Source: a virus
IMG/VR virus record: IMGVR_UViG_3300013006_000072
Span: 1-36,255 of that record
DNA length: 36,255 bases
Strand: one strand, 5' to 3'
The position numbers were made by a program, and so were the translations under genes. Below the pieces are notes generated by a model. That model saw only the letters and a program-made list of their open reading frames with translations, was not told where the DNA came from and searched no databases. Below, piece after piece: positions 1-36,255 of this stretch (within the stretch, counting starts at the first letter, position 1; every line of letters begins with the position of its first letter).

Positions 1-1
1 A

Positions 2-2011
2 GAGCAGATCCTCCGCCTGTTCCTGTCGACCTTGCCAGAAACATCTTTTGCTCAAGCGTTTCAGAAACGGGGTAACGTCGCTGGTTTTGAGCACGACGCA
101 ATTCGTGCGCTGCGCGAGAAGTCGTTCAGTATGTCCCGGCAGTTATCTAACATGAAGTACGCGTACAAACTCATCAATGCGCGTGATGACTTGCGTAAGA
201 ATGTTAAGGCGATGGGTAAGGGCGAAGGCGCGACAGACAACCGACTCGCTAAAGAATACTTTGATGAGATCGATAAGCGGGTCAAGTTCATCATCAGCCC
301 AGAAACATCAAAGCTGTCGCAACTACTGACTTCTTTCGGCTTCACCTACCTGCTCGGCTTTAACGTATCGTCTGCGGTCATCAACCTGACCCAAGTGCCG
401 CTGATTGTGTTACCGTATCTCGGCGGCAAGTACGGGTTTTCAGAGACAACCAAAGCACTCGGCAACGCCTATAAGGTGTTTGCAAACACCGGCATCAAAG
501 AGACCGCGATCCTTGAGTTTAAGGATGCGAACGGCAAAAACGTGAAAGTCAAGTCCCGGGCCATGCCGTCTATCGAAAACCTTGATATCAATCGTCCCGG
601 CGACACTCCCGAAGCTAAAAAAGAAAGAGAGCTTGCTGCCCACTATAAAGAACTTATTGAAGAAGGCACGTTGCAGGGGCAACTCAACCGGTCGGCGCTC
701 TATGACATCCTTGACGTTAGTGGTGCAAAGAATCCGTTAGCTGTTGCCAATGCCGCGTCGGGCTGGATGTTTCATCATGCCGAACGTATGAACCGGCAGA
801 TCTCGTTAATGGCGGCATACGATCTTGAGTTGAGTAAGACCAAGAATCCCACGGTAGAAGATAAGGTTGCCGCTGCTAAACAAGCTATCTATGTGTCCGA
901 GCTGACCAACGGCGGGACAACTGCAACCTCGGCCCCACGTATTGCGCAAGGCAGTATCGGTCGGGTGCTATTCATGTTTAAGCGGTACGGTGCATCCATG
1001 TACTACCTGCTGGCTAAGAACTTTAACGAAGCCATCCGTGCCGGTCAGTATGAGCTTGACGGGTTGAAGGCTGAGCTTGCCAAGACCAAAGATGCCGCTG
1101 AGATCACCAAACTCAAAAAGCAAATTGCCGAAGCCGAAGAACTCGCAAAAGTAAACCGGGGTATTGCTCGTCGGCAACTGGGCGCGACTTATGCTTCTGC
1201 CGCGCTGTTCTCTGGGTTGCAGGGACTACCGTTGTTTGGGGTGCTTGCCGTTATCTACAACATGTTTGCTGATGACGACGATGACGACATGGCGACCGCC
1301 GTGCGTAAATCGACCGGCGAGCTTGCGTACAAGGGTCTGATCAACGCACTGACCAACATGGACGTAGCGTCCCGCGTAAGCCTGACCGGCCTGATTATTC
1401 GGGATAACAAACTATCGTCCGGATCGCAGACAGTAGCGGAAGCGTTTGGCGATCTTATGGGCGGTCCAGTGTACGGTATAGCGACCAAAGTCGAACGCGG
1501 CGTTAATCAAATCCGTGACGGGCATATCGAACGTGGGGTTGAAAACATACTTCCTTCGGCGCTTAGTAACGTGTTAAAGGGCTTCCGCTACGCCACATCC
1601 GGCACGACCACGTTGCGCGGCGATGCTATCACTGGTGATGTCAACCCAGCAAATGCGATTGCTCAGGCGTTCGGCTTTGCACCTGCCGATTACACCCGTC
1701 AGTTGGAGATCACTGCACGTGAGAAGGGCATGGACAAGGCAGCGACTGCTGACCGTACCAAGTTCCTCAATAACATGTATATCGCCAAGCGGTTCAACGA
1801 CCTCGAAGGCATTGCTGATGCCCGTGCAGATCTTGAGCGGTTGTATGAGAAGCACCCCGGCTTTAAGAAGTTCGGCACGCTAGACGAAACTATTGCGCGG
1901 TCGATGCGGCAGCACGCGCTGACTACGGAGCAAATGAAACCGTTTGCCGGTGTAACAATCAGCAAAGCTATGCGCGATGAGATCTTGCAGGATATGCGCG
2001 AGTTCGAGTGA
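2..2011 (+). CDS. Large virion protein, C-terminal part (5' partial)
   Basis: The frame is open from base 2 without a stop, so the gene enters from outside the window; the first start-like codon (TTG, 32) is probably internal. About 670 residues are visible. They contain a hydrophobic stretch rich in small residues near bases 340-430, a Lys/Glu/Ala coiled coil near 1050-1160, and a hydrophobic, membrane-like segment near 1190-1265 followed directly by a run of Asp (1268-1290). The text resembles the C-terminal end of the very long phage proteins annotated as PLxRFG-domain or internal virion proteins. Those are thought to be ejected or injected with DNA, but the naming motif is not visible here. 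It lies on the late strand and ends at a convergent terminator, so it is probably the last gene of the late operon. A virion role is inferred; no enzyme domain was recognised. Confidence 0.7.
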   Translation, partial: EQILRLFLSTLPETSFAQAFQKRGNVAGFEHDAIRALREKSFSMSRQLSNMKYAYKLINARDDLRKNVKAMGKGEGATDNRLAKEYFDEIDKRVKFIISPETSKLSQLLTSFGFTYLLGFNVSSAVINLTQVPLIVLPYLGGKYGFSETTKALGNAYKVFANTGIKETAILEFKDANGKNVKVKSRAMPSIENLDINRPGDTPEAKKERELAAHYKELIEEGTLQGQLNRSALYDILDVSGAKNPLAVANAASGWMFHHAERMNRQISLMAAYDLELSKTKNPTVEDKVAAAKQAIYVSELTNGGTTATSAPRIAQGSIGRVLFMFKRYGASMYYLLAKNFNEAIRAGQYELDGLKAELAKTKDAAEITKLKKQIAEAEELAKVNRGIARRQLGATYASAALFSGLQGLPLFGVLAVIYNMFADDDDDDMATAVRKSTGELAYKGLINALTNMDVASRVSLTGLIIRDNKLSSGSQTVAEAFGDLMGGPVYGIATKVERGVNQIRDGHIERGVENILPSALSNVLKGFRYATSGTTTLRGDAITGDVNPANAIAQAFGFAPADYTRQLEITAREKGMDKAATADRTKFLNNMYIAKRFNDLEGIADARADLERLYEKHPGFKKFGTLDETIARSMRQHALTTEQMKPFAGVTISKAMRDEILQDMREFE

Positions 2012-2038
2012 AAAAAATCCCGGCGCTGGGCCGGGATT
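2011..2038 (-). terminator. Intrinsic terminator of the leftward operon
   Basis: The arms AATCCCGG (2016-2023) and CCGGGATT (2031-2038) pair perfectly around a 7-nt loop. On the plus strand the stem is preceded by seven A (2011-2017), so a leftward transcript ends in a hairpin followed by a U run. It would stop the operon that ends at 2100. No T run follows on the plus strand, so termination of the convergent late gene is less certain. Confidence 0.8.
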
Positions 2039-2099
2039 AACCTGATAGGACAGGAAGAGGAGACAGCAATGAGGCTATCGCGATAGAGTCTACACGAAT

Positions 2100-2315
2100 C
2101 TATACCATTCTCCAAAATCTCACGCCTAATTTTCCTGTCTCAATGCGTTCCACTGAGAGTAACTTCATGTCATATCTCTCAGCGTAGCGGTTCATCTGCT
2201 TAATAAGTTTGTGCATGTTGAGCGCGGGGACAAAGACTGACGACCCAACCTTGAAGTTGGGCCAGTCGATGTAGATCAGCAACCCGTCAGGGTTAACTGC
2301 CCCGTCACTGCGCAC
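2100..2315 (-). CDS. Small hypothetical protein, last gene of leftward operon
   Basis: The protein is 71 aa if the GTG at 2315-2313 is used. That GTG lies 5 nt after the primase stop and is preceded by AGGT. The frame stays open further upstream, giving 102 aa, but that extension lies entirely inside the primase gene, so the short form is preferred. The sequence has a beta-like N-terminal half (LLIYIDWPNF) and a basic helix (MHKLIKQMNRYAERYDMK). No family was recognised. Its position directly after the primase-helicase suggests co-transcription with replication genes. Confidence 0.55.
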   Translation of the reverse strand: MRSDGAVNPDGLLIYIDWPNFKVGSSVFVPALNMHKLIKQMNRYAERYDMKLLSVERIETGKLGVRFWRMV

Positions 2316-2319
2316 ATAC

Positions 2320-5175
2320 CTAGACGGGTATAGCGTTACCGATTGCTGCTGCCGCAATGTTCTGCTCCATCTCCTCGTCCATAAACTGCGAGCAATCCAA
2401 CACAACACAGTCAGCCGGGGGCAGGTTGAGTCGAGTGCCTCGGCTGATGCGCACCTTCTTCATCTGACCTGACGTAGACCCCGCCCTGAGCTTGTCGTAC
2501 AGACTCGGGTAATGTATCTGCTGTTTGTTACACCATTCGCGAAACGGCTTGGGCAACAGGTATAAACGCTTTATGTCGTACTCGTACCGTGCGACCAGCG
2601 TCATCCTCGGCGTCGAATCTGGGATAATCAGCGCGTCATCCTGATTCGGCGTGCGTGCATCCGACGTGCTCTTGATGCGGAGGATGTTGTTGTAATTCTC
2701 CGCAAGATATGCGGTCAACGTCTCCTCGATAGACCCCTCCATGCCGATCAACCGCTCCTTGGCTTTCTGAATTGTCTCGGCCCACCACTTGATGATCGGC
2801 GGGATAGAGAACTTAACCAGACCAGCGCGGCGTGCGATGATCAGACCCGTGAATGCCGATGCCGCTTGAGCCGACCAGAACCGGTGCGGTTGCGACAGGT
2901 CACCAATCAGATCTAACTTTTCCTGCGTTTGCTGAAAGAGCTTCTGTGCCCCGTCTACATCGTTCATGATGTATTGCAGATATGGCACACAAGCGTGACC
3001 ATAGTTGTTGCTCAGGTACCGGTTCAGTGCATCAGTCTCGGTCTTGGCTTCAAAGACAAACGCCTTCGCCTGATACTCTAATACCCGGGTCGCTTCGGCT
3101 TTGGGGATTGCCTTGTACATACTGACGCGATCTAGCAGACTGGTGTTGCCGGTCGTGCAGATGTTCAGATGCCACGGGTCACCACGGTAACGCTCCTCGT
3201 TACTCTTGCCAGACATCCGGTTGCGCTGATGCCCGCCAGTGGTTTGATATAAGAAGTCACTGGCTTCCTTGGGATGGATGTTGCTCAACTCGTCAATCGG
3301 GTGAAAGATGTTTTTGTAAATCTCAGTCCGGTTGAACTTAGAAGCAATCGTATCCCGCTCGTGCGACATGATCTCGTCCGGGTTACCCCAGATGCTCGCA
3401 CCCGCCAGCATTGCAGTGGTCTTACCCAAGCCGGGGTCCGGACTATAGATATGAAACACGCACGCATGCTGCGTTGCAAACTGCATCAGGGGCGAGCCGA
3501 AGCTCAAGCCGATTACGAACTGGTGCATCTCCAGCCCGGGTCGGTTATAAAAGTCCATGACGTTATTCCAGCCCTCAATCGTCCCCTTGGTCTGGAACGT
3601 GCCGAACAGCTTTACTGTGGCGCTTGACGGTGGGTTGTGGTCGACTCGATCCGGACGGATGTCCTTATCCCCAACAATAAATGAATCGTACCGACTGTCG
3701 ACCCAACCGAACTGCCGGTGCGCTTTTTCTGCTTTCGCATTCGCCTGTAGGTTATTAACCCATGCACTTACGTATGCCATCAACCCCTCCATATCTATAA
3801 CGGCCAGCCCATGTGGGGCAACGTGCCGTCTAAATTCGTCTTTAGATAACAAAGAAACCAGCGGGACGGTAAATTCCCGCACTCCGTCTTGAGGTAAATG
3901 CAACCGCATTACGATTGCTTCGCCAGCATCCGGATCGTTCAACCGCTTCAAAACATAAAAGTCGTTGTGATACACAGGGATCTCAATCGGGTCCCCTTGC
4001 TTATCCTTGGTCCGCTTAAATACTCCTCCTGCCTTGCCCCGGAAATACGGCGCAGGGTATTTGGGTATCACGTACGTTTGTTTAGCTACGAAGTTTGCAA
4101 CCTCGGGAACGTCCAATACGACGTTATCCTCGTCACTCGCTTCCTGCACCGCACGACCTAGAGCTATCGGGCTTTTGATCGCGTTCCGATGCGGACACTT
4201 TCCGCATACGTTAGGGCTGTAGTTATCAAACGTAGCGCAGGTATACGGACCCTTGATCAACGCGGCTTTCGCTTCTGTGGCCTCGAAGGTGTAGCCCGGG
4301 TGCGCCTTAGAGATCCTATGGATCGCCTTGTCACCGTCCGTGCAGAACTTCGCAACCGACAGACCTGCTCGCCACATGGGTTCGTCCAGCGTGGACGCCT
4401 CCTCGATCACGCGCCTGATCTGCTCACACCCACGCCCTGCCGCCGTCTTCTCCAGAATGTTTTTAAACACGCTGACGTAACTACCGGCAAGGGCCTGACT
4501 CACGCCGCTCATCTCTCTCGGCACGAATGACCCAACCGTTAACTTGTTGATCACGGGTGCTGGCACATGTGCTACCAGATCCGCAAACGCAGTAAACGCA
4601 ACAGGTGCGGCAATCGGGCTGAGCAGCGACACCTCAAGTGCAGGGTCGCTCTTAAAGTTCAACGTCCCCGGCATACGCAATATGCGAGCAGAATCGGCAG
4701 TGACTGCCGGATCAGCATTCATACCTTGTGATGCCAGTAGAGCTTTGAATTGCTCCGCTACAGGCGTCCAGAGTGTTGCCGCAATCGACTCGGTTAAAGC
4801 CCAATACGCATGAACACCCCGCCCGGAGCCGACTATCGTAGGACGTGGAAACTTGTTAACTGAACAGAAAGACTTCAGCGCACGGATGCACTCGACCGGA
4901 TCAGCGTAGGGTTTACCCTCACCCGCATCGATATCGATAAAGAACGACTTTAGTTGCTTAGCATTGCTCTGGGTTCTCGAACCAGAGTTCTCGAACGTAG
5001 CCAGTGCAAAGTAAGCGTTCCACCCAGAATCGACTAGAGACTCGGTGTATGTTTCAAGAGCTTCAAGACTTGTAAAGAACTTCTGTTGTACACGATCTGA
5101 ATCCAGCTTAATTCCATATCCACAGTAATACCCCTCATTACTTAGGACCGTCTCCAGAAATTGTCTCGCTTGCAT
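2320..5175 (-). CDS. DNA primase-helicase (AEP primase + DUF927-like helicase)
   Basis: This 951-aa protein is a fused replicative primase and helicase. The N-terminal half carries the archaeo-eukaryotic primase motifs: FFIDIDAG (catalytic D81, D83), GSGRGVHAYW (S117, H122) and DSARILRMPGTLNF (161-174). A likely zinc site follows, with C313, C324, C327 and H329. The C-terminal half resembles DUF927/superfamily-3-like phage helicases: Walker A SPDPGLGKTTA (578-588, K585) and Walker B HPIDEL (D628, E629). It should synthesise primers and unwind the fork together with the family-A polymerase encoded in the same operon. The ATG at 5175 has only a weak GGA-type ribosome site. It is separated from the SSB-like gene by a 60-nt gap that holds a terminator-like hairpin, which may lower its expression. 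The primase assignment is firm; the helicase subfamily is less so. Confidence 0.88.
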   Translation of the reverse strand: MQARQFLETVLSNEGYYCGYGIKLDSDRVQQKFFTSLEALETYTESLVDSGWNAYFALATFENSGSRTQSNAKQLKSFFIDIDAGEGKPYADPVECIRALKSFCSVNKFPRPTIVGSGRGVHAYWALTESIAATLWTPVAEQFKALLASQGMNADPAVTADSARILRMPGTLNFKSDPALEVSLLSPIAAPVAFTAFADLVAHVPAPVINKLTVGSFVPREMSGVSQALAGSYVSVFKNILEKTAAGRGCEQIRRVIEEASTLDEPMWRAGLSVAKFCTDGDKAIHRISKAHPGYTFEATEAKAALIKGPYTCATFDNYSPNVCGKCPHRNAIKSPIALGRAVQEASDEDNVVLDVPEVANFVAKQTYVIPKYPAPYFRGKAGGVFKRTKDKQGDPIEIPVYHNDFYVLKRLNDPDAGEAIVMRLHLPQDGVREFTVPLVSLLSKDEFRRHVAPHGLAVIDMEGLMAYVSAWVNNLQANAKAEKAHRQFGWVDSRYDSFIVGDKDIRPDRVDHNPPSSATVKLFGTFQTKGTIEGWNNVMDFYNRPGLEMHQFVIGLSFGSPLMQFATQHACVFHIYSPDPGLGKTTAMLAGASIWGNPDEIMSHERDTIASKFNRTEIYKNIFHPIDELSNIHPKEASDFLYQTTGGHQRNRMSGKSNEERYRGDPWHLNICTTGNTSLLDRVSMYKAIPKAEATRVLEYQAKAFVFEAKTETDALNRYLSNNYGHACVPYLQYIMNDVDGAQKLFQQTQEKLDLIGDLSQPHRFWSAQAASAFTGLIIARRAGLVKFSIPPIIKWWAETIQKAKERLIGMEGSIEETLTAYLAENYNNILRIKSTSDARTPNQDDALIIPDSTPRMTLVARYEYDIKRLYLLPKPFREWCNKQQIHYPSLYDKLRAGSTSGQMKKVRISRGTRLNLPPADCVVLDCSQFMDEEMEQNIAAAAIGNAIPV

Positions 5176-5200
5176 GACTGTCCAAAGAGCCGTGAGATAG

Positions 5201-5230
5201 AAAACGGGAGCCGCATGATACGGCCCCCGT
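5201..5230 (-). terminator. Terminator-like hairpin between SSB-like gene and primase
   Basis: Bases 5204-5213 and 5221-5230 form a 10-bp stem with one G-U wobble on the leftward RNA and a 7-nt loop. It is followed by TTTT on the minus strand. It could terminate transcription or attenuate read-through into the primase gene. Confidence 0.6.
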
Positions 5231-5235
5231 GCCGA

Positions 5236-6132
5236 TTAATCGTCCCAGCCGTTCACCAGATCACTAAGATCTGCCGCCGCAGAAGCGGTAGCTTTCTTGG
5301 GCGCAACTTTCGGTTCTTCCACAGCTTCTTCGGCCACAGGCTCGGGCTTCGCCGCAGCTTTCGGCGCTGGTTGATTAAACGCGGCAGGGAGAGGTGCAAC
5401 GGGTACAGGCTTAGACCCGCTCGCGTTAAACGAAATAGCTTCAGCCGCTTCCGCTGAGTTACGCATCTCGTTGATCGCCTCGAACTCCTCCTCGGTAACC
5501 GGACGCACTGGCTTGAAAAACAGCTTAGGGGTTGGGCTGTTGATATCAAACCGCATTTCCGTAACCAGACCCACAGCCGGGAGCTTGTGCGAGTCTAAGA
5601 AGTTACCGTATGCCTTCAGGGGCATCTTGCCGCCCTCGGCATCACCAAAGACCGACTTAGCGGGGATGACCATCTGGTACACCTTGCGCTGTTCGATCTC
5701 GCCGTCGAGCATCACAGCGATACGCTTGTGGAACGTGCAAGCACGCCCGTCGCCTTGACCAGACCCCTTGATGTTCTGAGGACAGTCCATGCACTTGGTA
5801 GCCTGACGATCAGCGGCAGGGACCTCGGCATCCGGCGTAGCCGAATTAGTTGACCAGCACTTGGGCTGAGCGTTCTGCCCTTCAACGTACGCCCCTGCAA
5901 AGTGCCAGCGCTGAACGTCTTTATGTGCCTTGATGATCACGGCGTTGAGCATCCGATCTTCACTCACGTGAATTTCTTTATTGCCCTGCATCATCCGGAA
6001 CGCACCGCCCTTGAGCGAGATACGCAACGGACCCGATACGGCGGCTTCGCCAGCGAGTGAACTGCTGGTGTCATCCTCAAGCGCCTTCAGGTAGGAAGGA
6101 AGGCCGGTCTTAAAAATAGTCATGTCGTTCAT
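5236..6132 (-). CDS. SSB-like ssDNA-binding protein with zinc motif and acidic tail
   Basis: The protein is 298 aa, starting at the ATG (6132) preceded by GAGGA; the frame extends 10 codons further up but overlaps the upstream gene. Residues 1-210 look like a compact beta-rich fold. It contains a probable zinc site at C92, C114-x2-C117 and C132-x2-H135. Residues 215-285 are an Ala/Pro/Glu-rich linker. The last residues (DLVNGWDD) form the short acidic aromatic tail typical of ssDNA-binding proteins, which recruits partners. It sits just before the primase-helicase and after an HTH gene. An ssDNA-binding function is inferred from tail, size and context rather than a certain family match. A zinc-bearing SSB of the T4 gp32 style is the nearest analogy. 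Confidence 0.65.
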   Translation of the reverse strand: MNDMTIFKTGLPSYLKALEDDTSSSLAGEAAVSGPLRISLKGGAFRMMQGNKEIHVSEDRMLNAVIIKAHKDVQRWHFAGAYVEGQNAQPKCWSTNSATPDAEVPAADRQATKCMDCPQNIKGSGQGDGRACTFHKRIAVMLDGEIEQRKVYQMVIPAKSVFGDAEGGKMPLKAYGNFLDSHKLPAVGLVTEMRFDINSPTPKLFFKPVRPVTEEEFEAINEMRNSAEAAEAISFNASGSKPVPVAPLPAAFNQPAPKAAAKPEPVAEEAVEEPKVAPKKATASAAADLSDLVNGWDD

Positions 6133-6139
6133 ACAATCC

Positions 6140-6427
6140 TCAAACGTCTTTATCAGTTGCAAAGGTGAAATCGAACTCCAACTGCACAGGGGCAGCAGGG
6201 TCGATGGTTTCTGCTTCAGCCGGAGCCGGTGCAGCTTTCTCGCTCAGCGTTTTGGCGCGGAGCGCGGCATCCACATCAGCGATGCGGAACCTGTAAGTAT
6301 TACCGATTTTCAGGTAAGCCGTGGGTGGGATCACATCTTTCCGTAGCCAACCACGAATGGTAGACACCGAGACGGTGTAATACTCCGCGACCTCCTCAAT
6401 CGAAACGTACTTCGCAATCTCATCCAT
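6140..6427 (-). CDS. Excisionase/MerR-like helix-turn-helix protein
   Basis: This 95-aa protein has an N-terminal winged HTH of the excisionase/MerR type. VSIEEVAEYYTVSVSTIRGW (about 8-27) is followed by basic and wing residues and YRFRIADVDAAL (45-56). This fold binds DNA in phage Xis and related regulators. The C-terminal third is Ala/Pro/Glu-rich with a short acidic aromatic end. The gene overlaps its upstream neighbour by 8 nt, and the SSB-like gene starts 8 nt after its stop, so the three are translationally linked. No integrase is seen in the window, so a role as regulator or replication accessory is as likely as excision. Confidence 0.7.
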   Translation of the reverse strand: MDEIAKYVSIEEVAEYYTVSVSTIRGWLRKDVIPPTAYLKIGNTYRFRIADVDAALRAKTLSEKAAPAPAEAETIDPAAPVQLEFDFTFATDKDV

Positions 6428-6818
6428 TTTTCTTTACCGTGATGGAGTATTCGCTATCCACATTCAAACCCGGTGGAAGCAGGTCGGGGTGTTCCTCAAG
6501 GAACTGTTTGGTGTTCTCCTGATGGAGCCGCTTCTCGTAAAGATCGGTAGCGCCATGCTCGACAACGAACTTGCCGAATGACTCCCAATCGTTTGTGCTG
6601 AAGCGTTTCTTGACGGTGCGGTAGAACAGCCCGCTCTCGGTACGGACAGACTCGACCCCGTGCTCCTTGCAGTAGCCCAGAAGCGCGGACTTGATCTTGC
6701 CCATATCAGCTTTCAACTCATCATCACGCTTCTTAAAGTCGGCCAGAAGCGTAGCGTGAGCGGCTCGCATTTTTAAGTAGACGCGGACTAGCCGCTCTAC
6801 TGCGACATCTTCAGACAT
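6420..6818 (-). CDS. Phage protein resembling Gam/Gp157-type proteins
   Basis: The 132-aa protein begins with a long amphipathic helix (residues 1-50: LVRVYLKMRAAH, then KKRDDELKADMGKIKSALLG). A compact domain follows with ESVRTESGLFYRTVKKRFS and DWESFGKFVVEHGATDLYEK. The helix-plus-beta-hairpin plan resembles Siphovirus Gp157 and Mu Gam-like proteins, which bind DNA ends or protect against nucleases. The similarity is of layout and not proven. It lies between the SNF2 helicase and the HTH/SSB genes. Confidence 0.5.
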   Translation of the reverse strand: MSEDVAVERLVRVYLKMRAAHATLLADFKKRDDELKADMGKIKSALLGYCKEHGVESVRTESGLFYRTVKKRFSTNDWESFGKFVVEHGATDLYEKRLHQENTKQFLEEHPDLLPPGLNVDSEYSITVKKNG

Positions 6819-6854
6819 GATACCTCTTCCTCTAGTTGTAGTAGCAGAATGTGT

Positions 6855-6883
6855 ATTGTTCTACACTTCTGTCTTGTTGTCAA
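6855..6883 (-). promoter_or_regulatory. Possible weak leftward promoter
   Basis: On the minus strand TTGACA (6883-6878) is followed after 17 nt by AACAAT (6860-6855), which matches four of six -10 positions. It sits at the end of the helicase gene, about 40 nt ahead of the 6818 start. The -35 also encodes helicase residues and a second TTGACA-like copy lies nearby, so it may be chance. Confidence 0.3.
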
Positions 6884-8414
6884 GCAGTTCTTTGTAGAGA
6901 TCGACAACTTTTGTGTGGGCGTCTATTTTGTTGTCAAGCATTGTGTAAACGTATTTCTCCGCGTTCGATCCTTGGAGTCGAATCACGGTGCAGGGGTGAT
7001 GTTGCCCAGCCCGATGCACTCGGGCGTTTGCTTGTGCATATGTCTCGGAGGAGGACGTGGGTCCCCACCAGATGACGGTATCAGCGGCGGTTAGTGTAAC
7101 CCCGTGCGCCGCCGACTGCGGTTGGATAACCAGCACCCTCGGCTCGGGTGTGTCTTGGAACCGCTTAAAGATGTCAGTGCGCTGACTCGCAGACACGTCG
7201 CCATTTATCACCTCTGCTGTTATGCCGTCATCGTTAAGCTGACGGGTGATCATCTCGATCACGTTCTTGAATGGTACAAAGACTAGCACCTTCTGTGCGG
7301 CCTCATCAATCACCTCTTTCAACACTGCATAACGGTTTTTGATATCGAACTCGACCGTCTCCTTGCTGTCGGTGTACACCGCACCACAAGATATTTGCAG
7401 GAGCTTGCTCAGGTTAATCGCGGCATTGACCGCTGTGATGTCTTCCCCGGCAGCTTGGACTACGAACCGGCTCTTCATAGCCAAGTAATACTTCTTTTGC
7501 TGCTTGGTCAACTCGACCTTGCGATCCACGTACGTCATGGGCGGCAGGTCAAGGCACTCGTCTTTGGTGTATCGGATCGCCGGTTGCAGTGCGTTGAACA
7601 CCGTGGTCGTTGCTGACGGCTTCGGTATCCATTTGAACTGGGTCAGCTTGTACATCACGGACTCTTTGTATCCGGTGAAGTACTTCGGCACGTTGTTGGG
7701 GTTGACCAGCTTAGCCAGCCCGTACGCATCGAGCGGGGACTGCGCCGCAGGTGTGCCGGTCAGCATCCAGAGCCACGTGTTAGGTTGCAACAACCCTTTT
7801 AATGTCTTCCACCGATTCGTCTGCACGTTCTTATAGGCGTTAGCTTCATCAACAACGATGAGATCAAATCCATTTTTAAGAATTTCATCTGCAACGACCT
7901 CGACTCCATCGTAGTTGATGATGACGAACTCGGTTGGACTCCTGATAATTTCTCTACGCTTGTCGGCTGAGCCGTACGCGATGTCGACCGACCGGTGCAT
8001 AGCAAACTTGAACAGATCCGCTCGCCATGCCGAATCCATAATAGACAGGGGGCAGATCACCAAAACACGTTTGATCACCTTGGTCTTCATCAGGTAGTCC
8101 GCAGCCCATATCACACTGCCGGTCTTACCTGTGCCTTGCTCGTTTAAGCAGAACGCCCGCTTGTGCAAGGTAAGAAACGATGCCGTGGACTTCTGGTGTG
8201 CGAACGGTTTGTGTAGCCCGGGCCACTTGTAGTCCCGCAGGATGGGGCTTGGCACGTTTTTTATTTTGAGGTTTTTTAAGACTTGCGCCTCCTCTAATCC
8301 CCAATGCACTAATACCTTGTTGTTCTCGACTTCTTTGCTCTTGGGGATAACCGCCGTGACCTTCGCTGGATCACGCAGTGTAAGAACTAATACTTTGTTC
8401 TGAAAGATTTCCAT
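6861..8414 (-). CDS. SNF2-family DEAD-like helicase
   Basis: This 517-aa superfamily-2 ATPase belongs to the SNF2-like group common in phage replication modules. Motif I is NEQGTGKT (91-98), motif II is VVDEAN (DEAN, 189-192), motif III is MLTGTPAAQS (217-226) and motif VI is QANARVHRAGQ (461-471) with the arginine finger. The second RecA lobe starts near 365. It should be a DNA translocase or helicase acting in replication, recombination or fork repair. The ATG at 8414 has AGGG upstream. Motif II ends in Asn where DEAH/DEAQ is usual. A 224-nt gap with hairpins separates it from the HNH gene above. Confidence 0.9.
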   Translation of the reverse strand: MEIFQNKVLVLTLRDPAKVTAVIPKSKEVENNKVLVHWGLEEAQVLKNLKIKNVPSPILRDYKWPGLHKPFAHQKSTASFLTLHKRAFCLNEQGTGKTGSVIWAADYLMKTKVIKRVLVICPLSIMDSAWRADLFKFAMHRSVDIAYGSADKRREIIRSPTEFVIINYDGVEVVADEILKNGFDLIVVDEANAYKNVQTNRWKTLKGLLQPNTWLWMLTGTPAAQSPLDAYGLAKLVNPNNVPKYFTGYKESVMYKLTQFKWIPKPSATTTVFNALQPAIRYTKDECLDLPPMTYVDRKVELTKQQKKYYLAMKSRFVVQAAGEDITAVNAAINLSKLLQISCGAVYTDSKETVEFDIKNRYAVLKEVIDEAAQKVLVFVPFKNVIEMITRQLNDDGITAEVINGDVSASQRTDIFKRFQDTPEPRVLVIQPQSAAHGVTLTAADTVIWWGPTSSSETYAQANARVHRAGQHHPCTVIRLQGSNAEKYVYTMLDNKIDAHTKVVDLYKELLDNKTEV

Positions 8415-8447
8415 GTGACCCTATAATGTTTTTACCCAAAGCAGAAT

Positions 8448-8476
8448 AGCCTGAACAGGGTGTACCTGTTCAGGCT
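8448..8476 (-). repeat. Perfect 12-bp hairpin upstream of helicase gene
   Basis: The arms AGCCTGAACAGG (8448-8459) and CCTGTTCAGGCT (8465-8476) pair without mismatch around a 5-nt loop. No U run follows in either direction, so it is not a standard terminator. It lies 34 nt ahead of the helicase start in the leftward transcript and could control RNA stability, or be an operator. Confidence 0.65.
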
Positions 8477-8590
8477 CTGCGCCGCTTCCCAATCGAGGTG
8501 AGGACTGTGGCGGCTGGTGCGGTTAAAGGGTTACTGACGTGCCCCGGGCAGCACACTCACACCTGACTACTGCCCTACTGGTTCCTAAAG

Positions 8591-8619
8591 CGACTGGAGA
8601 ACAGCACGAAACCCAGTCG
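8591..8619. repeat. Inverted repeat in the HNH-helicase gap
   Basis: CGACTGG (8591-8597) and CCAGTCG (8613-8619) form a 7-bp stem with a 15-nt loop, 20 nt beyond the HNH stop codon. The rest of the gap (8477-8590) holds no convincing ORF and no tRNA fold. Confidence 0.45.
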
Positions 8620-8638
8620 AATAGGCGCATTCATTCTA

Positions 8639-8890
8639 TCAACTTTCGCCTTTTCGGTGACCGTTCCGACTGCGGTTTTTATGTGCCGACACGACACGCA
8701 ACCCATCGGAATTTTTTCCGCCGTCCTTGAGCATCTTCACGTGGTCAACGTCTTTACCTTTGTGCGGAATGCCCTTCTTGTCCAGCTCGCGTCTGGCTCG
8801 TTGGCGCTCCAGCTTGGCGGGGATCTCGCCCCGCTTTAACTGCATCTCGTACTCGTGTTTATACGGGCGTGGAGTTTTGGTGTACGGCAT
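8639..8890 (-). CDS. Small HNH endonuclease-like protein
   Basis: The 83-aa protein has a basic N-terminal half and a C-terminal HNH-like core. VDHVKML (D49, H50) is followed by a GGKNSDGL turn (N60) and HKNRS (H70, N72). This matches the very short HNH proteins found beside replication or packaging genes of many phages. Such proteins nick or cut DNA, or support terminase. The ATG at 8890 has GGAG 9 nt upstream and starts 2 nt after the stop of the RecB/Cas4-like nuclease. It lacks the two CxxC pairs of larger HNH enzymes. Confidence 0.75.
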   Translation of the reverse strand: MPYTKTPRPYKHEYEMQLKRGEIPAKLERQRARRELDKKGIPHKGKDVDHVKMLKDGGKNSDGLRVVSAHKNRSRNGHRKGES

Positions 8891-8891
8891 C

Positions 8892-9554
8892 TTAATTTCT
8901 CCCGTTGTGGGAGCAAGTTACTACGGCACAGTGTTTTCGGCACAAGCCGCTGGGTTTGGGATTCCATGTGTCTGTGTCCACTGCAAACGCGAGGCGCTTG
9001 TTTCGGTCAGACCACTTAGTCCATAGCATATCTTGTTGCTCTGCGTTATATTGACTTTTCACAAGCGCATTTGCAATCACGAACAGCAGCCCCGCCTTGA
9101 CCCTCGTGATCTCAGGAAAATGTTTGAACACACATAGCGACATCAACTCTAGCTGCTCGGGGTCCGCGTACTTCGATGACTTGCCCGTCTTGTAGTCCAC
9201 CACCCGTGCCTCACCCTTCTCCCGGTCAATGATCAGCAGGTCGGCAATCCCCCGATACCACACGTCCGGTGCGTTAAACGCACACGGCTGAAGATCTTTT
9301 GTGATGCCCATCTCATACTCGCACAGGCGCTCACCGGGAATTTGCTTCAGGTTATCAAGTGTTTGCTTGGCAAACATAAAGTACGGCGGCAGCGACTCAT
9401 CATCACGCACGTATTTTTCTGCGGCTTCGTGGAATCGGGAGCCGTACAGCAGCGCCTCCGTCTCAGGCTCGACCACATCCTTTACTATCTTTAGGTGATA
9501 GTACTTACGTGGACACTGCTCAAACAGCTTAATGCTGCTGTACGACCATTTCAT
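8892..9554 (-). CDS. PD-(D/E)XK nuclease, RecB/Cas4-like
   Basis: The protein is 220 aa from the ATG at 9554, which shares one base with the polymerase stop (TAATG); a TTG two codons upstream is less likely. It has the PDDEXK_1 fold motifs: SSIKLFEQCPRKYY near the N-terminus, FHEAAE (H42), YRGIADLL (D105) and VVDYKTG (D120, K122), then a QLELM helix. One Cys near the N-terminus (C14) and three near the C-terminus (C205, C209, C214) are placed as in Cas4/AddB enzymes that hold an Fe-S cluster. It is probably an exonuclease for recombination or replication intermediates, given the adjoining polymerase. Confidence 0.85.
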   Translation of the reverse strand: MKWSYSSIKLFEQCPRKYYHLKIVKDVVEPETEALLYGSRFHEAAEKYVRDDESLPPYFMFAKQTLDNLKQIPGERLCEYEMGITKDLQPCAFNAPDVWYRGIADLLIIDREKGEARVVDYKTGKSSKYADPEQLELMSLCVFKHFPEITRVKAGLLFVIANALVKSQYNAEQQDMLWTKWSDRNKRLAFAVDTDTWNPKPSGLCRKHCAVVTCSHNGRN

Positions 9555-11377
9555 TAACAATCACCGTATCTTTGACCAACACCTGACTCGCAGTTAACCG
9601 GCAACCCTACCGCCCACTTCGGCGTCCACCGCATACACTCTTCGACGTATGCTTGCGCCTCTTCGACCTGCTCCTCGCGCACCACGCACGCAATCGCGTC
9701 ATGCACAGTTAGCACGACCCTATACTTCTGCCCGATGCGGAGCATTTGCTCACCAATAATACACCTTGCGATAGCTTGACAGACGTTCTCGATTACCTTG
9801 CCGCCATAAATTCTCGTGCGGCCCCGGCGTGTCTTGTACGTGAACTCCGGACCCTGCTCACCATCTGTTGACTGCAAGTCGTCGTAACGCATTAACAACC
9901 CACTGGGCAAACGAATCGCGGACTCGTTCGGCTCGACTGTCAGTACACCGGCTCGACCCAGCGTGCAGTCGTCGTTGCGTGATAAACATTCAATAACTCC
10001 TTTAGCTTGACGCCACAGGTTGACGATCTGCGGACTGCCGTGCCGATATGCGTCGATGATGCGCCGCGCCTCGTCCAGATCCACCGCGACACCGGCTTGC
10101 TTGAGTGCGGCTTGGAACTTGACCGCACCCATCCCGTACCCCGCACCGAGAATAGTCGTTTTACCGATGAACCGCTCCGGGGGCGTTATCTGATCTACTG
10201 GTTTGCCGTAAATCGTTGACGCCATCTTCTTGTAAACGTCTTCTCGATTGGCGAATGCCGTGACTAGATCATCCTGCTCGGCCAGCCATGCCAGCACCCG
10301 CGCTTCAATCTGAGCAGAGTCGGCATCGATAATCCGGTAACCTTTGGGGGCCATGATTGCCAGCTTGAGTTTGTTGGCGTTAGCCCCTCGGCTCGGCAGG
10401 TTCTGTAGGTTGATCTTGTCATCACCGCCAAACCGACCCGTGTGTGCCGCGTAGTAACGTATTGGTACAGGCATCTTGCCCCGCTTAGCAATACCGATCA
10501 GCCGCTCGGTGCGTGTCTCTTCAAGCGTTGACTTGTTACCAAGCCTTGCCGCCACAAGAATCTGCACGCGCTCATCCGGGTGCTCGGCCAGAGCTTTGAA
10601 CTCCTCGTCGCTCTTAGCCATAGCCAGAGTTCTTTTACCAGTAGTCGCGCTGATCTTGGTCGGCGGCTCGACCCCAAAGTTATGTAGCAGCTCACCAAAC
10701 TTCTGGTTACTCATCAGCTCGTCTCGGGTCACCCCGGCGTTCTCAAGCAGTCGGCGTTTGCGGTCCACCACCTCGATCAGATGCGCGTCTAGCAACTCCG
10801 TATCAAGCTCAAGCACCGGGACTATAAACATGCGCAGGGTCATGTCGATCAGGTGCAACTCTTTCTTGGGGAATCCCTTGACCATCTCAAGATAGAGCTT
10901 CTGCGTTAGCTCCACGTCGTTGATGCAGTAGTCACCATAACGTGATAGAGCGTGAGCATCGAAGTCCTGACGGCGTTTGCCCAGTGCGTTGATAACCTCA
11001 GTGCCTTTCGCCCCAAGCTCGTACCGTTGCACCAATGCGGAGAGTGACGCACCGACCTCGACCCCGTGCAGAGCACGCCCCATGCAGAGCGTGTCGAGCA
11101 TGAACCTCGGCACAAGATCGAAGTGCCACGACAGGATCGCTCCGTCAAACATCATATTGTGTGCGAGCACGACCGAGTTGGGGATATCGAACTGAGCAAG
11201 CCACTCCTTGAGCAGCTCTTTCGGCCCACTCGCCCACTGCGTCTGTTGATCATTGACCTTGACTGCAACCCCGATGACTTCAAATCGTGGGTCGCGTATG
11301 TACTCCTCGGTCGTTATCTTAGACAGGCTGAAGTCTTTATCGTAATACGTTTCAAAGTCTATGGTTAACAGGTTCAT
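9554..11377 (-). CDS. polA-like: Family-A DNA polymerase with 3'-5' exonuclease
   Basis: This 607-aa replicative polymerase of the phage PolA type lacks a 5' nuclease domain. The proofreading exonuclease shows TIDFET (D7, E9), AHNMMFDGAIL (N73, D78) and YCIND (Y150, D154). The polymerase core shows motif A DSAQIEAR (D353, E358, R360), motif B from R402 through K406 to YG (414-415), and motif C TVHDAI (H559, D560). At the place of E. coli Phe762 it has Leu410, a variant known to be frequent in environmental phages. It starts at the ATG of a TAATG overlap with the DUF3310 gene and is coupled to the nuclease gene downstream. Confidence 0.95.
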   Translation of the reverse strand: MNLLTIDFETYYDKDFSLSKITTEEYIRDPRFEVIGVAVKVNDQQTQWASGPKELLKEWLAQFDIPNSVVLAHNMMFDGAILSWHFDLVPRFMLDTLCMGRALHGVEVGASLSALVQRYELGAKGTEVINALGKRRQDFDAHALSRYGDYCINDVELTQKLYLEMVKGFPKKELHLIDMTLRMFIVPVLELDTELLDAHLIEVVDRKRRLLENAGVTRDELMSNQKFGELLHNFGVEPPTKISATTGKRTLAMAKSDEEFKALAEHPDERVQILVAARLGNKSTLEETRTERLIGIAKRGKMPVPIRYYAAHTGRFGGDDKINLQNLPSRGANANKLKLAIMAPKGYRIIDADSAQIEARVLAWLAEQDDLVTAFANREDVYKKMASTIYGKPVDQITPPERFIGKTTILGAGYGMGAVKFQAALKQAGVAVDLDEARRIIDAYRHGSPQIVNLWRQAKGVIECLSRNDDCTLGRAGVLTVEPNESAIRLPSGLLMRYDDLQSTDGEQGPEFTYKTRRGRTRIYGGKVIENVCQAIARCIIGEQMLRIGQKYRVVLTVHDAIACVVREEQVEEAQAYVEECMRWTPKWAVGLPVNCESGVGQRYGDC

Positions 11378-11604
11378 TAATAGTTACCTTGAATCTCGTC
11401 GAGTTTAGCCAAGTAGTGCTTCGCTTTTTCCGCGTCATCATCTGCACCGAACTTCTTGCCTTGGCGCATTGCGTACTTGATGACGTTGCCTTTCAGGAAC
11501 CCTACGAACTCCTCGTGCGTGAGCACCGCCTCCATAACTTCCCAAGGTGTGAGCGCCATATCTTTATAGTGACTGCCGCCGACCTGTACTTCATCTGCTC
11601 TCAT
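11377..11604 (-). CDS. DUF3310 protein
   Basis: The protein is 75 aa from the ATG at 11604, preceded by AAGGAG. The frame continues 17 codons up, but that part lies in the upstream gene. VGGSHYKDMALTPWEV followed by FLKGNVIKYAMRQGKK and KAKHYLAKL is the DUF3310 pattern. This family occurs in many podoviruses and is sometimes loosely called a nucleotide-kinase-associated protein. Its function is unknown; its constant place beside DNA polymerase suggests a role in nucleotide or DNA metabolism. Confidence 0.85.
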   Translation of the reverse strand: MRADEVQVGGSHYKDMALTPWEVMEAVLTHEEFVGFLKGNVIKYAMRQGKKFGADDDAEKAKHYLAKLDEIQGNY

Positions 11605-11878
11605 GGTTAACACTCCTTGGCAAGTTTCTGAGGTAATACGCATACCCCGGCTCATTGTTCACGTAAAAATCTTCACTGTCCCTGACGCTGTAGGCAAACC
11701 GGTTGTCGACCTTGCGGCGGCTGAGCACCCCGGATTCAAACATCCTGATGAGGTTACTGTTAATCGTCTTTTTGTGTATCTGCGGGATGGCTACGTCACG
11801 CGCTTGCGTCTCTCCGTTCTCCACCAAGAACTCAACTATCTGAGTCCGCAATTCTGTTTCATTCATGTGTGTTGTCAT
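11591..11878 (-). CDS. Winged-helix-like small protein
   Basis: The 95-aa ATG (11878) is preceded by AAGGAG. The sequence TELRTQIVEFLVENGETQARDVAI, then KKTINSNLIRMFESGVLSRRKV and RFAYSV, reads as a winged helix. It has three helices with the recognition helix near 38-50, then a beta wing. This suggests a DNA-binding regulator. No specific family was recognised. It overlaps both neighbours by a few bases. Confidence 0.6.
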   Translation of the reverse strand: MTTHMNETELRTQIVEFLVENGETQARDVAIPQIHKKTINSNLIRMFESGVLSRRKVDNRFAYSVRDSEDFYVNNEPGYAYYLRNLPRSVNHESR

Positions 11879-12330
11879 GTGTTTTTCTCCTTTAACCTAG
11901 CCTCAAGCGCGGCTATCATGTCTATGACATACGGACGGTTCGCCAACGAAATTTCTTTTGCTTCTTCTTTAGTCAGCCCGACCCATTTTCGCTGTTGCAA
12001 CGCCGCCAGTTCGTCCCGGACTTTGAGATACATGTCGCGGTAATGTTCAGAGCCATCCCGTTGTGGCGGGGCTGGATACAACGCGGTCCAATGCTCCGGG
12101 TGCTTTTTTAAGTCGGATGGGCGGTGAGCAACTACGTTGTCTTTGATGATCGTGTGCATCCATGCCACAGGCTTTTGCTTTGACGGCTCTCGCTGTTCGA
12201 TGTATTGACGCAGCTCTTCAATCTCTTCTCGCAGCCGCCGTTCGATCATGCTGTACGAAATCATTCCCGTCTGATGATCTGGATGTTTATTGCACCGTTC
12301 CCAAAAATCTTTGATGTCTTCGTATTTCAT
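11875..12330 (-). CDS. Conserved phage protein with PVAWMH...LYPAPP motif
   Basis: This 151-aa protein has an N-terminal helical part (RRLREEIEELRQYIEQRE). The middle segment PVAWMHTI...HRPSDLKKHPEHWTALYPAPPQ is found in many phage accessory proteins next to early genes. The C-terminal part is helical (KWVGLTKEEAKEI). Function is unknown. The start ATG overlaps the stop of the zinc-ribbon gene upstream (ATGA), and AAGGAG inside that gene serves as ribosome site. Confidence 0.65.
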   Translation of the reverse strand: MKYEDIKDFWERCNKHPDHQTGMISYSMIERRLREEIEELRQYIEQREPSKQKPVAWMHTIIKDNVVAHRPSDLKKHPEHWTALYPAPPQRDGSEHYRDMYLKVRDELAALQQRKWVGLTKEEAKEISLANRPYVIDMIAALEARLKEKNT

Positions 12331-12491
12331 GCAATCTTCTCCTTGAACCCACTTGGTGCTAACCGTTTATAGCAAGTCTCACACTTCCAGCGGAACCCAT
12401 CACCCTTTGTTGTCGGGACTTTGTATACCGCTGGTCGTAGTCGGCACTGCTGGCAGTTTGGTGGCGTTGGTTTATTTTCGGGTAATGACAT
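12327..12491 (-). CDS. 54-aa zinc-ribbon protein
   Basis: A short ORF starts at ATG 12491 and ends in an ATGA overlap with the next gene. It carries two CxxC knuckles, C13-x2-C16 and C37-x2-C40, with aromatic and basic residues between (VYKVPTTKGDGFRWKCETC). This is a classic zinc ribbon. The start lies inside the C-terminal end of the upstream gene (20-nt overlap). It may bind nucleic acid or a protein partner. Tight coupling at both ends and the intact cysteine pattern support a real gene. Confidence 0.75.
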   Translation of the reverse strand: MSLPENKPTPPNCQQCRLRPAVYKVPTTKGDGFRWKCETCYKRLAPSGFKEKIA

Positions 12492-12783
12492 CAATTAGTT
12501 CTTGCATTTTGCCATTAAAAGAATCCATCAACTCGTATACCGCGCCACCGGCATCTGTTTTTTTAGATATATCCCTGACAAAACCAAACCCACCGTTAAG
12601 CAACTCTACTTGGTTTTTTTGGTTGTATTCTATGCACTGCAAAGAACAAGCAATAGAGTCTTCTTTTTCAGCAATTTTTTCTAAGTGGCCGTTTATACAA
12701 TCAATATTGAGAGACATATCTTCTATCTCACTTGCAATATTCTCAAACACCGCCATAAAGCGTTCAAATTGTTCGTCAGTCAT
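12472..12783 (-). CDS. Helical hypothetical protein
   Basis: The protein is 103 aa from the ATG at 12783, preceded by AAAGGAAG; a longer frame upstream overlaps two other genes and is rejected. It is mostly alpha-helical and coiled-coil-like (FERFMAVFENIASEIEDMSLNI), with two Cys near the middle and a C-terminal helix (MQELIDVITRK). No family was recognised. Local base composition is more AT-rich than its neighbours. Confidence 0.6.
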   Translation of the reverse strand: MTDEQFERFMAVFENIASEIEDMSLNIDCINGHLEKIAEKEDSIACSLQCIEYNQKNQVELLNGGFGFVRDISKKTDAGGAVYELMDSFNGKMQELIDVITRK

Positions 12784-12784
12784 G

Positions 12785-12970
12785 TTACTTCCTTTCAGGG
12801 CAGTCTCGCCCTTCGTTGCAATTGTGGTTACAGCAATCGGCCTTAGCTGCTTCCCATCCCGCCGAGAACGCATCATGTATGTGTCCTTCCATCGGGTTAT
12901 ACCCACCCATCGGCATGTTCTTGCCGTGTTTTTCTTTCCACCACTTTCGCCATGCTTCACCCTTGGTCAT
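12785..12970 (-). CDS. Small protein with AFSAGWEAA motif and Cys/His tail
   Basis: The protein is 61 aa from the ATG at 12970, preceded by CGGAGAG. It contains WRKWWKEKHG, then HIHDAFSAGWEAAKA, a short helix repeated in many small phage proteins. It ends in CCNHNCNEGRDC, which could bind a metal. Function is unknown. The next gene starts 2 nt after its stop. Confidence 0.65.
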   Translation of the reverse strand: MTKGEAWRKWWKEKHGKNMPMGGYNPMEGHIHDAFSAGWEAAKADCCNHNCNEGRDCPERK

Positions 12971-13145
12971 CTGTACTCTCCGTATATTTAATCCACACAT
13001 CTTTGGGCATCTCGATTGTCATCACACGATAGTTGCATAAAGAACATACCCTGCGCCGCTCGACCCAATCAAAATCTCTGGCGGGGTCTTTCCATTGCCG
13101 CGTATCTTTAGTGCGCAACGACCCCGTGCATTCAGGACACTTCAT
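12957..13145 (-). CDS. NrdR-like zinc-ribbon protein
   Basis: The 62-aa protein begins MKCPEC and has a second knuckle CSLC. The pairs C3/C6 and C34/C37, together with the VERRRVC text, are very close to the zinc ribbon of the NrdR repressor N-terminus. The ATP-cone domain of NrdR is absent. It may act as a small DNA- or RNA-binding protein. The ATG overlaps the upstream stop (TGA at 13142). Confidence 0.75.
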   Translation of the reverse strand: MKCPECTGSLRTKDTRQWKDPARDFDWVERRRVCSLCNYRVMTIEMPKDVWIKYTESTDDQG

Positions 13146-13939
13146 ACCGCCACCCCTTTATAGTCGTGATACGTAATCCCCTGTTGCGGGATCTTGTGCT
13201 TGTTCACCAATGACGAACGCACTGTAACAACTTTGCCGCTCTTGAGCCTACGAACGTGACCGCGCCGCTCGTGTGGCGTCGGGCTTGCATGGGTCCCACC
13301 TTGCGGCGGTGCAGGTTCCCTACGATACGGCTTGATCTCTACGGTCGACCAGTTATAAGCACGGGGTTTGCCTTTAGCCATCTGCCGCATAGACGTGAAC
13401 GTGGCTTTCGGTATGTGGGCTTTAATCTCGCCTGACCCATAAAGAACATTGAGAAGCCGATTCATATAAAAGAAATATCTTGACAACTCAAGATCTCTTT
13501 CTTCTCTGCGGTTCTCAAAACCTTTTCGCATTTCATAAAAAAAAGAAGATTTTTTATCCCCCCATATGCTGCCCACAGCAATAATTATTACCGCCGCTAC
13601 AGGCGTCAATTCTTTTTGCCATACGGAATAAATTAGCTCGTCATTCTTCCGTTCAAGCGTGTACACAGCGGTGGTTTCTTTGAGGCGCACACCTTGTTTA
13701 AGCAACCTATCTTTAACTTCTTGTATCGGCTCGAATATATCTACTACTGCGATACGTTCAAACGGCATAGGAAAACTTGTAACGGTTACGTCCGGATGTG
13801 GGTACGTATGATCTCCAAGCGTAAGTAATTGCATGTATTGCGAAAACTCATGGCTTACAGTCTCCGTCAAATCAAACCATTTATATTTTGCGGAGTCGAA
13901 CGGCGCATGAGACGCGACAAACTTGACTGTCGGAGTCAT
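13142..13939 (-). CDS. Conserved phage protein of unknown function
   Basis: The protein is 265 aa from the ATG at 13939 (ATGA overlap with the upstream stop). The middle holds a hydrophobic stretch (TPVAAVIIIAVGSIW) followed by charged helices. The C-terminal 60 residues contain PQGGTHASPTPHERRGHVRR, then LKSGKVVTVRSSLVN. This basic module is seen at the end of many phage hypothetical proteins. Function is unknown; the basic tail could bind nucleic acid. Confidence 0.6.
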   Translation of the reverse strand: MTPTVKFVASHAPFDSAKYKWFDLTETVSHEFSQYMQLLTLGDHTYPHPDVTVTSFPMPFERIAVVDIFEPIQEVKDRLLKQGVRLKETTAVYTLERKNDELIYSVWQKELTPVAAVIIIAVGSIWGDKKSSFFYEMRKGFENRREERDLELSRYFFYMNRLLNVLYGSGEIKAHIPKATFTSMRQMAKGKPRAYNWSTVEIKPYRREPAPPQGGTHASPTPHERRGHVRRLKSGKVVTVRSSLVNKHKIPQQGITYHDYKGVAV

Positions 13940-14820
13940 GCAAGCCACCCGCGCAGTTTGGCTTTGACCCGCCCCCACATGGTCGGGTTCGGCTCGGGCA
14001 GGGGCTTGGGCTTGACCACACGCTTGGCACGCGCCTTAACAGGTTCAGAGATCTCAGGCGGCACGGGCTTGATCACCTGCTTGTCACCTTTAGACGCCAG
14101 ATACTCTTGCTCGTTTTTAAATATAGGGTCGTCCTTCAGGAAGGACGGAACAAACACTGGCTCTGCAACCTCAACCCGCTCCGCTACTGCGAGGGAAACT
14201 ACTATCGGTGGGGCGTCAGCAGCCGGGACACCAACAGGCACGGCGTTCTTTTGCGCGTTGACCCAACCGACTGCACGTGCGCCAATCGGAAACGGATCTT
14301 TACCGTTCATCACAATCTTGTTATAGCGAGCGGTGAGGTTCCGCGCCTGCGTAGGCGTCATATCTTTCGCCATCCCTAAGAACCTACTGCGCTTGCCTTT
14401 CGTAAGCGGACTGACGTACTCGTAACGCCACGTCGAATGCACCCGGGCAGGATCCTTAAAGTGCGTATGCAGTAAAACAAGATTCTCGTTGATGCGCTCA
14501 CTGCTACGGCCAACTCGGTTCTTGTGATAATCGATCTTAGACTTGTCCACTTCTGTCACCTCTGGTTCTGGTTTTGGTTCTGGTTTCGGCGTAGCGACAA
14601 CGCCCGCCTCTTTTTCAAACGCCGTGCGATACAGCGCGTCGCTGATCTCGGCCTCACTTTGCGCAGACATCCTGAGCTTGTACGTAACTGTCATCACGTA
14701 CTCCCGGGTCGAGCCGGTACGCCTAGCGATCTCGTTGATATCGATGCCTTGTGCAAACATCCTACGGATGCGTTCGGCCACAGAATTTTTATATGGCCTG
14801 TTCTTCCTTTTGATAGTCAT
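13936..14820 (-). CDS. HTH protein with integrase arm-type DNA-binding domain
   Basis: The 294-aa protein has an N-terminal homeodomain-like HTH (13-50: AERIRRMFAQGIDINEIARR, then TGSTREYV). A Pro/Glu linker (76-92) follows. Residues 127-180 (WRYEYVSP, KRSRFLGMAKDMTPTQAR, MNGKDPFPIGA) resemble the N-terminal arm-binding domain (DUF4102/Arm-DNA-bind) of tyrosine integrases. No recombinase catalytic domain follows; the C-terminal third is a Pro/Val/Lys-rich tail. It is probably a DNA-binding regulator or architectural protein. The arm-domain resemblance was judged by eye. It contains one copy of the dispersed AACTACTATC element. Confidence 0.55.
   Translation of the reverse strand: MTIKRKNRPYKNSVAERIRRMFAQGIDINEIARRTGSTREYVMTVTYKLRMSAQSEAEISDALYRTAFEKEAGVVATPKPEPKPEPEVTEVDKSKIDYHKNRVGRSSERINENLVLLHTHFKDPARVHSTWRYEYVSPLTKGKRSRFLGMAKDMTPTQARNLTARYNKIVMNGKDPFPIGARAVGWVNAQKNAVPVGVPAADAPPIVVSLAVAERVEVAEPVFVPSFLKDDPIFKNEQEYLASKGDKQVIKPVPPEISEPVKARAKRVVKPKPLPEPNPTMWGRVKAKLRGWLA
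14175..14206 (+). repeat. Dispersed GC-rich/AACTACTATC element, copy 1
   Basis: A GC-rich stretch starting CCCGCTCCGC leads to AACTACTATC (14197-14206). It lies inside the HTH/arm-domain gene on its non-coding strand. GGTGG follows, as in copy 2, but the reading frame relative to the element differs. Confidence 0.5.
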
Positions 14821-14835
14821 TGCTTCGTCCTCTGG

Positions 14836-15147
14836 TTATAAGGCTTTATAACTAAACACAATCGAATCCAGCACCTCGCGCAGTGGCTCGATGCCATCCT
14901 CATTCACTACGAATGCTTCACCTCCTGCTTTCTCAATCTGCTCTAAGTTCTTTTCCTGCAATGCCGTGGGCCTGTTCGACCCTGCCTTGCACTCGATACC
15001 CACGAACCTACCCTGCAAGCACACCAGAAAATCTGGTGCACCCTGCCGACCGAACCCGCCTGTCACGGGCATAACGTAGTACGCGCCAAGCTCTTCAAGA
15101 ACTTTGCGTACCTTGGCTTTCACTTTGGCTTCCGGAGTCATTGCCAT
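14836..15147 (-). CDS. VRR-NUC nuclease
   Basis: This 103-aa stand-alone VRR-NUC domain belongs to the PD-(D/E)XK superfamily. It has APDFLVC (D39), GIECKAG (E52, K54) and TALQEKNL (Q64) in the right order. Such short phage enzymes probably resolve or trim DNA structures. The ATG at 15147 has GAGGTG 8 nt upstream. The gene therefore overlaps the upstream ORF by 53 nt, which is unusually long for this operon. Confidence 0.85.
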   Translation of the reverse strand: MAMTPEAKVKAKVRKVLEELGAYYVMPVTGGFGRQGAPDFLVCLQGRFVGIECKAGSNRPTALQEKNLEQIEKAGGEAFVVNEDGIEPLREVLDSIVFSYKAL

Positions 15148-15373
15148 CGTCTATCACCTCAAAGAAATTATCTTTTATCCGCTTGCCGATGCCGGGAATT
15201 GACTCCCCGTCGTTGAGCATCGACAGTGCCGCTATACGCTCTTGGACGTTTTGCGACAGCTCTTCAACCGGATGATACCGGTTGATAGTTATAAATGCAA
15301 GCGTCTCATCAAACGCTTGAACCCATGCTAAGCCGTCGCAAAACAGAGCAATCAATAACTTATTTTCATACAT
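15095..15373 (-). CDS. Hypothetical protein, paralogous to end of upstream gene
   Basis: The 92-aa central segment (PVEELSQNVQERIAALSML, then GIGKRIKDNFFEV) aligns with the last 48 residues of the upstream 312-aa protein (PVEELDADLAGKLAALSM...NIGYRVTEQSFWV). The two are thus tandem relatives. The Ser/Gln-rich C-terminus is read in another frame of the VRR-NUC gene. The start overlaps the upstream stop (ATGTATGA). Function is unknown. Confidence 0.6.
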   Translation of the reverse strand: MYENKLLIALFCDGLAWVQAFDETLAFITINRYHPVEELSQNVQERIAALSMLNDGESIPGIGKRIKDNFFEVIDDGNDSGSQSESQGTQSS

Positions 15374-16304
15374 CCCGGCACTCGACCCAGAATGACTGCT
15401 CAGTCACACGGTAGCCGATGTTGTCCACGTATGCACCCGACTCGACCATAGACAGGGCGGCAAGTTTCCCTGCGAGATCGGCGTCAAGCTCCTCGACTGG
15501 CTTGGTCGCAAACAGCATCTTGTTGCGGTCGAAATCGTACGCATTGGTGTATGAGATGTCAGCCATCTGCTTGCCACTCTTGAGAATACGTATAGACACG
15601 AATGCCGCGAAGCCGTTGTACTTCTTTAGCCGGTTGTACTCGTCGATCAAATCCTGCACCCGATCTGCGAACGACTGAACCTCGGTAGACAGAAACTGCA
15701 CGCCTTGCCTACGCAGGTTAGCAATCTCATGTGCGAGTGTCAGCCTATCGATGCGAGCCAGCCCCGCAATATCCGACTGCGCTTTATCCATCACGCGCTT
15801 GGACTTACTTGCGAAGTTATTAGACGACCGACCTGCAATGTCGACAAGGCTCCACGCACCGATGTACTTGTTAGCGTTCTTGATCGCACGCTTAACATCT
15901 GTAGACGCGAGGCGGTAGTAGCCCTTGTTGCCCGCGCTGAACCGGTCGTTCGCAATCTTGTGCGACTCGACACTAAACCCACCCTCATCCGGTTGATGGG
16001 CGATACGGCCCATGATGTACTCGCTGGCATCTGAATACACAAACACGTCGCTGTATACGTGACCGAGAAACTGGCCGCTCTCGTAAGTGCTCAGGGCGGT
16101 GTTGTTACCGTATGTGGCTAAGAACTTTACGTGCGGCGATACCTTGCGATACGCGGTGCAGAACACGTAAAGCTGTTCGGTAACGGGGAAGCCGTCGACC
16201 CAGTAGTGATGCGAAGCCTCAAGCGGTGGCCTGTAGCCGTACACGTGTTTTAGTTCATCTTTGACCGTAACGACCAGATGCGGTTTTCTTGGGAAGTCAT
16301 TCAT
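15366..16304 (-). CDS. Hypothetical protein of the MoxR/VWA neighbourhood
   Basis: The protein is 312 aa from the ATG at 16304. The TTGAGGTGTGAG just upstream is its ribosome site, not coding sequence. N-terminal residues 1-100 are beta-rich and aromatic. A central helical part (about 150-230) includes coiled-coil text (VQSFADRVQDLIDEYNRLKK). The end carries the PVEEL...ALSM module shared with the next gene. No family was recognised. It follows a dyad site, as do most genes of this block. Confidence 0.6.
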   Translation of the reverse strand: MNDFPRKPHLVVTVKDELKHVYGYRPPLEASHHYWVDGFPVTEQLYVFCTAYRKVSPHVKFLATYGNNTALSTYESGQFLGHVYSDVFVYSDASEYIMGRIAHQPDEGGFSVESHKIANDRFSAGNKGYYRLASTDVKRAIKNANKYIGAWSLVDIAGRSSNNFASKSKRVMDKAQSDIAGLARIDRLTLAHEIANLRRQGVQFLSTEVQSFADRVQDLIDEYNRLKKYNGFAAFVSIRILKSGKQMADISYTNAYDFDRNKMLFATKPVEELDADLAGKLAALSMVESGAYVDNIGYRVTEQSFWVECRDV

Positions 16305-16325
16305 CTCACACCTCAAAAGTAAATT

Positions 16326-16345
16326 GGTTATGAATGTTCATAACC
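16326..16345. repeat. Dyad site A (GTTATGAA-N2-TTCATAAC)
   Basis: A perfect 9-bp dyad with a TG centre lies between the stop of the 336-aa gene and the ribosome site of the 312-aa gene. It is one of eight such sites between 16.3 and 23.5 kb. It could be an operator or an RNA stem with an AUGU loop. Confidence 0.8.
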
Positions 16346-16360
16346 AGAAACAAAAACAAA

Positions 16361-17371
16361 TCAATACATACGCTTGGCATACAGGTCTGCCGCTTTGTAC
16401 ATAGTCTTGAGATACAGGGCACGTACGTGGCGAGCTTGCGCAACCGTCTCGGGTAACTCAAGCACCGTTTTGTACGTGATATCCATAAGGATGTTGTCAT
16501 CAGAAAAGTTGCTTGTGGGCACGCGCCGGTAAAGGTGCAGAGCCTTGGCAAACATCACCGCGAGATCAACTCTATTTAAGTGTTGAGTGTCTAGTATAAC
16601 AGATCTAACTTTCTGTGTCAAATCATGTGAAAGGTTACCTAAATCTACGTAATAGTGTTTAGGGTTAGGGTGTTTACCCCATAGGCGTGGGGTGAAGTTA
16701 GCCACATGCCGATCAAATGCGCGTTCGGGTACATCACCAAGCACGGGTAGCACCACGCACATGTAATCGTAGAACTCGTTGATCGCTTGCTTGTACTGCT
16801 TGACAAGATCTTTATCCAGAACAGTGAGGCGCATTTCCACTGGTTTGCCCGCACGTCGCCACGCACCGCCCCGCGACGGAGAACTACTATCGGTGGCAAT
16901 CAGCCGCTCGAACCAAAGACACGTCGGGTCAAAGTAATCGGCGGCGGCAAAGTACGGCTTGGGTCGAGGCAGGTAAAACTCTTTATCGTCGACCTCGATG
17001 AACGTGTCACCGCCGCTCCGCTTGGTCAGCCGCATGTCGGCGGGTAGCAGGTTGATCAGGAACTTCTCACGCGCTACGGGATTAACACCTTCTGGTGCGC
17101 TACGGATACGGATTAACTCGTGCACCCCGTCGCGTTGCCATAGGATCGGCGCGTTACGGAATGCCATCGTGTCGGGCGGGTACACGATAGCGGACGGGAT
17201 CAGCCCGTCGAGCATGAGGTAGCGGTTCTCGTCGACACGGGCTATGCGATCCATAAACCTGTTACGGGGACCGACCGGTCGCACGTTCATCTCGGCAGTG
17301 TTGCGCCCACCGTTAAGTGGTCTGACGCGCTTGTACAGCGCGGCGGCTTGGTCAAACGAATTAATAGTCAT
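16361..17371 (-). CDS. Hypothetical protein of the MoxR/VWA neighbourhood
   Basis: This 336-aa protein reads as a soluble mixed alpha/beta protein. Features are an N-terminal helix with basic residues (FDQAAALYKRVRPL), aromatic beta segments (about 120-165: FIEVDDKEFYLPRPKPYF) and a helical C-terminal half. The ATG at 17371 has GAGGTG upstream, and that sequence is also the 3' end of the previous gene. The gene carries a consensus-strength leftward promoter (16593-16621) and a copy of the AACTACTATC element. No family was recognised. Confidence 0.6.
   Translation of the reverse strand: MTINSFDQAAALYKRVRPLNGGRNTAEMNVRPVGPRNRFMDRIARVDENRYLMLDGLIPSAIVYPPDTMAFRNAPILWQRDGVHELIRIRSAPEGVNPVAREKFLINLLPADMRLTKRSGGDTFIEVDDKEFYLPRPKPYFAAADYFDPTCLWFERLIATDSSSPSRGGAWRRAGKPVEMRLTVLDKDLVKQYKQAINEFYDYMCVVLPVLGDVPERAFDRHVANFTPRLWGKHPNPKHYYVDLGNLSHDLTQKVRSVILDTQHLNRVDLAVMFAKALHLYRRVPTSNFSDDNILMDITYKTVLELPETVAQARHVRALYLKTMYKAADLYAKRMY
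16593..16621 (-). promoter_or_regulatory. Consensus sigma-70 promoter inside a coding region
   Basis: On the minus strand TTGACA (16621-16616), a 17-nt spacer and TATACT (16598-16593) match the bacterial sigma-70 consensus at 11 of 12 positions. It lies in the 3' part of the 336-aa gene and points towards the genes from 16304 downward. It uses the same hexamers and spacing as the main promoter at 21503-21531. Confidence 0.75.
16866..16891 (+). repeat. Dispersed GC-rich/AACTACTATC element, copy 2
   Basis: CCGCCCCGCG leads to AACTACTATC (16882-16891), inside the 336-aa gene. Fifteen bases, AACTACTATCGGTGG, are identical to copy 1 although the host genes read them in different frames. Confidence 0.5.
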
Positions 17372-17372
17372 C

Positions 17373-17558
17373 TCACACCTCTACAGTTTCTTGTTGCACT
17401 TCGATCAGATAACCCAATCGGCGAATGCCGTCGAGCGTTGCGCTCGTCAGGGTCGAGTGTCCTGCGATCTGCGCAAATATCTTGGCCTTGTCGCAGACCG
17501 GATACACGGTCTTGTTGCCATAGATATTGCGCACGCGTACTACGATCTTTAGATCCAT
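17373..17558 (-). CDS. 61-aa hypothetical protein
   Basis: The ATG at 17558 follows TTTTGAGGTGTGAG, the standard leader of this block. A TTG four codons up is part of that ribosome site. The protein is basic and beta-rich at the N-terminus (LKIVVRVRNIYGNKTVYPV), then has a helix and the segment TLDGIRRLGYLIEV. The latter could be a small helix-turn unit. No family was recognised. Its stop lies 1 nt from the next start, so the two are coupled. Confidence 0.6.
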   Translation of the reverse strand: MDLKIVVRVRNIYGNKTVYPVCDKAKIFAQIAGHSTLTSATLDGIRRLGYLIEVQQETVEV

Positions 17559-17598
17559 CTCACACCTCAAAAGAAAAAACCGGATGCGGAATGCACCC

Positions 17599-17617
17599 GG
17601 TTATGAATGTTCATAAC
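17599..17617. repeat. Dyad site B (GTTATGAA-N2-TTCATAAC)
   Basis: GTTATGAA (17600-17607) and TTCATAAC (17610-17617) have a TG centre. The site sits between the VWA gene stop and the ribosome site of the 61-aa gene. Confidence 0.8.
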
Positions 17618-17621
17618 TAGC

Positions 17622-18905
17622 TCAGATCTCTACGTGCACAGTGGTCCCGTTCGGCGCAGTGCGTGACGCGTTGTCGATGATGCACCAGAGAACCGGCACG
17701 GTCCACGTACCCCAGTCGCTACCGAGGTAGCCGTCGGTCAGCACGATAACGGCTTGTGGTGAGATGCCTTGCCTAGACATGTAATCGGACACGCACGACA
17801 CCCGAGTGCCACCGCCACCGACCGGCTTGGTCGAGTGAATGATGTTCGGGATCTGATCGTCGGCGTACACCTCATCACCGCATACCTCAGTGTCCCAGTA
17901 CAGGATGCGCACGGCGGCGGGCTTGACCGACTCGCAGATACCTGCGATCTCACCCATGATCTGCGGCAACATCGATACAGTCGAACCGGACATATCGGCG
18001 GCAATCACCAGCTCGTCGACCTTCTCGCTGACGCCCGAGGGCAGATAGATACCTGCACCCCAATACCTGCGGTTTGGTCGTGCCCACGTCGAGTAGTCAC
18101 TGCCCGTGCATGTCGTGGTAACAAACTCACGCAACACCTCGCGCCAGTCGACCTTGCTATCTAACACGTCATCGAGCATACGGTTACCGCCCGAGCCGGT
18201 CTTACCTGCAAGTAGCGCACCTTGCTGAGCGGCTTCCTGCACGGCACGCTCTAAGTTCTTTTTCTGCTCGTCGGTCAGCTTGCCCGCGCCTGCCCAATCG
18301 TGTTTATCCAACGGCTTGCCCGGACCCTGCCCGGGTTGCGGCTGACCTTGCCCCGGTTGTGGCTGACCCTGACCTTGCCCGGGTTGTGGCTGACCTTGCC
18401 CCTGACCTTGCCCGTTCTTGGGCTGACCCTGCTTCTGCTTGTACAAAGCTTTGAACACCTGCGGCACGGTCATGTTGCGGTACTGCTCGTCGTACAGACC
18501 ACCCTTGGGCATGGTGATGAACCCGGGCTGAGTGCCCTTGTCATGGTCGACCAGTCGCATGTTGATAACGTAGTCGCACGCGGCGTTAGCGCAGTCAGCG
18601 TCGAGCTTCCACAGATCGGCGTAAGTAGTCAGGTGCAGGTAAAGAATGTGCCACGTCTCATGGCAGATGGTGAAGCGCAGGTCGGCATCACTGATGCCAT
18701 CGATAAACTTGTCAGAGTACATAGCCGTGACACCGTTAGTCGCGGCGGTCTCGATACCGTCGGTCCCGTTCGGCACGACAGTGTGTTTAGCCATGAGCAC
18801 CAGACCCGTGATAGGCGTGTAGTGCGGAGACCCAATTATTGCCCCGACAGCTTTGGTAAGACGCTGAGCGGCGGTGAGTTCGGCTTGTCTTGCGATCATC
18901 AACAT
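17622..18905 (-). CDS. HExxH metallopeptidase-like + VWA domain protein (DUF2201 type)
   Basis: This 427-aa protein has an N-terminal putative metallopeptidase domain with HETWH (82-86). A Gln/Gly/Pro-repeat linker (about 158-197) follows. The C-terminal von Willebrand A domain carries a complete MIDAS: DMSGS (D304, S306, S308), T367 after GGGG, and D391 in LTDG. This is the DUF2201_N/DUF2201 plan. VWA proteins of this type work with MoxR AAA+ ATPases as co-chaperones or metal-insertion machines, and the MoxR partner is the next gene upstream. Target and role in the phage are unknown. The ATG at 18905 follows TTTTGAGGTG. All catalytic and MIDAS residues look intact. Confidence 0.85.
   Translation of the reverse strand: MLMIARQAELTAAQRLTKAVGAIIGSPHYTPITGLVLMAKHTVVPNGTDGIETAATNGVTAMYSDKFIDGISDADLRFTICHETWHILYLHLTTYADLWKLDADCANAACDYVINMRLVDHDKGTQPGFITMPKGGLYDEQYRNMTVPQVFKALYKQKQGQPKNGQGQGQGQPQPGQGQGQPQPGQGQPQPGQGPGKPLDKHDWAGAGKLTDEQKKNLERAVQEAAQQGALLAGKTGSGGNRMLDDVLDSKVDWREVLREFVTTTCTGSDYSTWARPNRRYWGAGIYLPSGVSEKVDELVIAADMSGSTVSMLPQIMGEIAGICESVKPAAVRILYWDTEVCGDEVYADDQIPNIIHSTKPVGGGGTRVSCVSDYMSRQGISPQAVIVLTDGYLGSDWGTWTVPVLWCIIDNASRTAPNGTTVHVEI
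18300..18435 (-). repeat. Degenerate tandem repeat coding the Gln/Gly/Pro linker
   Basis: Imperfect repeats of a unit coding roughly GQPQPGQGQ run through this part of the VWA gene. The DNA repeats (blocks of CCGGGTTG, GGCTGACC and TTGCC) are close enough to allow length change by slippage. Confidence 0.7.
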
Positions 18906-18926
18906 GTGAACACCTCAAAAGATAGA

Positions 18927-18952
18927 GCCGGTTATGAACATTCATAACCGGC
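18927..18952. repeat. Dyad site C, longest arms
   Basis: The arms GCCGGTTATGAA (18927-18938) and TTCATAACCGGC (18941-18952) pair over 12 bp with a CA centre. The site lies between the MoxR stop and the VWA ribosome site. Confidence 0.85.
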
Positions 18953-18963
18953 GGAAGAAAAGA

Positions 18964-20058
18964 TTACTTGTCTGCACCGAATGCGAAGTTATTAGCGAGA
19001 CACCACGCACGGGCTTTGGCGTTGTTCAACACCACCGTGCGCTTGGCGTAGTCCTCGCGCTTGCACTGCATCATGAATAAGAGCTGAGCTTCCATGTCGA
19101 GCCGGGACATGTAGTCCATCCACTGATCAACCCACTCGCGCGAGATGGTTGCGAGCGTGCGATGCACGACCATGCACGTAGCCGCATCGGTCGACGGGAC
19201 CTTAGCCGTGAACGGGTCGGTCTTGATCGAGTCGGGCGTGGGCATATCCTGCGCAGTGTCGTAAAAGGTAACAAGTTCACCAGCGGCTTTCGGTCCGATA
19301 CAGCCGATGAGCGCGGCCATGAGCATGCGGCGGGGCTTGCCCGTATACAGCCAGCGCGAAGCGGCTTCGAGTGAGCGCAGGGTAACGAATGACACGCGGG
19401 ACTTGTCGCCCGGGTGCATGATGTACTGATTGTCGGCAGGGTTCTGCACGTCCTCGAATGACGCAAACCATTCCGGTTTTTCGTTGACGCACGCAATCAT
19501 CGCAGGGTGAATGCCCGCGTTGTACGCATACTCGGTGATCCACTCGGTGTTGATTGCACCGCGCATACGGGTGATCGTGATGCGGTTACGGTGATGACCC
19601 AATAACAAGTCACCGAGACCCTCGGACCCGAGATTAGTCGTCGCGAACACCATCGAGTCAGGGTGCAGGGTGTACGACCCAAGCTTGCGCTCCAACAGCA
19701 GACGCATCATGCCGTTCTTGACGGCAGGATTAGCTTTACCGAATTCATCCACCATCAAAATCAGCGGCTTGTTGAGGTGGATACCCAACTCTTCGTTAGG
19801 CACGTAACGCACGCAAGTAGAGTCACCGTCGAGAGTGTGCAACTGAGGGATAGTGATATCCCCGAGGTCCTTGGTCGTACAGTCGAAGTAGCACGCGGTA
19901 TGCGTCGGGTGACGCTTGGCGAGCATCTTCAGGATTGAACTCTTGCCGATACCCATGCGACCTTGGATGAGCATCGTGTTCTCGCGGCACGACTCGATCA
20001 TCTCGGCGCACTCGTTGATGGACAGATCGTAGAGAGAGTTAGTAGCGGAAGCAGACAT
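18964..20058 (-). CDS. MoxR-type AAA+ ATPase
   Basis: The protein is 364 aa from the ATG at 20058, preceded by TTTTGAGGTGTTCC; 10 upstream codons are leader. Walker A is GRMGIGKSS (33-41, K39), Walker B is LILMVDEF (D104, E105) and sensor 1 is VFATTN (N142). The order matches MoxR/CobS-like AAA+ proteins, which form rings and remodel or activate partners through VWA proteins. The downstream gene encodes such a VWA protein and the upstream gene a DUF3150-like protein, so the three probably form one complex. Membership in the MoxR group is strongly suggested. The substrate cannot be read from the sequence. Confidence 0.85.
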   Translation of the reverse strand: MSASATNSLYDLSINECAEMIESCRENTMLIQGRMGIGKSSILKMLAKRHPTHTACYFDCTTKDLGDITIPQLHTLDGDSTCVRYVPNEELGIHLNKPLILMVDEFGKANPAVKNGMMRLLLERKLGSYTLHPDSMVFATTNLGSEGLGDLLLGHHRNRITITRMRGAINTEWITEYAYNAGIHPAMIACVNEKPEWFASFEDVQNPADNQYIMHPGDKSRVSFVTLRSLEAASRWLYTGKPRRMLMAALIGCIGPKAAGELVTFYDTAQDMPTPDSIKTDPFTAKVPSTDAATCMVVHRTLATISREWVDQWMDYMSRLDMEAQLLFMMQCKREDYAKRTVVLNNAKARAWCLANNFAFGADK

Positions 20059-20095
20059 GGAACACCTCAAAAGAAAAGATAGAAACAAAAGGGAT

Positions 20096-20119
20096 CGGGT
20101 TATGAATGTTCATAACCCG
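20096..20119. repeat. Dyad site D (GTTATGAA-N2-TTCATAAC)
   Basis: The arms CGGGTTATGAA (20096-20106) and TTCATAACCCG (20109-20119) have a TG centre. The site lies between the DUF3150-like stop and the MoxR ribosome site. Confidence 0.85.
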
Positions 20120-20137
20120 GAGAGAACAAACTAACAA

Positions 20138-20153
20138 CAGAACACACAGTATA
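20138..20153 (-). promoter_or_regulatory. Copy of the early-promoter -10/start region
   Basis: Sixteen bases (minus strand TATACTGTGTGTTCTG) are identical to the -10 and start region of the main promoter at 21493-21508. No good -35 box stands 16-18 nt upstream. It may be a secondary promoter for the MoxR gene or a duplicated fragment. Confidence 0.4.
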
Positions 20154-20182
20154 TCAAAGAACAACAACAAAACCTAATAAAG

Positions 20183-21106
20183 CTACCAGCTTAAAGAAGA
20201 GAGAATCGCGTCGACCTTCTGCTTAGTGTCACGGCGCAAGTGGTCGTCCTCACGCAGTGCATCAGGGGACACGCCGTCGAGCGCGGCTTCGAGACCGTCA
20301 CGCATGGACGCCATACGGTGGTCGCCTTCGACGTTGAATGCGTCGAGCAGTTCGAGCAGGTCGCGCAAGTTATAGACCAAGCTGTCGCGGAACACCTTTT
20401 TATCTTTAGCGTCACCGCCCACGTAGTCGAGCCGCTCGCTCATCTTGGACATGGCGTCGTACGTGCGTTGCCACACCTCGCGCATCGTCGCGTCGAGACG
20501 TGAGTTGTACGTATTGGCGAAGCTCTCAGCAAGAATCCTGTTGTGCTCGTTCACCATGTCGAGTTGCCAGTGCCCTGCAACGGGCATCGGCTGTTGTGAG
20601 TGACCGAATGCGAACTTACTGCGCAAGGTGTCGACCGACGGATAGTCGGAGTCACGGTACAGGGAACCCAGCTTGGCACGGGCTTCGGTCTGCGCCCATG
20701 AGTACGCGGACAGGAACGCTTCTTTGAGCGTGTCGAATTCGATATGGTGACCGGTGATGCCTTCGTAGTAGATCGGGAACCGAGCAGTCGGAAGCGCACG
20801 CTGACCGAGGTCGCCCCAAAGGCTTGTCTGCTCGTAGTGCCAGTTGCGCACGTTCGCGGCGTGCTTCTGGATTGCAACCAGTTCGGCGCAGTCACCGAGC
20901 AACTTCTTATGGAATGCACCGACGTTGGCGTCGGCGTTGTTGGCAACGGTCACCTCGCGGGTTGCCTGTTTGTCGAGCTTGCGACCGGTCCACACCGAGA
21001 TGTTGAGTTCGGCGATCACCAGCGATTGGTGAAACACGTTATGCGCGGCTTCTTGGTTAGCCGTGAGTGATGCAGAGATGGGGGCGATAGACATGTGAGC
21101 AAACAT
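20183..21106 (-). CDS. DUF3150-like protein
   Basis: The protein is 307 aa from the ATG at 21106, with GAGG 6 nt upstream. It is largely alpha-helical with the early segment ELNISVWTGRKLDKQATREV, the central FPIYYEGITGHHIEFDTLKE and the repeated helical text of the DUF3150 family. DUF3150 genes commonly sit beside MoxR/VWA genes in phages, as here. Biochemical function is unknown; it is probably a partner or substrate adaptor of the AAA+/VWA machine. The family call rests on recall of pattern and on context. Confidence 0.65.
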   Translation of the reverse strand: MFAHMSIAPISASLTANQEAAHNVFHQSLVIAELNISVWTGRKLDKQATREVTVANNADANVGAFHKKLLGDCAELVAIQKHAANVRNWHYEQTSLWGDLGQRALPTARFPIYYEGITGHHIEFDTLKEAFLSAYSWAQTEARAKLGSLYRDSDYPSVDTLRSKFAFGHSQQPMPVAGHWQLDMVNEHNRILAESFANTYNSRLDATMREVWQRTYDAMSKMSERLDYVGGDAKDKKVFRDSLVYNLRDLLELLDAFNVEGDHRMASMRDGLEAALDGVSPDALREDDHLRRDTKQKVDAILSSLSW

Positions 21107-21141
21107 AGTGAACCTCAAAAAGTAGAAAGAAAAAGAAACGA

Positions 21142-21169
21142 GTTATGAACAGAGCGACCGGTTCATAAC
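21142..21169. repeat. Dyad site E, wide form (20-bp register)
   Basis: GTTATGAA (21142-21149) and TTCATAAC (21162-21169) are separated by 12 nt. Half-site starts are exactly 20 bp apart instead of 10. An overlapping palindrome, GACCGGTT/AACCGGTC, surrounds the right half. The site lies between the 71-aa gene stop and the DUF3150-like start. Confidence 0.75.
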
Positions 21170-21172
21170 CGG

Positions 21173-21388
21173 TCAGTAGTACATGCGCTGGATGCGCAGG
21201 ATGGTCAGGAGTCGGTCTCGAAAGCTCGGCTTGTATTTGCGAAGTAAACTTGACTGCAACCGTTCCATATCCCACGACACAACCCTGCATGAAGCAGGGC
21301 ATGGCCGTATGTAACGAATGCCGATCAGGGTCGGACCCCAATCTTTTTGGACGACAGTCGTGCCGTCGTCGCGCTTGATCAGTGGCAT
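21173..21388 (-). CDS. 71-aa basic protein, first gene of the leftward operon
   Basis: The ATG at 21388 follows a strong AGGAGGTG ribosome site. The protein is basic, with an N-terminal part (MPLIKRDDGTTVVQKDWGPT), two Cys in the middle and a basic C-terminal helix (RDRLLTILRIQRMYY). No family was recognised. Its place just downstream of the strong promoter and a dyad makes it a candidate early takeover or regulatory protein. Confidence 0.65.
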   Translation of the reverse strand: MPLIKRDDGTTVVQKDWGPTLIGIRYIRPCPASCRVVSWDMERLQSSLLRKYKPSFRDRLLTILRIQRMYY

Positions 21389-21434
21389 AAATGCACCTCC
21401 TGAAAGGAACCGACAGAGCCGGTCCCGGGTTCCA

Positions 21435-21452
21435 GTTATGAATGTTCATAAC
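21435..21452. repeat. Dyad site F (GTTATGAA-N2-TTCATAAC)
   Basis: GTTATGAA (21435-21442) and TTCATAAC (21445-21452) have a TG centre. The site lies about 50 nt downstream of the main promoter's -10 box and ahead of the 71-aa gene. It would be in the transcript leader. Confidence 0.8.
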
Positions 21453-21502
21453 CGTCTGATAGATAAACACAGAACACTACTTAATTAACCACCAGAACAC
21501 AC

Positions 21503-21531
21503 AGTATAACACCATATGGGGGGTTTGTCAA
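21503..21531 (-). promoter_or_regulatory. Main leftward early promoter (sigma-70 consensus)
   Basis: On the minus strand TTGACA (21531-21526), a 17-nt spacer and TATACT (21508-21503) match the consensus at 11 of 12 positions. It is 115 nt ahead of the first leftward gene. The 8-bp array begins 15 bp upstream of the -35 box, an ideal place for a regulator. Confidence 0.85.
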
Positions 21532-21545
21532 GTTATTCTGTAGGG

Positions 21546-21609
21546 GTGTTCGGTCTACGGAATGTTCGAGTGTTCGGGATTGATAGTGTTCTAGTGTTCG
21601 GAGTGTACG
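21546..21609 (+). repeat. 8-bp-period array 1 (GTGTTCGG-type octamers)
   Basis: Reading from 21546 in steps of 8, the octamers are GTGTTCGG, TCTACGGA, ATGTTCGA, GTGTTCGG, GATTGATA, GTGTTCTA, GTGTTCGG and AGTGTACG. Five match RTGTTCKR and all are in register. Such arrays bind ribbon-helix-helix regulators or initiators. Confidence 0.7.
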
Positions 21610-21726
21610 TAAAAGTACCGTTCTTTTGCTTTTTTTACGGATACCGCTTTCGGACGTAGGAACGATGTAGGTGAAAACGCGTTTTTGCAGACCGTATACG
21701 GGTCGTCAATACGGCAGTGTGTCCAA

Positions 21727-21851
21727 TGTAGCCAATGTTCGGGGGCTAAAATCGCTGTAGGAAAGAAAAATCACGTGGCTAACATAATATGGTGTGTTTG
21801 AAAAGTGATTTTCTGGCTATCCACCCTTTTTTTGACCGAACATTGGCTACA
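21727..21851. repeat. Perfect 16-bp inverted repeat around AT-rich DNA
   Basis: TGTAGCCAATGTTCGG (21727-21742) is exactly complementary to CCGAACATTGGCTACA (21836-21851), with 93 bp between. Each arm contains the TGTTCGG core of the arrays. A related TGTTGGCTACA...GGCCGAACA lies at 21979-22000. Confidence 0.8.
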
Positions 21852-21859
21852 CATACTTC

Positions 21860-21919
21860 TAGATACTTTTAGATACCTTTTACTCTTATTTGATACATAG
21901 ATTTAGATACTTTTAGATA
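21860..21919 (+). repeat. AT-rich 16-bp direct repeats
   Basis: TAGATACTTTTAGATA occurs at 21860-21875 and again at 21904-21919, with GATAC units between. The segment is low-melting, as expected for an unwinding element. Confidence 0.75.
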
Positions 21920-22061
21920 GCCCTTGCATTGTGCTGATACCCGTTGCAATCGTTTGCTTCCGTACCTTTTGTTCCTGCATGTTGGCTACATGGCCGAACA
22001 GTAAACACACCAAAACAGCAGGATTCTGTGTTTGGACAGAACGGTCGATTTACCGTACGAC

Positions 22062-22093
22062 CGAACAATGGAACAACCGAACAATCGAACAGT
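22062..22093 (-). repeat. 8-bp-period array 2 (CGAACA, inverted relative to array 1)
   Basis: CGAACA, GGAACA, CGAACA and CGAACA start at 22062, 22070, 22078 and 22086, exactly 8 bp apart. This is the reverse complement of the TGTTCG core of array 1, so the two arrays face each other across about 450 bp. Confidence 0.75.
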
Positions 22094-22097
22094 CAAA

Positions 22098-22127
22098 CCC
22101 GCCCCGCCGCTCATGGAAACTACTATC
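22098..22127 (+). repeat. Dispersed GC-rich/AACTACTATC element, copy 3
   Basis: CCCGCCCCGCCGCTCATGGA leads to AACTACTATC (22118-22127). It lies in non-coding DNA directly after array 2. Confidence 0.6.
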
Positions 22128-22134
22128 TTTTTGG

Positions 22135-22162
22135 GTTATGAACAGCCCGACCCGTTCATAAC
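22135..22162. repeat. Dyad site G, wide form (20-bp register)
   Basis: GTTATGAA (22135-22142) and TTCATAAC (22155-22162) are separated by 12 nt, giving half-site starts 20 bp apart, as in site E. Confidence 0.75.
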
Positions 22163-22210
22163 CAGCCACGCCGCGCCACTCTGGCCGGTGCAAAACACGT
22201 CCTCGTGCGA

Positions 22211-22240
22211 CCCGCCACGCCACTCACTGGAACTACTATC
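22211..22240 (+). repeat. Dispersed GC-rich/AACTACTATC element, copy 4
   Basis: CCCGCCACGCCACTCACTGG leads to AACTACTATC (22231-22240). It is non-coding and closest to copy 3, 113 bp away. Confidence 0.6.
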
Positions 22241-22267
22241 AAATGCCCGGGCCAAAAACGCGGGCAC

Positions 22268-22298
22268 AAAAAAACCCCGCAGACCGAAATCTGCGGGG
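22268..22298 (-). terminator. Intrinsic terminator after the 76-aa gene
   Basis: CCCCGCAGA (22275-22283) and TCTGCGGGG (22290-22298) form a 9-bp stem with a 6-nt loop. Seven A precede it on the plus strand, giving a U run on the leftward RNA. It isolates the 22.3-23.3 kb genes from the main leftward operon. Confidence 0.9.
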
Positions 22299-22316
22299 CT
22301 GAGCGGAGCGGGTTGG

Positions 22317-22547
22317 TTAGTTGGGTTCGATGCCAAGAGGGGACGGGACCGAATATTCGACCCAGAGCGGCATGCCGGTATCGTGATCGATATCGTCGGA
22401 GTGTTCGACCCAGAATGCTACGTCATTCGCGACTAGCGTATTGATCCAATCCGTCATGCGCCTACGGCTCTGAGGTTCGCGAAACTCGAAACTCTGTACC
22501 ATAACTTGCCCAAAAAACCGATGAGAAACGAAAGTGTATTTTTTCAT
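22317..22547 (-). CDS. 76-aa hypothetical protein
   Basis: The ATG at 22547 begins MKKYTFVSHRFFGQVMVQSF. The protein is a mixed alpha/beta sequence with RMTDWINTLVANDVAFWVEH in the middle and an acidic D/E stretch. It has only a weak ribosome site (GGATGCACC). A strong terminator follows the stop, which supports a real transcript. No family was recognised. It may be a small regulator of the adjacent control region, but no DNA-binding motif is plain. Confidence 0.6.
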   Translation of the reverse strand: MKKYTFVSHRFFGQVMVQSFEFREPQSRRRMTDWINTLVANDVAFWVEHSDDIDHDTGMPLWVEYSVPSPLGIEPN

Positions 22548-22559
22548 GGTGCATCCGGC

Positions 22560-22575
22560 CCCCGGTTTCCCGGGG
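22560..22575 (-). repeat. GC hairpin with GAAA loop
   Basis: CCCCGG and CCGGGG form a 6-bp stem whose loop on the leftward RNA is GAAA, a stable tetraloop. No U run follows. It lies between the Ala-rich gene and the 76-aa gene and could slow read-through or protect the RNA. Confidence 0.5.
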
Positions 22576-22591
22576 TCCGTCCTATGGTTGG

Positions 22592-23299
22592 TTATACAGC
22601 GTTAGGGAAACGGCCGAGGATGGCCTCGATATCCTGCTTGGCCTTGACCAAATCAACGGCCGTCCCATCCTCCTGAACAACTCCGGTCATGTTGCTGACA
22701 TATCGGGCCGCATCCGTGAGGGCCTTCCGAAACTGCTTGAGGGCCTTGGCCTCGGCCTCGGCCTTGGCGGCGGCGGCCTTCTCGGCCTTGATCTCGGCCT
22801 CAGTCTTTACGACTGCGGTCCCGGCCGCGATTGCCGCCTCAAGTTCGGCCTTGGCAAGGGCCTCGGCCTTGGCCTCGGCCTCAGCCGTTTCGAGGGCCGC
22901 TAAGTACTTTTCGATCAGCCGAAAATTACCCCCGAACGAACCCCGTATGACCTTGACGCGTTTTTTCTGGTCGTCGGTCAAGGTTGCCGGATCGGCCTTG
23001 AGGTGCGCACGCTCGGCCTCATTGGGCCACGATTCGACCATACCGTCGCGCAACGTATCCCGATTGGCCTTGCCAACCAGTGACTGGTCAATGTGCGCGA
23101 CACGCCAACTAGCCTCATAGAGCACCTTAGTCAGCGACTGCCACTTACCCTGTGCGGCCTCCTCGGCCTTGGCCTTGGCATCCTCCTTGCGCAACGCCTC
23201 GCCCATGATCTTGTGGAAACCAGTCGGGAGGGCCTTGGCCATCGCGGCCGTATGGTTGGTCGCGATGGCCTGTTGAGTCATCTGCTCAATTGCGTTCAT
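22592..23299 (-). CDS. Ala/Glu/Lys-rich coiled-coil protein with GGCC-rich gene
   Basis: The protein is 235 aa from the ATG at 23299, with GAGGTAAG upstream. The N-terminal part (1-130) is helical with SLTKVLYEASWRVAHIDQSL and RVKVIRGSFGGNFRLIEKYL. Residues about 135-195 are a long helix of AEAKAEA-type repeats. The end reads KQFRKALTDAARYVSNM, then IEAILGRFPNAV. No family was recognised. The gene uses GCC for most Ala codons and holds about 30 GGCC tetramers, unlike its neighbours, which suggests separate origin. It is driven by the promoter at 23356-23384. A structural or scaffold-like coiled coil, or a DNA-bridging role, are both possible. Confidence 0.65.
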   Translation of the reverse strand: MNAIEQMTQQAIATNHTAAMAKALPTGFHKIMGEALRKEDAKAKAEEAAQGKWQSLTKVLYEASWRVAHIDQSLVGKANRDTLRDGMVESWPNEAERAHLKADPATLTDDQKKRVKVIRGSFGGNFRLIEKYLAALETAEAEAKAEALAKAELEAAIAAGTAVVKTEAEIKAEKAAAAKAEAEAKALKQFRKALTDAARYVSNMTGVVQEDGTAVDLVKAKQDIEAILGRFPNAV

Positions 23300-23355
23300 C
23301 TCACTTACCTCACGTGAGGCCGGTATCGACTGACACCACAAAACCCCACAACCAA

Positions 23356-23384
23356 ATAATACCCCAACTATCAATCAGTGTCAA
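23356..23384 (-). promoter_or_regulatory. Leftward sigma-70 promoter for the Ala-rich gene
   Basis: On the minus strand TTGACA (23384-23379), a 17-nt spacer and TATTAT (23361-23356) match the consensus at 11 of 12 positions. A second TTGACA lies 11 bp upstream within TTGACACGTG. The start codon is about 57 nt downstream. Confidence 0.8.
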
Positions 23385-23426
23385 CACGTGTCAAAACAAA
23401 CCAACCAGTGACACGTTCGGGGGCCG

Positions 23427-23454
23427 GTTATGAACGATTCGGGCCTTTCATAAC
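23427..23454. repeat. Dyad site H, wide form (20-bp register)
   Basis: GTTATGAA (23427-23434) and TTCATAAC (23447-23454) are separated by 12 nt. The site lies 43 bp upstream of the 23384 promoter -35 box and 34 bp from the first DnaA box. Confidence 0.75.
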
Positions 23455-23487
23455 TGAATGCGGCCTCCCATAATCCCGGGTTTTTTG

Positions 23488-23561
23488 TGTGGATAGCTTG
23501 TGGATAACCCGATTTTCGGGGCCGATTGTGGGTTGGGGGTTGTGGATAACCCTGTGGATAA
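23488..23561 (-). promoter_or_regulatory. Cluster of four DnaA boxes (candidate origin)
   Basis: On the minus strand TTATCCACA occurs at 23499-23507, 23541-23549 and 23553-23561, each a perfect consensus DnaA box. A near copy (CTATCCACA) is at 23488-23496. All have the same orientation. The cluster may load host DnaA for phage replication, titrate DnaA, or control transcription. Confidence 0.75.
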
Positions 23562-23764
23562 CTAAACCCGAAAACGCCTAGAATCGACGATCGGGAGCCG
23601 GTCAATACCTGAGCACGTGTTTACACGTGAGGCGCATAGGGGCCGTTTTAGAGGGGTTTTCAGAGGATAGGGTTTACCCTAATTTGAGGTTGGTTGGCCC
23701 CGGGCCTTGGCCCCTGAAATGTCGGGGGACCATGCTACATTATAGAACGATTATTAGGGGCCAA

Positions 23765-23836
23765 CCAGCCTTGGATCGTTACAGCGTATGGTACGACCAG
23801 CCAGCCTTGGATCGTTACAGCGTATGGTACGACCAG
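23765..23836 (+). repeat. Perfect 36-bp tandem duplication
   Basis: The unit running from CCAGCCTTGG to ACGACCAG occupies 23765-23800 and is repeated exactly at 23801-23836. Each copy includes GTATGGTAC, and TATGGT recurs at 24051. It is about 260 nt ahead of the late genes and could be a regulatory duplication or a recent replication slip. Confidence 0.85.
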
Positions 23837-24026
23837 CGGCCCGAGCGATTCCGCGCCCCAGCGACCCCACCGCACCCCCGCCCCCCACTTGGGCTGATGG
23901 GTCCCATGCGCTCTCTTACTTGCTATTCCGCTCAAATGATCTCCTATTTTTTCATTTTGGCTACATTAGACCCCCACCCCCCTCAATATAGGAAAGGCCC
24001 CCCCTTATGTTTTGGTTCCATACCCC

Positions 24027-24056
24027 TTGCAATTTTTATTTTTTATATGGTATGGT
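24027..24056 (+). promoter_or_regulatory. Possible late promoter
   Basis: TTGCAA (24027-24032), an 18-nt AT-rich spacer and TATGGT (24051-24056) make a modest sigma-70-like promoter about 40 nt ahead of the terminase small subunit gene. It is clearly weaker than the early promoters, so a phage-encoded activator may be needed. Confidence 0.35.
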
Positions 24057-24095
24057 GCATTCCTTCGGTGCTTCACGCATCTGCGACCACACAAT

Positions 24096-24713
24096 ATGAC
24101 TCTGCTTTGCACACCAGACGTGGGCGTGCCGTTGCCGCCCGACAATATCTCTTATGCAGAGTTGCGCGAACGCGCCGCTGCCGCTTGCAAAACCCTTGAG
24201 CATTTGGCTGTAAATGGTTTACCGCCCGAAGCATTCGACGAAACGCCATCCGATGCCGATACGGTTGCGAATCTTATTGATTCGTTTGCGGAAGATGAGG
24301 TCAAGACCAATAAAAGTCTCGACACGCAGAAGTTTTCAGCGATATCCCCTGCGGCGGTATTCCAAGTTAACGAACTTCTTACCGAGTTTGGCCGTGCGGT
24401 TGTTAAAAATGCGGTACAAGTCCGGCATTTAGTCACTAACAAACTGCTGCTAGAGACAGAAAACCCCGATGCAAGGGTGCGAATTCGTGCTTTAGAGCTT
24501 TTGGGTAAGATGTCTGACGTAGGTTTGTTCACCGAACGCTCAGAAGTAGTCGTTACGCACCGCTCTACAGACGATCTGAAGCTCAGCCTTAGAGAAAAAC
24601 TGCAAAAATTGCGCTCAAAAGTCGCAAAAGAAGAGGCTTCTGATGCAATTATTGACATGGAAGCCGTTGCACCCCTGCAAAACATAGATGTTGATGCGGA
24701 ATTAGGCGCATGA
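24096..24713 (+). CDS. terS-like: Terminase small subunit (probable)
   Basis: The protein is 205 aa from the ATG at 24096. A longer frame from 24012 runs through AT-rich leader and is rejected. The N-terminal half is helical with acidic text (YAELRERAAAACKTLEHLAV). The centre VFQVNELLTEFGRAVVKNAV, then RIRALELLGKMSDVGLFTER, resembles the helical DNA-recognition/oligomer region of small terminases. There is a basic helix near 175-185 (LREKLQKLRSK). The role is inferred from size and from the 4-nt ATGA overlap with the large subunit gene. No good ribosome site is seen upstream. Confidence 0.7.
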   Translation: MTLLCTPDVGVPLPPDNISYAELRERAAAACKTLEHLAVNGLPPEAFDETPSDADTVANLIDSFAEDEVKTNKSLDTQKFSAISPAAVFQVNELLTEFGRAVVKNAVQVRHLVTNKLLLETENPDARVRIRALELLGKMSDVGLFTERSEVVVTHRSTDDLKLSLREKLQKLRSKVAKEEASDAIIDMEAVAPLQNIDVDAELGA

Positions 24714-26263
24714 CCTCGCTTGCGCTCGATGATATGACCGATGCAGACATTGAACTGCTATTAGAGAACATCGATCAGCTTGATGAGTACGAGCAACAAG
24801 AGGTTTATGAGATTGCAGAGACTCTGGAGCGCCGTCGCCACGCTCAGGCGTGCAGTGATGACCTGATTGAGTTCTGCAAACACATGCAATCCGACTATAA
24901 GGTCGGGAAACACCACCGGATTTTGGCAAACCTGCTGATGCAGATTGCTGAAGGTAAAGAAGATAGGATTTGCGTCAACATGCCCCCTCGGCATGGCAAA
25001 TCTCAACTGGTTAGTATTTACTTCCCGGCGTGGTTTATAGGAAAGTACCCCACTAAGAAAGTTCTTATGGTGTCACACACCACAGATCTAGCTGTGGACT
25101 TCGGTAGGAAGGTGCGAAACCTCATCGACACGGACTTGTACCGGCAGATCTTTACGACTGTGAACCTTGCGTCTGACTCAAAGTCGGCGGGTCGGTGGAA
25201 TACGAACGTAGGTGGTGAGTATTTTGCGTGTGGCGTGGGATCTGCACTTGCCGGTCGTGGTGCTGACTTGTTATTAGTAGACGATCCGCACAACGAGCAG
25301 GACATCATCAACGGAAACCTTGATGTGTTCGACAAGGCGTATGAGTGGTTCACGTTCGGTGCCCGGACCCGGTTGATGCCGGGTGGGCGCATCGCAGTTG
25401 TTCAGACTCGCTGGCACTTGGATGACCTGACCGGACGTTTGCTTAAAGATATGGCAAACAACGAGGGTGCGGACAAGTACGAGATTGTCGAGTTCCCGGC
25501 CATTCTGGATATTGAGAAGGACGACACCGTAATTCAGAAGCCGCTCTGGCCTGAGTTCTTTGACATGCCAGCGTTGCTGCGCACCAAGGCTTCGATGCCG
25601 GTGTTTCAATGGAACGCCCAGTATCAGCAGAATCCGACCGCAGAAGAAGCTGCGGTTGTAAAGAGAGAATGGTGGAACACGTGGACACGTGAAAAGCCAC
25701 CCTCTTGTGAGTATCTCATAATGTCTTTAGACGCTGCGGCAGAGACACACAACCGTGCCGACTTTACGGCAATAACGGTTTGGGGTGTGTTCTACAACGA
25801 GGACAAGAATGAGAACAACATCATCTTGCTCAACGCCATTAAGAAGCGCGTGGAGTTCCCAGAGCTAAAGACATTAGCTATGCGGGAGTACAAGGAGTGG
25901 AACCCGGACGCGTTTATTGTAGAAAAGAAGTCCGCTGGTACGCAGTTATATCAGGAGCTGCGACGCATGGGCATGATTGTGCAGGAGTACACACCGCACA
26001 GGGGCACCGGGGACAAGATGGCTAGGCTTAACTCGGTTGCCGATATTGTCCAGTCGGGGCTAGTGTGGGTGCCGGAGACGCGTTGGGCGGAAGAAGTCGT
26101 AGAAGAGATTGCAGGATTTCCGTTTGTCAGCCACGATGACTTGGTTGACTCGACTGTGATGGCACTCATGCGGTTCAGACAGGGCGGCTTCTTGCGATTG
26201 CCAACTGATGCGCCAGACGAAGTGCAGTACTTTAGGTCACGCCAGAACTCTGCGTACTACTAA
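24710..26263 (+). CDS. terL-like: Terminase large subunit
   Basis: This 517-aa packaging motor has an ATPase domain with Walker A MPPRHGKSQ (91-99, K97), Walker B LLLVDDP (D191, D192) and the coupling segment AVVQTRWHLDD (229-239). The C-terminal RNase H-like nuclease has MSLDAA (D341), FIVEKKSAG (E405) and SHDDLVDS (D476, D477, D480). It cuts and pumps phage DNA into the prohead through the portal, whose gene follows 18 nt downstream. All catalytic residues are present and the length is normal. The HGKS form of Walker A is typical of this terminase group. Confidence 0.95.
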   Translation: MTSLALDDMTDADIELLLENIDQLDEYEQQEVYEIAETLERRRHAQACSDDLIEFCKHMQSDYKVGKHHRILANLLMQIAEGKEDRICVNMPPRHGKSQLVSIYFPAWFIGKYPTKKVLMVSHTTDLAVDFGRKVRNLIDTDLYRQIFTTVNLASDSKSAGRWNTNVGGEYFACGVGSALAGRGADLLLVDDPHNEQDIINGNLDVFDKAYEWFTFGARTRLMPGGRIAVVQTRWHLDDLTGRLLKDMANNEGADKYEIVEFPAILDIEKDDTVIQKPLWPEFFDMPALLRTKASMPVFQWNAQYQQNPTAEEAAVVKREWWNTWTREKPPSCEYLIMSLDAAAETHNRADFTAITVWGVFYNEDKNENNIILLNAIKKRVEFPELKTLAMREYKEWNPDAFIVEKKSAGTQLYQELRRMGMIVQEYTPHRGTGDKMARLNSVADIVQSGLVWVPETRWAEEVVEEIAGFPFVSHDDLVDSTVMALMRFRQGGFLRLPTDAPDEVQYFRSRQNSAYY

Positions 26264-26281
26264 TAGTTTATAGGTTAAAAA

Positions 26282-28630
26282 ATGGCTACGAATTTTGACA
26301 AGTCGCTCTATACGAATGATCCGCTTAACATGAGCGCTCCAGAAGAAGACACAATTGAGATACAGATTGAGGACGAGTTGCCTGATGGCGGGTCAGCAGG
26401 TGACGTGACCATCGTTCTGGAAGAAGAACTTACGGTTGATGACGACTTTAATGCCAACCTCGCCGAAGATATGGACGAGTCGGAGTTGGCGTCCCTTGCA
26501 GATGATCTGGACGAGTTAGTAACGGCAGACATTAATAGTCGCAAAGACTGGGCCGATACATACGTCAAGGGCTTGGAAGTGCTGGGGCTGAAGTACGAGC
26601 AGCGCACCGAGCCGTGGGACGGTGCGTGCGGCGTGTTCTCTACCGTGCTGACCGAGGCGGCTATCCGGTTCCAAGCCGAGACAATTATGGAGACATTCCC
26701 CGCTGCGGGGCCTGTCAAGACCCAGATTGTCGGTGCGTTAAACAAGATGAAGGAGGAGGCTGCGGAGCGTGTCAAGAATGACATGAACTACCAGCTTACC
26801 GAGCGTATGTCTGAGTATCGTTCAGAGCATGAACGGATGCTGTTTAGTCTCGGGCTTGCCGGTTCAGCATTTAAGAAGGTGTACTACGACCCAGCTCTGG
26901 GGCGTCAGGTGTCTATGTATGAGGCAGCAGAAAATGTTGTCATGCCATACGGCGCATCGAACATCTACACCGCCGAGCGCGTTACGCACATGATGCGTAA
27001 AACTAAAAACGATATCAGGAAGCTCCAAGTAGCGGGGTTCTACCGAGATATTGAGATGGACGATCCGGTCAACATGCCGACCGACATCGAGAAAAAGAAA
27101 GCTGAAGAGCAAGGGTATTCGATAACGGACGATGACCGGTATCAGGTGTGTGAGGTGCACATCGACTACAACCTGCCGGGATACGAGGACCCTGATGAGA
27201 TTGCCCTGCCATACGTGATCACATACGAGCGCGGGACTCAGACAATTCTGGCTATCCGCAGAAATTGGAACCCGGACGACGAGCGCAAACTCAAGCGCCA
27301 GCACTTCGTGCAGTACAACTACATCCCCGGTTTTGGGGTGTACGGTATGGGGCTGATTCACATTATCGGCGGATACGCACGCGCAGGAACATCTTTAATC
27401 AGACAGCTTGTCGACGCTGGCACGCTGTCTAACCTGCCGGGGGGCTTAAAAACCCGTGGGTTGCGGGTTAAAGGTGACGACACGCCGATTGCTCCGGGCG
27501 AGTTCAGGGACGTGGACATCCCGAGCGGTGCGTTGCGCGACAACGTGATGCCGTTGCCGTACAAGGAGCCGAGTCAGGTTCTGGCTGGGTTGCTCGATAA
27601 GATTACGGAAGAAGGTCGCAGGCTTGGTGCGATATCAGATATGAACATATCTGACATGAGTGCTAACGCGCCGGTTGGGACTACGCTGGCTCTGCTTGAG
27701 CGCACGCTCAAAACGATGTCTGCCGTGCAAGCACGGGTGCACTACTCGATGAAGGAGGAGTTCAAGCTCCTGCGCGACATCATCCGTGACTATACGCCTA
27801 CGGAGTATGGCTACGAGCCGGACTTCACCAAGGACCGCCAGATCAAGCAGTCCGACTACGACATGGTGGAGGTCATCCCGGTCAGCGACCCTAACAGCAG
27901 CACGATGGCGCAGCGCATCATGCAGTACCAAGCTGTTATGCAGTTAGCGAGTTCTGCTCCGCAGATCTATGACCTGCCACAACTGCACCGTCAGATGATC
28001 GAGGTGCTGGGCATCAAGAACGCAGACAAGCTGGTCCCAGTCGAGGATGACGAGAAGCCACGTGATCCGATCAGCGAGAACATGGCAATTATTAAGGGTA
28101 AACCCGTAAAAGCGTTTATCTATCAGGACCACGACGCGCATATTGCGACGCACAACGCGTTTATGCGAGACCCGATGATTGCGCAGCAGATGGGCCAGAA
28201 CCCACAGGCTCAGATGTTAATGGCTGCTGCTCAGGCACATATCGCCGAACACTTAGGCTTCTCGTACCGCAGACAGATCGAAGAACGGATGGGCGTGTCG
28301 ATGCCTGAACCCGATGCAGATCTGCCGCCGGATATGGAGGTGCAGTTGTCGCGGTTGGTTGCTCAGGCCAGCCAGCAGTTGCTCCAGATTCACCAAGGTC
28401 AAGCAGCACAACAACAGGCGCAACAAGTGGCACAAGATCCTCTCATCCAGATGCAGCAGCAAGAGTTGCAGCTCAAGCAGCAGGAAGTTCAGATTAAAGC
28501 GCAGAAAAACCAGAGCGAGGCTCAGATCGCTGAGCAGAAGCTCCAGCTTGAGCGCGACCGGATTGGGGTCGACGCGCATATCCGCGCTGCGCAGATTGCA
28601 CAGACACGCAACAACCCGAGAGGTGGATAA
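26282..28630 (+). CDS. Portal protein
   Basis: The 782-aa size and order (after TerL, before scaffold and capsid) fit a podovirus-type portal. The N-terminus is long and acidic (about 20-90). The wing/clip region includes EQRTEPWDGACGVFSTVL and VMPYGASNIYTAERVTHMM. The stem-like helix region is near 465-505 (LALLERTLKTMSAVQARVHY). The C-terminal 100 residues are Gln-rich coiled coil (barrel-like). The dodecameric portal forms the DNA channel and the docking site for terminase and the tail. The ribosome site is weak (AGG, 10 nt). Confidence 0.88.
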   Translation: MATNFDKSLYTNDPLNMSAPEEDTIEIQIEDELPDGGSAGDVTIVLEEELTVDDDFNANLAEDMDESELASLADDLDELVTADINSRKDWADTYVKGLEVLGLKYEQRTEPWDGACGVFSTVLTEAAIRFQAETIMETFPAAGPVKTQIVGALNKMKEEAAERVKNDMNYQLTERMSEYRSEHERMLFSLGLAGSAFKKVYYDPALGRQVSMYEAAENVVMPYGASNIYTAERVTHMMRKTKNDIRKLQVAGFYRDIEMDDPVNMPTDIEKKKAEEQGYSITDDDRYQVCEVHIDYNLPGYEDPDEIALPYVITYERGTQTILAIRRNWNPDDERKLKRQHFVQYNYIPGFGVYGMGLIHIIGGYARAGTSLIRQLVDAGTLSNLPGGLKTRGLRVKGDDTPIAPGEFRDVDIPSGALRDNVMPLPYKEPSQVLAGLLDKITEEGRRLGAISDMNISDMSANAPVGTTLALLERTLKTMSAVQARVHYSMKEEFKLLRDIIRDYTPTEYGYEPDFTKDRQIKQSDYDMVEVIPVSDPNSSTMAQRIMQYQAVMQLASSAPQIYDLPQLHRQMIEVLGIKNADKLVPVEDDEKPRDPISENMAIIKGKPVKAFIYQDHDAHIATHNAFMRDPMIAQQMGQNPQAQMLMAAAQAHIAEHLGFSYRRQIEERMGVSMPEPDADLPPDMEVQLSRLVAQASQQLLQIHQGQAAQQQAQQVAQDPLIQMQQQELQLKQQEVQIKAQKNQSEAQIAEQKLQLERDRIGVDAHIRAAQIAQTRNNPRGG

Positions 28631-28825
28631 ATGGATGAACGCTTGTTGAACTATTTAAAAGAACGCAACCAAAGCAGACGGCAGTCCATAACGGACTTCC
28701 TCACTGACGGAGGCGCTAAAGACACTGCTGAGTACCGAGAAGCGGTTGGAGTTATTAAAGGTCTACTCCAAGCGCAACGAGACCTAGAAGACCTTTTTGA
28801 ACGCATGAAGGAACACGATGAATGA
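28631..28825 (+). CDS. 64-aa helical protein between portal and GroES-like gene
   Basis: The ATG starts 1 nt after the portal stop (GGATAAATGG). The protein is two charged helices (DERLLNYLKERNQSRRQSIT and YREAVGVIKGLLQAQRDLED). No family was recognised. Size and place suggest a head-assembly accessory. It overlaps the next gene by 8 nt. Confidence 0.65.
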   Translation: MDERLLNYLKERNQSRRQSITDFLTDGGAKDTAEYREAVGVIKGLLQAQRDLEDLFERMKEHDE

Positions 28826-29207
28826 CGCCGTAGATCTGTCGCTTGTAATGAACAAAAGCGAAGAAGAAAAAGCCAGACAACTTCCAATCCCCAAGGGTTA
28901 CAAGATTCTTGTCACCTTGCCGGATATTGAGGAAGAGTATGAGAACGGGATTCTCAAAGCCAATACAACTGTGCACTACGAACAGCTTCTATCTAATGTG
29001 CTGTTTGTGGTTGAGCTGGGCGATATGGCATACACGGATAAGCTCCGGTTTCCTACGGGTCCGTGGTGTAAGAAAGGCGACTTCATCATGTGCCGTGCAA
29101 ACACTGGTACGCGGTTCAAGATCCACGGGCGTGAGTTCCGCCTAATTAACGACGACTCTATTGAGGCGGTTGTTGAAGATCCACGCGGCGTTGGTCGCGT
29201 AAATTAA
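28818..29207 (+). CDS. GroES-like co-chaperonin (probable)
   Basis: The 129-aa central domain matches the Cpn10 pattern: PKGYKILVTLPDIEEE, a mobile-loop-like ENGILKANTTVHYEQ, VLFVVELGDMAY, WCKKGDFIMCRANTGTRFKI, then EFRLINDDSIEAVVED. Phage GroES analogues such as T4 gp31 adapt host GroEL for folding of the capsid protein. The gene lies between portal and scaffold, which fits. The mobile loop hydrophobic tripeptide is not a clear IVL, so binding to GroEL remains an inference. The ribosome site is AAGGAA. Confidence 0.7.
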   Translation: MNDAVDLSLVMNKSEEEKARQLPIPKGYKILVTLPDIEEEYENGILKANTTVHYEQLLSNVLFVVELGDMAYTDKLRFPTGPWCKKGDFIMCRANTGTRFKIHGREFRLINDDSIEAVVEDPRGVGRVN

Positions 29208-29216
29208 GGGGGCGCT

Positions 29217-30167
29217 ATGAGCGAGTTTAAATTTCCAGATGAAGCAGAAGCCTCCGCTAAAGAAGACGAGTTTGCGTTTGAGGTCGAAGCTGATGACGAC
29301 GACGTAAAAGTCGAAGTCGTTGATGATACGCCGGAAGAAGACCGTGATCGCAAGCCGATGGCTGAACAGCCTGACGATGTGACCGAGGAAGAGCTTTCCA
29401 AGTATAAAGATGTCAAGCTGCGTGATCGGATTGCACATCTTAGCAAGGCTAGGCACGAGGAACGGCGAGCTAAAGAACGCGCTGAGCGCGAGCTTCAGGA
29501 AGCTGTGTCTATTGCACAGCGAGTACTTGCTGAGAACGAGTCGTTAAAAAACAACGCGGGTAATAGCCAGAAGGTGATTCTGGATCAAGCCGCTACTGTA
29601 GCGTCCCGCGAGATGGCGGAAGCTAAACGTGCGTACAAAGAAGCCTATGAAGCCGGTGATTCGGAAGCATTGGTGAACGCACAGGAAGCTATTACATCAG
29701 CAAAGCTAAAGGCTGATCGGATTGAGATCGCAAAACAAAGAGCTTTACAGGAAGTAAAAACTCCTGTACAAAATGTACCTACACCTCCACCCCCTGCGAG
29801 AGAGGTGCCGGTTGATGAGAAAGCCGTTCGGTGGAAAGACCGTAATAGCTGGTTCAACAAAGACCGGGAGATGACAGGCTTCGCTCTCGCAGTGCACGAG
29901 AAGCTTGTTGACGAGGAAGGGATTGATCCTCGATCTGACGCTTACTACGAGCGCATTGACGCCCGTATGCGTGAGAAATTTCCAGAGAAGTTTTCAAGCA
30001 ACCCTAAGCGTTCTAATGTAGTGGCACCGGCAACCCGAAGTACTGCGCCTAAAAAGATCGTACTAAAGCAAAGTCAGGTATCGCTTGCTAAACGCCTCGG
30101 AATCCCGCTTGACCTTTATGCCAAGCAAGTTGCATTGGAAATGAGAAAGGAACGTGAAAATGGCTGA
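29217..30167 (+). CDS. Capsid scaffolding protein (probable)
   Basis: The 316-aa protein has a very acidic N-terminus (1-60) and a long coiled coil (about 70-180: KARHEERRAKERAERELQEA). A Pro-rich hinge (VPTPPPPAREVP) follows, then a mixed domain and a basic C-terminal helix (VSLAKRLGIPLDLYAKQVAL). This acid/coil/basic plan is typical of scaffolds that guide capsid assembly and bind the coat protein by the C-terminus. It lies two genes after the portal and shortly before the capsid genes. There is no similarity to a protease, so it probably leaves intact. Confidence 0.75.
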   Translation: MSEFKFPDEAEASAKEDEFAFEVEADDDDVKVEVVDDTPEEDRDRKPMAEQPDDVTEEELSKYKDVKLRDRIAHLSKARHEERRAKERAERELQEAVSIAQRVLAENESLKNNAGNSQKVILDQAATVASREMAEAKRAYKEAYEAGDSEALVNAQEAITSAKLKADRIEIAKQRALQEVKTPVQNVPTPPPPAREVPVDEKAVRWKDRNSWFNKDREMTGFALAVHEKLVDEEGIDPRSDAYYERIDARMREKFPEKFSSNPKRSNVVAPATRSTAPKKIVLKQSQVSLAKRLGIPLDLYAKQVALEMRKERENG

Positions 30168-30627
30168 GAACAAATTGACCACCCAACTTCGTGAAGACCG
30201 TGACCTTGCTTCCCGCGTAGCTGCGGAGCGACCAAAGCAATGGGCACCGCCAACACTGCTACCCGACCCCAAACCGCAAGACGGCTGGGCTTATCGGTGG
30301 GTCCGCATTTCGACTCTTGGTCAGAACGACCCTACTAATATCTCCGCAAAGCTCCGCGAAGGATGGGAGCCGGTGCGAGCGGCGGATCACCCCGAAGTCC
30401 ATGTCTACAGCGATGCAGATGCCCGCTTTAAAGACAACATTGTGATCGGTGGGTTGATGCTCTGCAAAACACCAGTCGAGTTTACTCAACAGCGGGATGC
30501 TTACTATCAGAAGCAGACCGATGGTCAGATGAATTCGATTGATAGTCACTTCATGCGCGAAAACAATCCGAAGATGCCTCTCTTTAAAGAGCGGCGGACT
30601 GAGGTGAGTTTTGGTAAAGGTAATTAA
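30160..30627 (+). CDS. Conserved head-region protein
   Basis: The protein is 155 aa from the ATG at 30160; AAGGAACGTGAAA is its ribosome site, and two upstream codons are rejected. The text WAYRWVRISTLGQNDPTNISAKLREGWEPV is seen in many marine and freshwater phage genomes between scaffold and capsid genes. The C-terminus is basic. It may be a head-completion or minor capsid protein; no structure-based assignment can be made. Confidence 0.6.
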   Translation: MAENKLTTQLREDRDLASRVAAERPKQWAPPTLLPDPKPQDGWAYRWVRISTLGQNDPTNISAKLREGWEPVRAADHPEVHVYSDADARFKDNIVIGGLMLCKTPVEFTQQRDAYYQKQTDGQMNSIDSHFMRENNPKMPLFKERRTEVSFGKGN

Positions 30628-30643
30628 TTTTTAGGAGCTTTAA

Positions 30644-31579
30644 ATGGCTTACCCGACCATTAACGGCCCTTACGGGCTAGTGCCGGTCAATCTGATGGGC
30701 GGTATTCCGTTCGCAGGTTCGACTCGGATGATTCCGATTGCACAAAACTACGCGACAAACATCTTCAACGGCGACGTTGTTGGTCTGTCTGGTGGTAACG
30801 CAGTCATCACCCCTTACAACGCCAATAGCTCGTCTGCTGCCGCAGCGGGTAACATCGTTGGCGTGTTCTTGGGCACCCAGTACCCCGGTACTAGCCCTAT
30901 CTTTGGTAACCTGCAAGCGCAGTACTACGCGGCTAGTAACAACCAGCCCGGAATGATTGCGTATGTGATGGACAACCCCACCGCGCTGTTTAAGGCATGT
31001 GTTGTTACTCAGGCTCAAGGCTCGGCTAACACGCAAGCTAACACCGGCACGACGGTTGGTTACATGTCGCCTCGCTTCGTTGGAACGAACGCCTTCCTCG
31101 TCGCCGGTAACTCCGGTAGCACGACGACTGGCAACTCGGCAATGGGCGTGTCCGGTGGTAACCCCACTGTGTCTAGCTCTGTTGCAGGTAACATTGTTCA
31201 AACGGTTGGCACTGGCTCGGCAACTTCGCCTTGCTTGCGCGTTGTTCAATTGGTTCAGGAAACAGCCGTTACGGTTGCAACCACCCTGTCGAGCAGCCCA
31301 TCGAACGCAACCACTTTCACCGTTGCTTCTACTACCGGTATCCAGCCCGGTATGGCAGTTGTGATTGGTGGAACCGTTTACTCGGGTTCAAGCACCGCAC
31401 CGTTCCCAACGCTTTCAACCTTGGTTGTTACCGGCGTTGTGACCAGCACTTCGACGATTACCGTTAGTTCGGCAGTGACCGCCACCTCTGGCGCATCTGT
31501 TTCGTTCGTCGGTTTCCCAGAAGTGATCGTTGGCTGGAACTTCGGTTACCACAGCTATCTGCTCGCCGCTGGCGTCTAA
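30644..31579 (+). CDS. Ser/Thr/Gly-rich head or decoration protein
   Basis: The 311-aa protein starts MAYPTINGPYGLVPVNLMGG after TAGGAG. It has a conserved N-terminal beta domain (1-140) and a Ser/Thr/Val-rich middle that includes an Ig-like stretch (ATTFTVASTTGIQPGMAVVI). It ends with a short conserved VIVGWNFGYHSYLLAAGV. Its position just before the major capsid gene suggests a capsid decoration or minor head protein. The highly regular codon use resembles the capsid gene, as expected for an abundant product. Confidence 0.65.
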   Translation: MAYPTINGPYGLVPVNLMGGIPFAGSTRMIPIAQNYATNIFNGDVVGLSGGNAVITPYNANSSSAAAAGNIVGVFLGTQYPGTSPIFGNLQAQYYAASNNQPGMIAYVMDNPTALFKACVVTQAQGSANTQANTGTTVGYMSPRFVGTNAFLVAGNSGSTTTGNSAMGVSGGNPTVSSSVAGNIVQTVGTGSATSPCLRVVQLVQETAVTVATTLSSSPSNATTFTVASTTGIQPGMAVVIGGTVYSGSSTAPFPTLSTLVVTGVVTSTSTITVSSAVTATSGASVSFVGFPEVIVGWNFGYHSYLLAAGV

Positions 31580-31589
31580 GGAGTAATTC

Positions 31590-32501
31590 ATGGCTATTTC
31601 ACGCGCCCAACTACTTAAAGAACTGCTTCCGGGCCTCAACGCCCTGTTCGGTCTTGAGTATGCTCGCTATGGCGAGGAACACAAAGAGATCTACGACACC
31701 GAGACCTCTGAGCGTTCTTTTGAAGAAGAGACCAAGCTTTCGGGCTTTGGTGCTGCGCCGGTTAAGAACGAAGGTCAGGCTATCTCGTACGACAACGCAC
31801 AAGAAGCATGGACCGCACGTTACAACCACGAAACCATTGCGATGGGCTTCTCGGTTACCGAAGAAGCAATGGAAGACAACCTGTATGACAGCTTGTCCAG
31901 CCGTTACACCAAAGCATTGGCTCGCGCAATGTCGTACACCAAGCAGGTCAAAGCCGCTAACATTCTGAACAACGGGTTCAACTCCGCGTTCAAGTATGGC
32001 GACAATCAGCCCCTGTTTAGCACGGCTCACCCGCTGGTCTCTGGTGGCACTAACAGCAACACCCCTTCGACCGCTGTCGATCTTAACGAAACCGCTCTTG
32101 AAAACGCTGTGATTCAGATCGCTGCGTGGACGGACGAGCGTGGTCTGCTGATTGCCGCTAAGCCGAAGAAGCTGGTTATCCCACCTGCTCTGATGTTCGT
32201 TGCGACCCGTCTGTTGGAAACCAGCCTCCGCGTTGGCACCACCGACAACGATATCAACGCACTGAAGAACAACGGTTCGATCCCCGAGGGTTACACCGTT
32301 AACCACTTCTTGACCGACACGAACGCATGGTTCCTGACGACCGACGTTCCTAACGGCCTGAAGCACTTCGTGCGCGTGCCGCTGTCCACCTCGATGGACG
32401 GTGACTTTGATACCGGCAACGTGCGGTACAAGGCTCGTGAGCGTTATTCGTTCGGCGTGTCTGATCCGCTCGGCATGTACGGTTCGCCCGGTTCGAGCTA
32501 A
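31590..32501 (+). CDS. Major capsid protein (Mu gpT-like)
   Basis: The 303-aa ATG (31590) has AAGGAG upstream. The text FEEETKLSGFGAAPVKNEGQ, then AMGFSVTEEAMEDNLYD, AANILNNGFNSAF and PLFSTAHPL is the pattern of gpT-type HK97-fold coat proteins. The C-terminus VRYKARERYSFGVSDPLG fits the usual end of the fold. It is the shell subunit. It is followed by the strongest terminator of the late region, consistent with high expression of a separate transcript. There is no obvious cleaved N-terminal delta domain. Confidence 0.9.
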   Translation: MAISRAQLLKELLPGLNALFGLEYARYGEEHKEIYDTETSERSFEEETKLSGFGAAPVKNEGQAISYDNAQEAWTARYNHETIAMGFSVTEEAMEDNLYDSLSSRYTKALARAMSYTKQVKAANILNNGFNSAFKYGDNQPLFSTAHPLVSGGTNSNTPSTAVDLNETALENAVIQIAAWTDERGLLIAAKPKKLVIPPALMFVATRLLETSLRVGTTDNDINALKNNGSIPEGYTVNHFLTDTNAWFLTTDVPNGLKHFVRVPLSTSMDGDFDTGNVRYKARERYSFGVSDPLGMYGSPGSS

Positions 32502-32525
32502 TCAATCTGGCCTTTGGCCGATTGG

Positions 32526-32550
32526 AAGGGCCTCTTCGGAGGCCCTTTTT
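32526..32550 (+). terminator. Intrinsic terminator after the capsid gene
   Basis: AAGGGCCTC (32526-32534) pairs perfectly with GAGGCCCTT (32539-32547) around a UUCG tetraloop and is followed by T residues. It is a textbook strong terminator, placed 25 nt after the capsid stop. Confidence 0.92.
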
Positions 32551-32576
32551 ATTTGCTTTGCTTTTTTGTTTTACTG

Positions 32577-32585
32577 TGATATAAA
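32577..32585 (+). promoter_or_regulatory. Extended -10 promoter downstream of the capsid terminator
   Basis: TGATATAAA gives a TGn extension plus TATAAA (5 of 6). The -35 region is T-rich without a good box, as often seen with extended -10 promoters. It would restart transcription for the adaptor genes from 32671. Confidence 0.55.
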
Positions 32586-32670
32586 GGCGCATACCTAGAC
32601 CACCCGACTTGCTGACTGACTAGGCAGACTCTCCTCAAGAGACAGCAGGTTTTGATTTGAGGATTTTATT

Positions 32671-33192
32671 ATGGCTAACAGTACATTTAGCGGCCCAGTA
32701 CGTTCGCAAAACGGTTTTCAAACCGTTTCTATTGATCCAACTACTGGCGCGGTTACCACCACATCCACTCTCGGCGTTACTACCAGCGTCACAAATCTGA
32801 CGGCTACCAATCTGGTTTTCACTGACCTGAATCACCCCACGACTGCCGCGATCAACGCAACAGCCACAGCCACCGCAGCAGAAGTTGCGACCGGCTACAT
32901 CACTTCTACTTCTGCCGCCGCCACAACCATTACGTTGCCTACTGGCACTCTTCTTGGCGCACAGCTAGGGGCGACTGCTGGAACGGTTCTTGATCTGTAT
33001 ATTGATAACACTGCCGGGGCAAACACGGTGACGATTGCCGTGGCTACTAACGGTATTCTTTCAGCCGCTGCCGCTGCTGGTTCTGGAGCCGGTGCTGGTC
33101 TTTTGACTGTACCGTCCGGCGTTACAGGTCTGGCATGTTTCAGAATTATGTTCTCTAGCGCCACAGCATACGCTTTCACACGTACTGCTTAA
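32671..33192 (+). CDS. Structural protein with Ala/Thr-rich beta repeats
   Basis: The 173-aa protein starts MANSTFSGPVRSQNGF after GAGGA. The N-terminus is conserved among environmental phages. The middle is Thr/Ala-rich, and the last 80 residues form alternating beta strands (LDLYIDNTAGANTVTIAVAT, then LLTVPSGVTGLACFRIMFSS). It is probably a head fibre, decoration or tail-tip component. No enzymatic motif is present. It has a 170-nt upstream leader with its own promoter. Confidence 0.65.
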   Translation: MANSTFSGPVRSQNGFQTVSIDPTTGAVTTTSTLGVTTSVTNLTATNLVFTDLNHPTTAAINATATATAAEVATGYITSTSAAATTITLPTGTLLGAQLGATAGTVLDLYIDNTAGANTVTIAVATNGILSAAAAAGSGAGAGLLTVPSGVTGLACFRIMFSSATAYAFTRTA

Positions 33193-33209
33193 CAGGATAG
33201 GGGGCTGCG

Positions 33210-33491
33210 ATGCAGCAAACTGATGTAAAGGCGTCACATGTCGAAGCTACGGGAACAATGGTTTCCTCGCGGACACGTGTCAAAGGGTATCAGTGTTTGT
33301 CCGGTGGAACCGCTGGAGATATTATTTTGCGTGATGGTGGCTCTAGTGGCCCTATTCGTTTGCAGTTTAATATCCCAGCAAACACCAACAACCCGTTTGC
33401 AAACATTATTCCCGGCGAAGGGATTTTGTTCTACACGGATGTGCATGTAACTTTGCCAACCTCGGCCAAGATTACGGTGTTTTATGGCTAA
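33210..33491 (+). CDS. Small virion-associated protein
   Basis: The 93-aa protein has TDVKASHVEATGTM, then RTRVKGYQCLSGGTAGDIIL, RDGGSSGPIRLQ and IPGEGILFYTDVHVTLPTSA. It is a compact beta protein seen in several phages of this genome type, presumably a head or tail decoration. The start follows AGGGG. It overlaps the next gene by 8 nt. Confidence 0.65.
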   Translation: MQQTDVKASHVEATGTMVSSRTRVKGYQCLSGGTAGDIILRDGGSSGPIRLQFNIPANTNNPFANIIPGEGILFYTDVHVTLPTSAKITVFYG

Positions 33492-33738
33492 GTCCCCGGC
33501 GTGGCAACGCAAAGAAGGTAAGTCCGAGAGTGGCGGTTTGAACGCCAAAGGAAGGGCTTCTTATAATGCGGCCAATCCGGGTAAGCCCGGACTCAAGCCA
33601 CCACAACCGGAAGGCGGGTCTCGCCGTGACTCATTTTGTGCCCGCATGGAAGGCATGAAGAAGAAACTCACTAGCGCCAAGACGGCTAAAGATCCTGATA
33701 GCCGCATCAATAAATCTTTACGCGCGTGGAAGTGTTGA
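33484..33738 (+). CDS. Small basic protein (DUF6321-like)
   Basis: The 84-aa protein is rich in Lys, Arg and Gly: SPAWQRKEGKSESGGLNAKG, then PPQPEGGSRRDSFCARM and KKKLTSAKTAKDPDSRINKSLRAWKC. I recall this as DUF6321, found in phages and some other viruses. Function is unknown; the composition suggests DNA or RNA binding inside the head. It overlaps the previous gene. Confidence 0.65.
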   Translation: MAKSPAWQRKEGKSESGGLNAKGRASYNAANPGKPGLKPPQPEGGSRRDSFCARMEGMKKKLTSAKTAKDPDSRINKSLRAWKC

Positions 33739-33739
33739 G

Positions 33740-33976
33740 ATGGCAAAGAAAGAAACTCCAAAAGAGCGCCCAGCAGAGTATCTAACTGTTGAGCAATTGG
33801 TGGAAAGATTGGCTCCGCCAAAAATGCCGCCAAAACCGGCCCCAACTCCAACGCCAACTCCCGATGCTGTGCCTAAAGAACCTACTGGCATGGCTAAAGG
33901 TGGTTCTGTAAGCTCCGCATCCAAACGTGCTGATGGTTGTGCCCAACGTGGCAAGACTAAAGGTAAGATGCGGTAA
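33740..33976 (+). CDS. Small basic protein with RADGCAQRGKTKG tail
   Basis: The 78-aa protein has a Pro-rich centre (PPKMPPKPAPTPTPTPDAVP) and ends in MAKGGSVSSASKRADGCAQR, then GKTKGKMR. The same tail is found in the 116-aa protein at 34562 and, degenerate, at 34205. Function is unknown. The ATG is 1 nt after the previous stop. Confidence 0.65.
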   Translation: MAKKETPKERPAEYLTVEQLVERLAPPKMPPKPAPTPTPTPDAVPKEPTGMAKGGSVSSASKRADGCAQRGKTKGKMR

Positions 33977-34212
33977 TGGAAGGTCAGGTCTGGAACATCA
34001 TCTTGACCATTGCGGTCAGTGCAGTTGGATTTATCGTGAAGAATTCGTTTGACGAGATTAAGCGTATTCAGATTTTGCTCAACAGGACTCGGGAAGAACT
34101 GCCAAAAGAGTACGTGACTAGGGCACAGTTGGATGCGGATATCAACCGCATCTTTGACAGGCTTGACCGTCTTGAGGTTAAACTCGACAAGCTGATGGAA
34201 AGACATGCCTAG
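33976..34212 (+). CDS. Membrane-anchored coiled-coil protein, possible holin-like
   Basis: The 78-aa protein has one N-terminal membrane segment (VWNIILTIAVSAVGFIV, about 5-21) followed by a coiled coil (INRIFDRLDRLEVKLDKLME). A single TM plus coil fits a holin-like or spanin-like protein, or a membrane anchor for virion parts. No lysin is seen in the window, so lysis is only one option. It overlaps both neighbours (TAATG and 8 nt). Confidence 0.6.
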   Translation: MEGQVWNIILTIAVSAVGFIVKNSFDEIKRIQILLNRTREELPKEYVTRAQLDADINRIFDRLDRLEVKLDKLMERHA

Positions 34213-34552
34213 TACATCAAAGAAGCAACACAATTTTATGGAGGCTGTAGCCCACAGCCCCGCCTTTGCCAAGAAGGCCGGTGTCCCTCAGTCCGTGGGC
34301 AAGGACTTCTCAGCGGCTGACAAGGGTCGTAAATTTTCTAAAGGTGGTGAAATGGCTTCAAAAATGAATCCCGGTTTTATGGCGATGATGGCTAAAAAGA
34401 AGGCCGCACAAGAAGGCTCAAAAGCTGACAAAGCCGCTGACAAAAAACAAATGATGGGTATGAAGAAAGGTGGTGGTGTTGACGGTGCTGCTAAAAAAGG
34501 CAAAACCAAAGGCACTATGGTTAAGATGAACACGGGCGGAAGGGCCTGTTAA
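34205..34552 (+). CDS. Small basic phage protein (SKKQHNFM family)
   Basis: The 115-aa N-terminal SKKQHNFMEAVAHSPAFAKK, then GVPQSVGKDF is a widely found motif in phages of aquatic bacteria. The C-terminal half is Lys/Ala/Met-rich with KKGGGVDGAAKKGKTKGTMV, a degenerate form of the tail shared with neighbours. Function is unknown; virion association is possible. It is preceded by an 8-nt overlap. Confidence 0.65.
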   Translation: MPSTSKKQHNFMEAVAHSPAFAKKAGVPQSVGKDFSAADKGRKFSKGGEMASKMNPGFMAMMAKKKAAQEGSKADKAADKKQMMGMKKGGGVDGAAKKGKTKGTMVKMNTGGRAC

Positions 34553-34561
34553 GGAGTTATC

Positions 34562-34912
34562 ATGGCGTTGCCAGACGTTTATACCGCCGACAAAGGTCAG
34601 CCACCGATGCCCGACGAAGGTCCTACGACCCGGATTGACCCTAAAGTTGCTGCCGCTCGCGCCCTTCTGATGAAAAAAGCGCTGATGGCTAAGCGTGCAC
34701 GAGGCGCGATGCCCGGTTCGACGCCGGGTGGATTGCCAGATGTCTACACTGCTGACAAGGGTCAGCCACCGATGCCAGACGAAGGCCCGACGACCCCCGC
34801 ACCTATGCGTCGTGGTCCCGGTATGTTTTCTAAAGGTGGTTCTGTTGGCGGCGCTTCTAGGCGTGCTGACGGTTGCGCACAGCGCGGTAAGACCAAGGGC
34901 CGGATGATATGA
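34562..34912 (+). CDS. Basic protein with duplicated 21-residue segment
   Basis: In this 116-aa protein residues 3-23 and 58-78 are identical (LPDVYTADKG...MPDEGPTT), separated by a basic helix. The last 25 residues repeat the FSKGGSVGGASRRADGCAQR tail of the 33740 protein. It starts after AAGGAG. The internal duplication suggests recent expansion. No known function; the repeat may bind a partner twice. Confidence 0.65.
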   Translation: MALPDVYTADKGQPPMPDEGPTTRIDPKVAAARALLMKKALMAKRARGAMPGSTPGGLPDVYTADKGQPPMPDEGPTTPAPMRRGPGMFSKGGSVGGASRRADGCAQRGKTKGRMI

Positions 34913-35187
34913 TGTCTAGCCGGGGGATGGGTGCCATAGACCCATCCAAAATGCCGTCTAAAAAGAAGATTGTCCGTAAGGACGATCCGAACGATGTCGC
35001 CTTGTACGCTGAAGGTGGACACGTAAATGAGGCCGGTAATTACACAAAACCCGATCTTCGTAAACGGATTGTGTCCCAAGTGAAGGCTGCGGCAACTCAA
35101 GGCACGGGCGCAGGACAGTGGTCAGCCCGTAAAGCCCAGCTTGTTGCTAAGAAGTATAAAGCTGCTGGTGGGGGGTACAGAGATTGA
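34909..35187 (+). CDS. Small basic protein ending in AAGGGYRD
   Basis: The 92-aa C-terminal half QVKAAATQGTGAGQWSARKA, then QLVAKKYKAAGGGYRD belongs to a short basic module found in phages and giant viruses. Function is unknown. An ATGATG start gives either Met. The start overlaps the previous stop by 4 nt. Confidence 0.65.
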   Translation: MMSSRGMGAIDPSKMPSKKKIVRKDDPNDVALYAEGGHVNEAGNYTKPDLRKRIVSQVKAAATQGTGAGQWSARKAQLVAKKYKAAGGGYRD

Positions 35188-35417
35188 AACCTCCGCAGCA
35201 GTCTCTCAAAGACTGGGGTGACCAGAAATGGCGCACCAAGAGCGGTAAACCATCGAGTAAGACGGGCGAGCGGTACTTGCCAGAAAAAGCAATCCAAAGT
35301 TTGAGTCCGTCTGAGTACGCTGCAACGACTAAAGCCAAACGTGCAGGTAAGGCGGCAGGAAAACAGTTTGTAGCGCAGCCCAAAACGATTGCGAAAAAAA
35401 CCGCTAGGTTCAGATAA
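35184..35417 (+). CDS. Small basic protein (DUF5872-like), TTG start
   Basis: The 77-aa sequence DWGDQKWRTKSGKPSSKTGE, then RYLPEKAIQSLSPSEYAATT resembles DUF5872-type proteins, basic and of unknown role. The TTG at 35184 overlaps the previous stop (TTGA) and follows a G-run that can act as ribosome site. An ATG start is not available in this frame. It is the last of the small-protein row before the adaptor. Confidence 0.6.
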   Translation: MKPPQQSLKDWGDQKWRTKSGKPSSKTGERYLPEKAIQSLSPSEYAATTKAKRAGKAAGKQFVAQPKTIAKKTARFR

Positions 35418-36127
35418 TGACAGTCTCCGGGGTCGCCAACTTTGACATGAACTTCACGGAACTCGCTGAAGAAGCGTTTGAACGTGCAGGTCGTGAGATG
35501 CGCTCTGGTTATGATCTTAGGACGGCGCGGCGTAGCGTCAACATCATGATGGCTGAGTGGGCCAACCGTGGTATCAACATGTGGACGATTGAGCAAGGCT
35601 CTATCCCCATGAACACGGGAACTGCTACGTACAATCTACCTGCTGACACGGTAGACCTGATGGAACACGTGATTCGCACTGGTTCAGGAAATTCTGCTAC
35701 TCAAGCGGACCTGACCATTACTCGTATTAGCGTCTCAACGTACGCTACGATCCCAAATAAGCTCAGCCAAGCGCGTCCAATCCAAGTCTATATTGACCGT
35801 AAGCAAGCTATCCCAACAGTTACTGTCTGGCCTATTCCAGATCAAGGTACGACCGCTTCTCCTTATTACACGTTTGTCTACTGGCGGCTGTGCCGGATGG
35901 ACAATATTGACACGGGTGTTAATACGGCTGATGTAAACTTCCGCTTCTTACCGTGCCTTACCGCAGGGTTGGCTTACTACGTAGCCATGAAGATTCCAGA
36001 AGGCGCACAGCGGCTCGATATGTTGAAGACCGAGTATGAGTATCAGTGGAGCTTAGCTGCGGCTGAAGACCGGGAAAAAGCGGCGGATCGGTTTGTACCA
36101 CGGCAGTATTTTATCGGTAGCAGCTAA
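35417..36127 (+). CDS. Head-to-tail adaptor (P22 gp4-like)
   Basis: The 236-aa protein has FTELAEEAFERAGREMRSGY, DLRTARRSVNIMMAEWANRG, a beta part with MNTGTATYNLPADTVDLMEH, and a final helix with LKTEYEYQWSLAAAEDREKA. This is the plan of P22 gp4/T7 gp11-type tail adaptors that attach below the portal. The position after portal and capsid fits, and no tail sheath genes are seen, in line with a podovirus. Confidence 0.75.
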   Translation: MTVSGVANFDMNFTELAEEAFERAGREMRSGYDLRTARRSVNIMMAEWANRGINMWTIEQGSIPMNTGTATYNLPADTVDLMEHVIRTGSGNSATQADLTITRISVSTYATIPNKLSQARPIQVYIDRKQAIPTVTVWPIPDQGTTASPYYTFVYWRLCRMDNIDTGVNTADVNFRFLPCLTAGLAYYVAMKIPEGAQRLDMLKTEYEYQWSLAAAEDREKAADRFVPRQYFIGSS

Positions 36128-36255
36128 TGGCTAATCGGTTCGCCTCCGGCAAGATTGCTATTGCGGAATGCGACCAGTGCGGGTTCCGTTACAAGCTAAA
36201 GGATCTAAAGAAGTTAGTAGTTAAGACAAAGATAGTTAGCATCAAGGTCTGCCCG
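36127..36255 (+). CDS. Zinc-ribbon structural-region protein (3' partial)
   Basis: The ATG at 36127 shares a base with the adaptor stop (TAATG). The visible 43 residues read MANRFASGKIAIAECDQCGF, then RYKLKDLKKLVVKTKI, and run off the window at KVCP. The CxxC pair and the later Cys are the start of a zinc ribbon. This start is common after adaptor genes in environmental phages. The rest is outside the window. Confidence 0.7.
   Translation, partial: MANRFASGKIAIAECDQCGFRYKLKDLKKLVVKTKIVSIKVCP

Follow-up and report, generated by a model that had tools for sequence, protein, structure and literature searches.

The window, by which the whole stretch of DNA analysed is meant, is the entire 36,255-bp IMG/VR virus record IMGVR_UViG_3300013006_000072. 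It carries a leftward early operon that opens with the gene FG and also encodes a 311-aa protein, a MoxR-like AAA ATPase and a DUF2201 (VWA-like) protein (Table 1). The half-site GTTATGAA occurs 16 times in the window, against 0.95 expected (largest count 4) in dinucleotide-preserving shuffles, and the 16 copies pair into exactly eight convergent dyads, five with a gap of 2 nt and three with a gap of 12 nt. The eight dyads claimed in an earlier, sequence-only reading are thus real, with 16 half-sites where about one is expected; five of the starts given there were exact, and three (16326, 18927 and 20096) were wrong by 1-4 bases. It was also borne out that each of the longer gaps in the 16.3-21.5 kb operon holds one dyad. 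The description of the dyads as standing just ahead of a ribosome site does not extend to all eight, as the dyad at 22135 has no gene directly after it and that at 23427 lies upstream of a promoter. The centre of the dyad at 18931-18948 is oriented opposite to those of the neighbouring dyads. A regulon dedicated to the MoxR/VWA block, as had been suggested, is too narrow a description, since the sites run from the first gene past the MoxR and VWA genes to at least 14.8 kb.

Table 1. Sites, genes and signals of the early region, with positions in the window.
Feature	Position	Strand	Remarks
Dyad, gap 12, half-sites 20 bp apart	23427-23454	.	upstream of FG sigma70-like promoter
FG sigma70-like promoter, TTGACA-17-TATTAT	23356-23384	-	11/12 consensus positions; consensus match only
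FG, first gene of leftward early operon	22592-23299	-	235 aa from ATG 23299; 260 aa from upstream TTG 23374
Terminator-like hairpin with T run	22273-22300	-	
Dyad, gap 12, half-sites 20 bp apart	22135-22162	.	non-coding; after terminator-like hairpin, between direct-repeat copies
Sigma70-like promoter, TTGACA-17-TATACT, TG-extended	21503-21531	-	11/12 consensus positions
Dyad, gap 2, half-sites 10 bp apart	21435-21452	.	~50 bp downstream of promoter -10 box
Dyad, gap 12, half-sites 20 bp apart	21142-21169	.	between 71-aa and 311-aa genes
311-aa early protein, conserved in family	20183-21118	-	no Pfam or PHROG match
Dyad, gap 2, half-sites 10 bp apart	20099-20116	.	ahead of AAA ATPase gene
MoxR-like AAA ATPase	18964-20088	-	phrog_1297 E 1.3e-43
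Dyad, gap 2, half-sites 10 bp apart	18931-18948	.	ahead of DUF2201 (VWA-like) gene
DUF2201 metallopeptidase/VWA-like protein	17622-18905	-	PF13203 E 4e-29, PF09967 E 3e-12
Dyad, gap 2, half-sites 10 bp apart	17600-17617	.	
Dyad, gap 2, half-sites 10 bp apart	16327-16344	.	
Ninth site, relatives' type, GTTATAAGGCTTTATAAC	14835-14852	.	overlaps 3' end of preceding gene; 0 expected

Three contigs of close relatives share the early block of the window, with MoxR and VWA proteins 81-97% identical. None of the three contains a GTTATGAA dyad; each has seven or eight dyads that read GTTATAA-4-TTATAAC, and the flanks of six window sites clearly align with a homologous dyad of these relatives. Position is thus kept and sequence differs, which amounts to all half-sites having changed together at base 6 (GTTATGA in the window, GTTATAA in the relatives); three window sites are additionally one helical turn longer. 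The sequence-only reading had staked its dyads on conservation in related phages, and this holds for their positions but not for their sequence, which has changed in concert. A scan of IMG/VR for the exact window dyad returned 7 contigs with one site each, about the chance level, so this dyad sequence is not shared outside the genome studied here. A site of the relatives' type at 14835-14852 was missed in the sequence-only reading. It aligns with a homologous site of a relative (G002) and is probably an unswitched relic.

Searches with the VWA, MoxR and TerL proteins yielded 245 stretches of related phages. Among those that were informative, almost every one has a dyad family, and as a rule a genome has a single consensus. 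The half-site consensuses outside the close relatives include GTTAGTG, GTTAGTC, GTTAGGG, GTTAGGC, TGTAGTG, TGTAGTC, GGTAGTC, GTTATAC, TTTAGGG and TTCGGGC, among others. Altogether 799 dyads were catalogued in 95 non-redundant records, each phage bearing about 7-16 copies of its own private palindrome in its early genes; in long records the dyads are concentrated in the early block. By crude gene calls, 69% of the dyads are intergenic against 16% expected, and where a ribosome site was recognised they stand a median of 12 nt ahead of it. The structural genes are nearest those of the Pelagibacter phage HTVC023P (TerL 46%). No dyad family was found, low-complexity runs excepted, in the cultured relatives HTVC023P, DSL-LC04 and CRP-902, which share structural genes only.

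Half-site starts are 10 or 20 bp apart in all eight window dyads, as had been noted, with five dyads at the modal spacing and three at +10. Among the other genomes, 646 exact pairs were found at the modal spacing of their own genome, 31 at +/-1, two at +2 and a single one at +10. The geometry of one or two helical turns therefore holds in this genome and is no general property of the family; it is essentially particular to the window. The extra helical turn fits a protein that sits on one face of the DNA.

The sequence-only reading had looked for the binder among the helix-turn-helix (HTH) proteins of the window; the best candidate is instead FG, which has no recognisable HTH family match. An iterated HMM detected the FG family in 118 of the 245 related stretches. 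FG matches no Pfam or PHROG family and has no PDB sequence match of note, and no Pfam HTH family recurs across its members, the one hit being a single weak match to HTH_Cmi2_C. The model of the window FG is all-helical (pLDDT 91.5) with a long helical hairpin, and that of a typical family member is likewise all-helical (mean pLDDT 94). The shorter FG versions of the relatives do not have the hairpin, and a link between the hairpin and the longer window sites is speculation. Fold comparisons gave no confident match: the best E value of a whole-model Foldseek search against PDB, in which a fold may be missed, was 4.9; the best BFVD match (E 0.08) was an unnamed protein of an uncultured phage; and VIA, which rescored Foldseek's own list only, gave at best Z 5.4 over 44 residues. 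A weak structural resemblance to sigma region 4, with Z 4.4 across 63 residues, lies below the chance level for helical proteins. With one member as query, no relatives of FG were found in phage records, nor did the open-access literature yield a description of this dyad/FG system; the family appears to be previously undescribed. Some dyad-bearing records contain no FG that the HMM detects, and other or more divergent binders therefore exist.

Covariation between FG and the half-sites was examined in a set of 57 genomes, thinned at 80% FG identity, with an alignment made blind to the dyads. One FG column, 318, stands out against half-site base 7, with a mutual information of 1.13 bits. G at base 7 is accompanied by D or E at this column (25/29; Fisher p 7e-10) and C by K or R (19/23; Fisher p 2.5e-10), and genomes with A at base 7 have neither Asp/Glu nor Lys/Arg there. 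At the preceding column, 317, K or R is paired with G at base 6 in 10 of 17 genomes, compared with 1 of 40 otherwise (p 4e-6); the window FG has R at this column and the half-site GTTATGA, and the FG of its relatives has A and the half-site GTTATAA. The residues that track half-site bases sit in the long helix. An Asp facing the C opposite G, and a Lys or Arg facing G, are ordinary major-groove chemistry.

Because relatedness inflates shuffle scores in every protein, shuffle z-scores alone are misleading for such data, and a tree-based null was used in their place. Base 7 was simulated as a trait along two trees, one of core genes and one of FG with the helix left out; none of 2000 simulations on either tree attained 1.13 bits, nor did the best of 168 columns in any of 400. 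Ten phylogenetically independent G/C pairs were available, of which six exchange D for K/R as expected and none does the reverse (one-sided sign probability 1/64). The correspondence has exceptions, namely G012 (R with G), L251 (D with C), L320 (E with C) and several neutral residues. When dyads were predicted for left-out genomes, G018 and L024 agreed and L083, which has the same exceptional FG helix as G012, disagreed; the others were uninformative. Altogether, these data argue that the dyads are probably bound by the product of the first early gene, FG.

Two pairs of related contigs, each covering part of a genome, provide natural swaps. The core proteins of L303 and L313 are 96-100% identical and their FG proteins 19%, with half-sites GTTAGGG and GGTAGTC respectively; in L279 and L305 the figures are 91-100% and 23%. 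In the kilobases that surround the exchanged FG, the DNA of the paired contigs shows about 97% identity, and FG itself is the chief stretch of the shared 12 kb that fails to align. Identity in the DNA flanking the dyads is mostly 91-98%, the match at several sites running as far as the dyad, and at homologous places one contig has GTTAGGGAATTCCCTAAC and the other GGTAGTCCGNGGACTACC. L305, which has the newer FG type, carries five GGTAGTCC sites, four of them perfect and the fifth nearly so, together with one old site of exactly the same sequence as the GTTAGTGC site of L279 and a pair of hybrids, GTTAGTGCCGCACTACC and GGTAGTGCCGGCACTACC. Judged from these mixed sites, from which we also infer which dyad state is ancestral and which is new, L305 appears to have been caught midway through the rewriting of its dyads, and the simplest reading would be that FG was replaced first and that the sites then follow one at a time.

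We consider it likely that the dyads are double-stranded DNA operators of FG, that this protein most probably keeps the early operon silent, mainly through a block to elongation, and that the sites are rewritten to match it. FG would be made first and would then bind in its own leader and in the intervals that separate the early genes, presumably as a dimer whose two subunits read the two dyad halves with the long helix, one residue of the helix setting base 7 of the half-site and the preceding residue base 6. Bound FG would repress mainly as a roadblock to RNA polymerase in the manner of a stoperator, and replacement or drift of FG would be followed by rewriting of the sites, one at a time, to match. 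An elongation block is proposed because most dyads have no adjacent promoter. With promoter matches and gene calls that are both approximate, most dyads have no promoter match nearby. Where -10 boxes do occur, they cluster 40-80 bp upstream of dyads (74 in two bins, against about 5 expected), which would put those dyads some 35-75 bp into the transcript. Counts in the bins covering the dyad are close to background, and a promoter core rarely overlaps it.

It is unlikely, although part of the data would suit it, that FG binds the dyads and acts positively, either as an activator or as an antitermination or processivity factor gained by RNA polymerase crossing the operon. In FG leaders the dyad usually lies upstream of the promoter, -10 boxes following it at about 60-80 bp, and in 20 of 62 cases a promoter stands between dyad and gene, an arrangement that would also be compatible with activation. 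Furthermore, a strong terminator-like hairpin stands immediately before one dyad (L279:12798), and the gene after this dyad leaves hardly any space for a promoter. Against a positive role, most dyads lie beyond activating distance of any promoter, and the promoters that are present are mostly upstream of the dyad.

It is improbable that another phage gene, exchanged along with FG, encodes the true binder. The swap pairs are partial records, whose comparison leaves out early regions beyond the shared contigs, and further early proteins of the window diverge from those of the relatives (316-aa protein, 56%; 294-aa protein, which has a weak HTH_7 match, 67%). The position of FG as the main unaligned block of the swap pairs nevertheless points to FG itself, as does the survival of its top column in the phylogenetic simulations with residue/base pairs that are chemically sensible. 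In addition, the best columns (by z) of the MoxR, VWA, 311-aa, TerS, TerL and 336-aa proteins reach only 0.26-0.92 bits for base 7, compared with the 1.13 bits of FG. We give just as little weight to the dyads being marks for DNA transactions, that is replication, segregation, protection or packaging. For such marks speak the location of dyad 22135 in a non-coding repeat region, the three DnaA-box-like TTATCCACA copies that adjoin dyad 23427, and the fact that the sites do not need promoters; the sites are, however, concentrated in the early block, before genes, and packaging or segregation would not require a site ahead of each gene.

A role of the dyads in the transcript, as hairpins that serve as translational operators, processing sites or attenuators, is very improbable. 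Such a role had been allowed for in the sequence-only reading on account of flank symmetry at two window sites, and the nearness of ribosome sites and the terminator-like scores of several window dyads would agree with it. An RNA hairpin should show more G.U than A.C mismatches on the transcribed strand, yet over the 799 sites there were 18 G.U and 21 A.C arm mismatches, and all mismatch classes were strand-symmetric. The flank pairing seen at the two sites vanished over the full set, in which flank complementarity was not above the within-genome expectation but rather lower. Moreover, the centre of a dyad can be oriented either way at homologous positions, the arms are constant and the centres variable, and some sites lie outside the transcripts predicted from promoter positions. 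Mismatches, flanks, centre orientation and constant arms together favour double-stranded DNA over an RNA stem. The earlier proposal of a sequence-specific DNA-binding protein that reads both halves is upheld by the concerted change, the strand-symmetric mismatches, the non-complementary flanks and the residue/base covariation. That the dyads could be REP/MITE-like mobile elements, short palindromes multiplied by an enzyme of the phage or its host, is hardly credible: there are many copies per genome and flanks are sometimes identical right to the dyad, but sites lie at homologous places in relatives, the hybrids of L305 reflect base-by-base change within existing sites and not insertion, and the aligned swaps showed no target-site duplications.

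The proposed FG operators resemble several known systems in part. In lambdoid repressors, recognition-helix residues fix half-site bases and repressor and operators change together, as FG helix residues track half-site bases and FG and dyads change together here; lambdoid systems have few operators, located at promoters, an HTH fold and lysogeny. A MoxR/VWA gene pair is also found in N4-like (Schitoviridae) phages, and distant relatives of the pair (~27-30%) occur in many cultured phages, including Acinetobacter phage Presley. N4 early promoters, used by the virion RNA polymerase, contain small hairpins; the dyads were tested for hairpin properties and did not show them. PF00940 (T7-like RNA polymerase) had no match in these phages, nor in any control genome.

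Cluster A mycobacteriophages (L5 and Bxb1; the TipsytheTRex repressor) carry many phage-specific repressor sites, mostly in short intergenic gaps without promoters, whose consensus varies between related phages together with the repressor and which act on transcription elongation (PMC6550527, PMC9283540). The dyads described here are likewise mostly intergenic and away from promoters. The Cluster A site, however, is an asymmetric 13-bp sequence oriented with transcription and present in 20-30 copies over the whole genome, whereas the sites here are palindromes of 16-19 bp (28 bp at three window sites) without orientation preference, about 7-16 in number and concentrated in the early block. The Cluster A repressor is a monomer with two DNA-binding domains (an N-terminal HTH and the Stoperator domain), to which the all-helical FG appears unrelated. 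Motif distance in Cluster A tracks genome distance, in contrast to the abrupt swaps between near-identical genomes seen here, and Cluster A phages are temperate, whereas no integrase was found here. In Cluster K, SAS/ESAS repeats precede the starts of some of the genes; the ESAS take the form of inverted repeats, with spacers that vary and a consensus that is not the same from one subcluster to another (PMC3203893). The SAS core is a cluster-wide asymmetric 13-mer over the ribosome site, unlike the dyads, which stand ahead of it, and ESAS are imperfect 17-bp repeats for which no protein was named; their consensus differences may merit the same covariation test.

Neither integrase nor ParA (PF00589, PF13614) was matched in 15 records, several of them 60-68 kb long, although records may be incomplete. 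A search of 84,980 bacterial and archaeal species, each represented by a single genome, found no relatives, and plasmids yielded distant AAA proteins only; a prophage or plasmid origin is thus unsupported. Within the limits of metagenomic records, the phages look virulent.

How a regulator gains a new specificity when many scattered sites must follow is a long-standing question, and the phages described here can serve as natural replicates for it: specificity has switched independently several times, two swap pairs have near-identical backgrounds, and one genome combines new, old and hybrid sites. The residue-to-base correspondence of FG, moreover, gives directly testable predictions. Repeated replacement of specificity between near-identical phages suggests, as a hypothesis, selection for difference, for example escape from the FG of a co-infecting relative. 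It is possible, though we put it forward only tentatively, that this is a virulent family with immunity-like specificity, in which FG would silence co-infecting or superinfecting phages that bear matching dyads, and rare types would win, driving repeated FG replacement and, after it, the rewriting of some ten operators one after another. If so, there would be many mutually blind operator types among near-identical phages, and if competition in co-infection is the drive, immunity-like specificity groups would exist without detectable lysogeny.

Adjoining the dyad upstream of the promoter of the first early gene, three perfect DnaA-box-like copies of TTATCCACA were found inside 63 bp, where 0.22 copies are expected for the entire window; this cluster is a possible replication origin. 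The dyad in non-coding DNA is flanked on both sides by a direct repeat beginning GATAGTAGTT and surrounded by repeated GTATCTAAAAGTATCTA units; these repeats, which are also conserved in relatives, appear iteron-like. A 36-bp tandem repeat (2.1 copies, 97% match) sits between the early and late operons, which diverge.

Coordinates of features in the window
Feature	Position
DUF2201/VWA-like protein	17622-18905
Iteron-like repeats	21860-22240
Dyad in non-coding DNA	22135-22162
First gene of leftward early operon	22592..23299 (-)
Dyad upstream of its promoter	23427-23454
DnaA-box-like cluster	23499-23561
36-bp tandem repeat	23761-23837

The DUF2201/VWA-like protein is labeled HNH endonuclease by PHROG 1314 and likewise in many GenBank phage records; Pfam identified a metallopeptidase-like domain and a VWA-like domain, and the label is probably a misannotation.

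Among related uncultured phages, record L279 (position 12798) displayed a strong GC hairpin with a T run, followed after ~12 nt by a dyad and then a ribosome site, and no obvious promoter was seen in this stretch for the downstream gene. The dyads of L259, L264, L285 and L023 appear everted, with TAAC/GTTA central (e.g., CGCATAACGTTATGCG), and perhaps represent the same half-site in reversed arrangement.

Repeated dyads (CGTATTA, CCTGACA, GTTACAA, CGTGTCT, TCTGACA, TGTACAA, TACTGTC) are also present in L205, L206, L209, L210, L221, L224 and L238, at only ~53-55% TerL identity, and HMM searches of these phages did not detect the family of the first early gene, whose product is the proposed dyad-binding protein; thus, the dyad system may extend beyond the phages bearing this gene, with different binders elsewhere.
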